Shown one piece after another: positions 1 to 45,466 of a stretch of 45,466 bases of DNA; position 1 is the stretch's first letter, and every line of letters starts with the position of its first letter. Both the position numbers and the translations under genes were made by a program. Origin of the DNA: Candidatus Calditenuaceae archaeon (GTDB lineage Archaea; Thermoproteota; Nitrososphaeria_A; Caldarchaeales; Calditenuaceae); contig JANXEU010000005.1 in assembly GCA_025058055.1 (NCBI GenBank), positions 1-45,466 of the forward strand, read 5' to 3'. Below the pieces are notes generated by a model. The model saw only the letters and a program-made list of their open reading frames with translations. It ran no database searches and was not told the DNA's origin.

Positions 1-1104
1 TTCATCCGGCGTGAGGAGTTCCCCTACAGGACGGTGGGAGGTCACAAGTACGACAGCGGCGACTACGAGGCGGCCCTCAGAAGGGCACTGGAGCTCTCGG
101 GTTACTGGGACCTCAGGGAGGAGCAGTCCAGGGCGAGGAAAGAGGGGAGGCTGATCGGGGTAGGGATCTCGTCATACGTCGAGGTCTGCAACTTCGCGTC
201 CCAGTCGGCCACGGTGCGGATCGAGCCCGACGGCAGGGTCACTGTCTTCACCAGCACATCGCCCCACGGACAGGGAGACCTGACAGCCTTCGCCCAGATC
301 GTCGCGGACTTCTTCGGTATAGCGATGGAGGATGTGAGGCTGGTCTTCGGCGACACCGAGAGCGTGCCCTATGGAAGCGGGACTGCGGGGAGCTGGACTT
401 TGACTTCGGGAGGTGCGGCGATACTGACGGCCTGCGAGCGGATCAGGGAGAAGATGCGCAAGATCGCCGCGCACCTGATGGAGGCCAGAACCGAGGACGT
501 AGAGCTCTCCGCGGGAAGGTTTCACGTCAGAGGTGTTCCCGAGAGGTCTGTGGGCTTCGGTGAGGTCGCTGCTGCGGCCTATGACGAGTCCATGCTCCCC
601 GACGGCGAGGAACCGGGGCTCGAGGCGTACGCCCATCACGTCCCGAGACTGACATACCCCTTCGGAGCTCACGTGGTCGCGGTGGAGGTCGACCCCGAGA
701 CGCTGCAGCCGAAGGTCCTGAAGGCCGTCCTCGTCGATGACGCAGGAAACCTCGTCAACCCCATGCTGGTGGAGGGTCAGATTATCGGCGGTGCCGTTCA
801 GGCCCTGGGGCAGGCGCTCTACGAGGAGCTGGTCTACGACGCGAACGGTTACCTCCTCACCGATAACGTGACCGACTACCTGATTCCGACTTCTTGCGAG
901 GTCCCCGAGTTCGTCCTTGACAGGACCGTTACGCCCGCACCGAACCCTCTAGGCACCAAGGGAGTAGGTGAGGCCGCGACCATCGGGTTCTCTCAGGCGG
1001 TCGTCAACGCACTCGAGGATGCCCTCCGCCAAATGGGAGTCTTGCTGGAGGCTACGCCGGTCACGCCGAACTACCTCTGGACTCTCTTGAGCTCGAAGAG
1101 GTGA
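1..1104 (+). CDS. Molybdopterin-binding large subunit of a CoxL/xanthine dehydrogenase-type hydroxylase, C-terminal part (5' end outside window)
   Basis: The reading frame is open from base 1, so the gene begins upstream; the GTG at 34 is internal. About 367 C-terminal residues are visible. They match the molybdenum cofactor-binding domains of the xanthine dehydrogenase/CO dehydrogenase large-subunit family: an SPHGQGD stretch, a GSGTAGSWTLTSGGAA loop, and near the end GTKGVGEA, whose Glu corresponds to the catalytic base of the family. These enzymes hydroxylate CO, aldehydes or purines together with FeS and FAD subunits, which are not in the window. The substrate cannot be decided, because the active-site loop that separates CoxL proper from aldehyde or purine oxidases lies upstream. 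The gene converges with lipB across a 247-base gap. Confidence 0.88.
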   Translation, partial: FIRREEFPYRTVGGHKYDSGDYEAALRRALELSGYWDLREEQSRARKEGRLIGVGISSYVEVCNFASQSATVRIEPDGRVTVFTSTSPHGQGDLTAFAQIVADFFGIAMEDVRLVFGDTESVPYGSGTAGSWTLTSGGAAILTACERIREKMRKIAAHLMEARTEDVELSAGRFHVRGVPERSVGFGEVAAAAYDESMLPDGEEPGLEAYAHHVPRLTYPFGAHVVAVEVDPETLQPKVLKAVLVDDAGNLVNPMLVEGQIIGGAVQALGQALYEELVYDANGYLLTDNVTDYLIPTSCEVPEFVLDRTVTPAPNPLGTKGVGEAATIGFSQAVVNALEDALRQMGVLLEATPVTPNYLWTLLSSKR

Positions 1105-1351
1105 TAGAGGCGGCCTTTCGGTGGGGCAGGATCTCACGCCCACCTTCCCGTTCACCGCCGGTGGGCAGAGCGTCCCTGTACCCTGCCCGGTTGCAGCAGC
1201 CCTTTCGAGCCTCCGGGCCGAACAGGGTACCCAGACCGCGAGGCTTCCCCCACGAACTAGGCACCACCTATACCGGCCCGCCCACTCATTATTTGCCTTG
1301 CTCCAATATAATTCTGTTAACTCGGCTGGTGACGGTCATAATGTGAATGTA
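1105..1351. other. Convergent intergenic region with strong inverted repeats; possible structured RNA on the minus strand
   Basis: No convincing ORF lies here. Bases 1105 to about 1285 are GC-rich, unlike the AT-rich stretch at about 1285-1345. Read on the minus strand there is a two-tier stem: GTACCCT (1230-1224) pairs with AGGGTAC (1184-1178), and after a five-base bulge GCCCGG (1218-1213) pairs with CCGGGC (1191-1186). A second hairpin pairs GCCCACC with GGTGGGC at about 1175-1138. A TATA-like element (TTATATT on the minus strand, about 1308-1314) lies some 25 bases before the GC-rich block. This fits an independently transcribed non-coding RNA, but I could not match it to tRNA, 5S, SRP or RNase P RNA. 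It may simply be a terminator region. Confidence 0.3.
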
Positions 1352-2101
1352 TTACGAGCTCATACGAACGTTCGGGCTCGAGCCGATATCCGTACCGTCA
1401 GAGGGCGTTCTTTCGGTGCTTCCGGTCAACTTTGTCCACGTGCTCAGGTATCTTCCCTGAACCTCTATCGGGACTGCCGCCAACGCCTCGGAGAACTCCC
1501 TCACGAAGAGCCTCTTCACGTCGTTCATATCGACGCTCCTGCCGAGCTCCCTCTCGATGGATGTCATCAAGTCCGGCGACATGCCGCACGGCATAATGCC
1601 GTAGAACATCGCGAGCTCTACTGAGACGTTGAGGGCCACGCCGTGAAAGCTAACGCCTCCCCTGACCGCCATCCCTATCGACGCGATCTTTCGACCGTTG
1701 ACCCAAACACCGGCCCTCCCGATGGGGCTTCCGGCCTCGGACTGCAGTCCCAACCGTCGCAAGACAGAGACTACAGAAGCCTCGACCAGCCTCACTAGGT
1801 CGGCCGCACCGATCTCCCTATCAGACAGCCTGATAATCGGATACGCAACCAACTGTCCAGGACCGTGGTAGGTCGGCCCTCCAGCTCTCTCGACGGCCCT
1901 GATCGGAACGCTCCTGTTCGTAACCTGCTCGGGCTTCGCGTGCCTGCCCAAAGTGTAAACGTGACCGTGTTCCGTGAGGAGAACGACATCACCAATGGCC
2001 CCCGACGACCTGAGCTCAACCAGCCTCAACATGAGGTCATGACACTCGTCGTAGTTCGTTCTGTTCAGGTCGCAAAAGAGGAGCTCGAGCCCCTTACGCA
2101 A
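1352..2101 (-). CDS. lipB: Octanoyltransferase (lipoyl(octanoyl) transferase) LipB
   Basis: LipB moves an octanoyl group from acyl carrier protein to the lipoyl domains of 2-oxoacid dehydrogenases or GcvH; LipA then inserts sulfur. The 249-residue protein shows the family signature GGPTYHGPGQLVAYP (residues 74-88), the active-site Lys138 in GRKIASIG, and the acyl-enzyme Cys172 in MPCGMSP. The length is normal for the family, with a polar C-terminal tail of about 30 residues. The ATG at 2101 overlaps the end of lipA by 8 bases, so the two are almost certainly co-translated. LipB needs octanoyl-ACP or an equivalent thioester, and archaea usually lack bacterial ACP, so the acyl donor here is an open question. 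Confidence 0.93.
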   Translation of the reverse strand: MRKGLELLFCDLNRTNYDECHDLMLRLVELRSSGAIGDVVLLTEHGHVYTLGRHAKPEQVTNRSVPIRAVERAGGPTYHGPGQLVAYPIIRLSDREIGAADLVRLVEASVVSVLRRLGLQSEAGSPIGRAGVWVNGRKIASIGMAVRGGVSFHGVALNVSVELAMFYGIMPCGMSPDLMTSIERELGRSVDMNDVKRLFVREFSEALAAVPIEVQGRYLSTWTKLTGSTERTPSDGTDIGSSPNVRMSS

Positions 2102-2996
2102 CCCCCCTCACCTTCGACGCCACGAACGCCTCGACGGCCCTGTAGGAGCTACGGACGAAAGGCCCGGCCGCGACGTAGAGGAAACCAAATTCGTACGCGA
2201 TCCGCTCCAGTTCCTTGAACCTCTGAGGCGATAAGTACTCCGCAACGGGTAGGTAGAGGGGTGAGTTCAAGGGCCTCAGGTACTGGCCGAGCGTCACGAC
2301 ATCGACTCCCACCTCTCTCAGGTCCTTCAGAGTCTCCAGCAGCTCCCCCTCGGTCTCCCCGAGCCCCAACATGACCGAGGACTTGGTAACGGTCTGTGGG
2401 TTTACTTCCTTGACCGTCCTAAGGACATCGAGTGACCTATCGTAGGAGGCCCTCCTGTCCCTCACGATCGGCGTCAGCCTCCGCACCGTCTCGACGTTGT
2501 GCCCCACCACGTCAGGCCCTGCCTCCACGACCTCCGCTATCGCAGCCCTGTCGCCACCGAAGTCCGGTATGAGAGTCTCGACGATCACGCTGGGGTTACA
2601 CCGCTTCACGGCCCTCACGGTCTCCGCGAAGATCACGGCGCCGCCGTCGGGCAGGTCGTCCCTGCAGACCGAGGTGAGAACGACGTAGCTAAGGCCCAGC
2701 TCCGAGACCGCCATCGAGACCCTCTCCGGCTCAGTGAAGTCGACTTTTCCATGTGGGTTTCCGTGCGTGACCGCGCAGAACCTGCAGCCCCTCGTGCAGA
2801 GGTCACCGAGGATCATGATGGTGGCCGTGCCGGAACCCCAGCACTCGCTCAGGTTGGGACAGATCGCGGACTGGCAGACGGTGTGAAGCCGGTACCTACG
2901 GATCACCTCCTTGACCCTCTCGTAGACGGGGCCGTGTGCCAGAACTACCTTCAACCACGGTGGCCTCTCCATCCGCACAACGAACCCCCGGGTCAT
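2094..2996 (-). CDS. lipA: Lipoyl synthase LipA (radical SAM)
   Basis: LipA inserts two sulfur atoms into protein-bound octanoyl groups. The 300-residue protein has both expected iron-sulfur sites. The auxiliary cluster motif is Cys41-x4-Cys46-x5-Cys52, and the radical SAM motif is Cys67-x3-Cys71-x2-Cys74 (CTRGCRFC). The C-terminal RSSY supplies the conserved serine ligand of the auxiliary cluster. Start is ATG at 2996. It lies 9 bases downstream of the trpA stop, on the same strand and with no visible promoter between, so lipA-lipB appears to be the tail of the trp operon. Bacterial lipoylation genes are not normally tied to tryptophan genes, so the link is probably positional. Confidence 0.95.
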   Translation of the reverse strand: MTRGFVVRMERPPWLKVVLAHGPVYERVKEVIRRYRLHTVCQSAICPNLSECWGSGTATIMILGDLCTRGCRFCAVTHGNPHGKVDFTEPERVSMAVSELGLSYVVLTSVCRDDLPDGGAVIFAETVRAVKRCNPSVIVETLIPDFGGDRAAIAEVVEAGPDVVGHNVETVRRLTPIVRDRRASYDRSLDVLRTVKEVNPQTVTKSSVMLGLGETEGELLETLKDLREVGVDVVTLGQYLRPLNSPLYLPVAEYLSPQRFKELERIAYEFGFLYVAAGPFVRSSYRAVEAFVASKVRGVA

Positions 2997-3005
2997 GAAT
3001 AAGGG

Positions 3006-3809
3006 TTAGCTGGACTCCCTGAAGAGCGAGCTCCTGAACTGCTTCGCGAAGTCCCTCACAGCAGCCGTTCCTCCCTCTCTCATCAGCGAGACGATCTTGC
3101 TGCCGACCACAACTCCGTCTGCGCCCTCTGAAGCCAGCCTTCTGCCGTGTTGTGGGGAAGAGACACCGAACCCTACTGCGACTCTTGCCAAGGGTCTGAG
3201 GGACTTAGCCCTCCTGATCAGCTCGATAGCGCTCCTGGGGACCTCCGTCCTCTCACCGGTTATCCCGGTCACGGAGACGAGATACGTGAAGCAGTCGCTC
3301 TGATCTAGTACCTTGGACAGCCTGATGTCCCCGGTCGTAGGCGAGGCCAACAGCACTAGCCCCAGCCCCCATCTCCTGAGTTTCTGTCCGATAGTGGTCG
3401 ACTCTTCGAGCGGCAGGTCGGGCACTATCACCGCCGACGCACCGGAGGCCCTCGCTTCGACGGCGAACCTATCCACGCCGTACCTCAGGATCACGTTGAG
3501 GTAGGAGAGCAGTACAACGGGCACGCTCGTCTCCTTCGACACTCTCCCTATCAGCGCGATAACGTCCGAGGGTCTGGTTCCGTTACGTAGCGCCGCACTG
3601 GTAGCCTCCTGAATAGTAGCGCCGTCCGCTATCGGGTCTGAGAAGGGTATCCCGACCTCCAGCACGTCCACGCCCTCCTCCGCCATCGCGACCAGAGCCT
3701 CAAAACAGCGCTCTGCATCGGGGTAGCCTCCGGTGAGGTACCCGATGAACGCAGCCCTTTTTTCCGACCTCGCACGATCGAAAGCCTCAACCAGTTCACG
3801 CACGCTCAA
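3006..3809 (-). CDS. trpA: Tryptophan synthase alpha subunit
   Basis: The alpha subunit cleaves indole-3-glycerol phosphate to indole and glyceraldehyde 3-phosphate and passes indole to TrpB. The protein is a 267-residue TIM barrel with the catalytic pair Glu51 ([10 protein letters not shown]) and Asp62 (IADG), equivalent to Glu49 and Asp60 of the Salmonella enzyme. The phosphate-binding end of the barrel is visible near [11 protein letters not shown]. The start overlaps the trpB stop by 14 bases, as expected for tight coupling of subunits made in equal amounts. It is the last trp gene; lipA follows 9 bases downstream. Confidence 0.96.
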
Positions 3810-4971
3810 CCCACCTCAGCACCGTGTCTAGGTCCTTGTCACCCCGGCCGCTCAGGTTAACGACGATCACCTCGTCCCCCGGTAACGAAGGTGCGAGCTC
3901 CATCGCGTAGGCGATCGCGTGTGCGGGCTCCAGCGCAGGCAGTATGCCTTCAGTTCGCGTCAAAGTAAGGTAGGCCTTAAGCGCTCCAACGTCCTCAACG
4001 GTCACGTACTTCACCCTGCCTGTCTCCTTGAGATAAGCGTGCTCCGGCCCAACCCCTGGATAGTCAAGGCCTGGCGCGACGCTCCAAGTCTCGGCGATCT
4101 GGCCGTCCTCGTCCTGAAGGACGTAGGTGTAGGCTCCGTGTAGCACACCGTCGACGCCTCTGCTCAGGGAGGCCGCGTGCTCGCCTAAGAGTTCACCACT
4201 ACCACCGGCCTCAACGCCGACGAGCTTGACGGGGTCGTTAAGGAAGGGATGGAAGATGCCGATGGCGTTGCTCCCTCCCCCGACGCACGCTATCACCCAG
4301 TCTGGCAGTCCACCCTCCAACTCGACGGCTTGCGATCTGCACTCTCTTCCGATCACAGACTGGAAGTCCCTTACGATCGTCGGGTAAGGATGCGGACCCA
4401 CGCAAGACCCAAGGAGGTAGTAGGTGATTCCGACGTTGGTGACCCAGTCCCTTATCGCCTCGTTGATCGCGTCCTTGAGGGTCTTGGTCCCTGACCTCAC
4501 GGGAACCACCTCAGCCCCGAGAAGCTTCATCCTCTTCACGTTCGCGGACTGTCGTTCGACGTCCAGCTCCCCCATGTAGACCGTGCAGCTCAGGTTCAAC
4601 ACAGCACAGGCCATGGCCGTAGCGACGCCGTGCTGCCCGGCACCGGTCTCGGCGATCACCCTGTCCTTCCCCATCCTCTTCGCGAGGAGCGCCTGTCCGA
4701 GGGAGTTGTTGATCTTGTGAGCTCCGCCGTGTAGTAGGTCCTCTCTCTTCAGGTAGATCTTCGCACCTCCCAACTTCTTAGTCAGGTTAGCTGCGAAGTA
4801 GAGCGGCGTGGGCCTCCCAGCGTAGTGGCGAAGCAACCTCTCAAGCTCAGCCTTGAAGGAGGGATCGTCGCGCAGCACCTCGTAACTCGACTCGAGCTCG
4901 TCGAGGGCCTCGATCAGCGTCTCCGGAACGTATCGACCGCCGAACTTGCCGAACCTTCCTCTAGAAGACAT
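3796..4971 (-). CDS. trpB: Tryptophan synthase beta subunit (TrpB1 type)
   Basis: This PLP enzyme condenses indole with L-serine to form tryptophan. The 391-residue length and the N-terminal [13 protein letters not shown] are typical of TrpB1, the form that pairs with TrpA, rather than the longer TrpB2. Lys86 in GGAHKINN is the Schiff-base lysine, Glu108 in AETGAGQHG is the catalytic glutamate, and GGGSNA binds the cofactor phosphate. It overlaps trpF upstream by 11 bases and trpA downstream by 14. Start is the ATG at 4971. Confidence 0.97.
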
Positions 4972-5554
4972 GCGCCTCCCTCGCTCGACTCACGAAGGCT
5001 TTGACCTTGACGCCGTCCTTGATCCCGGGTGACGACTCCACTCCGGAGGACGCATCCACTCCGAAGGGCCTCAGCCTCCTAACGATCTCTGCGACGTTCT
5101 CAGGACCCAATCCGCCGGAGACTATTACGGGCAACCTCGACGTCTTCACGAACCGGGCCGCAGCCTCCAAGTCGATCGGTCTTCCGCTACCATGACTCTG
5201 GTCGAGGAGGACCAAGTCATAACCATCCAAGGGTTGCTCGGTGTTAATCGATACAGGTCTTATCAGTAGGTTCACACCCATCGACCTCAGCAACGTCGGG
5301 TCACCGGGGCCGTAGAGCTGCACGCCATGCGGTTCCACCACGGAGCAGACCTCCTCGACGAGTCTGGGCTGGGAGCCGTTCAGCACGGTGATCGGCATCG
5401 GACCACCTGCGGCCTCCATCGCGAGCCTTTTCGCAGCCTCGACCGTCAGGTTCCTCGGCGACCTCGGAAAGCCTATGACCATTCCGAAGGCGTCAGCGCC
5501 AGCCTCCATGACGAACTTTAGGTCCTCTGGCCTCGTGATCCCGCAGACCTTCAC
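4961..5554 (-). CDS. trpF: Phosphoribosylanthranilate isomerase
   Basis: TrpF performs the Amadori rearrangement of phosphoribosylanthranilate to CdRP, the step before TrpC. The N-terminus VKVCGIT is the family signature, its Cys being the general base; the conserved FPRSPRN follows near residue 30, and a DASSGVES motif near the C-terminus helps bind phosphate. At 197 residues it is normal length. The start is GTG at 5554: no ATG is available, and an in-frame TGA lies shortly upstream. A purine-rich GAGGTGA inside the end of trpC precedes it by about 13 bases. It follows trpC by 8 bases. Confidence 0.93.
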
Positions 5555-5562
5555 GAAGAGCT

Positions 5563-6369
5563 TCAGGTCACCTCACCCTTGATCCTCTTGATCGCTACCG
5601 ATGGATCGCTCGCGCTCATGATCGCCGTCCCGACGAGGAACTTGTTGATTCCGATCTCAATGAACGGCTCGACGTCCGATCTGGAGCTTATCCCGCTCTC
5701 AATCACGGTCTTCCGGCGCTCGCGTTCGGATACCAGATCAGCGATTGACTTGGCCCTGGCCAAGCTCAGGTCCAGAGTGTCGAGGTCGCGAGAGTTGATG
5801 CCGATCATGTCGGCGTCCGAGTTCAAGGCGATCTCTAGGTCCTCGGGCCGGTAGATCTCAAGTAGAACCTCAAGTCCGAGGTCGTGGGCCTCTCGTATCA
5901 TTCGATGCAGGTCAAGCTCGCAGAGGCGTCTCTTGAAGGCACCCACAATCAGCAGGACTGCGCTCGCACCGGCCCTTGACGCGAACTCTAGCTGCTCCCT
6001 TGAGACCACGAAGTCTTTCATCATCGTCGGCACACCTGTCTCGGACGCTAACCTGAGGTACTCGGGCCTCCCGCCGAAGTCGACATCTTCTGTAAGGACC
6101 GAGATCGCGTCCGCTCCACCATCGATCAGCCTTGAGACCAGCTGCCTCGGGTCATAGACATTCCTGAGGGTTCCTGCAGAGGGCGACTTGGGCTTCATCT
6201 CGGCGATAACTGACACAGCGCTTCTCAGCGACCGCAAAAGGCTCCTCTCGGACGTAGGCCGCTCCCAGGTGGTTAGGTAATAGCCGGACCTCACTCTCCT
6301 CAGGGCCTCCAAGCAGGCCTTTTCGAGGTAAGACTGATTCTCAGGGATCGAGCCTCGTGACGTCACCAT
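5563..6369 (-). CDS. trpC: Indole-3-glycerol phosphate synthase
   Basis: TrpC closes the indole ring from CdRP with loss of CO2 and water. The 268-residue TIM barrel carries the family signature VIAEMKPKSPSAG (residues 54-66) with the catalytic Glu57 and Lys59. Further motifs are VLTEDVDFGG, a catalytic Lys in MMKDFVV, IGINSRDL, and VIESGISS near the C-terminal phosphate site. The ATG at 6369 overlaps trpD by 29 bases, longer than the other overlaps in this operon. A later start would truncate the N-terminal helix that this enzyme needs, so I keep the ATG. Confidence 0.95.
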   Translation of the reverse strand: MVTSRGSIPENQSYLEKACLEALRRVRSGYYLTTWERPTSERSLLRSLRSAVSVIAEMKPKSPSAGTLRNVYDPRQLVSRLIDGGADAISVLTEDVDFGGRPEYLRLASETGVPTMMKDFVVSREQLEFASRAGASAVLLIVGAFKRRLCELDLHRMIREAHDLGLEVLLEIYRPEDLEIALNSDADMIGINSRDLDTLDLSLARAKSIADLVSERERRKTVIESGISSRSDVEPFIEIGINKFLVGTAIMSASDPSVAIKRIKGEVT

Positions 6370-7390
6370 CCGTTAACCTCACTACCTCCCTCAGGACCCC
6401 CAGGACTCTTCCGGAGGAGAGCAGCTCCCACGCCAGCTCAGTACCGTATCGGAGGTCATCGGAGAGCCCCACGACCTTGAGCGCGACCGATGCGTTGCAA
6501 AGGGTCAGCTGGACGTCTGGGTCTCCTCTCTCGAGCTCACCAGAGATCAGCCTCTTTGCCCTCTCGACAGCCTCCCTTCTGTCCCTGACGACCAACCTAT
6601 CGGATGGAGTTCGAGATATCCCGAAGTCAGAGGGGTGCAGCGTCTCGTATCTCACCTCACCGTCCCAGAGCCATCCGACCTCCGTGGGAGAGCAGGGCGA
6701 GACCTCATCGATTCCTATCGAACCGTGGTAGACCGCTGCCCTCTCGACTCCGAGGAACCTCAGCGCATCGCACATCTTGGGGATCAGCTCACCGGACGGT
6801 ACACCCATCGAGTGCATCTTGGTCTCCGCGGGGTTGCTGAGAGGGCCCAGAAGGTTGAAGGCGGTCCTTATGCCTATCTCCCTCCTAACGACCGCGACAC
6901 CCTTCATCGACGGGTGATAACGCGGCGCCATCATGAACCCGAACCCAACCTCTCTTATGCACCTCTCGACCACCTCGGGACCCACGTCGATGTTCACACC
7001 CAGCTCCTCGAGCAGGTCCGCGCTGCCCGTGTGACCGGTGTAAGACCTGTTTCCGTGCTTCGCGACCCTCCCGCCTCCGGCTGCGACGATCAGGCCTGTG
7101 ATCGTACTGGCGTTTACGGTCTTAATCACGTCTCCTCCAGTTCCACAGGTGTCGATCGCTTTGCCCTCGGTCCTCACCTTCACAGCCCTTGCTCGAAGCA
7201 CTCGGGCCATCGCGGCGAGCAGCTCAGCCGTCTCACCTCGAATTCTCAGGGCTGTGAGAAGGGCGGCGATCTGAGAGGCCGTTGCCGTGCCGTTAGCCAT
7301 CTCGTCGACACACGAGCTCACCTCCTCCGCCGAGACCTGTCGACCCTCGACGAGCTTGAAGAGGACTTCGACTATCACCTCACAACTCAC
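6341..7390 (-). CDS. trpD: Anthranilate phosphoribosyltransferase
   Basis: TrpD joins anthranilate to PRPP. The 349-residue protein has the PRPP-binding signature DTCGTGGD (residues 80-87), then NASTITGLIVAAGG and KHGNRSYTGHTGSADLLEELG, all hallmarks of the family, and a metal-binding DE pair in GIDEVSP. The start is GTG at 7390, which overlaps the end of trpG by 11 bases. TrpD is encoded separately from TrpG here, unlike the fused TrpGD of some bacteria. Confidence 0.95.
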   Translation of the reverse strand: MSCEVIVEVLFKLVEGRQVSAEEVSSCVDEMANGTATASQIAALLTALRIRGETAELLAAMARVLRARAVKVRTEGKAIDTCGTGGDVIKTVNASTITGLIVAAGGGRVAKHGNRSYTGHTGSADLLEELGVNIDVGPEVVERCIREVGFGFMMAPRYHPSMKGVAVVRREIGIRTAFNLLGPLSNPAETKMHSMGVPSGELIPKMCDALRFLGVERAAVYHGSIGIDEVSPCSPTEVGWLWDGEVRYETLHPSDFGISRTPSDRLVVRDRREAVERAKRLISGELERGDPDVQLTLCNASVALKVVGLSDDLRYGTELAWELLSSGRVLGVLREVVRLTDGDVTRLDP

Positions 7391-7964
7391 CTCTGAGGAA
7401 GTTCCTGAGAACCTCGATCCCCTTGGGCGTGAGGATTGACTCAGGGTGGAACTGCACTCCGACCAGCGGCCAGCTCCTGTGCCTTATCGCCATCAGCTCA
7501 CCGTCCTCGATGTCCCTCGCGATAACCTCGAGTTCTCTCGGGAGGTCCCGCTCCCTTACGACAAGTGAATGGTACCTGCCAACCGTGAGAGGGTTCTCTA
7601 GCCCACGGAAGATCCCCTCTCCGCTGTGTTGGACTCTGGAGGACTTGCCGTGTACGACCCTCTGAGCCCTCACCACGCTCCCTCCGAAGACGTGTCCGAT
7701 CAATTGCATCCCCAGACAGACTCCCAGAGTCGGTATTTGGCGGCTCAGGTTCAGTATCACGTCGCCGGAGATTCCGGTGAACCTCTTCTCTGAAGGGTGT
7801 CCAGGACCCGGTGAGATGACGATCCCTTTAGGTTCCAGTGACTGGACTTCCTCCAGCTTCAGCTTCGTGCTCCTGAACACAACAGGTTCGGCGCCGAGCT
7901 TACCGATGTAGTCGGCGAGGTTCCAGACGAAGGAGTCGTAGTTGTCGAGAATGAGGACCTTCAT
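7380..7964 (-). CDS. trpG: Anthranilate synthase glutamine amidotransferase subunit
   Basis: TrpG releases ammonia from glutamine for TrpE. The 194-residue class I amidotransferase has the oxyanion motif SPGPGHP near residue 51, the nucleophile Cys83 in LGVCLGMQ, and the His173/Glu175 pair in VQFHPES. In some organisms the same subunit also serves PabB, and no pabA is visible here. Its ATG at 7964 overlaps the trpE stop as ATGA, consistent with stoichiometric synthesis of the two subunits. Confidence 0.96.
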   Translation of the reverse strand: MKVLILDNYDSFVWNLADYIGKLGAEPVVFRSTKLKLEEVQSLEPKGIVISPGPGHPSEKRFTGISGDVILNLSRQIPTLGVCLGMQLIGHVFGGSVVRAQRVVHGKSSRVQHSGEGIFRGLENPLTVGRYHSLVVRERDLPRELEVIARDIEDGELMAIRHRSWPLVGVQFHPESILTPKGIEVLRNFLRGEL

Positions 7965-9367
7965 CGCGATGCAGCCTCCCTCAGGGCAGACCTAAGGGCG
8001 GAGAGCTTCGCCTCAGTCTCCGCGTACTCCCCTTCGGGTATCGAGTCCCACACGACGCCTGCGCCCGCCTGTATGAACGCGCGGTCGTCGCACCTGAACA
8101 GTGTCCTGATCGCGATGGCGAAGTCAACGCACCAGTTGAGGGAGACGTATCCAACCGCACCGGCGTAGGGACCTCTCGTTACCGGTTCGAGCTCGTCGAT
8201 GATCTCCATCGCTCTCAACTTAGGGGCACCCGACACGGTTCCGGCCGGAAAGACAGACACCAGGGCATCGAGCGCATCTCTGCCCCGCCTTAAAGACCCC
8301 TCGACTCTCGAGACTAGGTGCTTAACGTGGCTGTACTTCACCAGCCTCATCCGCTCAGCGACGTTCACGCTGCCCGGCGCGCAGACCCTACCGAGGTCGT
8401 TCCTCGCGAGATCGACGAGCATCACGTGCTCCGCGAGCTCCTTCTCGTCCGAGAGGAGCTGCATGTCCGAGAGCGAGTCTGAGTGTTGGTCCTCCAACCT
8501 CTTCCTGGTACCGGCGATGGGGAAGGTCGTGACTCTCTCGCCCTCCACGCGGACGAGCATCTCAGGACTAGACCCTACGAGCTCCACGTTTCCCAGCCTC
8601 AAGAGGTACATGTAGGGGGAGGGGTTGATCCTTCTCAGAGCTGTGTAAACACGCATCAGGTCACCGCTTATCCTCAGATCGACTCTCCTCGAGAGAACGA
8701 CTTGGAAGACGTCACCGCTGGAGATGTACTCCTTTCCACGTTCAACCGTCCTCACGAACTCCTCCTCGTCGAGCGAAGCCTCAACCTCAGCGTAATCGAA
8801 CTTCTCCTCAGCGGGGCCGGGCGTCGGCCTGGCCTCCTTAAGCGCCTCGTATAACTCAGATCTAGGGCCTCCGTGTCCGACGGAGCAGAGGTACGTCTCG
8901 TGGGTTCTGTGATCGTGAACGAGTATCGATCTGAAGATCCCGAACCTCATCGCGGGAAACCCAGTCCTAACATCATCCCGTCCCTCGAAGTCGAACCACA
9001 TTCGCGCAGCGTCATAGGAGATGAAGCCGATCGCACCGCCCGCGAGCCTGGGGGTTGTAGCTGCTGGCAGACCTCTGCCGATCACTGACCTCAGGTGGTC
9101 CAGCGGGTCTTCGCGCTCCTCGACGACCGAACCGTCGACGTAGAGCCTAGAGCACCTCATGTTCTCAGGAACTTCCAACACGGCCACTGGGTCGACGGCG
9201 AGGAAGCTGTACTCGGCCAGCGGCGAAGGGCCCTCGACTGACTCCAAGAAGACCACGTCATCGAACTTGGACCTGAGGGCTGCAACCAACGAAAGCAGGT
9301 CTATCCGTTCCTCGATCCGCTTGACTGCATAGGACGGATCACTTAAGTCCTGCCCAAAGACGACCAC
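7961..9367 (-). CDS. trpE: Anthranilate synthase component I
   Basis: TrpE converts chorismate and ammonia to anthranilate and sets flux into the pathway. The 468-residue protein has the N-terminal FLES element and EYSFLAVDP, which in characterised enzymes form part of the tryptophan feedback site. The C-terminal chorismate-binding domain shows FQVVLSRR, PSPYMYLL, GSSPEM, PIAGTRKR, VSGAPKLRAMEIIDELE, GAVGY and QAGAGVVWDS. It is the first gene of the trp operon. The start is GTG at 9367; a minus-strand TATA-like element centred near 9400 would give a leader of only about 8 bases. I see no attenuator-like leader peptide or Trp codon run upstream. Confidence 0.95.
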   Translation of the reverse strand: MVVFGQDLSDPSYAVKRIEERIDLLSLVAALRSKFDDVVFLESVEGPSPLAEYSFLAVDPVAVLEVPENMRCSRLYVDGSVVEEREDPLDHLRSVIGRGLPAATTPRLAGGAIGFISYDAARMWFDFEGRDDVRTGFPAMRFGIFRSILVHDHRTHETYLCSVGHGGPRSELYEALKEARPTPGPAEEKFDYAEVEASLDEEEFVRTVERGKEYISSGDVFQVVLSRRVDLRISGDLMRVYTALRRINPSPYMYLLRLGNVELVGSSPEMLVRVEGERVTTFPIAGTRKRLEDQHSDSLSDMQLLSDEKELAEHVMLVDLARNDLGRVCAPGSVNVAERMRLVKYSHVKHLVSRVEGSLRRGRDALDALVSVFPAGTVSGAPKLRAMEIIDELEPVTRGPYAGAVGYVSLNWCVDFAIAIRTLFRCDDRAFIQAGAGVVWDSIPEGEYAETEAKLSALRSALREAASR

Positions 9368-9395
9368 CGATCATTGCGGAGTTTCGCGTTTTCGG

Positions 9396-9404
9396 CCTTA
9401 TTTC
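9396..9404 (-). promoter_or_regulatory. Probable TATA element of the trp operon
   Basis: On the minus strand this reads GAAATAAGG, the most AT-rich spot upstream of trpE. Its centre lies about 33 bases before the GTG start, which predicts a very short 5' leader. The match to a box A consensus is modest. Nothing palindromic is obvious beside it. The divergent nuoD promoter lies about 135 bases away on the other strand. Confidence 0.4.
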
Positions 9405-9535
9405 AACGTTATCTCAGAGTCGCGCCTGCCCGCTTCAGGGCCTTCAGCTGAAGGCCGACATCCTCGCCATCCTGAGAAGGACGTTTGAAACGAGATGCTT
9501 TACGGCATCGGATCGAGATCGTTCCATGAACCTAC

Positions 9536-9542
9536 GTATATA
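9536..9542 (+). promoter_or_regulatory. TATA box of nuoD
   Basis: TATATA-type element (CGTATATAG context). Its centre is about 28 bases before the ATG at 9567, the spacing expected if transcription starts at or a base or two before the start codon. This favours 9567 over the in-frame upstream ATG at 9495, which would lie outside the transcript. Confidence 0.6.
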
Positions 9543-9566
9543 GAGGACGGCGCTCGTTCTGGTGCG

Positions 9567-10787
9567 ATGACCGTTGAATCGGAGGTCAAGGAGATAATTG
9601 TCCTCGAGGGCGGGGAGGGCCTCGTCTTCTCTTACGGACCTCAGCACCCAGGAACTGGACACTTCAGGATGATCGTCAGGGTCATAGGCGACACGGTTAT
9701 CGAGCTCGACCCTGACCCGGGTTTCGTCCACAGGGGAGAAGAGAAGATGTGCGAGTACAAGACTTGGATAACCAACATCCCGCACCTCGAGAGGCCGGCG
9801 ATACTCGACGCGGCTGGCATGTTATACCCGTATTGCCTTGCTGTCGAGCGGCTGATGGGTGTAGAGCCTCCCGAACGGGCCAAGTACATCAGGCCTCTGG
9901 TTGCGGAGCTCAACCGAATAGGGTCCCACTTCTACTACTTCGCCCTCTACGGCGTGTTCCTCGGCCTAACCACTCCTTTCCTCTGGTGCTTCGGCGACCG
10001 TGAGTTCGTGGTTGACCTAGTTCAGTTCATCGGAGGCCAGAGGATCACCCACTCCTACCTCGAGCCCGGAGGCGTGAGGAACGACGTCCCGAAGAAGGTC
10101 CCGACAGAGCTGGTGCAGAGGTTCAGGGCCTGGTACAGGGACGCAACGGGCAGGTCTCCCAAGGAGGGCGAGCTTTCCGACGACTTCCCGAAGTACGTCC
10201 TCAGAGTGATGGACTTCATGGAGTCACGGCTCGAGAACTACAAGGACCTGATCTTGGAGAACGCGATCTTCATCGACAGGACGAGGGGAGTCGGCGTCCT
10301 GACGAGGGAGATGGCCGCGGAGCTCGGCGCCGTCGGAGTCAGCCTCAGGGCCTCCGGGTTCAGGAGGGACGTGCGGGTCGACGAGCCCTACGACGCCTAC
10401 CCCAAGTTCAAGTTCGAGGTTCCCGTGAGGACCGAGGGCGACTCTTACGCGAGGGCTTGGGTCGCCTACGAGGAGATGCTCCAGAGCGTTCAGATCATCC
10501 GTCAAGCGGTCGAGATGATGCCAGAGGGCCCCGTGAAGAATAAGCAGCACCCGATCAACCTGAGAGTTCCGGCAGGAGAGGCGGTCGCGAGGGTCGAGGC
10601 AGCTCACGGCGAGATGACCTACTACGTCAGGTCCGACGCTGCAGACAGGCCCTACAGGGTCAGGATCATGACGCCCTCGTTCAGGAATCTGCTGCTCGTA
10701 CCGTACCTCGCGAAAGGGAGGAGGATAGCGGACATTCCGGTGATCTACTGGAGCCACAACATGTGGCCGGTCGAGTGGGACAGGTAG
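9567..10787 (+). CDS. nuoD: NADH dehydrogenase-like complex I, 49 kDa subunit (NuoD type)
   Basis: This is the quinone-site subunit of the membrane-linked complex I family. The 406-residue protein begins with GPQHPGTGHFRM, a variant of the HPxTHG quinone-site loop that I associate with Thaumarchaeota-type NuoD. It continues with DPDPGFVHRGEEKM, NIPHLERP and ELNRIGSHFYYFALYG. The C-terminal region has MTPSFRNL, and the protein ends near SHNMWPVEWDR. No other nuo gene is adjacent: trpE diverges on the left and cgi121 converges on the right. The rest of the complex must lie elsewhere, or this is a second copy. Group 4 NiFe-hydrogenase subunits are related, but the cysteine pairs that bind nickel are absent. 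Confidence 0.88.
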   Translation: MTVESEVKEIIVLEGGEGLVFSYGPQHPGTGHFRMIVRVIGDTVIELDPDPGFVHRGEEKMCEYKTWITNIPHLERPAILDAAGMLYPYCLAVERLMGVEPPERAKYIRPLVAELNRIGSHFYYFALYGVFLGLTTPFLWCFGDREFVVDLVQFIGGQRITHSYLEPGGVRNDVPKKVPTELVQRFRAWYRDATGRSPKEGELSDDFPKYVLRVMDFMESRLENYKDLILENAIFIDRTRGVGVLTREMAAELGAVGVSLRASGFRRDVRVDEPYDAYPKFKFEVPVRTEGDSYARAWVAYEEMLQSVQIIRQAVEMMPEGPVKNKQHPINLRVPAGEAVARVEAAHGEMTYYVRSDAADRPYRVRIMTPSFRNLLLVPYLAKGRRIADIPVIYWSHNMWPVEWDR

Positions 10788-10789
10788 GC

Positions 10790-11359
10790 TCAGATCCTCA
10801 GCGTGACCATCTCCTCCAAAAGCAGAAGTTCCTCCCTATCCACGCCCTCCGATTTCGGAATGCATGCGAGCCTCCTGGTGTCTATGCCGTATCGAGCCAA
10901 AAGTTCTACCGACCTCGCTTTGAAGGTGAGATCTGGTGCCAGTTCTCCTCGCAGGGCCCTTGCAACGGCACCTAGTCCCTCCTCGGGGTTGGCACCGCCC
11001 TCCGCTACGACCAGCACACCCACCTCAGTCATCCTCTCCCTCACTCCAGCTCTCCTTAGTGCCTGCTCTATCTGCGTCGAGCAAGCCAGGTACCTGAGGA
11101 CCTCAACTTCAACCCTCTTTGCTCGATTGGTCCCCGTGAGGAAGGAGTCGATCGCTAAGATGAACGCAAGTGAGATCTGCCTCTCCGAAGACGCAGCCCC
11201 GGGATCGTAGAGCTGGACCGAGAAAACCGCCGGCAGACTCAGGTTCGACAGCGCACCCACCGGGTCCTCGACTCCAGACCTGATGCCGCAGGCGACCATC
11301 CTATAACCGCCGTAGGTCTCCGAGATCAACGGTCTCCTTCGCCTTTTGGAGCTTTTCAC
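10790..11359 (-). CDS. cgi121: KEOPS complex subunit Cgi121
   Basis: Cgi121 binds the Bud32 kinase in the KEOPS complex and helps present tRNA for the t6A37 modification made by Kae1 from threonylcarbamoyl-AMP. The 189-residue protein carries family features: VQLYDP, then AFILAIDSFLTGTNRAKRVEVEVLRYLACSTQIEQAL with the invariant NRA and RYLA.T.QI elements, followed by VLVVAE. The N-terminal 40 residues are weakly conserved; the GTG at 11359 is set about 28 bases from an AT-rich core promoter. Sua5, which makes the KEOPS substrate, is also in this window (31799-32914). Confidence 0.8.
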   Translation of the reverse strand: MKSSKRRRRPLISETYGGYRMVACGIRSGVEDPVGALSNLSLPAVFSVQLYDPGAASSERQISLAFILAIDSFLTGTNRAKRVEVEVLRYLACSTQIEQALRRAGVRERMTEVGVLVVAEGGANPEEGLGAVARALRGELAPDLTFKARSVELLARYGIDTRRLACIPKSEGVDREELLLLEEMVTLRI

Positions 11360-11378
11360 CGTTTCTCGCGTAGGCCTT

Positions 11379-11390
11379 TTTAGCTAAATA
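11379..11390. promoter_or_regulatory. AT-rich core promoter between cgi121 and the VOC gene, possibly shared
   Basis: The segment contains the perfect palindrome TTTAGCTAAA followed by TA. On the plus strand TAAATAAC is centred about 27 bases before the GTG at 11415. On the minus strand TTATTTAG is centred about 29 bases before the GTG at 11359. Only 55 bases separate the two start codons, so both promoters must overlap here. Confidence 0.5.
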
Positions 11391-11414
11391 ACCACGACTC
11401 GCGTCAGAGGCTTA

Positions 11415-12488
11415 GTGAGCACATCGGCGGTTAGGGGACTTCACCACGTCACCTTGGTCACAGGCAACTATCAAGTGAACTCCACCTTCTACGTGGACGT
11501 GCTGGGCCTCAGAAGGGTCAAGCTCTCCGTGAATCAGGACGACGTCTATCACAGGCATGCGTTCTACGCCAATCCGAACGCAACAGTTGGAAGCACGATC
11601 ACCTTCTTCGAGTGGCCGCACCTTCCCCAGGGGTATCCCGGTCTTGGGTCTCCGCATCACGTTGCCTATCGCGTCAAGTCCGTCGAATGCTTGGGGTTGT
11701 GGTACTGGTGGCTCAGAGGAAGATCCGTACCCGCGGTCGGCCCCTTTGAGAGGTTCTATGGGTTCTCGATCTACGTACGCGACCCAGATGGAGCAATTGT
11801 GGAGATCGTCGCGCCGAAGGAGGACATGACCGTGGACTACGTGAGAGACCTCCTGAGCAAAAGGGTTGAGGTCGATCACCTGAGAGAGGAGATGAAGCTG
11901 ATGACCTTCGACCATGCGACCCTGATCGGTCTCGATGCCGACTTGGTCTCCCGGTTCTACGAGAAGTTCCTCGGCGTTTCAAAGTGGGCTGGAGTTCGCG
12001 ACGACATGGGAAAGGCCTACCTCGTCGCCGAGGACGAGGACAACAACACGTACCTTCACTACATGCTGTTCGTTGACGCTGAATACGGCTCAATCGGTAC
12101 TGGCGCCATCCATCACGTGGCCTTCGCGGTCAACGACGAACAAGATCAGAGGACGATCATGAGACGCCTCAACTCGGCCCGCGTGCCCAATTCCGGTGTC
12201 GTAGACAGGTTCTGGTTCAGGTCGCTCTACTTCAGGGATCCCGACGGAAACCTGCTGGAGGTCGCAACGTTAGGGCCCGGCTACACGGTCGACGAACCTC
12301 CCGAGCTGTTGGGTACTAGGCTGGTGCTACCGCCTTGGTTGGAGTCAAGAAGGACCGCGATCGAAGGCGCGCTAGCAGAGCTCGACTCGACCAATCCGGC
12401 CAGGTGGCCTCCGAATTTCCCTGCCTTGCCTGAGGACCCAGAGGTCTACCCCCTGTTCCCTCCCCGATCGAATACGCTTAATACATGA
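11415..12488 (+). CDS. Two-domain VOC (glyoxalase/extradiol dioxygenase fold) protein, MhqO-like ring-cleaving dioxygenase candidate
   Basis: The 357-residue protein has two VOC modules. Module 1 runs from GLHHVTLVTGN (His11) to RDPDGAIVEIV. Module 2 runs from FDHATLIG through GAIHHVAFAVND to RDPDGNLLEVATLGPGY. The His...His...Glu pattern matches the metal site of the family, and the GLHHVTLVTGN opening resembles MhqO/hydroquinone dioxygenase proteins. The usual reaction is Fe(II)- or Mn(II)-dependent cleavage of an aromatic ring, but VOC proteins vary widely and the substrate is unknown. Start is GTG at 11415, placed by the TATA element. The stop overlaps the next gene by 4 bases (ATGA), so it is co-translated with the PAC2 protein. 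Confidence 0.75.
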   Translation: MSTSAVRGLHHVTLVTGNYQVNSTFYVDVLGLRRVKLSVNQDDVYHRHAFYANPNATVGSTITFFEWPHLPQGYPGLGSPHHVAYRVKSVECLGLWYWWLRGRSVPAVGPFERFYGFSIYVRDPDGAIVEIVAPKEDMTVDYVRDLLSKRVEVDHLREEMKLMTFDHATLIGLDADLVSRFYEKFLGVSKWAGVRDDMGKAYLVAEDEDNNTYLHYMLFVDAEYGSIGTGAIHHVAFAVNDEQDQRTIMRRLNSARVPNSGVVDRFWFRSLYFRDPDGNLLEVATLGPGYTVDEPPELLGTRLVLPPWLESRRTAIEGALAELDSTNPARWPPNFPALPEDPEVYPLFPPRSNTLNT

Positions 12489-13261
12489 GAGGCATTCGAG
12501 AACACGTGTCTCTGAGACTGACCGGCAGGGCCGCCGAGGGCACTCCGACGATCGTGGGGTTACCGGATGTCGGGCTCGTGGGTACCATCGCTACCTCCTA
12601 CATTGTCGCCAAATCTGACTCGAGCTTGCTCGGAAGCATCGATCTGGAAGGGGCACCGCCGGTGGTCGTGGTACAAGAGGGTATGATATTGGAACCCATA
12701 AGGCTCTACAGGATCGACGTCGCAGGCAAGCCTGCCTTTTCGCTCGTGTACTCTGACATCCCGATCTTCCCGCAGCTCATCTGGTCTACTGCGAGAGGGA
12801 TAGTGGACTTCGCCGTTAGGATCTCATCGGAGCTGATCGTCTCTGTTGGAGGTGTACCGGAGCCCAACAGGCTCGAGGTCGATAGGCCGCGCGTCTTCGT
12901 CCTTTCGAACGACAAACAGTTTGCCGAGGACATCGCAAGGAAGGGCGAGGCCGAGTCCTTCGAGACTGGTTTCATAACGGGGCACAACGCGGCCCTTATC
13001 AAACTCGGTGCCGAACGGGGTTTGAAGGTGCTTCTGGTACTAGCACAGGCCCACCTCCAATATCCAGACCCTGGCGCATCAGCGGAGATACTCATGTTCA
13101 TCAACAGGGTATTCAAGACTCAATACGACGTCCAGCCCCTGATAGAGCAGGCCGATTCCATCCGGCTCCAGTTGAGGGACCTCATGAGAAGAACAGCGAT
13201 GAGCATGTCCAAGATCCCCAAGGGTCTCGAACTCGAAGCACCGCCGGGATATATCAGGTGA
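12485..13261 (+). CDS. PAC2 family protein (archaeal proteasome assembly chaperone-like)
   Basis: The 258-residue protein has the PAC2 pattern: IVGLPDVGLVGTIATSYIV near the N-terminus, then LEGAPPVVVVQEGM, a SVGGVPEP strand-loop, and a glycine-rich TGHNAALIKLGAERGLKVLLVLAQAH leading to YPDPGASAEIL and a helical tail. Eukaryotic PAC2 helps assemble the 20S proteasome. Archaeal homologues (PbaA-type) form complexes of uncertain role, so assembly chaperone is a family-based label only. No proteasome gene is nearby; translational coupling to a VOC dioxygenase is unusual. The 3' end overlaps the convergent DUF1648 gene by 8 bases. Confidence 0.82.
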   Translation: MRGIREHVSLRLTGRAAEGTPTIVGLPDVGLVGTIATSYIVAKSDSSLLGSIDLEGAPPVVVVQEGMILEPIRLYRIDVAGKPAFSLVYSDIPIFPQLIWSTARGIVDFAVRISSELIVSVGGVPEPNRLEVDRPRVFVLSNDKQFAEDIARKGEAESFETGFITGHNAALIKLGAERGLKVLLVLAQAHLQYPDPGASAEILMFINRVFKTQYDVQPLIEQADSIRLQLRDLMRRTAMSMSKIPKGLELEAPPGYIR

Positions 13262-13748
13262 CGAGCAGTCTCAATTCATGATATATTTTTCTATAGTATA
13301 ATATCATGAGGAGAATTATCGAAAATGTTGGAACTATAACCAACGATAGAACGTGGATCGCAGGAAAGATTTCAGTCTTAGCGGACTCTATAATGAGGTG
13401 GGTCAGAGAAAGGAAAAATGCTACGTTCAGGAACAACGCCAGCGCGGGCAATGGCATGAAGACCCTGTCGACGTAAAACCTTCTACGCTCGGAAGGAAGT
13501 CGCCCCATAAGAAGCGCCAAAGCAGGGAGGTTGATTAGGTAAGGATAACGCTCGACTACAGTATGGCGATTGATCGAGATCACCGAGATGAGCACCGTTA
13601 TGGAGGACATGATCGCGATGAGGAGCAGGAGAACTGTCAGTAGCTCCGTCTTAGGTGCGTATTGCGTCGGTCTGCCTGCGAAGTCGAAGTCGATCGCAAC
13701 GATCTCAGGGAGGGACCCGTAACTGAGAAGGGCGTAAGCCGCTACCAA
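13254..13748 (-). CDS. SdpI-like/DUF1648 membrane protein, start uncertain
   Basis: The 164-residue hydrophobic protein has about four membrane segments. The stretch SLPEIVAIDFDFAGRPTQYAPK matches the DUF1648 motif found between the first two membrane helices of SdpI-type proteins. The TTG at 13748 is the only usable start, but it cuts into the first membrane helix. The same frame stays open upstream to a TGA at 13812-13814 and encodes 21 more residues (FINVLAIANPVVSA and so on) that would complete that helix, yet that stretch holds no ATG, GTG or TTG. A GTG at 13815 is one base out of frame. A frameshift, a sequence error or a non-standard start is possible. It lies just downstream of a winged-helix gene on the same strand. 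Confidence 0.65.
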   Translation of the reverse strand: MVAAYALLSYGSLPEIVAIDFDFAGRPTQYAPKTELLTVLLLLIAIMSSITVLISVISINRHTVVERYPYLINLPALALLMGRLPSERRRFYVDRVFMPLPALALFLNVAFFLSLTHLIIESAKTEIFPAIHVLSLVIVPTFSIILLMILYYRKIYHELRLLVT

Positions 13749-13818
13749 AGCAGAAACGACAGGGTTCGCGATCGCTAGAACGTTGATGAACTTGCTTGCG
13801 TCCGAGGTCTCTCACCTG

Positions 13819-14295
13819 TCACATGGGCTTCTGCGAGGTCAGGGCCGCAACCCTCTCAGTCCCGAAGCGGCTTAACCTATAAGTCCCTTCAGGATCCCGA
13901 ACCAGAAGACCGTCCTTGGCAAGCTCGGCGAGTCTGGCGACGACGCTCCCGTAGTTCACTGGAAATCCGTCGTTCCTGAGGAACTCGTAAACCTCGATAG
14001 GCTTCATCGCTCGCCTTCCCTTCAGCTCCCACGCGTAGTACGCGAGCAATATCTGATCCTTGAGTGGAAGGTCTCGCGCCAACCTGCTCACGTGAGGCAC
14101 CTCGCCGGTCAGGTCCAGCCAGCCCTCGAGGTCCGCAACCGTCACCGCAGCGGCCCTCTTTCTGATGCCCTCAAGCGCTTCGAGAACCGCTTTGTGCACA
14201 TCCCCGAGCCTCTCGGCGGTCAGCTCGGCCACGTCCTCGACCTCTACCTCATACGAGATCTCCCTCTGTACGGGTATCCTAACCCTAACTTTCAT
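13819..14295 (-). CDS. Winged-helix protein, probable transcriptional regulator
   Basis: I do not recognise the family of this 158-residue protein. Residues 1-75 begin with an acidic beta-like stretch (KVRVRIPVQREISYEVEVEDV) and a helix. Residues about 78-150 look like a winged helix: PLKDQILLAYYAWEL, then MKPIEVYEFLRND, NYGSVVARLAELAKDGLL as recognition helix, and a DPEGTYRLSRFG wing. No membrane segment or cysteine is present. The ATG at 14295 lies about 30 bases from a TATA-like element (14322-14331). A palindrome (14336-14351) sits just upstream of that element, where a regulator could act. The DUF1648 gene follows within 8 bases of its stop, so the two are probably one transcript. Confidence 0.6.
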   Translation of the reverse strand: MKVRVRIPVQREISYEVEVEDVAELTAERLGDVHKAVLEALEGIRKRAAAVTVADLEGWLDLTGEVPHVSRLARDLPLKDQILLAYYAWELKGRRAMKPIEVYEFLRNDGFPVNYGSVVARLAELAKDGLLVRDPEGTYRLSRFGTERVAALTSQKPM

Positions 14296-14321
14296 ACGAC
14301 TTTACACCTACTGAACTACAA

Positions 14322-14351
14322 AATAAATGGCTAATACGCTTTAACAAGCGT
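14322..14351 (-). promoter_or_regulatory. Promoter of the winged-helix/DUF1648 unit with adjacent palindrome
   Basis: On the minus strand CATTTATTTTG (14322-14331) is a good TATA-like element about 30 bases before the ATG at 14295. Immediately upstream of it, 14336-14351 is a perfect inverted repeat, ACGCTT-taac-AAGCGT, overlapping the place where TFB would contact DNA. This is a plausible operator, possibly for the encoded winged-helix protein itself. Confidence 0.45.
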
Positions 14352-14353
14352 CA

Positions 14354-14402
14354 CCACCTTGGCGAGATAGAGCCTCCGTCGGCTATCGTAGGACAGAGGT
14401 GG
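14354..14402. repeat. Two-tier inverted repeat between divergent promoters
   Basis: An outer arm CCACCT (14354-14359) pairs with AGGTGG (14397-14402). Inside it GATAG-a-GCC (14366-14374) pairs with GGCTATC (14381-14387) around the loop TCCGTC. The element lies outside the transcripts predicted for both neighbouring genes, so it is either a protein-binding site or part of a separate small RNA. Confidence 0.4.
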
Positions 14403-14426
14403 ACTGGAACCTGACTCTTGCTCGGA

Positions 14427-14434
14427 TTTATTAT
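14427..14434 (+). promoter_or_regulatory. TATA box of the 45-residue protein gene
   Basis: TTTATTAT-type element. Its centre is about 21-24 bases upstream of the ATG at 14451, so transcription would start at or very near the start codon. It is the main reason to accept the very short ORF as a gene. Confidence 0.5.
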
Positions 14435-14450
14435 CAGGGGCCGTATCTAA

Positions 14451-14588
14451 ATGAGCGTGGCGGCCGAGTCTGAGCTGAGAAGGGAGGTCGAAAGGTTGAT
14501 GGCTGAGACTAAGAAGTCGATCGAGGAGTTCAAGGCCAAGCTCCGGGAGGAGGCTAGGTCCATCGGCAAAAAGGCCCTCGGGCGCTAA
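14451..14588 (+). CDS. Small helical charged protein (45 residues)
   Basis: I do not recognise this protein. It has 45 residues, nearly all Glu, Lys, Arg, Ala and Leu/Ile, with no Pro and only two Gly near the C-terminus. Leucine and isoleucine spacing (RREVERLMAETKKSIEEFKA) suggests one amphipathic or coiled-coil helix. The codons look like those of its neighbours. A TATA box stands at leaderless distance and the ORF ends just before the convergent hydrolase gene, overlapping its stop by 4 bases. It could be a subunit of a larger complex or a nucleoid-associated peptide; nothing in the sequence decides this. Confidence 0.5.
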   Translation: MSVAAESELRREVERLMAETKKSIEEFKAKLREEARSIGKKALGR

Positions 14589-15475
14589 GTCGAGAGATAC
14601 GCACCTAAGGTGAAGACTAGAACTGCATCTCGAACATAGGGGTTGACGTCTTTTCGGCCTCCGAGATCTTCATCTATTATTCTCCAAGCAATAGAGACAG
14701 GGTCACGCAGCTCCCGTTTCAACGTCATCACCCTCTCCATCCACCAGCTGACGAGTGAGGTCTCTTCGTTGAGAGCGTTCTCCGAAGGTAAGCTGGGGCC
14801 GTAGTGAGGCCTTAGCAACAACACCGGTTCGTGGTCGAAAATCTTCTTGAGGCTCCTCACGTACTCGTCTCGATCGAAGCGCGGAGGGACAGTCGCAGGT
14901 ATTGATCTTTGGAAGAGGGGCGACTTGTGAGCAACGGCGTCACCGGTGACCGCGTATCGCAGTGGATCTATCAAGACAGAGAGGTGATGAGGTGCGTGTC
15001 CTGGAGTGTAGATTATCAATAAGTTTTTGTCACCGATGACTAGTTGATCCCCGTCATCAGCAACGTCTATCCTCTGCTCTGGGACTGGTCTCATGCCCCC
15101 CATTTTCGCGAAGTTGACATCGCCGAAAAGGGAGCGCGTCGACTCAACCAGCCGACTTGGATCGAGCATGTACTTGTAGGCCTTCTGGTGGACGAGGGCC
15201 CTCGCATTCGGGTGATGCTCGAGGACTTCAAAGAGGGCGCCGCAGTGGTCCAAGTGAGCGTGAGTGACCACGATCAGTTCCAAATCGTTCGGTCCAACGC
15301 CGATCTCTCGGAGAGACCCGATGACGAGGGGTGCTGAGCTTGAGTAGCCGGTGTCGAACAGCACCCATCCCTTCTCAGTCCTCAGCAGATAGACGGCTAT
15401 TGTTCTAGGGTAGAAGGGGCCCTTAGTGTCGATCAGGTAGAGGCCCTTTCCTATGTGAGTCCAGCTACTCCTCAA
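14585..15475 (-). CDS. Metallo-beta-lactamase-fold hydrolase
   Basis: The 296-residue protein has the full binuclear metal site of the fold: His72-x-His74-x-Asp76-His77 in THAHLDHCG, a His in TPGHAPHHLS, an Asp in VTGDAV and a late His in LRPHYGP. This fits a glyoxalase II or related thioester/phosphodiester hydrolase; the substrate is not determinable. Its start overlaps the panB stop by 4 bases, making it the last gene of the pantothenate/CoA operon. A role in thioester hydrolysis or in protecting CoA intermediates is conceivable from that position but is only inferred. Confidence 0.85.
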   Translation of the reverse strand: MRSSWTHIGKGLYLIDTKGPFYPRTIAVYLLRTEKGWVLFDTGYSSSAPLVIGSLREIGVGPNDLELIVVTHAHLDHCGALFEVLEHHPNARALVHQKAYKYMLDPSRLVESTRSLFGDVNFAKMGGMRPVPEQRIDVADDGDQLVIGDKNLLIIYTPGHAPHHLSVLIDPLRYAVTGDAVAHKSPLFQRSIPATVPPRFDRDEYVRSLKKIFDHEPVLLLRPHYGPSLPSENALNEETSLVSWWMERVMTLKRELRDPVSIAWRIIDEDLGGRKDVNPYVRDAVLVFTLGAYLST

Positions 15476-16332
15476 CGACCAACCCTTTTGCGCAGCTCTT
15501 CCCTCTCTGCGGAGTCCATAAACTGCGTGTGCTCAGGTCCTGGGAACGAATCGGCTTTAACGTCCTCGACGTAACTCTTGATAGCGTTCAGTATGGCCGT
15601 GCCTACGTCGGCGTATCGCTTGGCGAACGGCGGCGATTTCTCGTAGAGTCCAACGACGTCGTGAAGGACGAGGACCTGACCGTCGCACTTCGGCCCGGCT
15701 CCTATTCCGATTACAGGGATCTCTAGAGTTGACGAGAGGTACTCGGCGACTTCAGAGACTGCGAACTCCAACACGATGCTGAAAGCTCCAGCCCTCGCGA
15801 TCTCCTCGGCGTCCTTGATGACCTCCTCCGCGTCCTCTACCTTCTTTCCCCTCAAACGGTATCCGACGCTAGTGACGAAGAACTGTGGCGTCATGCCGAC
15901 GTGCCCCATGACTGGTATGCCGGCCCTCACGATGCTCCGAACGACATCGGCGTAGTGCCTACCTCCCTCGACCTTCACAGCGTCCACCCCACCTTCCTTA
16001 ACGAACCTGCCAGCGTTCCTCACAGCATCCTCATGGGAAACGTGATAGCTCATGAAGGGCATGTCACCTATCACCAACGCTCTCCTAACCGCCCTCGTAA
16101 CGGCCCTGCAGAAAGTGATCATCTCATCGATCCCGACGAATCGCGTATCCGGATACCCCAGAACGACCATCGCCGCCGAGTCTCCGACCAGTATCGAATC
16201 GACACCCGCATCGTCTGCTAGCCTTGCCGTCGGGAAGTCATAGGCTGTGATCATGGCGATTTTCTGCCCCTTGGACTTCATCCTGATCAGGCTGCGAGCC
16301 GTCAGCTTCTCGTGTCGCTCGGTCAATCTCAA
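15472..16332 (-). CDS. panB: 3-methyl-2-oxobutanoate hydroxymethyltransferase (ketopantoate synthesis)
   Basis: PanB adds a one-carbon unit from a methylene-pterin to 2-oxoisovalerate, giving ketopantoate. The 286-residue barrel shows MITAYDFPTARLAD, metal ligands Asp51 (LVGDSAAM), Asp90 (IGDMPFMSYH) and Glu122 (VKVEGG), HVGMTPQ, and the catalytic Glu189 in SIVLEFAV. These match the E. coli residues D45, D84, E114 and E181. The gene overlaps phosphopantothenate synthetase by 4 bases upstream and the hydrolase by 4 downstream. The ketopantoate reductase that would follow it is not in the window. Confidence 0.96.
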   Translation of the reverse strand: MRLTERHEKLTARSLIRMKSKGQKIAMITAYDFPTARLADDAGVDSILVGDSAAMVVLGYPDTRFVGIDEMITFCRAVTRAVRRALVIGDMPFMSYHVSHEDAVRNAGRFVKEGGVDAVKVEGGRHYADVVRSIVRAGIPVMGHVGMTPQFFVTSVGYRLRGKKVEDAEEVIKDAEEIARAGAFSIVLEFAVSEVAEYLSSTLEIPVIGIGAGPKCDGQVLVLHDVVGLYEKSPPFAKRYADVGTAILNAIKSYVEDVKADSFPGPEHTQFMDSAEREELRKRVGR

Positions 16333-17105
16333 TCACTCAGCGGTTCCCCGTACGACGCAAGCCGATCGAGCCTCTGCGTGATCGTCGCAATGAACTCCTT
16401 GAGGTTCCTCTCGTTGTCGAAGCTCTCAAAGACCTCCCTTATCTTCTCCCGACCCGCAGACCTCATCTCCCTTACTGCACCTGTCAGCTCCGGGAGGGCC
16501 CTCACTACGTTGTCGACGATGGTCACGGTAGCTGCTCTTGCGGTCCTCGAGAATGGGTTCAAGTCGACCGCGACTACGTGCTTGCCCAGTCGCCTCAGCT
16601 TCTCAGTTCTGTCACCGTCCTCCATCGCCACGAAGACGGTGTCGGCCCTGTAGATCCCTCTTCTGTTGACGAGTCTCCTGCTGCTCTCGAGACCTGGGAC
16701 CTCCTCTGCGTCATCTATGGGAAGTAGGACCTCGTTGGCTCCGTAGGACTTCAACAACTCACCGATCTTCTCGACTCGCGACCTGCTCCAGTAGAACAGG
16801 TTCACCTCGAGCGGCGCTTTCACCTCCCTGGCCAGCTCAACCAGCTCTCTCCCCACCAAAGCTGCGGAGTTACCGTTCACCGATATGACGGGCTTCTCAG
16901 AGATGAGCAGTAGAGCTGCGGCGGCCCTCACGGCCTTCCTTGCCATCTCGTGGGTCACCTCACCCAAGATGTAGTCGAACGCCTCCCCTCGGCCGTGGGC
17001 CATTAGACCCTCCGGTACGACGATTCCCTCTTTGAAGGCCTCGACAAGCCTCTCGCGGATCATCAGCGAGACGTAACGCGGATGGCTTCTAGGTACGTTA
17101 ACCAC
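16329..17105 (-). CDS. 4-phosphopantoate--beta-alanine ligase (archaeal phosphopantothenate synthetase)
   Basis: This archaeal enzyme joins 4-phosphopantoate to beta-alanine using ATP, replacing bacterial pantothenate synthetase and kinase. The 258-residue protein shows the opening HPRYVSLMIRERLVEAFKEGIV, then HGRGEAFDY, SVNGNSAAL, LEVNLFYWS, and the conserved VAVDLNPFSRTARAA near residue 200. These features are specific to the family (formerly DUF137). It overlaps pantoate kinase by 43 bases and panB by 4, as expected for consecutive steps. Start is taken as 17105; a later Met at residue 15 would remove part of the conserved N-terminal helix. Confidence 0.93.
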   Translation of the reverse strand: MVNVPRSHPRYVSLMIRERLVEAFKEGIVVPEGLMAHGRGEAFDYILGEVTHEMARKAVRAAAALLLISEKPVISVNGNSAALVGRELVELAREVKAPLEVNLFYWSRSRVEKIGELLKSYGANEVLLPIDDAEEVPGLESSRRLVNRRGIYRADTVFVAMEDGDRTEKLRRLGKHVVAVDLNPFSRTARAATVTIVDNVVRALPELTGAVREMRSAGREKIREVFESFDNERNLKEFIATITQRLDRLASYGEPLSD

Positions 17106-17932
17106 TTTCCGTCACCTAAAGCGAGAGGTTCACAGTTCCCAAAGGTCCTCTGGACGTGCGACCTCACCTCCTCCGCGTGGCGAAGCTCCGTGACCGCAAA
17201 GAGGACCATCTTCTTCACGGAGTATCCCAACAAGACGTCTTCCACCGGCTTCATCGCAGCCTCAACTCGATCGGTTAGGAACCCAACTCCCTTGCCGAAG
17301 TCGCGTGAGCACTCGAGAAACCTCTCAAGAGAAGGGTTCGCAAGGAACTTCCTGTAAGCCACTGAGCCGTACTCCCTAATCCTGTCAGCGAACTTGAGTA
17401 GCATCTCCTTGGTTGACATCCCTCCCAACACAGACGTCAGGACCGCCACGTCCACTCGCCTCTCAACCACCTCAGACTCGCCGATGCCTGGTGCTCCCGG
17501 GCTAGTCCTCAACACCAAGCCGGCTCCCGCGTGAAGTGCTAACACGTCGCCGAGACCCGTGACGCTCCGCACTTCGGCAACGTGGGCGCGCCTGAAGGCC
17601 TCCATCGTTTCGGTATTTGGGCTGAGGAGCGAGCATGCCAGCGCTATCGATGCGCTCAGTCCGTAGCCGGCACCAAGCTTCAGGCGAGTCTCGATTCGGT
17701 AGTCAAGCCCTCCGTTCAGTACATCGCTAAACGGCGAACCGCGAACCGGTGCCCCATTCACGAGCAACCTGCCACTCCCCCTCTCCGCTTGAGATACGAT
17801 CCCCGGCTCCAGAACGATTCCTGCACCTATCGAGCCCGCTTCTAGGGGGTTCTGACTCCACATGGGCACGAAAAACCCGGTCACGTGGGCGGGGACCTCA
17901 ACGCTCCCAGCTAATGTTCGCACAATAGTCAT
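17063..17932 (-). CDS. Pantoate kinase (GHMP family)
   Basis: Pantoate kinase phosphorylates pantoate to 4-phosphopantoate, the archaeal branch of CoA synthesis. The 289-residue protein has the GHMP phosphate-binding loop LGAGYGLSAS (residues 86-95) and the family opening VPAHVTGFFVP and SIGAGIVLEPG. This pattern distinguishes it from mevalonate and homoserine kinases, and its partner ligase follows directly. ATG at 17932 is the first codon of the operon, about 22-26 bases from an AAATTTAAA core promoter that lies inside a perfect inverted repeat (17941-17968). Confidence 0.93.
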   Translation of the reverse strand: MTIVRTLAGSVEVPAHVTGFFVPMWSQNPLEAGSIGAGIVLEPGIVSQAERGSGRLLVNGAPVRGSPFSDVLNGGLDYRIETRLKLGAGYGLSASIALACSLLSPNTETMEAFRRAHVAEVRSVTGLGDVLALHAGAGLVLRTSPGAPGIGESEVVERRVDVAVLTSVLGGMSTKEMLLKFADRIREYGSVAYRKFLANPSLERFLECSRDFGKGVGFLTDRVEAAMKPVEDVLLGYSVKKMVLFAVTELRHAEEVRSHVQRTFGNCEPLALGDGKWLTYLEAIRVTSR

Positions 17933-17940
17933 AATAGTTG

Positions 17941-17968
17941 TTACGTTATTAAATTTAAACTAACGTAA
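17941..17968. promoter_or_regulatory. Perfect inverted repeat straddling the CoA operon TATA element: candidate operator
   Basis: TTACGTTA (17941-17948) and TAACGTAA (17961-17968) are exact reverse complements. They flank the 12-base spacer TTAAATTTAAAC, which holds the TATA-like element for pantoate kinase. A further half-site, TACGTAA, lies at 17971-17977. A dimer bound here would cover the TBP site and repress. The promoter drives three successive CoA-pathway genes and a hydrolase. The whole gap 17933-18052 is AT-rich and also contains the upstream region of thiL. Confidence 0.55.
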
Positions 17969-18052
17969 AATACGTAATCTATTTATCAACTTCACTATTC
18001 AGGCGAGGCGAACCGAGAACAGTATTAGTGGATCGTTCTTAAACGGCCGGCG

Positions 18053-19024
18053 ATGCGGCTCGGCGATGTGGGCGAGAAGGGCCTCCTGAAATATGTGATA
18101 CCGAGGCTTAAGAGGGTCGGGGAGCAACTTTGGGGCGGGGACGACGGGGTCGACTTCCTCGGCAAGGAGAGGCTGGTCTTGACTGGCGACATGTTGGTGG
18201 AGTGTACGGACGTGCCACGCGGAATGGGTTTCAGGGACGTGGGTTGGAAGGCTGTTACCTCCTCGATCAGCGACCTAGCCGCAAAAGGAGCGACGCCTCT
18301 TCTCTGCTTCGTTGAGCTGGGACTAAGACCCGATATGGAATTCGATGAGTTCGTCGAGCTTTGGTCCGGTCTGGAGGAAGCTTGTGATGCCTATTCCGTC
18401 GCGCTCGTGGGCGGCGATACCAACGAATCCCGGGAGCTGGTGGTGGGAGTGTTCGCGGTCGGGTCAGCTGCTCGCCCAGTTCCAAGAAGGGGTGCGAGGG
18501 AGGGGCAACTGGTCGGTGTTACGGGGACGTTCGGCCGTGCTGCAGCGGGACTTCACGCGGTAGTGCACGGCGTAGCTGATCAGCGCTGGAGGCCGCTCGT
18601 CGATTCGTTCTTCAGGCCTGCGGCTAGGGTCAAGGAGGGCATTGCACTTTCGAGGTACGTGAAGTGCATGATCGACTCCAGCGACGGATTGGCCGCGACC
18701 TTGGGGGATCTGATGGATCTCAACGGTGTCGGTTTTCTCATCGACTCTCCACCAGCCGACCAGTTGGCGCTTGAGTACGCTTCAAAGTTCGGGCTGAACC
18801 CTTTCAGCGTCGTCTTCGAGGGCGGTGAGGAGTACGAGCTCGTGTTCACGTTCGAAGCCGCAGACGAGGAACTCGTTAGGGCGGCGCTCTCAGAAGTCGG
18901 CTGCGAGCTGAGAGTGATCGGCCGAGTCACCTCTGACGTTAGGCTTAGGACGATCTGGGAAGGCAAGGAGGTCGATGTGAGGGTCAAGGGCTGGGAACAC
19001 TTCGTGAGGCACGGCGAACTCTAA
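18053..19024 (+). CDS. thiL: Thiamine-monophosphate kinase
   Basis: ThiL phosphorylates thiamine monophosphate to the active pyrophosphate using ATP. The 323-residue AIRS-like protein has the N-terminal GDDGVDF acidic metal site, LTGDMLVECTDVP, WKAVTSSISDLAAKGATP, GGDTNES, the GVTGTFGRAAAGLH linker, MIDSSDGLA, and EGGEEYELVFTF near the C-terminus, in the order of the family. The start codon is ATG at 18053. It is divergent from the CoA operon and only weak TATA-like sequence (AGTATTAGT, near 18024-18032) precedes it. leuS follows after about 97 bases with its own TATA box. Confidence 0.93.
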   Translation: MRLGDVGEKGLLKYVIPRLKRVGEQLWGGDDGVDFLGKERLVLTGDMLVECTDVPRGMGFRDVGWKAVTSSISDLAAKGATPLLCFVELGLRPDMEFDEFVELWSGLEEACDAYSVALVGGDTNESRELVVGVFAVGSAARPVPRRGAREGQLVGVTGTFGRAAAGLHAVVHGVADQRWRPLVDSFFRPAARVKEGIALSRYVKCMIDSSDGLAATLGDLMDLNGVGFLIDSPPADQLALEYASKFGLNPFSVVFEGGEEYELVFTFEAADEELVRAALSEVGCELRVIGRVTSDVRLRTIWEGKEVDVRVKGWEHFVRHGEL

Positions 19025-19083
19025 CGCCCCGACCCTAGGCCAACCTGCCGCCTCTAGGCGCGGCCACTGCTTTCGTTTCATGA

Positions 19084-19090
19084 TTATATA
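19084..19090 (+). promoter_or_regulatory. TATA box of leuS
   Basis: TTATATA is a strong box A match. It predicts a transcription start near 19112-19116 and so excludes the in-frame ATG at 19080. A purine-rich GGTGG lies just before the ATG at 19122. Confidence 0.55.
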
Positions 19091-19121
19091 CGGACTAGGA
19101 GGGTCGTCGTTAGGTGGATTG

Positions 19122-21995
19122 ATGGAGTCGCCTGTGGATTACGAGAGGTACTGGGCGAAGAGATACGAAGAGGAAGGCGTCTTCAACGCGGACCCGGATC
19201 CCAGCAGGCCGAAGGTCTTCATCACCTTTCCGTATTCTTATCAGAGCGGGCCTCTTCACGTGGGCCATTGTTTCGCCTCATCGAGGGCCGACGCTTATGC
19301 GCGGTACAAAAGGTTGAAGGGATACAACGTGCTCTTCCCTTGGGCATGGCACTGGACCGGTGAGGCGGTCGCGGGGATCAGCGACAGGCTCAAGAAGGGA
19401 GACCCGGTCGTGATGAGAGTACTCGCTGAGGTCGATGGTGTTCCAGTGGAGACGCTCAAGAAGTTCGTCGATCCTGTTGAGGTTTGCAGGTACTACACGG
19501 AAGAGAACAGGAGGACCGTGAAGGCCCTCGGCCTCTCGCTCGATTGGAGAAGGGAGTTCTACACCACCGACCTTCACCCATATTACAGCAAGTTCGTGGA
19601 GTGGCAATACCTCACGCTGAGGGAGCTGGGTCACGTGAGGAGGGGTTCTCATCCCGTGGTCTGGTGTCCCAGTTGTCAGAGCCCCACCGGCGATCACGAC
19701 AGGCTCACTGGAGAAGGCGTCTCGCCTACGGAGTTCACGATGGTCTTCTTCGACACGGGCGATGCCTACTTAGCGGCCGCCACCCTTAGGCCCGAGACCA
19801 TCTTCGGGACCACCAACGTTTGGGTCAAACCCGATGCAACTTACGCGATCGTTGAGGCGCTCGGCGTTAAGCTGATAGTCAGCGACAGGACGATAGCGAA
19901 GCTCGTCGAGCAGGTGGACGGCGTAAGGGAGCTCGGCCGCCTGTCGGGTAGGGATCTAATCGGAAAGAGGGTTCGAGTCCCCCTATTGGAAAGGGACGTG
20001 ATCGTGTTGCCTGCGGCTTTCGTAAACCCCGAGATAGGGACGGGAGTGGTCTACAGCGTTCCCGCACACGCTCCCTACGACTACGCGGCCCTAAGGGACC
20101 TGAAGAGGAACCTAAGCGCCCTCGAGGAGTACGGACTGGACCCGACGCTACTAGCTGAGATAGAGCCCATATCGATCGTCAGGACGGAAGGGATGAGCGT
20201 AGCTCCTGCCGTAGAGCTGGTGGAGTCAGAGGGGATCACCGATCAACGGGATCATAGGCTCGAGGACCTCACGACCCGCATCTACACGGAGGAGTTCTAC
20301 AAGGGCGTGATGTTGAACAACTGCGGCGAAGTCAGCGGCATGCCCGTCAGCGCCGCTAGAGATTTCATTAAGTCAAAGTTAATAGAATCGGGAAAGGGAT
20401 TGCGCTTCTACGATCTCACTGAGAAGGTCGTATGCAGGTCCGGAGACGAATGTATCGTTAAGGTGGTGAAGGACCAATGGTTCCTAGCCTATTCCGATGA
20501 AGAGTGGAAGAAGCGCGTCAGGTCGCACGTACGGAGTATGTACTTCTCACCTGAGGGAGTTAGGCAGTGGGTGCTCAACGTCGTCGACTGGTTGCGGGAC
20601 TGGCCGTGTGCTAGGAAGACGGGACTTGGAACCAAGCTGCCGTTCGATCCGAACTGGATAGTTGAGACGCTCAGCGACTCCACAATCTATCAGGCCCTCT
20701 ACACCATAAGTCACTACCTGAACTCGAGGTTGGTCAAGCCAGAACAGCTCACCAAGGAGGTCTTGGACCTAATCTTCAGGGGCGTCGGTGATCCAATAGC
20801 CATTTCCGAGTCGACCGGACTCGACCCAAAAATCCTGATGGAGATGAGGCACGAGCACGACTACTGGTATCCGGTTGACTTGAGGGTCTCCGGAAAGGAC
20901 TTGGTCCCGAATCACCTCACCTTCTTCATCTACCATCACGTAGCGCTCTTTCGTTCGGAGAAGTGGCCCAGAGGGATCGCGGTGAACGGCATGGTTAGGG
21001 TCGAGGGACAGGAGATGCACAAAAGCAAGGGCAACTTCATTCCGATTAAGGCTGCTATCGCGAGATACGGAGCCGATGCCACACGTCTCAACCTACTGCT
21101 CGCGGCCGAGGACATGGACGACCCTGACTGGAGGGAGAGGGGCGCGGCGGATGTCAGGAGGGCCCTCGACCACTTACTGGGCATCGCGAGGGAGGTCGCG
21201 GAAGCACAGATAGATCCCAACACGACCCGAGTCGATCGATGGCTCCTCGCTAGACTGAGGTCTCACCTCAGCACAATAGAGGAGGCGATGGAGTTGATGA
21301 AGACTAGGACAGCGGCCAACACAGCTCTCTACCTCATGCTGAATGACTGGAGGCGTTACGTGAGGAGGCGAGGGGGAGGATACGGACCTGCTGCACGTAC
21401 CTTCGTAAACGCGTGGACGAAGGCCCTCTCCCTCTTCGCACCGTTCACTGCAGAGGAGATGAACAGGGTTCTGGGAAATCGTGGTTTCGTAGCCCTCTCG
21501 TCTTGGCCTGTAGTTGAGGTGGAGTACGGCGTTGAGTCGTTGCTCGAGGAAGAGCTCATCGATCAGTTGATCGACGACATCAGGAACATCGCCAAACTCC
21601 TGAACACAAAAGGTCGTCTCGTAAGGGTTTTGGTTGCTCCAGCTGCCTTTCTCCCAATCTTCTCCGCCGTCTTGAAGGAGCTGTCCTCCGAAGGAAGGGT
21701 GGATGTTAGAACCTATCTGGAGGACTTCACGAGGTCGGGGATAGTGGACAGAGGTGCTGCGGCTGGACTAGTGACGCGATTTGTTAATAGCGTTCAACAG
21801 CTCCTAAACCGCTATCCGGTGAACGTCGTGGATTCGGTGATGAGGAGTGAGAAATCGCTCTACATCGAGGAGGTAAACTACCTCTCCTCAGAGCTCGGTA
21901 TCGAGATCGAAGTGCAGGAGGCTGACTACCTGAACCCTGACGCGAAGAGGAAGTCCTTGCAGGCAGTCCCTCTACGCCCTGGCATAATTCTATAA
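19122..21995 (+). CDS. leuS: Leucyl-tRNA synthetase (archaeal/eukaryotic type)
   Basis: The 957-residue class Ia synthetase has the HIGH-type motif GPLHVGHC (His46-Val-Gly-His49) and the KMSKS-type motif MHKSKGN (Lys634-Ser-Lys636). The CP1 editing domain is present, with TLRPETIFGTTN and GTGVVYSVPAHAPYD, so mischarged tRNA can be hydrolysed. The order of domains and the length are those of archaeal LeuRS. The C-terminal 150 residues are the less conserved tRNA-binding region. The start at 19122 (MESPVDYERYW) is preferred over 19080 because of the TATA box. Confidence 0.96.
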   Translation: MESPVDYERYWAKRYEEEGVFNADPDPSRPKVFITFPYSYQSGPLHVGHCFASSRADAYARYKRLKGYNVLFPWAWHWTGEAVAGISDRLKKGDPVVMRVLAEVDGVPVETLKKFVDPVEVCRYYTEENRRTVKALGLSLDWRREFYTTDLHPYYSKFVEWQYLTLRELGHVRRGSHPVVWCPSCQSPTGDHDRLTGEGVSPTEFTMVFFDTGDAYLAAATLRPETIFGTTNVWVKPDATYAIVEALGVKLIVSDRTIAKLVEQVDGVRELGRLSGRDLIGKRVRVPLLERDVIVLPAAFVNPEIGTGVVYSVPAHAPYDYAALRDLKRNLSALEEYGLDPTLLAEIEPISIVRTEGMSVAPAVELVESEGITDQRDHRLEDLTTRIYTEEFYKGVMLNNCGEVSGMPVSAARDFIKSKLIESGKGLRFYDLTEKVVCRSGDECIVKVVKDQWFLAYSDEEWKKRVRSHVRSMYFSPEGVRQWVLNVVDWLRDWPCARKTGLGTKLPFDPNWIVETLSDSTIYQALYTISHYLNSRLVKPEQLTKEVLDLIFRGVGDPIAISESTGLDPKILMEMRHEHDYWYPVDLRVSGKDLVPNHLTFFIYHHVALFRSEKWPRGIAVNGMVRVEGQEMHKSKGNFIPIKAAIARYGADATRLNLLLAAEDMDDPDWRERGAADVRRALDHLLGIAREVAEAQIDPNTTRVDRWLLARLRSHLSTIEEAMELMKTRTAANTALYLMLNDWRRYVRRRGGGYGPAARTFVNAWTKALSLFAPFTAEEMNRVLGNRGFVALSSWPVVEVEYGVESLLEEELIDQLIDDIRNIAKLLNTKGRLVRVLVAPAAFLPIFSAVLKELSSEGRVDVRTYLEDFTRSGIVDRGAAAGLVTRFVNSVQQLLNRYPVNVVDSVMRSEKSLYIEEVNYLSSELGIEIEVQEADYLNPDAKRKSLQAVPLRPGIIL

Positions 21996-22090
21996 AATGG
22001 TAGTTGATAAAAGACAAAATGACGTCCTTCGGAGTCGCGAAAGTGAAGGGTCGTCGATGAGTGTTTGGTAACTGCGATGAATGAAGATTA

Positions 22091-22126
22091 ATCGATGCGA
22101 GTCCTTCTGAAAGCAGGACCATCGAT
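22091..22126. repeat. Long inverted repeat upstream of the acyl-CoA dehydrogenase
   Basis: ATCGATG-cga-GTCCT pairs with AGGAC-CATCGAT around the nine-base loop TCTGAAAGC: twelve base pairs with one three-base bulge. It lies 42 bases before the first start codon of the acyl-CoA dehydrogenase gene and about 95 bases after the leuS stop. It could be an operator, a terminator-like hairpin for leuS (though no T-run follows) or part of a small RNA. Confidence 0.5.
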
Positions 22127-22167
22127 CTGGCCGGTGATCAGGACGAAGTTACGCTTATTGCTGACGG

Positions 22168-23388
22168 ATGGGGAGTGTGATCGAGATGATCCCATATGAC
22201 GCTATAACGGACTTTCACGTCCCCACGTCTGAAGACCATGAGCTCTTCAGAAAGGTGGTTAGGCAGTTCGTAGACAGGTACCTGGAGCCTAAGGTGAAGG
22301 AGATTGAGGAGACCAACTCGATCCCGAAGGAGCTCTTCAAGTTGGCAGCCGAGAACGGCTTCATGGGCCTCGGCATACCGGAGGATTACGGTGGACAGGG
22401 GTCGGATTACCTCAACGTCGTGATCTTCACCGAGGAGGTGAGCAGGGTTTGTCCCGCTTTCTCAACCGCGACCCTCGTCAGAGGGCTCTTCACTACACCC
22501 GTCCTCATCTTCGGTACTGAGAAACAGAAGAGGACGTACGTCCCCCCATTAGCGAAAGGACAGAAGTTCGCGGCCCACGCAACCACGGAACCAGGTGCTG
22601 GGAGCGACGTTGCTGGCGTGAAGACTAGAGCGGTCAGGAAAGACGGCGGCTGGGTGATCAACGGTCAGAAGTACTTCATAACCGGAGCCGATAAGGCGGA
22701 TTACTTCGTGGTGTTGGCGAGAACCAGCGAACCTCCCGGCAGGCACGAGAGGTGGCGAGGGTTGACGATGTTCATAGTCGAGCGCGATAACCCTGGGCTC
22801 AGGGTCGGGGAAAGGATACAAGTCACGGGGCTCAGGGGCTCCATGCCCTCTGAGGTGATCCTGAACGACTGCTGGGTCTCAGACGACGCTGTACTCGGCG
22901 AGCTAGGGGAGGGCTTCAAAGTGGCTATGACTACTTACGATTATGGTAGAGTTGGAATAGCTGCTCAAGCGGTTGGCGTTCTTCAGGGCGTCTTCGAGAA
23001 GAGCCTCAACTATGCGGCCCAGAGAGTGGCTTTCGAGAGGCCGATACTCGCCTTTCAAGCGATACAGTTCTACCTCGCTGAGATGTTGAGGGACCTGGAG
23101 GCTGCTAGGCTGCTCACGTACTGGGCAGCTCATCTCCTCAACAAGGGCCTTGACGAGCGATCGATAATGGCTGCCTCGCTGGCTAAGCTCTTCGCTACCG
23201 AGGCTGCAGAGAGGGCGTCGCTGAGGGCGATCGAGATTCACGGAGGCATGGGTGTGGCGATGGACGGCATGGTCGAAAGGTTCCTCAGGGACACGCAGAT
23301 CATGAAGATCTACGAGGGCACATCGGAGATACAGAGGCTTGTGGTCGTAAGACATCTGGTGAGAAAGGTCCTCGGGTTCGAGGTCTGA
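22168..23388 (+). CDS. Acyl-CoA dehydrogenase
   Basis: This FAD enzyme oxidises acyl-CoA to trans-2-enoyl-CoA, passing electrons to an electron-transfer flavoprotein. The 406-residue protein shows GLGIPEDYGGQGSDYL, the FAD-binding TEPGAGSDVAGVKT, GQKYFITGA, GRVGIAAQAVG, and the C-terminal IHGGMGVAM and IYEGTSEIQ, in which Glu383 is the expected catalytic base. Chain-length or branched-chain preference cannot be read from this. Start is uncertain: ATG 22168, or ATG 22186, which fits better a weak TATA element near 22157 and leaderless transcription. No ETF or thiolase gene is adjacent. Confidence 0.93.
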   Translation: MGSVIEMIPYDAITDFHVPTSEDHELFRKVVRQFVDRYLEPKVKEIEETNSIPKELFKLAAENGFMGLGIPEDYGGQGSDYLNVVIFTEEVSRVCPAFSTATLVRGLFTTPVLIFGTEKQKRTYVPPLAKGQKFAAHATTEPGAGSDVAGVKTRAVRKDGGWVINGQKYFITGADKADYFVVLARTSEPPGRHERWRGLTMFIVERDNPGLRVGERIQVTGLRGSMPSEVILNDCWVSDDAVLGELGEGFKVAMTTYDYGRVGIAAQAVGVLQGVFEKSLNYAAQRVAFERPILAFQAIQFYLAEMLRDLEAARLLTYWAAHLLNKGLDERSIMAASLAKLFATEAAERASLRAIEIHGGMGVAMDGMVERFLRDTQIMKIYEGTSEIQRLVVVRHLVRKVLGFEV

Positions 23389-23455
23389 TCCACCGGAACC
23401 CCTTGCCTAGACTAAGCTTATTTTATAAAGCCGGAAGGAGAGTGACGGGTAGCCG

Positions 23456-24100
23456 ATGGCTTCGATGGCAAGGATAACGGGATCGGTCGTTGCCGTCGCG
23501 GTAGCGCTCTCGCTCCCCACGATTCTTAGCGCGCTCCCACAGATCGGTGAGGTAACGCTGCCGTTTTATGGGGTGGTTACCTTGGCGGTGATCGTCATCG
23601 TCCCTGCGATTCTGGTCAGGTCTTTCCTAGGGGCAACGGGCAGCGCGATGCTGGGCGTCGTCATAGCGCTGCTCTACGTCCTCTCGACAGCCAACGTGGC
23701 CTCTTACGTTCAGCTCTGGGACCCCTTTTCAGGGTATCTGGCGTTCGCCGTTCCGGAGCCTCTCCTGAGGGTTTTGCTTCTGGTGACGATCGCTTGTGCC
23801 CTCTCTGGAACTCTCGGGCACCTCTTCCAGCCGAGGCGAGTCGCTCCATTAATGGGGCTTGAGGTGACGGAGGAGGCCCCATCACCGGCAATACAACCTG
23901 CGACGCAGGTCGAGGAGCAGAAACCCGGACAGGAGGAGCGATTAGAGGAGGTCAAGGCAGCACCGGTCGAGGAGAAGCCGGAGGTCGAGCTAGAGGTGTC
24001 CGAAGAGGTCCTCAAAGAGGAGACGGTGAAGTGCGTCAACTGCGGGTCTGAGATACCTTTAGGAGCGAAGTTCTGCCCTTACTGCGGCAAGGAGTCCTGA
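23456..24100 (+). CDS. Membrane protein with acidic linker and C-terminal zinc ribbon
   Basis: I do not recognise this 214-residue protein as a named family. It has four predicted membrane helices (roughly residues 5-27, 35-58, 62-85 and 103-124). These are followed by a Glu/Pro-rich acidic linker of about 55 residues and a zinc ribbon, Cys193-x2-Cys196-x10-Cys207-x2-Cys210, ending at GKES. The ribbon sits at the end of a flexible tether and could bind protein or nucleic acid at the membrane; the side it faces is not certain. A TTTTATAAA element at 23420-23428 gives a short leader before the ATG. Confidence 0.65.
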   Translation: MASMARITGSVVAVAVALSLPTILSALPQIGEVTLPFYGVVTLAVIVIVPAILVRSFLGATGSAMLGVVIALLYVLSTANVASYVQLWDPFSGYLAFAVPEPLLRVLLLVTIACALSGTLGHLFQPRRVAPLMGLEVTEEAPSPAIQPATQVEEQKPGQEERLEEVKAAPVEEKPEVELEVSEEVLKEETVKCVNCGSEIPLGAKFCPYCGKES

Positions 24101-24124
24101 TCTTCCCTACCCCAGAGAACCTAT

Positions 24125-24421
24125 TTAACTCTCCCTAGACTCATCTCTCCTTTCTTGGCCCTTTGAGGCTTCGCTCTTGACGGTCTCGAGCTCAGGGATG
24201 GGTTCTGGAGGAGGGGCCGTGGCAAGCGTGTAACCGATCCATGCCAGAATGGCTAGGACTCCTGCCACCGCTAGGAATGCCGTCACCTGCAGCACCAATA
24301 TCGCCCAGGGGCTCAAAAGCACCAACCAGCCGTAAATTAGTATCCCCGCAAAGGACGCGATGAGGAGCAGATAGCCCAAGTTCTTATCGCTCATCAAACC
24401 TACGTCGCTCACTCCGCTCAT
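24125..24421 (-). CDS. Small two-helix membrane protein
   Basis: This is an unrecognised 98-residue protein. It has two hydrophobic segments (about residues 15-35 and 40-66, LGYLLLIASFAGILIYGWLVLL and VLQVTAFLAVAGVLAILAWIGY) and a charged, disordered C-terminal tail rich in Glu, Lys and Ser. The ATG at 24421 follows a TTTAAC-type weak promoter at about 24440. It converges with the zinc-ribbon membrane protein gene, with 24 bases between the stops. Confidence 0.55.
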   Translation of the reverse strand: MSGVSDVGLMSDKNLGYLLLIASFAGILIYGWLVLLSPWAILVLQVTAFLAVAGVLAILAWIGYTLATAPPPEPIPELETVKSEASKGQERRDESRES

Positions 24422-24516
24422 TTAAGGCTTGCTTCGTTAAAGCGTGAGCACGGAGGTTCTGCTTCCCGTGAATCGCCGTGATCGATTTAGATATTTCGAG
24501 GTACTGGTAGGCATGG

Positions 24517-27345
24517 ATGCTGGTCGACCCGATCGAGATGCTCGCTAAGCCCGTGAGGGACGCGGTCCTTGAGAGGTTCGGTTCCCTCGCGGAGACGCAG
24601 AGAGCAGCGATACCCCACATCATCAAGGGCGAGAACGTCCTGCTGATGGCCCCTACGGGCTCGGGGAAGACTGAGGCGGTAATCCTTCCGATACTGAGCG
24701 AGCTGGTGGTGAACAGGGAGCTGCGACCGATCGCGGCGCTCTACATCACCCCCCTAAGGGCCCTCAACAGGGACCTACTCGACAGGGTCAGCTGGTGGTC
24801 CCAGCGGCTAGACGTTGCAGTGGCGGTCAGGCACGGCGACACCTCCCCCTCCGAGCGCAGGGCCCACACCCTCAAGCCTCCCCTGATGCTCATAACTACA
24901 CCCGAGACGCTACAGTCCCTCCTCATGGGTAAGGTCCTGCGGAGATACCTCTGCAACTTGAGGTGGGTCGTCGTTGACGAGGTGCACGAGCTCGCCACCG
25001 ACAAACGGGGTGCCCAGCTGGCGATCGCGTTGGAGAGATTGAGGTTGCTGGCGGGAAGGGACTTCCAGGTCATCGGACTATCGGCGACCGTAGGCAGCGT
25101 AGAAGTGGTCGCGAGCTTCCTAGTGGGAAAAGGGAGAGAGTGTAGAGTAGTCAGGGTACCGATGCCCAAGGAGATGGAGGTCACGATACTCTATCCAGTC
25201 CCTTCTAACGCAGACCGCGAGGTCTCGGAGTTCCTCGGAATCGCACCAGACGTCGCAGCCAGGCTGAACCTCATCAGGACGCTGGTCGAGTCGCACAGAT
25301 CGACACTGGTCTTCACCAACACCAGGCCCCTAGCTGAGGTCCTCGCCAACAGGTTCAAGGCCCTTGACGAGTCCTTCCCCGTCACGATTCATCACGGTTC
25401 TCTTGCAAGGGACAGGCGCGTGGAAGCGGAGAGGGACCTCAAGTACGGAGACCTGAAGGGCCTCATATGCACCTCGAGCCTCGAGATGGGCGTGGACATC
25501 GGCAAGGTGGACCTCATAGTGCAGTACAACTCGCCCCGTGAGGTCACTAGGCTAGTCCAGCGTGTGGGTAGGAGCGGTCACGGCATCGGCATGCAGTCGA
25601 GAGGCGTGGTGATCGTGATGGACTCCGACGACGCCCTAGAGGCGATGGTGATAGCGAGGAGAGCCAAGTCGATGCTCCTCGAGCCGACAGAAGTGGTCAG
25701 GAACCCCCTAGATGTAGCCCTTCATCAGGTCGCTGGGATCCTGATAGAACGGGGCAGCGTCGAGTTCGATGAGCTGATGAATCTGATCAAAAGGGCCTAC
25801 AACTACACAGACTTCGAGAGGGAGGATCTTGAGAAGGTACTGCAGTTCGCGAGCGGAATAGGACTGTTGAGGTTCGTCGACGGCAGAGTGCAGAAACCTG
25901 CAAACTCCAAGAGGCTCTTCGATTACTACTTCGGAAACCTCTCGATGATACCAGAAGAGAGGCAGTACCTGGTGATCGAGGAAGAGAGCGGGTCTCCTGT
26001 CGGGACGCTCGATGAGAGCTTCGTGGCCGAGTACGGTGAGGTAGGGACCCGGTTCATACTCGGTGGAAGGGGCTGGGTCATATTGAGCATGTCCGGTGAC
26101 CGCATCTACGTGGCTCCGCTCAAGGAGGGTGAGGGAGCTGTACCCTCATGGGTCGGTGACGAGATACCTGTTCCGTTCGAGGTCGCCCAGGAGGTCGGCA
26201 GTATCAGGAGGAGGTATGAGGAGATGAGGAGGGCCGGCATCGAACCGAACTCTGCCGCTTCATCGCTCTCCGAAGAGTACTCGGTACCCCTCAAGGACAT
26301 GAGGAGATCCTTGATGGAGGTGGAGGCTCACATCAACCTGAACATACCCGTGCCGTCCGACAGGCTCGTGATGGTCGAGGGTGCGGGGGAGTACGTCGTC
26401 GTCCACCTCTGTGGAGGTCTCAGGATAAACAGGACCGTCAGTAGGCTATTAGCGACGTTGCTGGCCGACCGCCTCGGTGCGCCGATCTCCGTCCTCTCCG
26501 ACCCCTACAGGATAGTGCTCAGGTCAAGATTGCTCTCACCGGAACAGGTCTCCGAGTCGCTGGGCGAGTTGGTCGACGAGGAGCTGATGAGGAGGGCCCT
26601 CGAGGGCTCAGGCGTCTTCAGGAGGAGGCTAGTCCACGTCGCAAGGAAGATGGGGGTCGTGGAGAAGGGTGCCAGCCTGCTGGACGTCGGCATCAAGCAG
26701 CTCATCGAGGCCCTGAGGGACACCGCGCCCTACATTGAGGCCCTGAGGTTCACGGCCTCGACAGACTTCGATTGGGAAGGAGCGAAGAGGGAGCTGAGGA
26801 GGGTCATAGGAAGAGAAGTTCAGTTGGTGACGGTTCGGCTTGAGAAGCTCAGCCCGCTCGCGGCCCTAACGGTTAACAGGTACCTCTACGAATTCGAGAG
26901 CCACGCACCCGATCGAGTCGCCAAAGTAGTGTTGAACATGGTGAAGGGGAGGCTAATGTCTGAGCGGGTAACTCTCCTCTGTACCGAGTGCTACTCGGCG
27001 CACTGGACCACCGATGTCGGCTCATTGGAAACGAGGCCTGCTTGTCCGGAGTGCAGGTCTTCTAGGCTCGGCGTTTTGAGGGGTTTCGAGGAGGCGGTTG
27101 CGTCGCTGGTCGCAAAGAGAGGAAGGGCCCAATCTGCGGAGGAGAGGTCCGTCGTCAGGGAGGCCGAGAGGACTGCTCAGTTGGTCGAACGCTACGGTAA
27201 GTCCGCGGTCGCGGTGCTGGTCGGAAAAGGGCTGAGGAGTAGAGACGCTGAGCGTATCCTTTCGGAGGAGAGCAGGCTCGTGCCCAGGCTCTTCGAGCTG
27301 ATAATGGAGGCGGAGAAGGAGAAGCTGCTTCAGGCCTTCAGGTGA
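24517..27345 (+). CDS. Lhr-family DEVH-box ATP-dependent helicase with C-terminal zinc finger
   Basis: The 942-residue superfamily 2 helicase has motif I APTGSGKTE (Lys51), Ia TPLRAL, motif II DEVH (Asp154-His157), motif III SAT (189-191), a TSSLEMGVDIG motif V region and QRVGRSGHG motif VI. The long middle region is the Lhr core winged-helix and beta-barrel part. The C-terminus adds a zinc-finger-like CTEC...CPEC (Cys822, 825, 843, 846), a feature of one archaeal subclass (aLhr1-like). Such helicases act on DNA or RNA with 3'-5' polarity; whether this one serves repair or RNA turnover is unresolved. A TTAGATATTT element lies about 27 bases before the ATG. It converges with rps4 (8-base gap). 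Confidence 0.9.
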   Translation: MLVDPIEMLAKPVRDAVLERFGSLAETQRAAIPHIIKGENVLLMAPTGSGKTEAVILPILSELVVNRELRPIAALYITPLRALNRDLLDRVSWWSQRLDVAVAVRHGDTSPSERRAHTLKPPLMLITTPETLQSLLMGKVLRRYLCNLRWVVVDEVHELATDKRGAQLAIALERLRLLAGRDFQVIGLSATVGSVEVVASFLVGKGRECRVVRVPMPKEMEVTILYPVPSNADREVSEFLGIAPDVAARLNLIRTLVESHRSTLVFTNTRPLAEVLANRFKALDESFPVTIHHGSLARDRRVEAERDLKYGDLKGLICTSSLEMGVDIGKVDLIVQYNSPREVTRLVQRVGRSGHGIGMQSRGVVIVMDSDDALEAMVIARRAKSMLLEPTEVVRNPLDVALHQVAGILIERGSVEFDELMNLIKRAYNYTDFEREDLEKVLQFASGIGLLRFVDGRVQKPANSKRLFDYYFGNLSMIPEERQYLVIEEESGSPVGTLDESFVAEYGEVGTRFILGGRGWVILSMSGDRIYVAPLKEGEGAVPSWVGDEIPVPFEVAQEVGSIRRRYEEMRRAGIEPNSAASSLSEEYSVPLKDMRRSLMEVEAHINLNIPVPSDRLVMVEGAGEYVVVHLCGGLRINRTVSRLLATLLADRLGAPISVLSDPYRIVLRSRLLSPEQVSESLGELVDEELMRRALEGSGVFRRRLVHVARKMGVVEKGASLLDVGIKQLIEALRDTAPYIEALRFTASTDFDWEGAKRELRRVIGREVQLVTVRLEKLSPLAALTVNRYLYEFESHAPDRVAKVVLNMVKGRLMSERVTLLCTECYSAHWTTDVGSLETRPACPECRSSRLGVLRGFEEAVASLVAKRGRAQSAEERSVVREAERTAQLVERYGKSAVAVLVGKGLRSRDAERILSEESRLVPRLFELIMEAEKEKLLQAFR

Positions 27346-27353
27346 CTGCCCTT

Positions 27354-27845
27354 TCAGGGAGGTGCGGCCTTAGCTTCCACCAACAACCTTATCGCTCCCT
27401 CCTCGTCCTTCTTGACCATGTAACCAGGTACCTCTACGATTTGGTCGCCGATAGCAACGTGGCTGTGGACGATGAGCTGCCTAGCGTGATGTATAGTCCT
27501 CGCGAGGCCCCTCCTGTACACCACGGTCTGGAGCCGGCGCTCGAGCACGTCCCTAACGGTCAGCTTGAGCACGTCGTCCGCGGTGGCGTTCTCGGAGATT
27601 AACCCGTACTTCGCCAAGGTCCGAATCAACTCGCTCTCCCTCTTCATCCTCTCCTCTCCAGTCAGGACGAAGAGCGACCTCGCGATCTTCCTGTACTTCC
27701 TCAATATGGCCTGTGCCCTCCAGAGCTCCCTTTTGTTCCTGAGCCCGTACTCGCCGAGAAGCCTCAGCTCGTCCACCAGCCGGTCGGCCTTCCAAGGGTG
27801 GCGGGGCGTCTCGTAGGTCTTCCTCGGCCTCTTTGGGTCTCCCAT
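27354..27845 (-). CDS. rps4: 30S ribosomal protein uS4
   Basis: uS4 binds 16S rRNA early in small-subunit assembly. The 163-residue protein opens KRPRKTYETPRHPW, the archaeal form, and contains the S4 RNA-binding domain: LERRLQTVVYRRGLA, TIHHARQLIVHSHVAIGDQIVEVPGY. The frame is open further upstream, but the extra 69 residues do not resemble S4. The ATG at 27845 is 31 bases from a minus-strand GGTTTAATTGG promoter. In many archaea rps4 lies with rps13, rps11 and rpoD; here it stands alone beside lhr and hjc. Confidence 0.94.
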   Translation of the reverse strand: MGDPKRPRKTYETPRHPWKADRLVDELRLLGEYGLRNKRELWRAQAILRKYRKIARSLFVLTGEERMKRESELIRTLAKYGLISENATADDVLKLTVRDVLERRLQTVVYRRGLARTIHHARQLIVHSHVAIGDQIVEVPGYMVKKDEEGAIRLLVEAKAAPP

Positions 27846-27925
27846 CTGTCGATCTTCCGAAACGCCCGACCAATTAAACCTGATAACGGCTAGCTGCCCG
27901 GCCCCATACGACGTCCAATCGCGGC

Positions 27926-28342
27926 TCAGCTGCCTGCCCTGATGATCAGAGACCCCTGTAGCTCGTCGACTGACCTCAGTACCCATCCCCTCCTGAGGAA
28001 CCTCACCGCGATCACCGGCCTCGGCCTTATCTGGTGGCCACACGACGGGCACCTGACGACGAACATCTTCGAGAACTCTAAGAGCCTCTCCACCTGCTCC
28101 TTGGGGACGATGACCTCCTCCCTGTTGGTGGACTTGACCTCGATCGCGTAGAGCTCGCCTCCGTCGACCGCTAGCACGTCGGGCTTCAGAGTCGATTTGC
28201 CGGTGCCGCTTCCCGGCGTCCTGATCGCGTAGTATCCGGGCTTGCCTCTTTCTATAAACGTCTTGATGAGCTGGTACTCGCCCTCGTAACCGATCCTGTG
28301 TCTATACTTCCTGCTGAACCTGTCCCGAGGCCTCGGGGGCAC
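27926..28342 (-). CDS. hjc: Holliday junction resolvase Hjc
   Basis: Hjc cuts four-way DNA junctions as a dimer. The 138-residue protein has the nuclease-fold residues of the family: the N-terminal YEGEYQLIK (Glu20/Glu22), RTPGSGTGKSTLKPDVLAV with Asp55, and the E-x-K motif EVKST (Glu68, Lys70). An unusual feature is the pair Cys98-Pro-Ser-Cys101 near the dimer-interface half, followed by GHQIRPRPV; one CxxC per subunit could bind a shared metal. Start is GTG at 28342, 28 bases from a minus-strand GGTTTTAG promoter. Confidence 0.87.
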   Translation of the reverse strand: MPPRPRDRFSRKYRHRIGYEGEYQLIKTFIERGKPGYYAIRTPGSGTGKSTLKPDVLAVDGGELYAIEVKSTNREEVIVPKEQVERLLEFSKMFVVRCPSCGHQIRPRPVIAVRFLRRGWVLRSVDELQGSLIIRAGS

Positions 28343-28390
28343 GGTCTCACGTCCCAGACCTCTCGACTAAAACCCTGTTCCCGAACTCGA

Positions 28391-28404
28391 GTGATGTATA
28401 TCAC
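28391..28404. repeat. Palindrome between hjc and the cation exchanger
   Basis: GTGAT-gtat-ATCAC is a perfect inverted repeat with a TATA-like centre. It lies 49 bases from the hjc start and 56 from the exchanger start, outside both core promoters. It may be an operator for one or both genes; this is weak evidence alone. Confidence 0.3.
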
Positions 28405-28459
28405 CGCGGGCCGTTTTGGGTGAATACGTTATTACCGTTGCACCTACAACTTCGTGTGA

Positions 28460-29389
28460 ATGGAGGCAGGCGCGTTAGCGAGCGCAGTCGTGTTGATGTT
28501 GACAGGTACCCTCGTGTTCGTCGATGCTGTCGAGGTCTTGGGGCGGAGACTCCGGTTGACAAGCCACGCTACCGGGGCCCTGTTGGCCGCTGCGTTCACG
28601 GCTTTCCCTGAGACGTTCATCGCTCTAGTCGCATCGCTATCTAGCGACAGCGTCAGAACCGAGATCGGTGTCGCCAGCGTCCTCTCGGCCCCCTCGATTA
28701 CGCTGCTCCTTGGGTTTCCTGTGTTGGCGGCGTTAGGTGCTGTGAAGGGGAACCCTGAACGGGTAGTTCCACTCTACTCAGCCTTCGCAATCGGTACCGC
28801 CCTTCTTCCGATCACCACTTTGCTCGGATCCGGAGTCGTGAGGCCTGTGGGCCTCGCTTACGTTGCGGCTTACGTGCCCATCGCGAAGCGGATCGTGGCC
28901 GAGGAGGGGGAGCTAATGGAGGGTAAGGAGCTCTCGATCGCGGAGAGGTTCACGAGGGTCAGACACACGTCGATCGCCTTCACCCAAGCCGTCGCGGGAC
29001 TACTGCTTCTCACTTTCAGCGCCGATCAGTTCATCTCGACAGTCTCCCTCTCGAGTAGCCCCTTCGCGGTTGCGATGGTGCTTTCGCCGCTGGCGACCTG
29101 TGTGGAGGAGGTGCTCGTGGCGTTTTATTGGGCCCTTAGGAACAAGGGTGATGCGGCCGCGTCACTCCTCGCTGGAGAGAACGCCATACAGGCTACCTTC
29201 GTTTACGGTGCAGGGCTCCTCTTCACCGGTGCAGCGCCGACACCACAGGGCGTGAGCGTGGTTCCCGTCTACGTCTTGGCGGCCGTCGTGTTGGTTCTGA
29301 TGCTGAGGCTTGGAGCGGTGAGGGCGTCTGGGGTGGTCGCTCTCCTCTACGGCGTCTACCTGTTCGTATGGTCGAGGCAACTCCTCTGA
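28460..29389 (+). CDS. Sodium/calcium exchanger (CaCA) family membrane protein
   Basis: The 309-residue membrane protein has about ten helices in two similar halves. The first conserved alpha repeat is seen in HATGALLAAAFTAFPETFIALVASL and the second in LSPLATCVEEVLVAF, the paired Glu-containing cation-binding motifs of this superfamily. This points to a Ca2+/cation antiporter; the ion is not predictable. A TTATTA element centred at 28431 is 29 bases before the ATG. The 3' end overlaps the convergent methyltransferase by 34 bases. Confidence 0.8.
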   Translation: MEAGALASAVVLMLTGTLVFVDAVEVLGRRLRLTSHATGALLAAAFTAFPETFIALVASLSSDSVRTEIGVASVLSAPSITLLLGFPVLAALGAVKGNPERVVPLYSAFAIGTALLPITTLLGSGVVRPVGLAYVAAYVPIAKRIVAEEGELMEGKELSIAERFTRVRHTSIAFTQAVAGLLLLTFSADQFISTVSLSSSPFAVAMVLSPLATCVEEVLVAFYWALRNKGDAAASLLAGENAIQATFVYGAGLLFTGAAPTPQGVSVVPVYVLAAVVLVLMLRLGAVRASGVVALLYGVYLFVWSRQLL

Positions 29390-30072
29390 GCGACGAGCAT
29401 CAACGCGCCTCCACACATCGTCACCCTGAGGCACTTTAGCTCGAATTGTCTCGTTATGAGGGAGCGGAGCTCACCGACACTCGGCCACCTGAGGTAGGTG
29501 GGGTAGATGAACCACGCCTTGAGCCCCTTCGCTCCAGACCCTAGGAACCCGAGGAACGGTGCGAGAGCGAACCAGTAGACCCTCATCACGAACCTGAGAG
29601 GCCTCCTGTCGGGCTTCGCGATGTCGCATATCAACATCGTCCCGTTCTTCTCTAAAACTCTGTACATCTCCGAAACCGCGCACCTCAGATCGATCGAGTC
29701 CCTTATGGCGAAACCAGTAACTATCAGGTCAAAGGACTCCCCCCTGAACGGAGCCCGCTCGAACACTCCTCTGACCACCGAGTACCTGCTAGACCTTATT
29801 GTAAGCGCTCTGTCGCACATCACGCGCAGCGGTTCGAGCGCCACCACGTCAGCCTGTGCGTTCTCCCTCAGGATCAATCTCGAGAACGTGCCGGGCCCAG
29901 CTCCGGCGTCGAGCACCTTCCTCGAGTTAGAGGCCGAGGCCTCCTTGAGCCCAAGGAGTCGAAGCCTGAAGTCGTTGCCCAGCGATAGGAACCTGTTGAC
30001 CCTGTCGTATACTTCGACGATCTCGGAGAGAGCATCCTCCACGACTCTCCACTTGGGCCCGAGCCCGCTCAA
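29356..30072 (-). CDS. UbiE/MenG-like SAM-dependent methyltransferase
   Basis: The 238-residue protein shows a UbiE-like opening (VYDRVNRFLSLGND) and SAM motif I, VLDAGAGPGTFSRL (residues 53-66). It continues with FERAPFRGESFDLIVTGFAIRD (the post-I region typical of UbiE) and YRVLEKNGTMLICDIAKPD. This suggests methylation of a quinone precursor, which fits an organism with complex I, but other substrates are possible. The start is TTG at 30072, set by a TATA element (30097-30106) shared with the divergent MFS gene. No quinone gene is adjacent. Confidence 0.75.
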   Translation of the reverse strand: MSGLGPKWRVVEDALSEIVEVYDRVNRFLSLGNDFRLRLLGLKEASASNSRKVLDAGAGPGTFSRLILRENAQADVVALEPLRVMCDRALTIRSSRYSVVRGVFERAPFRGESFDLIVTGFAIRDSIDLRCAVSEMYRVLEKNGTMLICDIAKPDRRPLRFVMRVYWFALAPFLGFLGSGAKGLKAWFIYPTYLRWPSVGELRSLITRQFELKCLRVTMCGGALMLVAQRSCLDHTNR

Positions 30073-30096
30073 ACCCGTCAGAGACCATCGACCTTC

Positions 30097-30106
30097 GATC
30101 TATATC
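30097..30106. promoter_or_regulatory. Shared bidirectional TATA element
   Basis: GATCTATATC is nearly self-complementary. Its centre (30101.5) is exactly 29.5 bases from the TTG start of the methyltransferase at 30072 and 29.5 bases from the TTG start of the MFS gene at 30131. No other AT-rich core is seen between the two start codons, which are only 58 bases apart. Confidence 0.55.
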
Positions 30107-30130
30107 TTAGTGACGGAACATGATTATCGG

Positions 30131-31345
30131 TTGGTCGCACAGGACGATGCCCCCGCCATCGGTGAGACTCGGGGGCTGAAGCTGCTCTACGTGAGGTCAA
30201 TCTCGTCTTCGCTGGCCCTCGGAGCCTCGCAACCCTTCCTAGCAGTTTACGCCGCGACGCTGGGAGCATCACCGCTGACTATCGCAACCCTTCACGCGAC
30301 CATGAACTTCTTCACCAACGCGGTTCAAACTCTCTGGGGCAGGCTATCTGATGCCTCAGGAAGAAGGGTCCCGTGGATCGTTGCGGGAAGTTCGCTAGCT
30401 GCTCTGACGTGGATCCCCGCTCTGCTCACCAAATCACCCGAATTGTTCGTCCTTATCATGGCGCTGAGGTTCGTGGCGCTGTCGATGACCACACCCACGT
30501 CCACAGCCCTTCTCGCAGACATATCTGAGCCTGAGGAGAGGCAGTCCCTGGTCACGAGGGTTCAGATCTGGGGGACCGTCGGCGCAGCCTCCGCGACGAT
30601 CGTGGTCGGCCTCTCCCAGCTGATTGGGCTCGAGGGCTTCGCGGTGGGGTTCGTGATCGCAATGATCTCTGAGGCCGTTTCGGGGCTCGTGATGATACCG
30701 TTCAGGGAGGAATCCAGACCTCAGAAGAAGCTCGAGCCTCTGACCTCCTTCTCCAGCAACGCTCCCTACCTCTCTTACCTAGCCATCAACACCACTTACA
30801 TTTTCTTCATGTCGATCTCTTGGCCCCTCTTCACCATAACGATAGCTACGGTCGCGAAGCTCGATGTGCTGACGATAGCCGTGATGAACGTGCTCAGCGA
30901 CCTCTCCTCTCTCGTGGCGCTCTTCCTCCTTCACAGAACGAACCTAGACTTCGCGGGTACGGTTGTTGTCCTTACGGCCACAAGGGCTTCTTTCGCGGTG
31001 GTACCACTCGTCTACGGATTCCTTCCAGCCCCTCCGTACTTGATCGGGATAAACCTGCTCACGGGTGCGATGATCTCCCTCAACAACGCCCTCTCCACCC
31101 TCTACCTGCTCGCGGTTGTGCGTCCCGAGAACAGAGCAACGCTCACGGCGGTAGCGAACCTCGCACAAGGAGTCGGCAGCTTCGCGGGATCCATGATGGG
31201 CGGAGTTCTGATGGAGGCCCTTGGGCCTACGTTTGGTTTCAGCGGCGTCCTTATAGCAGTTTACATATTATCCTCGGTGGGCAGGATAGGGTTCGGGTTG
31301 CTCCACCTGAGGCTCAGGAGAGGTGCGTTGAATGAAATCGGCTGA
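30131..31345 (+). CDS. Major facilitator superfamily transporter
   Basis: The 404-residue protein has about twelve membrane helices and the MFS loop motif WGRLSDASGRR between helices 2 and 3, with ALGASQPFLAVYAATLGASPLTIATLHA in helices 1-2. The substrate is unknown; the general look is of a drug or metabolite exporter. The reading frame extends much further upstream but overlaps the methyltransferase antisense. I place the start at TTG 30131 from the shared TATA element; GTG 30110 would lie before the expected transcription start. It overlaps the Usp gene by 14 bases and begins a three-gene operon. Confidence 0.8.
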   Translation: MVAQDDAPAIGETRGLKLLYVRSISSSLALGASQPFLAVYAATLGASPLTIATLHATMNFFTNAVQTLWGRLSDASGRRVPWIVAGSSLAALTWIPALLTKSPELFVLIMALRFVALSMTTPTSTALLADISEPEERQSLVTRVQIWGTVGAASATIVVGLSQLIGLEGFAVGFVIAMISEAVSGLVMIPFREESRPQKKLEPLTSFSSNAPYLSYLAINTTYIFFMSISWPLFTITIATVAKLDVLTIAVMNVLSDLSSLVALFLLHRTNLDFAGTVVVLTATRASFAVVPLVYGFLPAPPYLIGINLLTGAMISLNNALSTLYLLAVVRPENRATLTAVANLAQGVGSFAGSMMGGVLMEALGPTFGFSGVLIAVYILSSVGRIGFGLLHLRLRRGALNEIG

Positions 31346-31802
31346 GTACCTGCTTGTAGCGGTCTCCCCCTCAGAGCAGTCTCGCAGGGCCGCAAAGTTA
31401 GCCGTGAAGCTGGCAAAGTCGATGGGAGTGGAGCTGAGGGTGGTCGCCGTGATGCCGGCTCAGGTGGTCGGCTCGCCGCTCGATCAACTGCTCAAGCCCT
31501 CCGCGGTGGAGGCTGGAATTCAATCTGCAGTCACAGTACCCGATTCAGCGCTCAGGCGCGACTTGGTGGCCCTCAACGAGCTGGTCACCGATCTTCTCGA
31601 GGAGTGCGAATCGTATGGCGTCAGGGCTACCTACCTTCCACTCAGCTCAGCCGGCGACGTAGTTACGAAAATACTCTCAGAGGTTAGGGAAGGGTGCTTA
31701 GGGGTGATACTGGGAGCAGGTGAGAGGAGGCCAAGCAGGCTCGGACAGGTTGCTGAGGGCATCTCGAAGAGGTCTCCGGTACCTGTGGTGCTCGTGCCAT
31801 GA
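31332..31802 (+). CDS. Universal stress protein (UspA) family protein
   Basis: The 156-residue protein opens YLLVAVSPSEQSRRAAKLAVKLAKSMGVELRVVAV, the usual Usp first strand and helix, and ends VILGAGERRPSRLGQVAEGISKRSPVPVVLVP, matching the last strand. The ATP-binding loop of this family normally reads G-x2-G-x9-G-(S/T); here the stretch is altered, so nucleotide binding is doubtful. It lies between an MFS transporter and Sua5, overlapping each (14 and 4 bases), which suggests translational coupling rather than stress regulation. Confidence 0.8.
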   Translation: MKSAEYLLVAVSPSEQSRRAAKLAVKLAKSMGVELRVVAVMPAQVVGSPLDQLLKPSAVEAGIQSAVTVPDSALRRDLVALNELVTDLLEECESYGVRATYLPLSSAGDVVTKILSEVREGCLGVILGAGERRPSRLGQVAEGISKRSPVPVVLVP

Positions 31803-32914
31803 GACGCGACCCGATTCCCGGTTCTGGAACCGCGAGGTCAAAGTCCGCACATAGAGGGACGTCGGTGGTCAAGACCGTCAGGGTTAAGGTGGACCCCGAG
31901 AACCCGCCTCGGGAGGTCATAGAGGAAGCCGCTCGCGTCATCAGGTCGGGTGGACTGGTCGCCTTTCCTACGGAGACGGTGTACGGACTGGGTGCGGATG
32001 CGCTCAACCCCGATGCCGTGATGCGGGTCTTCAGGGTGAAGGGAAGGCCTCCGGATAACCCGCTGATAGTTCACGTCGCCGACCCGGAGAGCATCTACTT
32101 GCTCGCGTCTGAGGTGCCAAGGGTTGCCGATCTCCTCATCGAGCGATTCTGGCCGGGGCCGCTGACTCTGGTGTTGAAGAGGACTGAGGTGGTGCCACCC
32201 GTCACCTCCGCAGGCCTCGACACAGTCGCTGTGAGGATGCCCGATCACAGGGTTCCACTAGAGCTCATAAGGAGTGCTGGGACACCCATAGCCGCGCCCA
32301 GCGCTAACAAGTCTGGATCACCGAGCCCCACGACCGCCGACCACGTGATGATGGACCTCGAAGGGGTGGTCGAGCTCGTGCTGGACGGAGGCCCCACCGA
32401 GATCGGCGTCGAGTCTACTGTGCTGGACGTAACCGTCTACCCTCCTGAGGTGCTGAGGCCCGGAGGTCTCTCCGTAGAGGAGATAGAACGCGTCGTCGGG
32501 AGGGTGCGAGTCCCAGGGTGGGCAAGAGGTCTCGAGAAGTACACATCTAGGCCTAGGTCGCCGGGGATGAAGTACAGACATTACGCTCCCAAAGCGAGGC
32601 TGATACTCGTCGAGGGAAGCCCTCAGGCCGTCTATTCAAAAGTCCAAGAGCTGGTCAAAGAGCTCTATGGAACGGGGACCAAGGTCGGAGTTCTGACCAC
32701 AGACGGCAAGCGATACGAGAACGCGACTACGGTCGATTTGGGGCCATCTCGCGACCTCAGGACTGTAGCGAAATCGCTGTTCTGCTCCATACGGGCCCTC
32801 GACGAATCGGGGGTCGACGTCATCATCGCGGAGAGCGTGGAAGAGAAGGGCATAGGGCTCGCGATCATGAACAGGTTAAGGAAGGCCAGCGGGGGCGAGA
32901 TAGTCTCCGTTTGA
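31799..32914 (+). CDS. sua5: L-threonylcarbamoyladenylate synthase Sua5 (two-domain)
   Basis: Sua5 makes threonylcarbamoyl-AMP from threonine, bicarbonate and ATP, the donor for tRNA t6A37 made by KEOPS. The 371-residue protein has the YrdC domain (GGLVAFPTETVYGLGADA, GRPPDNPLIVHV, ERFWPGPLTLVLKR, APSANKSGSPSPT, GVESTVLDV). The Sua5-specific linker RSPGMKYRHYAPKA then leads to a C-terminal Rossmann-like domain. The ATG at 31799 overlaps the Usp stop as ATGA. The first 22 residues are not conserved, and GTG at 31865 (VKTVRVKVDPENP) could be the true start. Confidence 0.93.
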   Translation: MRRDPIPGSGTARSKSAHRGTSVVKTVRVKVDPENPPREVIEEAARVIRSGGLVAFPTETVYGLGADALNPDAVMRVFRVKGRPPDNPLIVHVADPESIYLLASEVPRVADLLIERFWPGPLTLVLKRTEVVPPVTSAGLDTVAVRMPDHRVPLELIRSAGTPIAAPSANKSGSPSPTTADHVMMDLEGVVELVLDGGPTEIGVESTVLDVTVYPPEVLRPGGLSVEEIERVVGRVRVPGWARGLEKYTSRPRSPGMKYRHYAPKARLILVEGSPQAVYSKVQELVKELYGTGTKVGVLTTDGKRYENATTVDLGPSRDLRTVAKSLFCSIRALDESGVDVIIAESVEEKGIGLAIMNRLRKASGGEIVSV

Positions 32915-32915
32915 C

Positions 32916-33221
32916 TCAGCTCTTCTTCGGTCTCTCCAGAAGCCCCTCTCGGATCAGAAGGAACTTGGGTTCCACCCGCATCAGGTCGTCCCTGCCGTCG
33001 TAGACCCTTGCGATCACCCTCGAAGCAGTCTTACCAGCTGGAGACCAGACCTTCACCACTAAGAGCCTCTCAGACTTGGCGTTGAGCGCTGTCGTGAGGA
33101 GCTCCCTGAGTTGCGACCTGCTCGGCGTACCCGCCTCGTTGTTGACCTCGATCAAGTACTCAGTCCTTTTCAGCAGCTCGTTTCTCTTGGTCGTGACGAT
33201 CCTATAACCGGCATAGGTCAT
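32916..33221 (-). CDS. rps24e: 30S ribosomal protein eS24
   Basis: The 101-residue archaeal/eukaryotic ribosomal protein has the features of eS24: YRIVTTKRNELLKRTEYLIEV, TPSRSQLRELLTTALNAK, RLLVVKVWSPAGKTASRVIARVYD, and a basic C-terminus. It is the last gene of the dphB-ribL-eS6-eS24 unit, starting 4 bases after the eS6 stop. It converges with sua5 (1-base gap). Confidence 0.94.
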   Translation of the reverse strand: MTYAGYRIVTTKRNELLKRTEYLIEVNNEAGTPSRSQLRELLTTALNAKSERLLVVKVWSPAGKTASRVIARVYDGRDDLMRVEPKFLLIREGLLERPKKS

Positions 33222-33225
33222 GTTA

Positions 33226-33627
33226 TCACTTCACCACGAGGGCGTTGATCTGGACTATGGAGTCGCCTATTACGTTGCCCCTGACCGAGACCCTCTTCCT
33301 CAGGCCTCTGACCGTCCTCCGGTTCCTTGGTTTCTTCCTCTTGGACGGAGGTTTCCTTCGAGCCATGAACCCAACCCCTCTATTCAGAATCACCCTAGCC
33401 AGTCTTGTACCGCTGACATCGGCCCGCATCGGGAAACCGGCTGAGTCGCTCCCCCCAGTTATCTTTATCCTCACGTCGCCCAGTCCTAGTGGGCCACCAT
33501 CGATCACGTCCCCGATCCTCTTTCCCCTGAACACGATGAACTGTTGTGGCGTCAGCTGTATCGTCTTAGAGGTTCCTGTAGCGGGATCCGACAGCACGAG
33601 CCTCGGTGCGCTGACCTTCTGGGACAT
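33226..33627 (-). CDS. rps6e: 30S ribosomal protein eS6
   Basis: The 133-residue protein is identified by KITGGSDSAGFPMRADVSGTRLARVILNRGVGF and by TVRGLRKRVSVRGNVIGDSIVQIN, the conserved core of eS6. The eukaryotic C-terminal phosphorylated tail is absent, as in archaea generally. A very basic stretch (KPPSKRKKPRNRR) connects the two halves. ATG at 33627 lies 23 bases after the ribL stop. Confidence 0.94.
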   Translation of the reverse strand: MSQKVSAPRLVLSDPATGTSKTIQLTPQQFIVFRGKRIGDVIDGGPLGLGDVRIKITGGSDSAGFPMRADVSGTRLARVILNRGVGFMARRKPPSKRKKPRNRRTVRGLRKRVSVRGNVIGDSIVQINALVVK

Positions 33628-33650
33628 TCTCCGTCTCCTCTCAAGATTTC

Positions 33651-34115
33651 CTATTTGAACTGCTCGCTAGGGGCAAGGCTCCTGTGAGCCCTGTTGAGAA
33701 TCTCGGTAGTGCTGAGGTTCGGAGAGAGAGGGGCCCGCGGTGCCCTCGCGATCTTCACTCTCACTCCTTGCGCCTCACAGAACCTCCTGAACTCCTGCTC
33801 GATCGCGATCTGGTCGTATCCGAAGAGGACGACGTCCGGTCTGACACGCTTCATCACCTTCTCGAAGCTGATCGGTCTGTAGCCCATCAGGACCTTGTCG
33901 ACGTATTTGATGCTAGAGATGACCGACAGGCGCTCACGCTCGTTCATCACCGGTTCCCGCCCCTTCCTCTGTCTGATGGTCTCATCTGAGGCTAACACGA
34001 CAACCACCCTGCCCGACTTGCCCGCTATCCGTCTCGCATGTCTCAGCAGGAAGACGTGCCCGGGGTGAATGAGCTCGAAGGCGCCGGTTGTCAGGACGGT
34101 CTTCCGCCTCACCAC
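33651..34115 (-). CDS. FAD synthase RibL-like nucleotidyltransferase
   Basis: The 154-residue cytidylyltransferase-fold protein has the HxGH motif in GAFELIHPGHVFLLRHA, an intact ASDETIRQRKGREP, and VLFGYDQIAIEQEF. These match archaeal RibL, which adenylylates FMN to FAD. The protein lacks the C-terminal cysteine pair I recall from the Methanocaldococcus enzyme. Another member of the fold (for example glycerol-3-phosphate cytidylyltransferase) cannot be excluded. Start is GTG at 34115, overlapping the dphB stop by 7 bases; eS6 follows. Confidence 0.7.
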   Translation of the reverse strand: MVRRKTVLTTGAFELIHPGHVFLLRHARRIAGKSGRVVVVLASDETIRQRKGREPVMNERERLSVISSIKYVDKVLMGYRPISFEKVMKRVRPDVVLFGYDQIAIEQEFRRFCEAQGVRVKIARAPRAPLSPNLSTTEILNRAHRSLAPSEQFK

Positions 34116-35131
34116 TCGAACCTCACCGCCCCGAGCAGCCTAAGCGCGTCCAAAATACCTTCGGCGTACGATATCGCGACCAAGCTGTCCTCCTCCCTTC
34201 CAGACCTGAGGAAGTTCTCCGCGTCTGCAACGTAGTCCTGAGCGATCTCGATAGCCCGCCTGACAGAAGCCGAATCGATTACGACCTCGAGCCTCTTCAT
34301 CGCAACCTTGGTCTTCGATAGGTAGCTGAAGGCCCTTACGTGAGTCTGGCTCTTCACGCTTTTGGGTTCAGATTCAGCCCGCAAGACCTCTCTCAAGAAC
34401 TCCCTTTCGCCAGGACCGAGTTCGGCAGGTATCATCAATACGTGCGGCGGCGATGGTAAGTCCAGTTCTCTGAGGGAGCTTAGCTTCACAGCACCTACTC
34501 TCTCCCCTCTCATACCGACCCTCGCGCAATAGACGACAGATGGGTCTCTGAGGGCCTCGTCGAGGTTAGAGCGAGCACCGCTTTCGAGCAGCATCTCGGC
34601 CGCCTCGGCAGCTGTCAGGCCGCCTCCGGCAGTGTCGAGAAGGACCATCGTGTGTAACCCGAGGGCAGCGTTGACCGCTATGACCCTCCATACGCCTCTG
34701 AGGGTTTCCCCATCAGCACCGCGCGGAAGCGTGACAGTCCTGCCGAACTTGTAAGGTGACAGTCCGGACCGAGAGATAGCCGCGCTGAGTATCGAGACGC
34801 CGTGAATCACTCTCCAAGGGACTCTGAACCTGCAAGCCTCAACGATCAGCGCCGAATGCGTTGTGGCGATTAGTGGATCTCCTGGCACTGCGACTGCAAC
34901 GTCCTCAGTCGAAGCCCTCACAATCAATTCCCTTGCTCGATCCTCGAGGGTTGATCTGTCGGCAATTACAAGTCTGTCGCCGACCTCGCGCCTCATCTCA
35001 TCCATCAGTTCCTCCTCGACGAAGCTCGTGTACGCGTCGAGATAGACGACGCTCGACCCCCTCATGGCCCTCCACGCCTCCTCCGTAACGTACCCCTTGG
35101 ACCCGAGGCCGAGTCCGATCAACGACAACAA
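34109..35131 (-). CDS. dphB: Diphthine synthase DphB (Dph5) fused to a C-terminal DUF357 domain
   Basis: Dph5 methylates the modified histidine of elongation factor 2 with SAM on the way to diphthamide. The 340-residue protein starts LLSLIGLGLGSKGYVTEEAW and carries VVYLDAYTSF, VPGDPLIATTH, HGVSILSAA and GLSPYKFGRTVTLP, all family signatures. Dph5 normally ends near residue 260. Here about 75 further residues (266-340) resemble DUF357: a helical region, DYVADAENFLRSG, then AISYAEGILDALRLLG. I choose TTG at 35131 because a perfect GGAGGTGA lies 7 bases upstream and the family's N-terminal strand begins there; a frame extending to 35212 lacks family similarity. Confidence 0.9.
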   Translation of the reverse strand: MLSLIGLGLGSKGYVTEEAWRAMRGSSVVYLDAYTSFVEEELMDEMRREVGDRLVIADRSTLEDRARELIVRASTEDVAVAVPGDPLIATTHSALIVEACRFRVPWRVIHGVSILSAAISRSGLSPYKFGRTVTLPRGADGETLRGVWRVIAVNAALGLHTMVLLDTAGGGLTAAEAAEMLLESGARSNLDEALRDPSVVYCARVGMRGERVGAVKLSSLRELDLPSPPHVLMIPAELGPGEREFLREVLRAESEPKSVKSQTHVRAFSYLSKTKVAMKRLEVVIDSASVRRAIEIAQDYVADAENFLRSGREEDSLVAISYAEGILDALRLLGAVRFEW

Positions 35132-35138
35132 CCTGCTT

Positions 35139-35146
35139 TCACCTCC
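35139..35146 (-). promoter_or_regulatory. Strong Shine-Dalgarno of dphB overlapping a leader-ORF stop
   Basis: GGAGGTGA on the minus strand fully matches the expected anti-Shine-Dalgarno complement, 7 bases before the TTG at 35131. Its last three bases are the stop codon of the 28-codon leader ORF. Ribosomes finishing that ORF would therefore cover or release this site. Confidence 0.65.
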
Positions 35147-35225
35147 GACGCGAAGACCATTCCAGCTCCACATCGAGAAGGCGATCCACTGCGCGGTCTC
35201 TGAGCGCTCCACTCGACCGACTCAT
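35139..35225 (-). CDS. Putative 28-residue leader peptide upstream of dphB
   Basis: An ATG at 35225 opens a 28-codon ORF ending at a TGA inside the dphB Shine-Dalgarno. The predicted peptide opens MSRSSGALRDRA and ends in a basic run of three Arg. The ATG lies 29 bases from the centre of the TATA element at 35250-35258, leaderless distance, so the mRNA would start at this ORF. There is no known homologue to my recognition; coupling with dphB is inferred from the layout. It could also be a chance ORF. Confidence 0.4.
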   Translation of the reverse strand: MSRSSGALRDRAVDRLLDVELEWSSRRR

Positions 35226-35249
35226 GCCTTCAGTACTGTTGAGGAAGGG

Positions 35250-35258
35250 AATAATATG
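35250..35258. promoter_or_regulatory. Shared bidirectional TATA element between dphB operon and the CoA-disulfide reductase-like gene
   Basis: AATAATATG (plus) or CATATTATT (minus). Its centre is 26 bases from the plus-strand ATG at 35280 and 29 bases from the minus-strand ATG at 35225. It is the only AT-rich core in the 54 bases between these start codons. Confidence 0.5.
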
Positions 35259-35279
35259 AGCTGGGTGTGGTTCACATAA

Positions 35280-36623
35280 ATGAGGGTCGTCGTGATCGGC
35301 GGGGGCGCGGCTGGTGCCTCTGCGGCCTCGAGGGCCCGTCGACTGGCACCTGACGCTGAGGTAACTCTGATAGAGGCGTCGAGCATGATAACGCACGCTC
35401 CATGTGGGATACCATACGCCCTCAGCCGACTCGTCCCCTCTCACCGGGTGTTAAGGACCTATTCACCGGAGAGGTTCGCCTCTGAGCGGAGGATCGAAGT
35501 ACTTACGAACGCAGTCGCGGAAGACGTCGAAGTGGAGGGCCACACGGTGCTGGTGAGGAGGGGTGGCAGCGTTACCCGGATACGATGGGATGCTCTGATA
35601 CTCGCGACCGGTGCTAAGCCTTTAGTTCCCAGAATTGAGGGCTTGGAGAGCGTGAAACCCCTCACCTTCAGGCATCCTGAGGAGGTACCAGATGCGGCCT
35701 CTAGGATTGAACGATCGAAGAGGGTGGCCGTTATTGGAGGTGGTTACATAGGGGTGGAGCTCACAGAGGCTTTGGTCGATCTGGGGAAGGATGTTCTGCT
35801 GTTCGAGATGATGGACAGACTTCTTCCAGGACCCTTCGACCCCGAGATCTCCAGAATCCTAGAGGAGGCGGTCAGGGGTAACGGAGTTGAAGTTCACCTC
35901 TCCGAACCCGTTAGGGCTCTGTCTCCGCGCGGCGAAAGGATCGTCGTCCAGACAGACATCGGCAGTTACGAGGTTGACGACGTTGTCATGGGAATCGGAG
36001 TTAGGCCGAACACAGACCTCGCGCTGAAGGCAGGCGTGAGGCTCGGAACAACTGGCGCGGTCGAGACCGATGAACTCATGTCCACAAACGTCGACGGTGT
36101 CTTCGCTGCAGGAGACCTCGTCGAGAAGCACCACTTGGTCCTGAAGAGAAAGGTCTGGATACCACTCGCACCTGCCGCGAACAAGGAGGGTCAAGTGGCT
36201 GGGGCAAACGCGGTGATGAGGGGCTCCCTGAGGATGAGGGGAATAGTGGGGACGGCCGTTACTAGGTTCAAGGACCTCTACCTCGCGAGGACAGGACTCG
36301 GACAGGAGGAGGCTTCTAGGAACGGGTTCTTCGTCGAGTCGACAACGATCGTCGCTAGGACGAAGGCTGGCTACTTCCCAGGAGGCGTCGAGGTGACAGT
36401 CAAGATGATCGCTGAGCGAGGCTCCGGAAGGCTGTTGGGACTACAGGTTTCGGGGAGGGACCCGGTTGTAGCCGCGTACGCGGATATCGCGGCCGTCGCG
36501 ATCGAGAGGGGCATGAGCACAGAGGACTTTTTCTTCTCCGACATCGGGTACATGCCAGCGACAGCTCCGGTGTGGCACCCCTTGATAGTTGCAGCTAGGA
36601 CCCTCTCGAAGGGTAGGTTCTGA
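35280..36623 (+). CDS. CoA-disulfide reductase/NAD(P)H oxidase family flavoprotein
   Basis: The 447-residue protein has two dinucleotide-binding motifs, VVVIGGGAAGASAASRAR at the N-terminus (FAD) and VAVIGGGYIGVELTEAL near residue 150 (NAD(P)H). The family cysteine Cys42 lies in HAPCGIPY, followed by VFAAGDL and a C-terminal dimerisation domain. The single cysteine marks the CoA-disulfide reductase/NADH oxidase/persulfide reductase group, so its role is redox balance with CoA disulfide, O2 or persulfide. The exact substrate is not determined. ATG at 35280 is leaderless from the shared TATA element. Confidence 0.87.
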   Translation: MRVVVIGGGAAGASAASRARRLAPDAEVTLIEASSMITHAPCGIPYALSRLVPSHRVLRTYSPERFASERRIEVLTNAVAEDVEVEGHTVLVRRGGSVTRIRWDALILATGAKPLVPRIEGLESVKPLTFRHPEEVPDAASRIERSKRVAVIGGGYIGVELTEALVDLGKDVLLFEMMDRLLPGPFDPEISRILEEAVRGNGVEVHLSEPVRALSPRGERIVVQTDIGSYEVDDVVMGIGVRPNTDLALKAGVRLGTTGAVETDELMSTNVDGVFAAGDLVEKHHLVLKRKVWIPLAPAANKEGQVAGANAVMRGSLRMRGIVGTAVTRFKDLYLARTGLGQEEASRNGFFVESTTIVARTKAGYFPGGVEVTVKMIAERGSGRLLGLQVSGRDPVVAAYADIAAVAIERGMSTEDFFFSDIGYMPATAPVWHPLIVAARTLSKGRF

Positions 36624-36636
36624 GCTCCTGCGACGG

Positions 36637-37503
36637 TCAAGACCAACCGACTAGGAAAGCCCCCAGAGTGACGGTCAGCGCCCCTGCGACCGTCCTCGAG
36701 TCGACGCGCTCAAGCGCCTTCGCGAAGCTGAGCGTGATCAGCAGCGTGAAGAGCGGAAACGTCTGAGAGAGCGGTACCGCGATGCTTACCGGCGTAAGGT
36801 ATAGGGCTCCCCAGAAGGAGAGGCTGGCCGTACCGTTGGCAGCGCTTCCGATCAGCGCGAACCTGTTCCTCAGCGCCCTCGAGACACCACCGGTGAAAAT
36901 CGTCATAGGGAGCACCACCAGCAGCGACGTCGAGGTGCTGATCAGGTATGTGAGGAAGGGCGAGCCGATCTCTAAGTTTGCGACCCTCGCGAAGGTAGCG
37001 CCTAATGCGAAGGCCAGCGCAGCTCCGATCGACGCGATCACTCCCCTAGTCCAGTCGTGGTCAAAGCTGTTCTCCCTTTGCCATGAGACGACCGCAACAC
37101 CGAGCGCTATCATCACGCACCCCGATAGCGCTATCAAATGCAGCGACTCGCCAGCGATCGCCACAGCTGTCAAGGGCGCGACCACAGACTCCGATGCCGC
37201 GATGGCGTTGGACCTCGAAGCTCCGATCTTGCTGATTCCGTAGTACCAGAAGAGCCTTCCCAAACCGAAGACCAAGATCCCTGCGGCCATCGCCTCAGCT
37301 GCGCCCTCACCTATCGCAGGAAGTCTACGCTCCGCCGAGAACTCCGTCAGCGAGCCAGCAAGGGCCATTAAGACCCCCACCAGAGAGGCAATCGCGGAGG
37401 CCGCTAGCGGTGAGAGTTCCATCGTGGCCCTCCTCATCGCTACTGAAGTCAGGGCCCAGAGAAAGGCCGTAATCAGAGCCAGAACGACTCCGAGCAGCTC
37501 CAT
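36637..37503 (-). CDS. EamA/DMT-family transporter
   Basis: The 288-residue membrane protein has ten predicted helices in two EamA repeats, the first starting LLGVVLALITAFLWALTSVAMRRA and the second near DWTRGVIASIGAALAFALGATFARVA. The family exports or imports amino acids, nucleotide-related compounds and others; substrate is unknown. It converges with the flavoprotein (13-base gap). A CGTAAATTGTGG core near 37530 lies 27 bases before its ATG at 37503. Confidence 0.85.
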   Translation of the reverse strand: MELLGVVLALITAFLWALTSVAMRRATMELSPLAASAIASLVGVLMALAGSLTEFSAERRLPAIGEGAAEAMAAGILVFGLGRLFWYYGISKIGASRSNAIAASESVVAPLTAVAIAGESLHLIALSGCVMIALGVAVVSWQRENSFDHDWTRGVIASIGAALAFALGATFARVANLEIGSPFLTYLISTSTSLLVVLPMTIFTGGVSRALRNRFALIGSAANGTASLSFWGALYLTPVSIAVPLSQTFPLFTLLITLSFAKALERVDSRTVAGALTVTLGAFLVGWS

Positions 37504-37598
37504 CTTTTATAGACCGCTACGCCCCCTCCACAATTTACGGATATCTGGTGTTCGAGGATTAGAAGCAAGGGTTCGAAAGTCTCGAAACGGTAGGGGTT

Positions 37599-38663
37599 TT
37601 GAGTGGGCGTCTCGTGAGATCTAAGGATTTGAAGGCCGTTGTCCTCGCAGCCGGGATGGGGTCAAGGATGAACCCTTTGACTTCCGAGCGGCCGAAACAC
37701 CTCCTTCCTGTTGCTGGAGAGCCAGTCCTCAAGAGGACCGTACGCACTCTGCTCAATATTGGCACAGAGGAGGTGATAGTCGTGGTTGGTTATCTCGCTG
37801 AGAAGGTGGTCTCGGCGCTCTCCGAGTTCGGTAGTAAAAGGATCGATTTCGTGAGACAGGAGGCTCCGCTCGGAACAGCGCACGCTCTCTTGTCGGCAAG
37901 CGATGCCATCTCCTCGGAAAGGGAGTTCCTGTTGGTGTACGGAGACGTCACGCTGAAGGAGGAGCCCGTTAGGAAGCTACTCGAGACCGTTGAGTCCGGA
38001 CCTATAGACGGAGCTCTCTTGGGCGTGATTCGGCCCGACCCTTGGAGGTTCGGGACGCTGTTGGTCAAGGAAGGACTGCTTCACGGCATACTGGAGAAGT
38101 CGAAGGACGTTAGACCGCCGGCGCTCGTCAACGCTGGCATCTACGTGCTTCCGGGCGAGGTCGTGGACGTTGCGAACAAGATCGACCGCTCTCCGCGAGG
38201 GGAATACGAGCTTACCGACGCCGTGGCTGAACTGGTCAAGAAGGGGAGAAGGATAGCGGTAGTCGAGGACCCCGGCGAGTGGTGGTTCGACCTCGGAGGG
38301 CCCTCGGAGCTGCTCAAGGCTAACGTCGAGACGCTTGTGAGGGAGCTGGGCAGCGGCAGCGCGATAAGGAGAGGCGCTGTCATAGACGGTCGCGTCTCAG
38401 TCCTCTCGTCGTTCGTAGGTGAGGGCGCGTTCGTAGGTGATGGCTCTCTTATCGAGCTCTCGGTCCTCATGGGCTCGACCAGCGTGGGCAAAGGCTCGAG
38501 GTTGCAGAAGACTCTGGTGCTGGAGGGTGCGAAGGTGGGGCAGGGCGCGAAACTCGTTAACTGCATTCTGGGGCCTGACTCCTTCATACCGAGTGGGGTG
38601 GAGCTCGCTGGCGATCCCGCTGACCCCGTTGTGGTCCCGCCTCACTCGACCTACAAACTCTGA
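37599..38663 (+). CDS. Sugar-1-phosphate nucleotidyltransferase with left-handed beta-helix domain
   Basis: The 354-residue protein has the nucleotidyltransferase signature VLAAGMGSRMNPLTSERPKHLLPVAGEPVL at its N-terminus, GTAHALL, VYGDV and NAGIYVLP. From about residue 250 it changes to hexapeptide-like repeats (GAFVGDGSLI, SVGKGSRL, AKVGQGAKL) of a left-handed beta-helix. This is the layout of archaeal glucose-1-phosphate thymidylyl/uridylyltransferases and GlmU-like enzymes. The donor sugar cannot be specified. The start is taken as TTG at 37599 after a GGTAGGGG; GTG at 37614 is an alternative. Confidence 0.85.
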   Translation: MSGRLVRSKDLKAVVLAAGMGSRMNPLTSERPKHLLPVAGEPVLKRTVRTLLNIGTEEVIVVVGYLAEKVVSALSEFGSKRIDFVRQEAPLGTAHALLSASDAISSEREFLLVYGDVTLKEEPVRKLLETVESGPIDGALLGVIRPDPWRFGTLLVKEGLLHGILEKSKDVRPPALVNAGIYVLPGEVVDVANKIDRSPRGEYELTDAVAELVKKGRRIAVVEDPGEWWFDLGGPSELLKANVETLVRELGSGSAIRRGAVIDGRVSVLSSFVGEGAFVGDGSLIELSVLMGSTSVGKGSRLQKTLVLEGAKVGQGAKLVNCILGPDSFIPSGVELAGDPADPVVVPPHSTYKL

Positions 38664-39289
38664 GAAGATGCACCGCCTGCGGAGAAGTCACGCGAGGCCC
38701 TCGCCAACAGCCTCGCCACCCTTACTGGTTCAGGGACCTTGCCGCTGAGCGTGAGGGAGTTCAGGACGACCTCCGTCGCCCTCTTGGAGACGCCCTGCCT
38801 CCTGACGTAGACCACGTGTCCGGTCTTCAGCTTCACTTCCTCCCTCTCGCCGAGGGACCGGTAGACTTCAAGTCTCGTCTCGGCGTCTGCGGCGAACTTC
38901 GTGGCTATCAGCTCCTCTAAGCCTACCGACGGTCTGAAGGTTATGCAGAGGACAGGCAACGACAGCGACTCCGAGAGCTCCCTGACGTCGACGAGGTTGA
39001 AGAGGCTGATTATGCATCCACCCAGCATGACCAAGTTGATGTCGTTCCTGCGAAGGCTGTCGTACATCCTCCTTATCGATTCGGTCGAGTCCATCCCCCC
39101 TACCGTGCACGAGCCCAGGACCATCCCGTCCACTTGGAGGTCTGCTCTCATCACCACTCCCCCTAGAACCGCCCTCGCGTCGCCCGGCCTGAAGCTCTCC
39201 GCAACCCCGAACACCCTGTAGGCCCGCTTGAACGGGTTGAACGATCTGAGCCTAACAGCGTTCAACCGAGAGGTCATCCTGCCCCCCAT
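38651..39289 (-). CDS. DUF99 family protein
   Basis: The 212-residue protein matches the archaeal DUF99 family, related in fold to endonuclease V. It has FGVAESF, AVLGGVVMRADLQVDGMVLGSCTVGGMDSTESI, LGGCIISLFNLVDV and LPVLCITFRPS in family order. The family's function is unknown, though repair has been proposed from the fold. The ATG at 39289 is used; Met5 is an alternative. It overlaps the end of the sugar nucleotidyltransferase by 13 bases (convergent). Confidence 0.85.
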   Translation of the reverse strand: MGGRMTSRLNAVRLRSFNPFKRAYRVFGVAESFRPGDARAVLGGVVMRADLQVDGMVLGSCTVGGMDSTESIRRMYDSLRRNDINLVMLGGCIISLFNLVDVRELSESLSLPVLCITFRPSVGLEELIATKFAADAETRLEVYRSLGEREEVKLKTGHVVYVRRQGVSKRATEVVLNSLTLSGKVPEPVRVARLLARASRDFSAGGASSQSL

Positions 39290-39376
39290 CCACCTCTGAC
39301 CCCGCTATACGCCTTCCCGCAGGTCAACCCTTTCTCCGGAAAGGTCAAAATTACGACGCGGAGCTGGGTAGCGGGG

Positions 39377-40804
39377 ATGAGGGCGAAGAAGTCAGAGGAG
39401 TTCTCAGAATGGTACAGCGAGGTTGTCCAAGAGGCAGGGCTGGCCGGTTACGCACCCATCAAGGGATTCGTGTACCTGCTTCCCTACGGATACGAGCTTT
39501 GGGAGCTGATAAGGTCTCACCTCGACAGGCGGTTCAAGGAGACCAATCACAGCAACGCGTTCTTGCCGCTCCTGATACCGGAGTCGCTCCTGAGGAAGGA
39601 GGCCGAACACTTCAAGGGGTTCACTCCTGAGGTCTTCTGGGTCACGATGTCTGGTGGCGACCAGCTGTCCGAGAGGCTGGCGGTGAGGCCGACGTCCGAG
39701 ACGTTGTTCTACTCCACCTTCGGCAAGTCCATCAAGAGCTGGAGGGAGCTGCCCGTGCTGGTCAACTTCTGGAACTCTGCGCTCAGGGCAGAGATCAAGT
39801 CCACCAAGCCTTTCATCAGGACCTCGGAGTTCCTGTGGCAGGAGGGCCACACGCTTCACGCGACGAAGGAGGAGGCCGACGAGGAGGTGATGAGGATGCT
39901 GAACATCTACAAGGAGGTGATCGAGGAGAAGCTCGCAATACCGGTTATCGATGGGTACAAGTCGGAGCTCGAGAAGTTCGTCGGGGCCCTTTACACCACT
40001 ACCCTCGAGGCTGTCATGCCCGACGGCAAGATACTTCAGATGGCAACTTCCCACAACCTCGGACAGAATTTCACCGTTCCCTTCGAGGTGAGGTATCTTG
40101 GCCCTGACGGCCAGATGCACTACGCTTGGAGCACGTCGTGGGGCGTGTCGTGGAGGCTGATAGGTGCGGTGATAATGGTTCACGGCGACGACCGCGGCCT
40201 CGTGCTCCCGCCGGAGGTAGCACCTACCCAAGTCGTGGTAATACCCATCTTCTACTCCGACGCAGAGAGAGAATCGGTCATCGAGAAGTGCAGGGAGATC
40301 GTGTCGAGGCTTCGGAGCTCCGGCGTGAGAACGCACCTCGACGACAGGACCGAGTACACTCCTGGCTGGAAGTTCAATGAGTGGGAGCTCAAGGGTGTGC
40401 CCGTCAGGGTTGAGATCGGGCCCAGAGACCTCTCTGAGGGTAAGGTGACTCTGTTCAGGAGGGACGAGCTTAAGAGGTCACGCTTCGAGGACCGAGCTCT
40501 GGAGACTGCGGTCAAGGAGCTGTTGTCAGAGGTCCAACAGAACCTCTTCAGGAGGGCGCGGGAGCTCCTCAATTCCAAGATCAGCGAGGCTAGGTCAATG
40601 GAGGAGTTCGTCAGAGTCCTCGAGGAGAAGGAAGGATTCGTGAAGGCGACTTACTGTGGTTCGAACGAGTGTGAGTTGCGGATCAAGGACCTAACCGGTG
40701 CGACCGTGAGGGTGATACCCTTCGAGCGGGAGCCTGCCCTATCGCGATGCATCGCCTGTGGAAGTGAGGGGTCGATCACAGCTTACTTCGGCAGGGCCTA
40801 CTGA
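39377..40804 (+). CDS. proS: Prolyl-tRNA synthetase (archaeal/eukaryotic type)
   Basis: This class II synthetase of 475 residues opens FSEWYSEVVQEAGLAGYAPIKGFVYLLPYGYELWE. It has the motif 2 region RPTSETLFY, then RTSEFLWQEGHT, TSWGVSWRLIGAVIMVHGDDRGLVLPP (motif 3), and the C-terminal zinc-binding and tail domain with CGSNEC and CIACG ending in Tyr. The last tyrosine is typical of the archaeal form. A CAAAATTACG core promoter centred at 39350 is 27 bases before the ATG. Confidence 0.96.
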   Translation: MRAKKSEEFSEWYSEVVQEAGLAGYAPIKGFVYLLPYGYELWELIRSHLDRRFKETNHSNAFLPLLIPESLLRKEAEHFKGFTPEVFWVTMSGGDQLSERLAVRPTSETLFYSTFGKSIKSWRELPVLVNFWNSALRAEIKSTKPFIRTSEFLWQEGHTLHATKEEADEEVMRMLNIYKEVIEEKLAIPVIDGYKSELEKFVGALYTTTLEAVMPDGKILQMATSHNLGQNFTVPFEVRYLGPDGQMHYAWSTSWGVSWRLIGAVIMVHGDDRGLVLPPEVAPTQVVVIPIFYSDAERESVIEKCREIVSRLRSSGVRTHLDDRTEYTPGWKFNEWELKGVPVRVEIGPRDLSEGKVTLFRRDELKRSRFEDRALETAVKELLSEVQQNLFRRARELLNSKISEARSMEEFVRVLEEKEGFVKATYCGSNECELRIKDLTGATVRVIPFEREPALSRCIACGSEGSITAYFGRAY

Positions 40805-40853
40805 GCGAATCACTGTTATTTACTCAGCCGTAGATTCATACCGGTGACCCGAG

Positions 40854-41624
40854 TTGGTTTCGAGACCCGGTCTGTTGGAGGGGAAGTCCTGTGCGATCCT
40901 TGGTGCAACGAGCGAGATCGGGAGGGAGACGGCCCTGCTCTTTGCCAGAGAAGGTGCCGACCTGCTACTATCGGGAAGGAGAGGAACCATCCTAAGTAAC
41001 TTGGCAGAGGAGTGTAGAAGGGAGGGCGTGAGGGTTGAGACTCTGCAGCTTGACCTCAGCAGGCCTGACGCACGTGAGTCGCTGATCAACAAGGTGGCAA
41101 AGGACTTCAGAAAGCTGGACGCGCTCGTCAGTTACATAGGGTACCCTCTCGAAGCTGAACTCTGGTACAAGGGAGTGGTCGAACTTGATGAGGCGGAGAT
41201 CACGAGGGTACTCAACGTCGACTTCTTGACGAGTTTCAGAGCCGTCTCGGGTCTGCTTCCCTTTATGGAGGGTGGGGCCCTCATCCTCACAGCGTCCACG
41301 CCCGCGCTGAGCTGGTACAGTTACGGAGCGGTCTACTCGATCGCCAAGCTAGCTGTGGTGGGGTTGGTGAGAGCGGTCGCAGCGGAGTACAAGCGCTACA
41401 GGGTTAGGGCCTACGCTCTGGCCCTCGGAAACATCAAAACGTCTGCAACCTATGACGCTCTTAGGGAGGACGAGAAGGTCGCCTTGGCTGAGGAGTCTCC
41501 CATGGGAAGGTGGGGCGAACCATCAGAGGTCGCTAAGGTCGCCTTAGCTCTGGCCTCCGATCTCTTCAGCTTCGTCAACGGTCAAGTGATAGTCGTCGAC
41601 GGTGGCACGTTGATGCTGGGATGA
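40854..41624 (+). CDS. Short-chain dehydrogenase/reductase
   Basis: The 256-residue SDR has the cofactor loop ILGATSEIGRETALLFA, the catalytic Ser in LTASTPAL and the Tyr-x3-Lys of YSIAK, with NIKTSATYDAL after it and a DGG C-terminus. The NAD(P)H-dependent activity is on an alcohol or keto group; FabG-type 3-oxoacyl reduction is common for such sequences but not provable here. TTG at 40854 is assumed as start because no ATG/GTG is in frame; a TTATTTAC element at 40815-40822 would give a short leader. Confidence 0.85.
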   Translation: MVSRPGLLEGKSCAILGATSEIGRETALLFAREGADLLLSGRRGTILSNLAEECRREGVRVETLQLDLSRPDARESLINKVAKDFRKLDALVSYIGYPLEAELWYKGVVELDEAEITRVLNVDFLTSFRAVSGLLPFMEGGALILTASTPALSWYSYGAVYSIAKLAVVGLVRAVAAEYKRYRVRAYALALGNIKTSATYDALREDEKVALAEESPMGRWGEPSEVAKVALALASDLFSFVNGQVIVVDGGTLMLG

Positions 41625-41751
41625 GGTACCTTGAGACGCGCTGCAGGGACTGATGTGAACTGCCCATCGATCCGCTAAATCGGGCAACCCTCCTGTAGAA
41701 GGTACTTCAGGAACAAGTTTAAATCGCTAGCACCGGAAGGTTTTGATTGGA

Positions 41752-41961
41752 ATGCGGAACTGTCCCGAGTGCGGTGGAGTCATGGTGTACGAGCGGACCT
41801 CCAAACTGTACTCATGCACCTCCTGCGGGACGGCCATGAACGCTCAAGAGCTGTTGGAGACCACGGAACGCGTCAAATCAGAGCGCGAGAAGGTCGAGAA
41901 GGCCAAGCGATGGAAGGACGAATACCTCGACTGGTGGCTCTCCAGCAAGGAGAGATCGTGA
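41752..41961 (+). CDS. Small zinc-ribbon protein
   Basis: The 69-residue protein has one zinc ribbon, Cys4-x2-Cys7 and Cys22-x2-Cys25, followed by a highly charged helix with a WKDEYLDWWLSSKERS C-terminus. It resembles small archaeal zinc ribbons near transcription or translation genes, but I cannot name it. The ATG at 41752 is chosen because a GTTTAAAT core (41717-41725) lies about 30 bases before it; TTG at 41743 is less likely. Confidence 0.65.
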   Translation: MRNCPECGGVMVYERTSKLYSCTSCGTAMNAQELLETTERVKSEREKVEKAKRWKDEYLDWWLSSKERS

Positions 41962-42026
41962 GGTTCCTCACCAATTTTGAGTCCGTTCGGGTCTCCGATT
42001 TAGAGGACGAGTTGGGAGCTAGCTAG
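41958..42026 (+). CDS. Possible 22-residue ORF coupled to the zinc-ribbon gene
   Basis: A GTG overlaps the zinc-ribbon stop by 4 bases (GTGA) and opens 22 codons ending at TAG (42024-42026). The peptide, opening MRFLTNFESVRVSDL, is amphipathic and acidic. The overlap style is that of real operons in this window, but the ORF is very short and could be chance or the remnant of a longer gene. Confidence 0.2.
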   Translation: MRFLTNFESVRVSDLEDELGAS

Positions 42027-42136
42027 CAGCGTGCATCGGCTCGGATCGAATTTATCTGTATAACTTATCACCATTTAATGATTATCCGTGACGTTCCGAT
42101 CCAACTTAAATTGACCCGGGTTTGGCATCGGATCGG

Positions 42137-42565
42137 TTGAGCGCCTTGAAGTCCGAGCCCAAGCTCGTTAGGATCGAGGAGCTGAGAGAGCACGAGCAGT
42201 ACGACCCCGAGCACTTGGAGGAGCTTCTAGCGGAGATAGTCAGAGATGGGGTTCTGAAGAGACCGATACTCGTCGATGAGCGATCGAAGACCATAATCGA
42301 TGGCCACCACCGATACAACAGTATGAAAAGGTTGGGTAAGCGCTACATCCCAGCGTACCTCATAGATTACAGGAGCGAGGACATAGTCGTAGAGCCCTGG
42401 GACAACCGTCCACCGGTGACGAAGGATGACGTGCTCAGGGCCGCGTTCACAGGTCAGAAGCTACCCCCGAAATCATCCAAGCACATGGTCAGAGTCAACG
42501 GAGTCCTCCATCACGTGACCTACATCGAGTACGAGAGGCCGACGCCACTGGATGAGATACCCTGA
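42137..42565 (+). CDS. ParB/Srx-fold protein resembling archaeal free-serine kinase SerK
   Basis: The protein is about 142 residues long and has the ParB-like nuclease/kinase fold pattern: an opening ELREHEQYDPEHLEELLAEI, PILVDERSKTIIDGHHRYNSMKRLG, IPAYLIDY, TKDDV and LPPKSSKHMV. The DGHHR and PPK(S/T)(S/T)(K/R)H segments match the SerK group, in which a ParB domain phosphorylates free L-serine with ADP or ATP. Plasmid-type ParB usually has a DNA-binding domain that this lacks. I choose TTG 42137 from a TTAAATT core at 42105-42112; TTG 42122 would precede the predicted transcription start. Confidence 0.6.
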   Translation: MSALKSEPKLVRIEELREHEQYDPEHLEELLAEIVRDGVLKRPILVDERSKTIIDGHHRYNSMKRLGKRYIPAYLIDYRSEDIVVEPWDNRPPVTKDDVLRAAFTGQKLPPKSSKHMVRVNGVLHHVTYIEYERPTPLDEIP

Positions 42566-42573
42566 GGGCGACC

Positions 42574-43668
42574 TCAGGAAATCGACGAGACCGCCTCCTT
42601 GAGTTCTCTTGAGTTCTTCACGAACCTAACTTCACCCCTCTTCACCAGCTCCCTGCACTGTTCGACTCTGTCCCTAAGGTCCCGCATCAGGTCCCTCAGA
42701 AGATTGAAGAGGTAATCCTTGATCTCCCCGCTCAACATCCTCCCAGACCCGTACTCCGTCTCTATTCTGGAGAGCTCCGAGTCGTCGCGCAGAAGGAACC
42801 TCAATATCTGATAGGGTACGTCTACCTCTAGGTTAGCTCCCAACCGCCTATGCACCTCGATCGGCTCTCTCCCCCCCGAGAACGCTTTGAACACCTTTCT
42901 CTTCAGCTCCGTCAGGTCCTCCTCCGGTATGAAGATCGCGGAGTACGGGTCGCTCTTGCTCATCTTGCCCTCTCCTTTCAGGCTCGGGACGTCCCTGATG
43001 TATGCTCCGATTATTGGCCTGAACTTGAAGTATGGGGTCCTCCTGACGTAGTCTCTTGCCAACCTCAGATGCGGGTCTTGATCAAGGCCCACAGGTATGA
43101 TCCCAGGTACGTCGTAAACGAGCTGTGGGAACAGGACGTCCCCTATCTGGTAGAGGCTCGAGACGATCCTCGAGGGCTCCGCGTTCCCGTAAACTGCTCT
43201 GAACTCGCTCAGAGTTATCTCTCTCGCTGCATCGGCCGCTATCTTGTGCACGTCTATGTTCTCTGATTGGAAGTAGAAGATGGTCTTCTGCGGGTCGATG
43301 CCGAGAGCCAGGTAGGTCGGTATGTGGTTCTCCAATGCAATTCTCCTGCCCTCCTCGAGCCCAACGTTGCGGGTAGCTAATGACTCCAAGTCTGCTACCA
43401 GAAGCACTGTGAACGCGGCCTTCGACGAGAAGCACTTCACCGACTCCACGACGGCCATCGTTCCGAGGTGTATCCTGTCAGAGGAGGGCATAATTCCTGT
43501 GAGAACGTAGTAACCCGATTGAGTCAGCGCGCTCCTGAGCTCTTCCCTAGTTCTCGCGGAGAAGATTATCTTCCTCCTGACGAAGTGATGGTCGATCGGA
43601 AGCTCACCCGGGTCGAGCTCCGTCAGCCCGAACTCCTCCAATAGCTTAGTCTCCCTCGATACCTCCAA
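42574..43668 (-). CDS. trpS: Tryptophanyl-tRNA synthetase (archaeal/eukaryotic type)
   Basis: The 364-residue class Ic synthetase has the HIGH-like motif in TGIMPSSDRIHLGTM (His67), the family loop GLDQDPH (194-200) involved in tryptophan recognition, and the KMSKS motif (235-239) in GEGKMSKSDP. The archaeal type is shorter and has this GLDQDPH form. A helical C-terminal tail completes it. The start is TTG at 43668; AATTTCTAAATAAG, centred near 43712, would give a leader of about 15-20 bases. It converges with the SerK-like gene. Confidence 0.95.
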   Translation of the reverse strand: MEVSRETKLLEEFGLTELDPGELPIDHHFVRRKIIFSARTREELRSALTQSGYYVLTGIMPSSDRIHLGTMAVVESVKCFSSKAAFTVLLVADLESLATRNVGLEEGRRIALENHIPTYLALGIDPQKTIFYFQSENIDVHKIAADAAREITLSEFRAVYGNAEPSRIVSSLYQIGDVLFPQLVYDVPGIIPVGLDQDPHLRLARDYVRRTPYFKFRPIIGAYIRDVPSLKGEGKMSKSDPYSAIFIPEEDLTELKRKVFKAFSGGREPIEVHRRLGANLEVDVPYQILRFLLRDDSELSRIETEYGSGRMLSGEIKDYLFNLLRDLMRDLRDRVEQCRELVKRGEVRFVKNSRELKEAVSSIS

Positions 43669-43765
43669 AATCGGTGGCCACCTACGACCGAGGCGCTATC
43701 GGTCTTATTTAGAAATTAACCGCGGATCGTCTTCAACGTGAAGGACGTCATTCATTGAAGTTGAT

Positions 43766-43879
43766 CGCCGGGGGCGGGACTCGAACCCGCGCGCCCCCCG
43801 TGGGGGCAACGGCTCACACGTCGTCTGGCCAGAGCACGAGATCTCGAGGCCGTCCCAATAGCCGCTATGGGACCCCGGC
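43766..43879 (-). tRNA. tRNA-Ser (anticodon CGA), with an intron
   Basis: The minus strand reads GCCGGGG at 43879-43873 and pairs with CCCCGGC at 43773-43767, followed by discriminator G (43766); no CCA is encoded. T arm is GCGGG-TTCGAGT-CCCGC. The anticodon stem ACGGC/GCCGT encloses the loop CTCGAGA with anticodon CGA, reading UCG serine codons. A long variable arm (GCCCCC-ACG-GGGGGC) marks a class II tRNA, consistent with Ser. The mature tRNA is 86 bases after removal of a 28-base intron at the canonical position 37/38. It lies between trpS and the secreted protein gene. Confidence 0.93.
43815..43842 (-). other. tRNA-Ser intron (28 bases)
   Basis: Removal of these bases restores a seven-base anticodon loop. 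The intron holds a palindromic CTGGCCAG region and TCGT/ACGA pairing that could form the helix of the splicing motif. The canonical four-base central helix of the bulge-helix-bulge is imperfect (a T-T mismatch when CTCG is paired with CGTG), so a relaxed motif is likely. Exact ends are ambiguous by one base because A occurs at both junctions. Confidence 0.7.
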
Positions 43880-43893
43880 TCCGAGTAACATGC

Positions 43894-45435
43894 TCATCGG
43901 TCGCTCTTAACTCTGTGATGGCCCTTGGCCCTGTATGCCCTGAGAGAGATAACTGTGAACGCGATCAACTGGGCTGCCGCTACAAGAGCTAGGGCCAGCA
44001 TGAAGTCAGATGGGGTGTAAACGACCAGTTCGACTTCTTTCTCCTTCGAGGCATCGAACAGCCTCCTAGCCGTCCCCCAAGAGGTCTCTGCAGTAGCATT
44101 GTAGACGAAGGCCGGTATCCTGAGGCGAGCCGAACCGTTTAGTTCCGCCGAAAACGTGCCGTTGAGTGAGAGCTTGGCCCTCAGCGGCTCCGGATAGCCT
44201 GCTAGCCTTACTCTCAGAAGAACCTCTGACATCGGAACCTTGAGGACCGTCACCGAGTTCCTTGTTACAACCACCTCACCGATCACATCGCTGATGTCTA
44301 CACCTCCAACTCGGAGGGACGGCTTGATCGTCAAGGCGTTATCCTCCAGTTGCATCTCTCTGAGGTTGAACCTTTGCGGAACAAGTACCGTCACCGGCCC
44401 GTCTCTCACGTCGACGAATCCCGCAACGTTCAGAGAGTAGTCCTCAATGACGTCACCGCTCGTCTGATCAATCACCATAACGTCGTACAGCGCCACCTGA
44501 AGGTGTATCGACTCCATAGCACCAGTCTCATAGTTCAGGAAGACTAGACTGACGCCCTCTCGGAATTCGTTGAGGCTCAATTGCTTGTACGTCGAGAACT
44601 TGGGTGACCTGAACGCGAACGGTGCGACCTCGACGTCGAAGGTTTTGAAGAACGTCTGTCCTTCAGGACTCAAACCCACCACTCGAACAGTGTACGACCC
44701 GTACCTCAACGGGAATATGCCCTCTGGACCTGTACTCCCGAGGTTCGGAATTTTCAAGGACACCACAGTTCCGTTAACCGGTCTCTGGTACCTGTAAACC
44801 CCCACTATGGGATCGATCGTGTAAGAGAAGGGCGTATAGCCGACCTCTCCGTAGATCGTGACTGGGTCCGGATACGAAAGGTACAGGAGTACGGACCTGA
44901 AGGGCACTCCGATGTCAAAGTACACCTCGTCACCAGGTCTGGCCCAGATAGCGCTCCTGTTGTCGGTTGGTTCCTCAACTCTGAAGCCGATGTAAGGTGG
45001 CCCCTCAAAGCTCAGAGTCAGTTGGTCACGGACGTCTCTCCAGACGGTGATCGTGCCGTAGAACAACGAACCTCTCTCCGAAACCGCCAAAGTCATCTCA
45101 CATCCGTCGTCAGAGACGAACCTCCAAACGCCTCCGTCTCCGCGCGCGAACTCTCTCAAAAGGGTCCTGGTCCTATCTTCGAGGAAGTACCGCTCTTCCC
45201 TTCCGGACGGGTCCACCAGTCTGACTCGAGAGTCGTTCAAGGGCGACAAGGCATAAAGCTGCTCACCGACCGAGAAGCTGATCACCCCACCGTCGACTAA
45301 TGGGAGGAATCCCGGGCCACCGTAACCGATCAATAGTTCGCAGGCCCTCTCCTCTTGGGACGAGCTAGGTATAGGTAGAGTCAGCAACGCGACAACTAGG
45401 AGCAGGACTTCAGCGCCTCGTTGCGATCGCAGCAT
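43894..45435 (-). CDS. Secreted, membrane-anchored protein of unknown function
   Basis: The protein of about 513 residues has an N-terminal signal peptide (RSQRGAEVLLLVVALLTLP, cleaved after about residue 25) and a C-terminal membrane helix (about residues 475-495, LALALVAAAQLIAFTVISL) followed by a short basic tail. The large outside region is beta-rich, with repeated hydrophobic-strand patterns and few cysteines. It is probably an extracellular domain protein of the cell envelope, but it is not a recognised S-layer or sensor family. A GTG at 45444 is the alternative start; an in-frame TAG just upstream confirms that the gene begins here. The tRNA-Ser gene lies 14 bases beyond its stop. Confidence 0.65.
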   Translation of the reverse strand: MLRSQRGAEVLLLVVALLTLPIPSSSQEERACELLIGYGGPGFLPLVDGGVISFSVGEQLYALSPLNDSRVRLVDPSGREERYFLEDRTRTLLREFARGDGGVWRFVSDDGCEMTLAVSERGSLFYGTITVWRDVRDQLTLSFEGPPYIGFRVEEPTDNRSAIWARPGDEVYFDIGVPFRSVLLYLSYPDPVTIYGEVGYTPFSYTIDPIVGVYRYQRPVNGTVVSLKIPNLGSTGPEGIFPLRYGSYTVRVVGLSPEGQTFFKTFDVEVAPFAFRSPKFSTYKQLSLNEFREGVSLVFLNYETGAMESIHLQVALYDVMVIDQTSGDVIEDYSLNVAGFVDVRDGPVTVLVPQRFNLREMQLEDNALTIKPSLRVGGVDISDVIGEVVVTRNSVTVLKVPMSEVLLRVRLAGYPEPLRAKLSLNGTFSAELNGSARLRIPAFVYNATAETSWGTARRLFDASKEKEVELVVYTPSDFMLALALVAAAQLIAFTVISLRAYRAKGHHRVKSDR

Positions 45436-45466
45436 ACGAGCCACCGAACAGGACGGCTAACGCGAC

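Follow-up and report, generated by a model that had tools for sequence, protein, structure and literature searches.

Operators of the MetJ type, at which ribbon-helix-helix (RHH) repressors bind, are composed of tandem 8-bp palindromic boxes. Archaeal activators usually sit close upstream of a non-consensus BRE/TATA and help to recruit TFB or TBP (PMC5512572, PMC6737238). The EarA sites in the archaellum (fla/arl) promoters of Methanococcus and Thermococcales are short repeated units (TACATA), up to three or four of which lie side by side (PMC5512572, PMC10665913), and up to three repeats adjoin one another upstream of BRE (PMC10665913). Tar (TK0271) of Thermococcus kodakarensis, which acts on aromatic amino acid operons, is likewise bound upstream of BRE/TATA (PMC6737238). 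At the enzyme level, archaeal CoA synthesis is known to be under feedback control, CoA inhibiting ketopantoate reductase (PMC6650551). A preliminary description of the locus studied here knew of no transcriptional regulator of this pathway; our literature searches for such a regulator and for the motif described below returned nothing relevant, and PMC6650551 names feedback inhibition only, which agrees with that statement and does not prove absence.

We analyzed a window of 45,466 nucleotides (the whole contig stretch under study) from a Candidatus Calditenuaceae archaeon of the Caldarchaeales (former Aigarchaeota), whose 1.17-Mb draft genome is congeneric with three further genomes (G001, G002, and G003; genus Calditenuis). 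The comparison set consisted of 44 genomes of the order, 12 of them in the family. We propose, with a probability of about 0.7, that a dedicated regulator of PoK-PPS-panB, a sequence-specific DNA-binding protein, has its operator in the 120-bp intergenic region at 17933-18052. As judged from sequence comparison, this proposal is supported by the conservation of the site, its uniqueness in the genome, its tie to PoK and not to thiL, and its place beside a putative BRE/TATA.

The region separates two divergent genes. On the minus strand, the pantoate kinase gene (PoK, 17063-17932) scores 97.6 and 88.8 bits with the NCBIfam pantoate kinase models, which is below their cut-offs, and its homologues in relatives are clustered with PPS and panB; the ORF list places its start at ATG 17932, and a conserved GTG at 17923 is an alternative. 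PoK is overlapped by the gene of 4-phosphopantoate--beta-alanine ligase (PPS, 16329-17105, minus strand; Pfam PF02006, E 5e-69), which shares 4 bp with panB, encoding ketopantoate hydroxymethyltransferase (15472-16332, minus strand; Pfam PF02548, TIGR00222), and panB in turn shares 4 bp with the gene of an MBL-fold hydrolase (14585-15475, minus strand; Pfam PF00753). Since each gene overlaps the next, the four genes probably form one operon. BlastP analysis of the neighbourhoods showed that the MBL-fold hydrolase gene closes the CoA operon in each of the four Calditenuis genomes. What this enzyme would do near CoA synthesis is not evident, and ketopantoate reductase (KPR) stands in its place in G004, a genome of another genus of the family. 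On the plus strand, thiL (thiamine-phosphate kinase, 18053-19024; TIGR01379 above cut-off) starts from the other side of the intergenic region.

Six PoK promoters from the closest genomes that were informative, i.e., those of the window genome (G000) and of G001 to G005, were aligned and read in gene orientation. Their common feature is a tandem of TACGTAA units (TACGTAAnn) with a 9-bp period, located upstream of BRE/TATA and usually made up of two good units and a weaker third. In the window the three minus-strand units read TAAATAGAT TACGTATTT TACGTTAGT. Unit 1 (17977-17985) is degenerate here and is TACGTAAnn in G001, G004, and G005, unit 2 (17968-17976) has a TACGTA core kept in five of the six genomes, and unit 3 occupies 17959-17967. 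The corresponding units are TAAGTAAGT TACGTAATT TATGTTAAT in G003, TAGGTATGC TACGTAACT TACGTAAAC in G002, TACGTAACA TACGTAAGA TATTTAAGC in G001, TACGTAAGT TACGTAAAT in G004, where the third unit is lost, and TACGTAATC TATATACTC TATTTATAG in G005. Because TTACGTAA is itself palindromic, single units have no decidable orientation.

The element is present at PoK in four Calditenuis species and one other genus (G004), and a third genus (G005) has it in degraded form. It is absent from the PoK promoters of genus g4 of the same family and of the other families of the order, and the best match among more than 50 other archaeal PoK upstream regions has 4 mismatches. The genus g4 promoters (L010, L011, L014) share a stretch of their own, AAACGTGAATAT, located about 60-85 bp before the PoK match, which may be their core promoter or the site of another regulator.

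In genome-wide matching, TACGTAANNTACGTAA was found exactly at the PoK promoter of G001, G002, and G004, as the single exact match of each genome and with no other match in the 12 genomes of the family; elsewhere among the 44 genomes of the order it occurs only in G024 and G025, one copy each, at other genes. The degenerate three-unit pattern TANNTANNNTACGTANNNTANNTW, which fits the window site, has a single location, PoK, in all four Calditenuis genomes and a single location in each of 3 of the 40 other genomes of the order. We examined 18 weaker or stray matches: 17 of them are within ORFs, and the remaining match, in G012, is outside any ORF. The tandem element is therefore not frequent at unrelated places; frequent occurrence there would, in the terms of the preliminary description, have counted against its site. 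Further targets of the array could be missed, since G004 and all but one of the four Calditenuis genomes are incomplete. A copy of the pair with one mismatch lies upstream of a carbamoyltransferase-like gene in G004 (L044:1501-1516; G004:C4:44326-44341), possibly a second target in genus g2 or a chance match. In the Caldarchaeum-like G025 (L062:1501-1516; G025:C76:8185-8200), an exact TACGTAAATTACGTAA with a weaker third unit is found about 60-75 bp upstream of the pyruvate phosphate dikinase gene; a wider regulon on this basis was rejected, as the orthologous gene in 13 other genomes is without the site.

The preliminary description had drawn attention to a different feature of the same DNA, an inverted repeat with exact 8-base arms, TTACGTTA (17941-17948) and TAACGTAA (17961-17968), 12 bp apart on either side of the AT-rich PoK promoter core, and to a third TACGTAA half-site beside them (17971-17977). 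These letters and positions are correct, and TTACGTTA-N8-16-TAACGTAA has a single match in the whole draft genome. The low chance claimed for such a repeat was overstated for DNA this rich in AT: dinucleotide shuffling of the 120-bp intergenic stretch produced a perfect 8+8 inverted repeat (spacer 3-30 bp) 8.7% of the time, and shuffling of its AT-rich 60 bp did so 13% of the time (p about 0.09-0.13), and the window has 14 seed positions for repeats of this kind. The claim had also been staked on conservation of the arms in relatives with the same operon, and there the strict TTACGTTA-N12-TAACGTAA repeat is not conserved; one arm has one mismatch in G003, several mismatches are found in G002, and the spacing is altered in G001. 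As read in the alignment, the arm at 17961-17968, which unit 3 overlaps, is the third tandem unit, and the supposed third half-site is the second unit.

The ease with which such repeats arise, and the exact matches in G024 and G025, which show that chance copies do occur, are the points in favour of chance or plain AT-rich promoter DNA, with the likeness among relatives due to common descent alone. We consider this improbable, since exact copies persist in two genera whose PoK proteins are only about 38% identical, the element is unique per genome, and its conservation clearly exceeds that of the adjacent sequence: in the four Calditenuis species the columns of the element are 70% identical vs 38% for the adjacent upstream 45 columns. 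Shuffled PoK promoters equalled the observed match in none of 5000 cases in each of G001, G002, and G004, in 1 of 5000 in G003, and in 11 of 5000 in the window; the G005 copy is weak, with 3 mismatches that were equalled in 138 of 2000 shuffles. Control of the divergent thiL (thiamine, e.g., by a ThiR-type regulator), the adjacency of PoK being incidental, is less probable still. It would fit the four Calditenuis genomes, in which thiL diverges from this same intergenic region, and also the G004 cluster PoK-PPS-panB-KPR-thiL, in which thiL is the last gene downstream, but the gene upstream of the element in G004 and G005 is an unrelated co-directional membrane protein gene, the element still lies before PoK, and thiL of G005 is convergent with the operon. 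Moreover, some 70 bp separate the element, which is located at the PoK TATA box, from the start of thiL, and the other Calditenuis matches examined are inside ORFs, none at the promoter of a thiamine gene or of any other. As the element stays in place when the gene upstream changes from thiL to an unrelated one, it belongs to the CoA operon. Some partition sites are built from tandem short palindromic units, and one site per genome with such units would also suit a chromosomal structural element, i.e., the site of a partition or architectural protein that came to lie at this locus fortuitously; we give this the lowest probability of all, because the element remains tied to the PoK start through the changes of neighbouring genes and keeps an equal distance to BRE/TATA in three species. 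A regulatory site at the CoA promoter, as the preliminary description had it, is retained in so far as the site is specific and conserved with the operon and the other promoters are without copies among the matches inspected, but not as an 8+8 repeat centred on TATA. In this corrected form, the finding is very probably that of a conserved, operon-specific operator.

The sign of regulation can be approached from the promoter geometry. The putative BRE/TATA of the window, TTTAAA-TTTAATAA (17946-17959, minus strand), was recognized from the sequence and the alignment; the putative BRE is TTGAAA in G003 and CTGAAA in G002, and the putative TATA box is TTTAATAA in G003 and CTTAATTA in G002. The spacing from the element to BRE/TATA is identical in these three genomes, and in all of them a conserved GTG follows about 30 bp after the TATA box begins, a distance that points to a leaderless transcript from near GTG 17923. 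In G001 the units lie further upstream, or another TATA box is used. An RNA element was rejected, as an Rfam search of the window gave zero matches and transcription would start downstream of the units. An extra half-site, TAACGTAAC (17940-17948, minus strand), immediately follows the TATA box; it corresponds to the arm at 17941-17948 and is partly kept in Calditenuis species only: it reads TAACGTAAC in G003, TTACGAAAC in G002, and ATACGTACC in G001, and is missing in G004 and G005. Such TACGTAA-like sites on both sides of the core promoter, in the window and G003 and roughly in G002 and G001, agree with the repressor of the preliminary description, i.e., a protein on units flanking BRE/TATA that blocks TBP/TFB, perhaps with CoA as co-repressor. 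We regard this form of the operator model as doubtful, because the half-site is missing in G004 and G005 and changed in G001 and G002, the arm spacing is altered in G001, and the best conserved units are those upstream of BRE, a position more typical of archaeal activators. If the site is an operator, this position would modestly favour activation, in which TFB/TBP are aided onto a weak promoter, over repression, which nevertheless would retain a sizeable share of the likelihood through the half-site behind TATA.

We return to the proposed operator of the CoA operon, which would be the TACGTAA tandem array of 9-bp period directly upstream of BRE/TATA. The protein would bind side by side on adjacent units, and transcription of the operon might be set by the need for CoA or its precursors, with the status of CoA, pantoate, or beta-alanine as the signal; the additional half-site past TATA could make room for repression or dual control in Calditenuis. 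No regulator gene is found in the operon, and two candidates do not fit the distribution of the element. The ORF at 13819-14295 encodes a 158-aa winged-helix-like protein with no Pfam or NCBIfam match, which is present in all four Calditenuis genomes and weakly in genus g4; it was rejected as the regulator, being not detected in G004 or G005 and, in G001, not located beside the operon. Several RHH protein groups exist, and in G003 the one that was followed is encoded on the PoK contig, some 63 kb away from PoK; as a MetJ-like regulator it was also rejected, since it is family-wide, including genus g4, where the element is lacking.

The kind of site is ordinary; what makes it interesting is the pathway. 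We found no account of transcriptional control in archaeal CoA synthesis, and to our knowledge such control would be without precedent. It is conceivable, although we hold this only tentatively, that the array marks a transcriptional regulator dedicated to archaeal CoA synthesis, the first of its kind and one that serves a single operon through a cooperative 9-bp array, acts as an activator or with dual sign, senses a CoA precursor, and possibly belongs to an undescribed DNA-binding family. As a single-target candidate operator with a clear 9-bp repeat, the site could serve as bait DNA in isolating the regulator, and the array is a marker for tracing the gain or loss of control within one archaeal family.

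Among the described systems, feedback inhibition by CoA concerns the same pathway and acts on an enzyme, ketopantoate reductase, not on transcription (PMC6650551). The MetJ operators resemble the array in that TTACGTAA, too, is a tandemly repeated 8-bp palindrome, but the period here is 9 instead of 8, and the distribution of the RHH group that was followed differs from that of the element. Tar offers a likeness in that it governs biosynthetic operons and is bound upstream of BRE/TATA (PMC6737238), where binding is predicted here, with the difference that Tar has three operons and one target is seen in our case. The nearest architecture is that of the EarA sites, in which the promoter of one operon likewise carries short units near BRE on its upstream side; in the window, G002, and G003, the putative BRE is immediately preceded by two to three 9-bp units. 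The aligned TACGTA(A) units do not match the EarA consensus, TACATA or A(C/G)(C/G)TACA(T/C), and the array differs from EarA sites in its TACGTAA unit and 9-bp period, in its target, CoA synthesis, and in its lineage, the Caldarchaeales.
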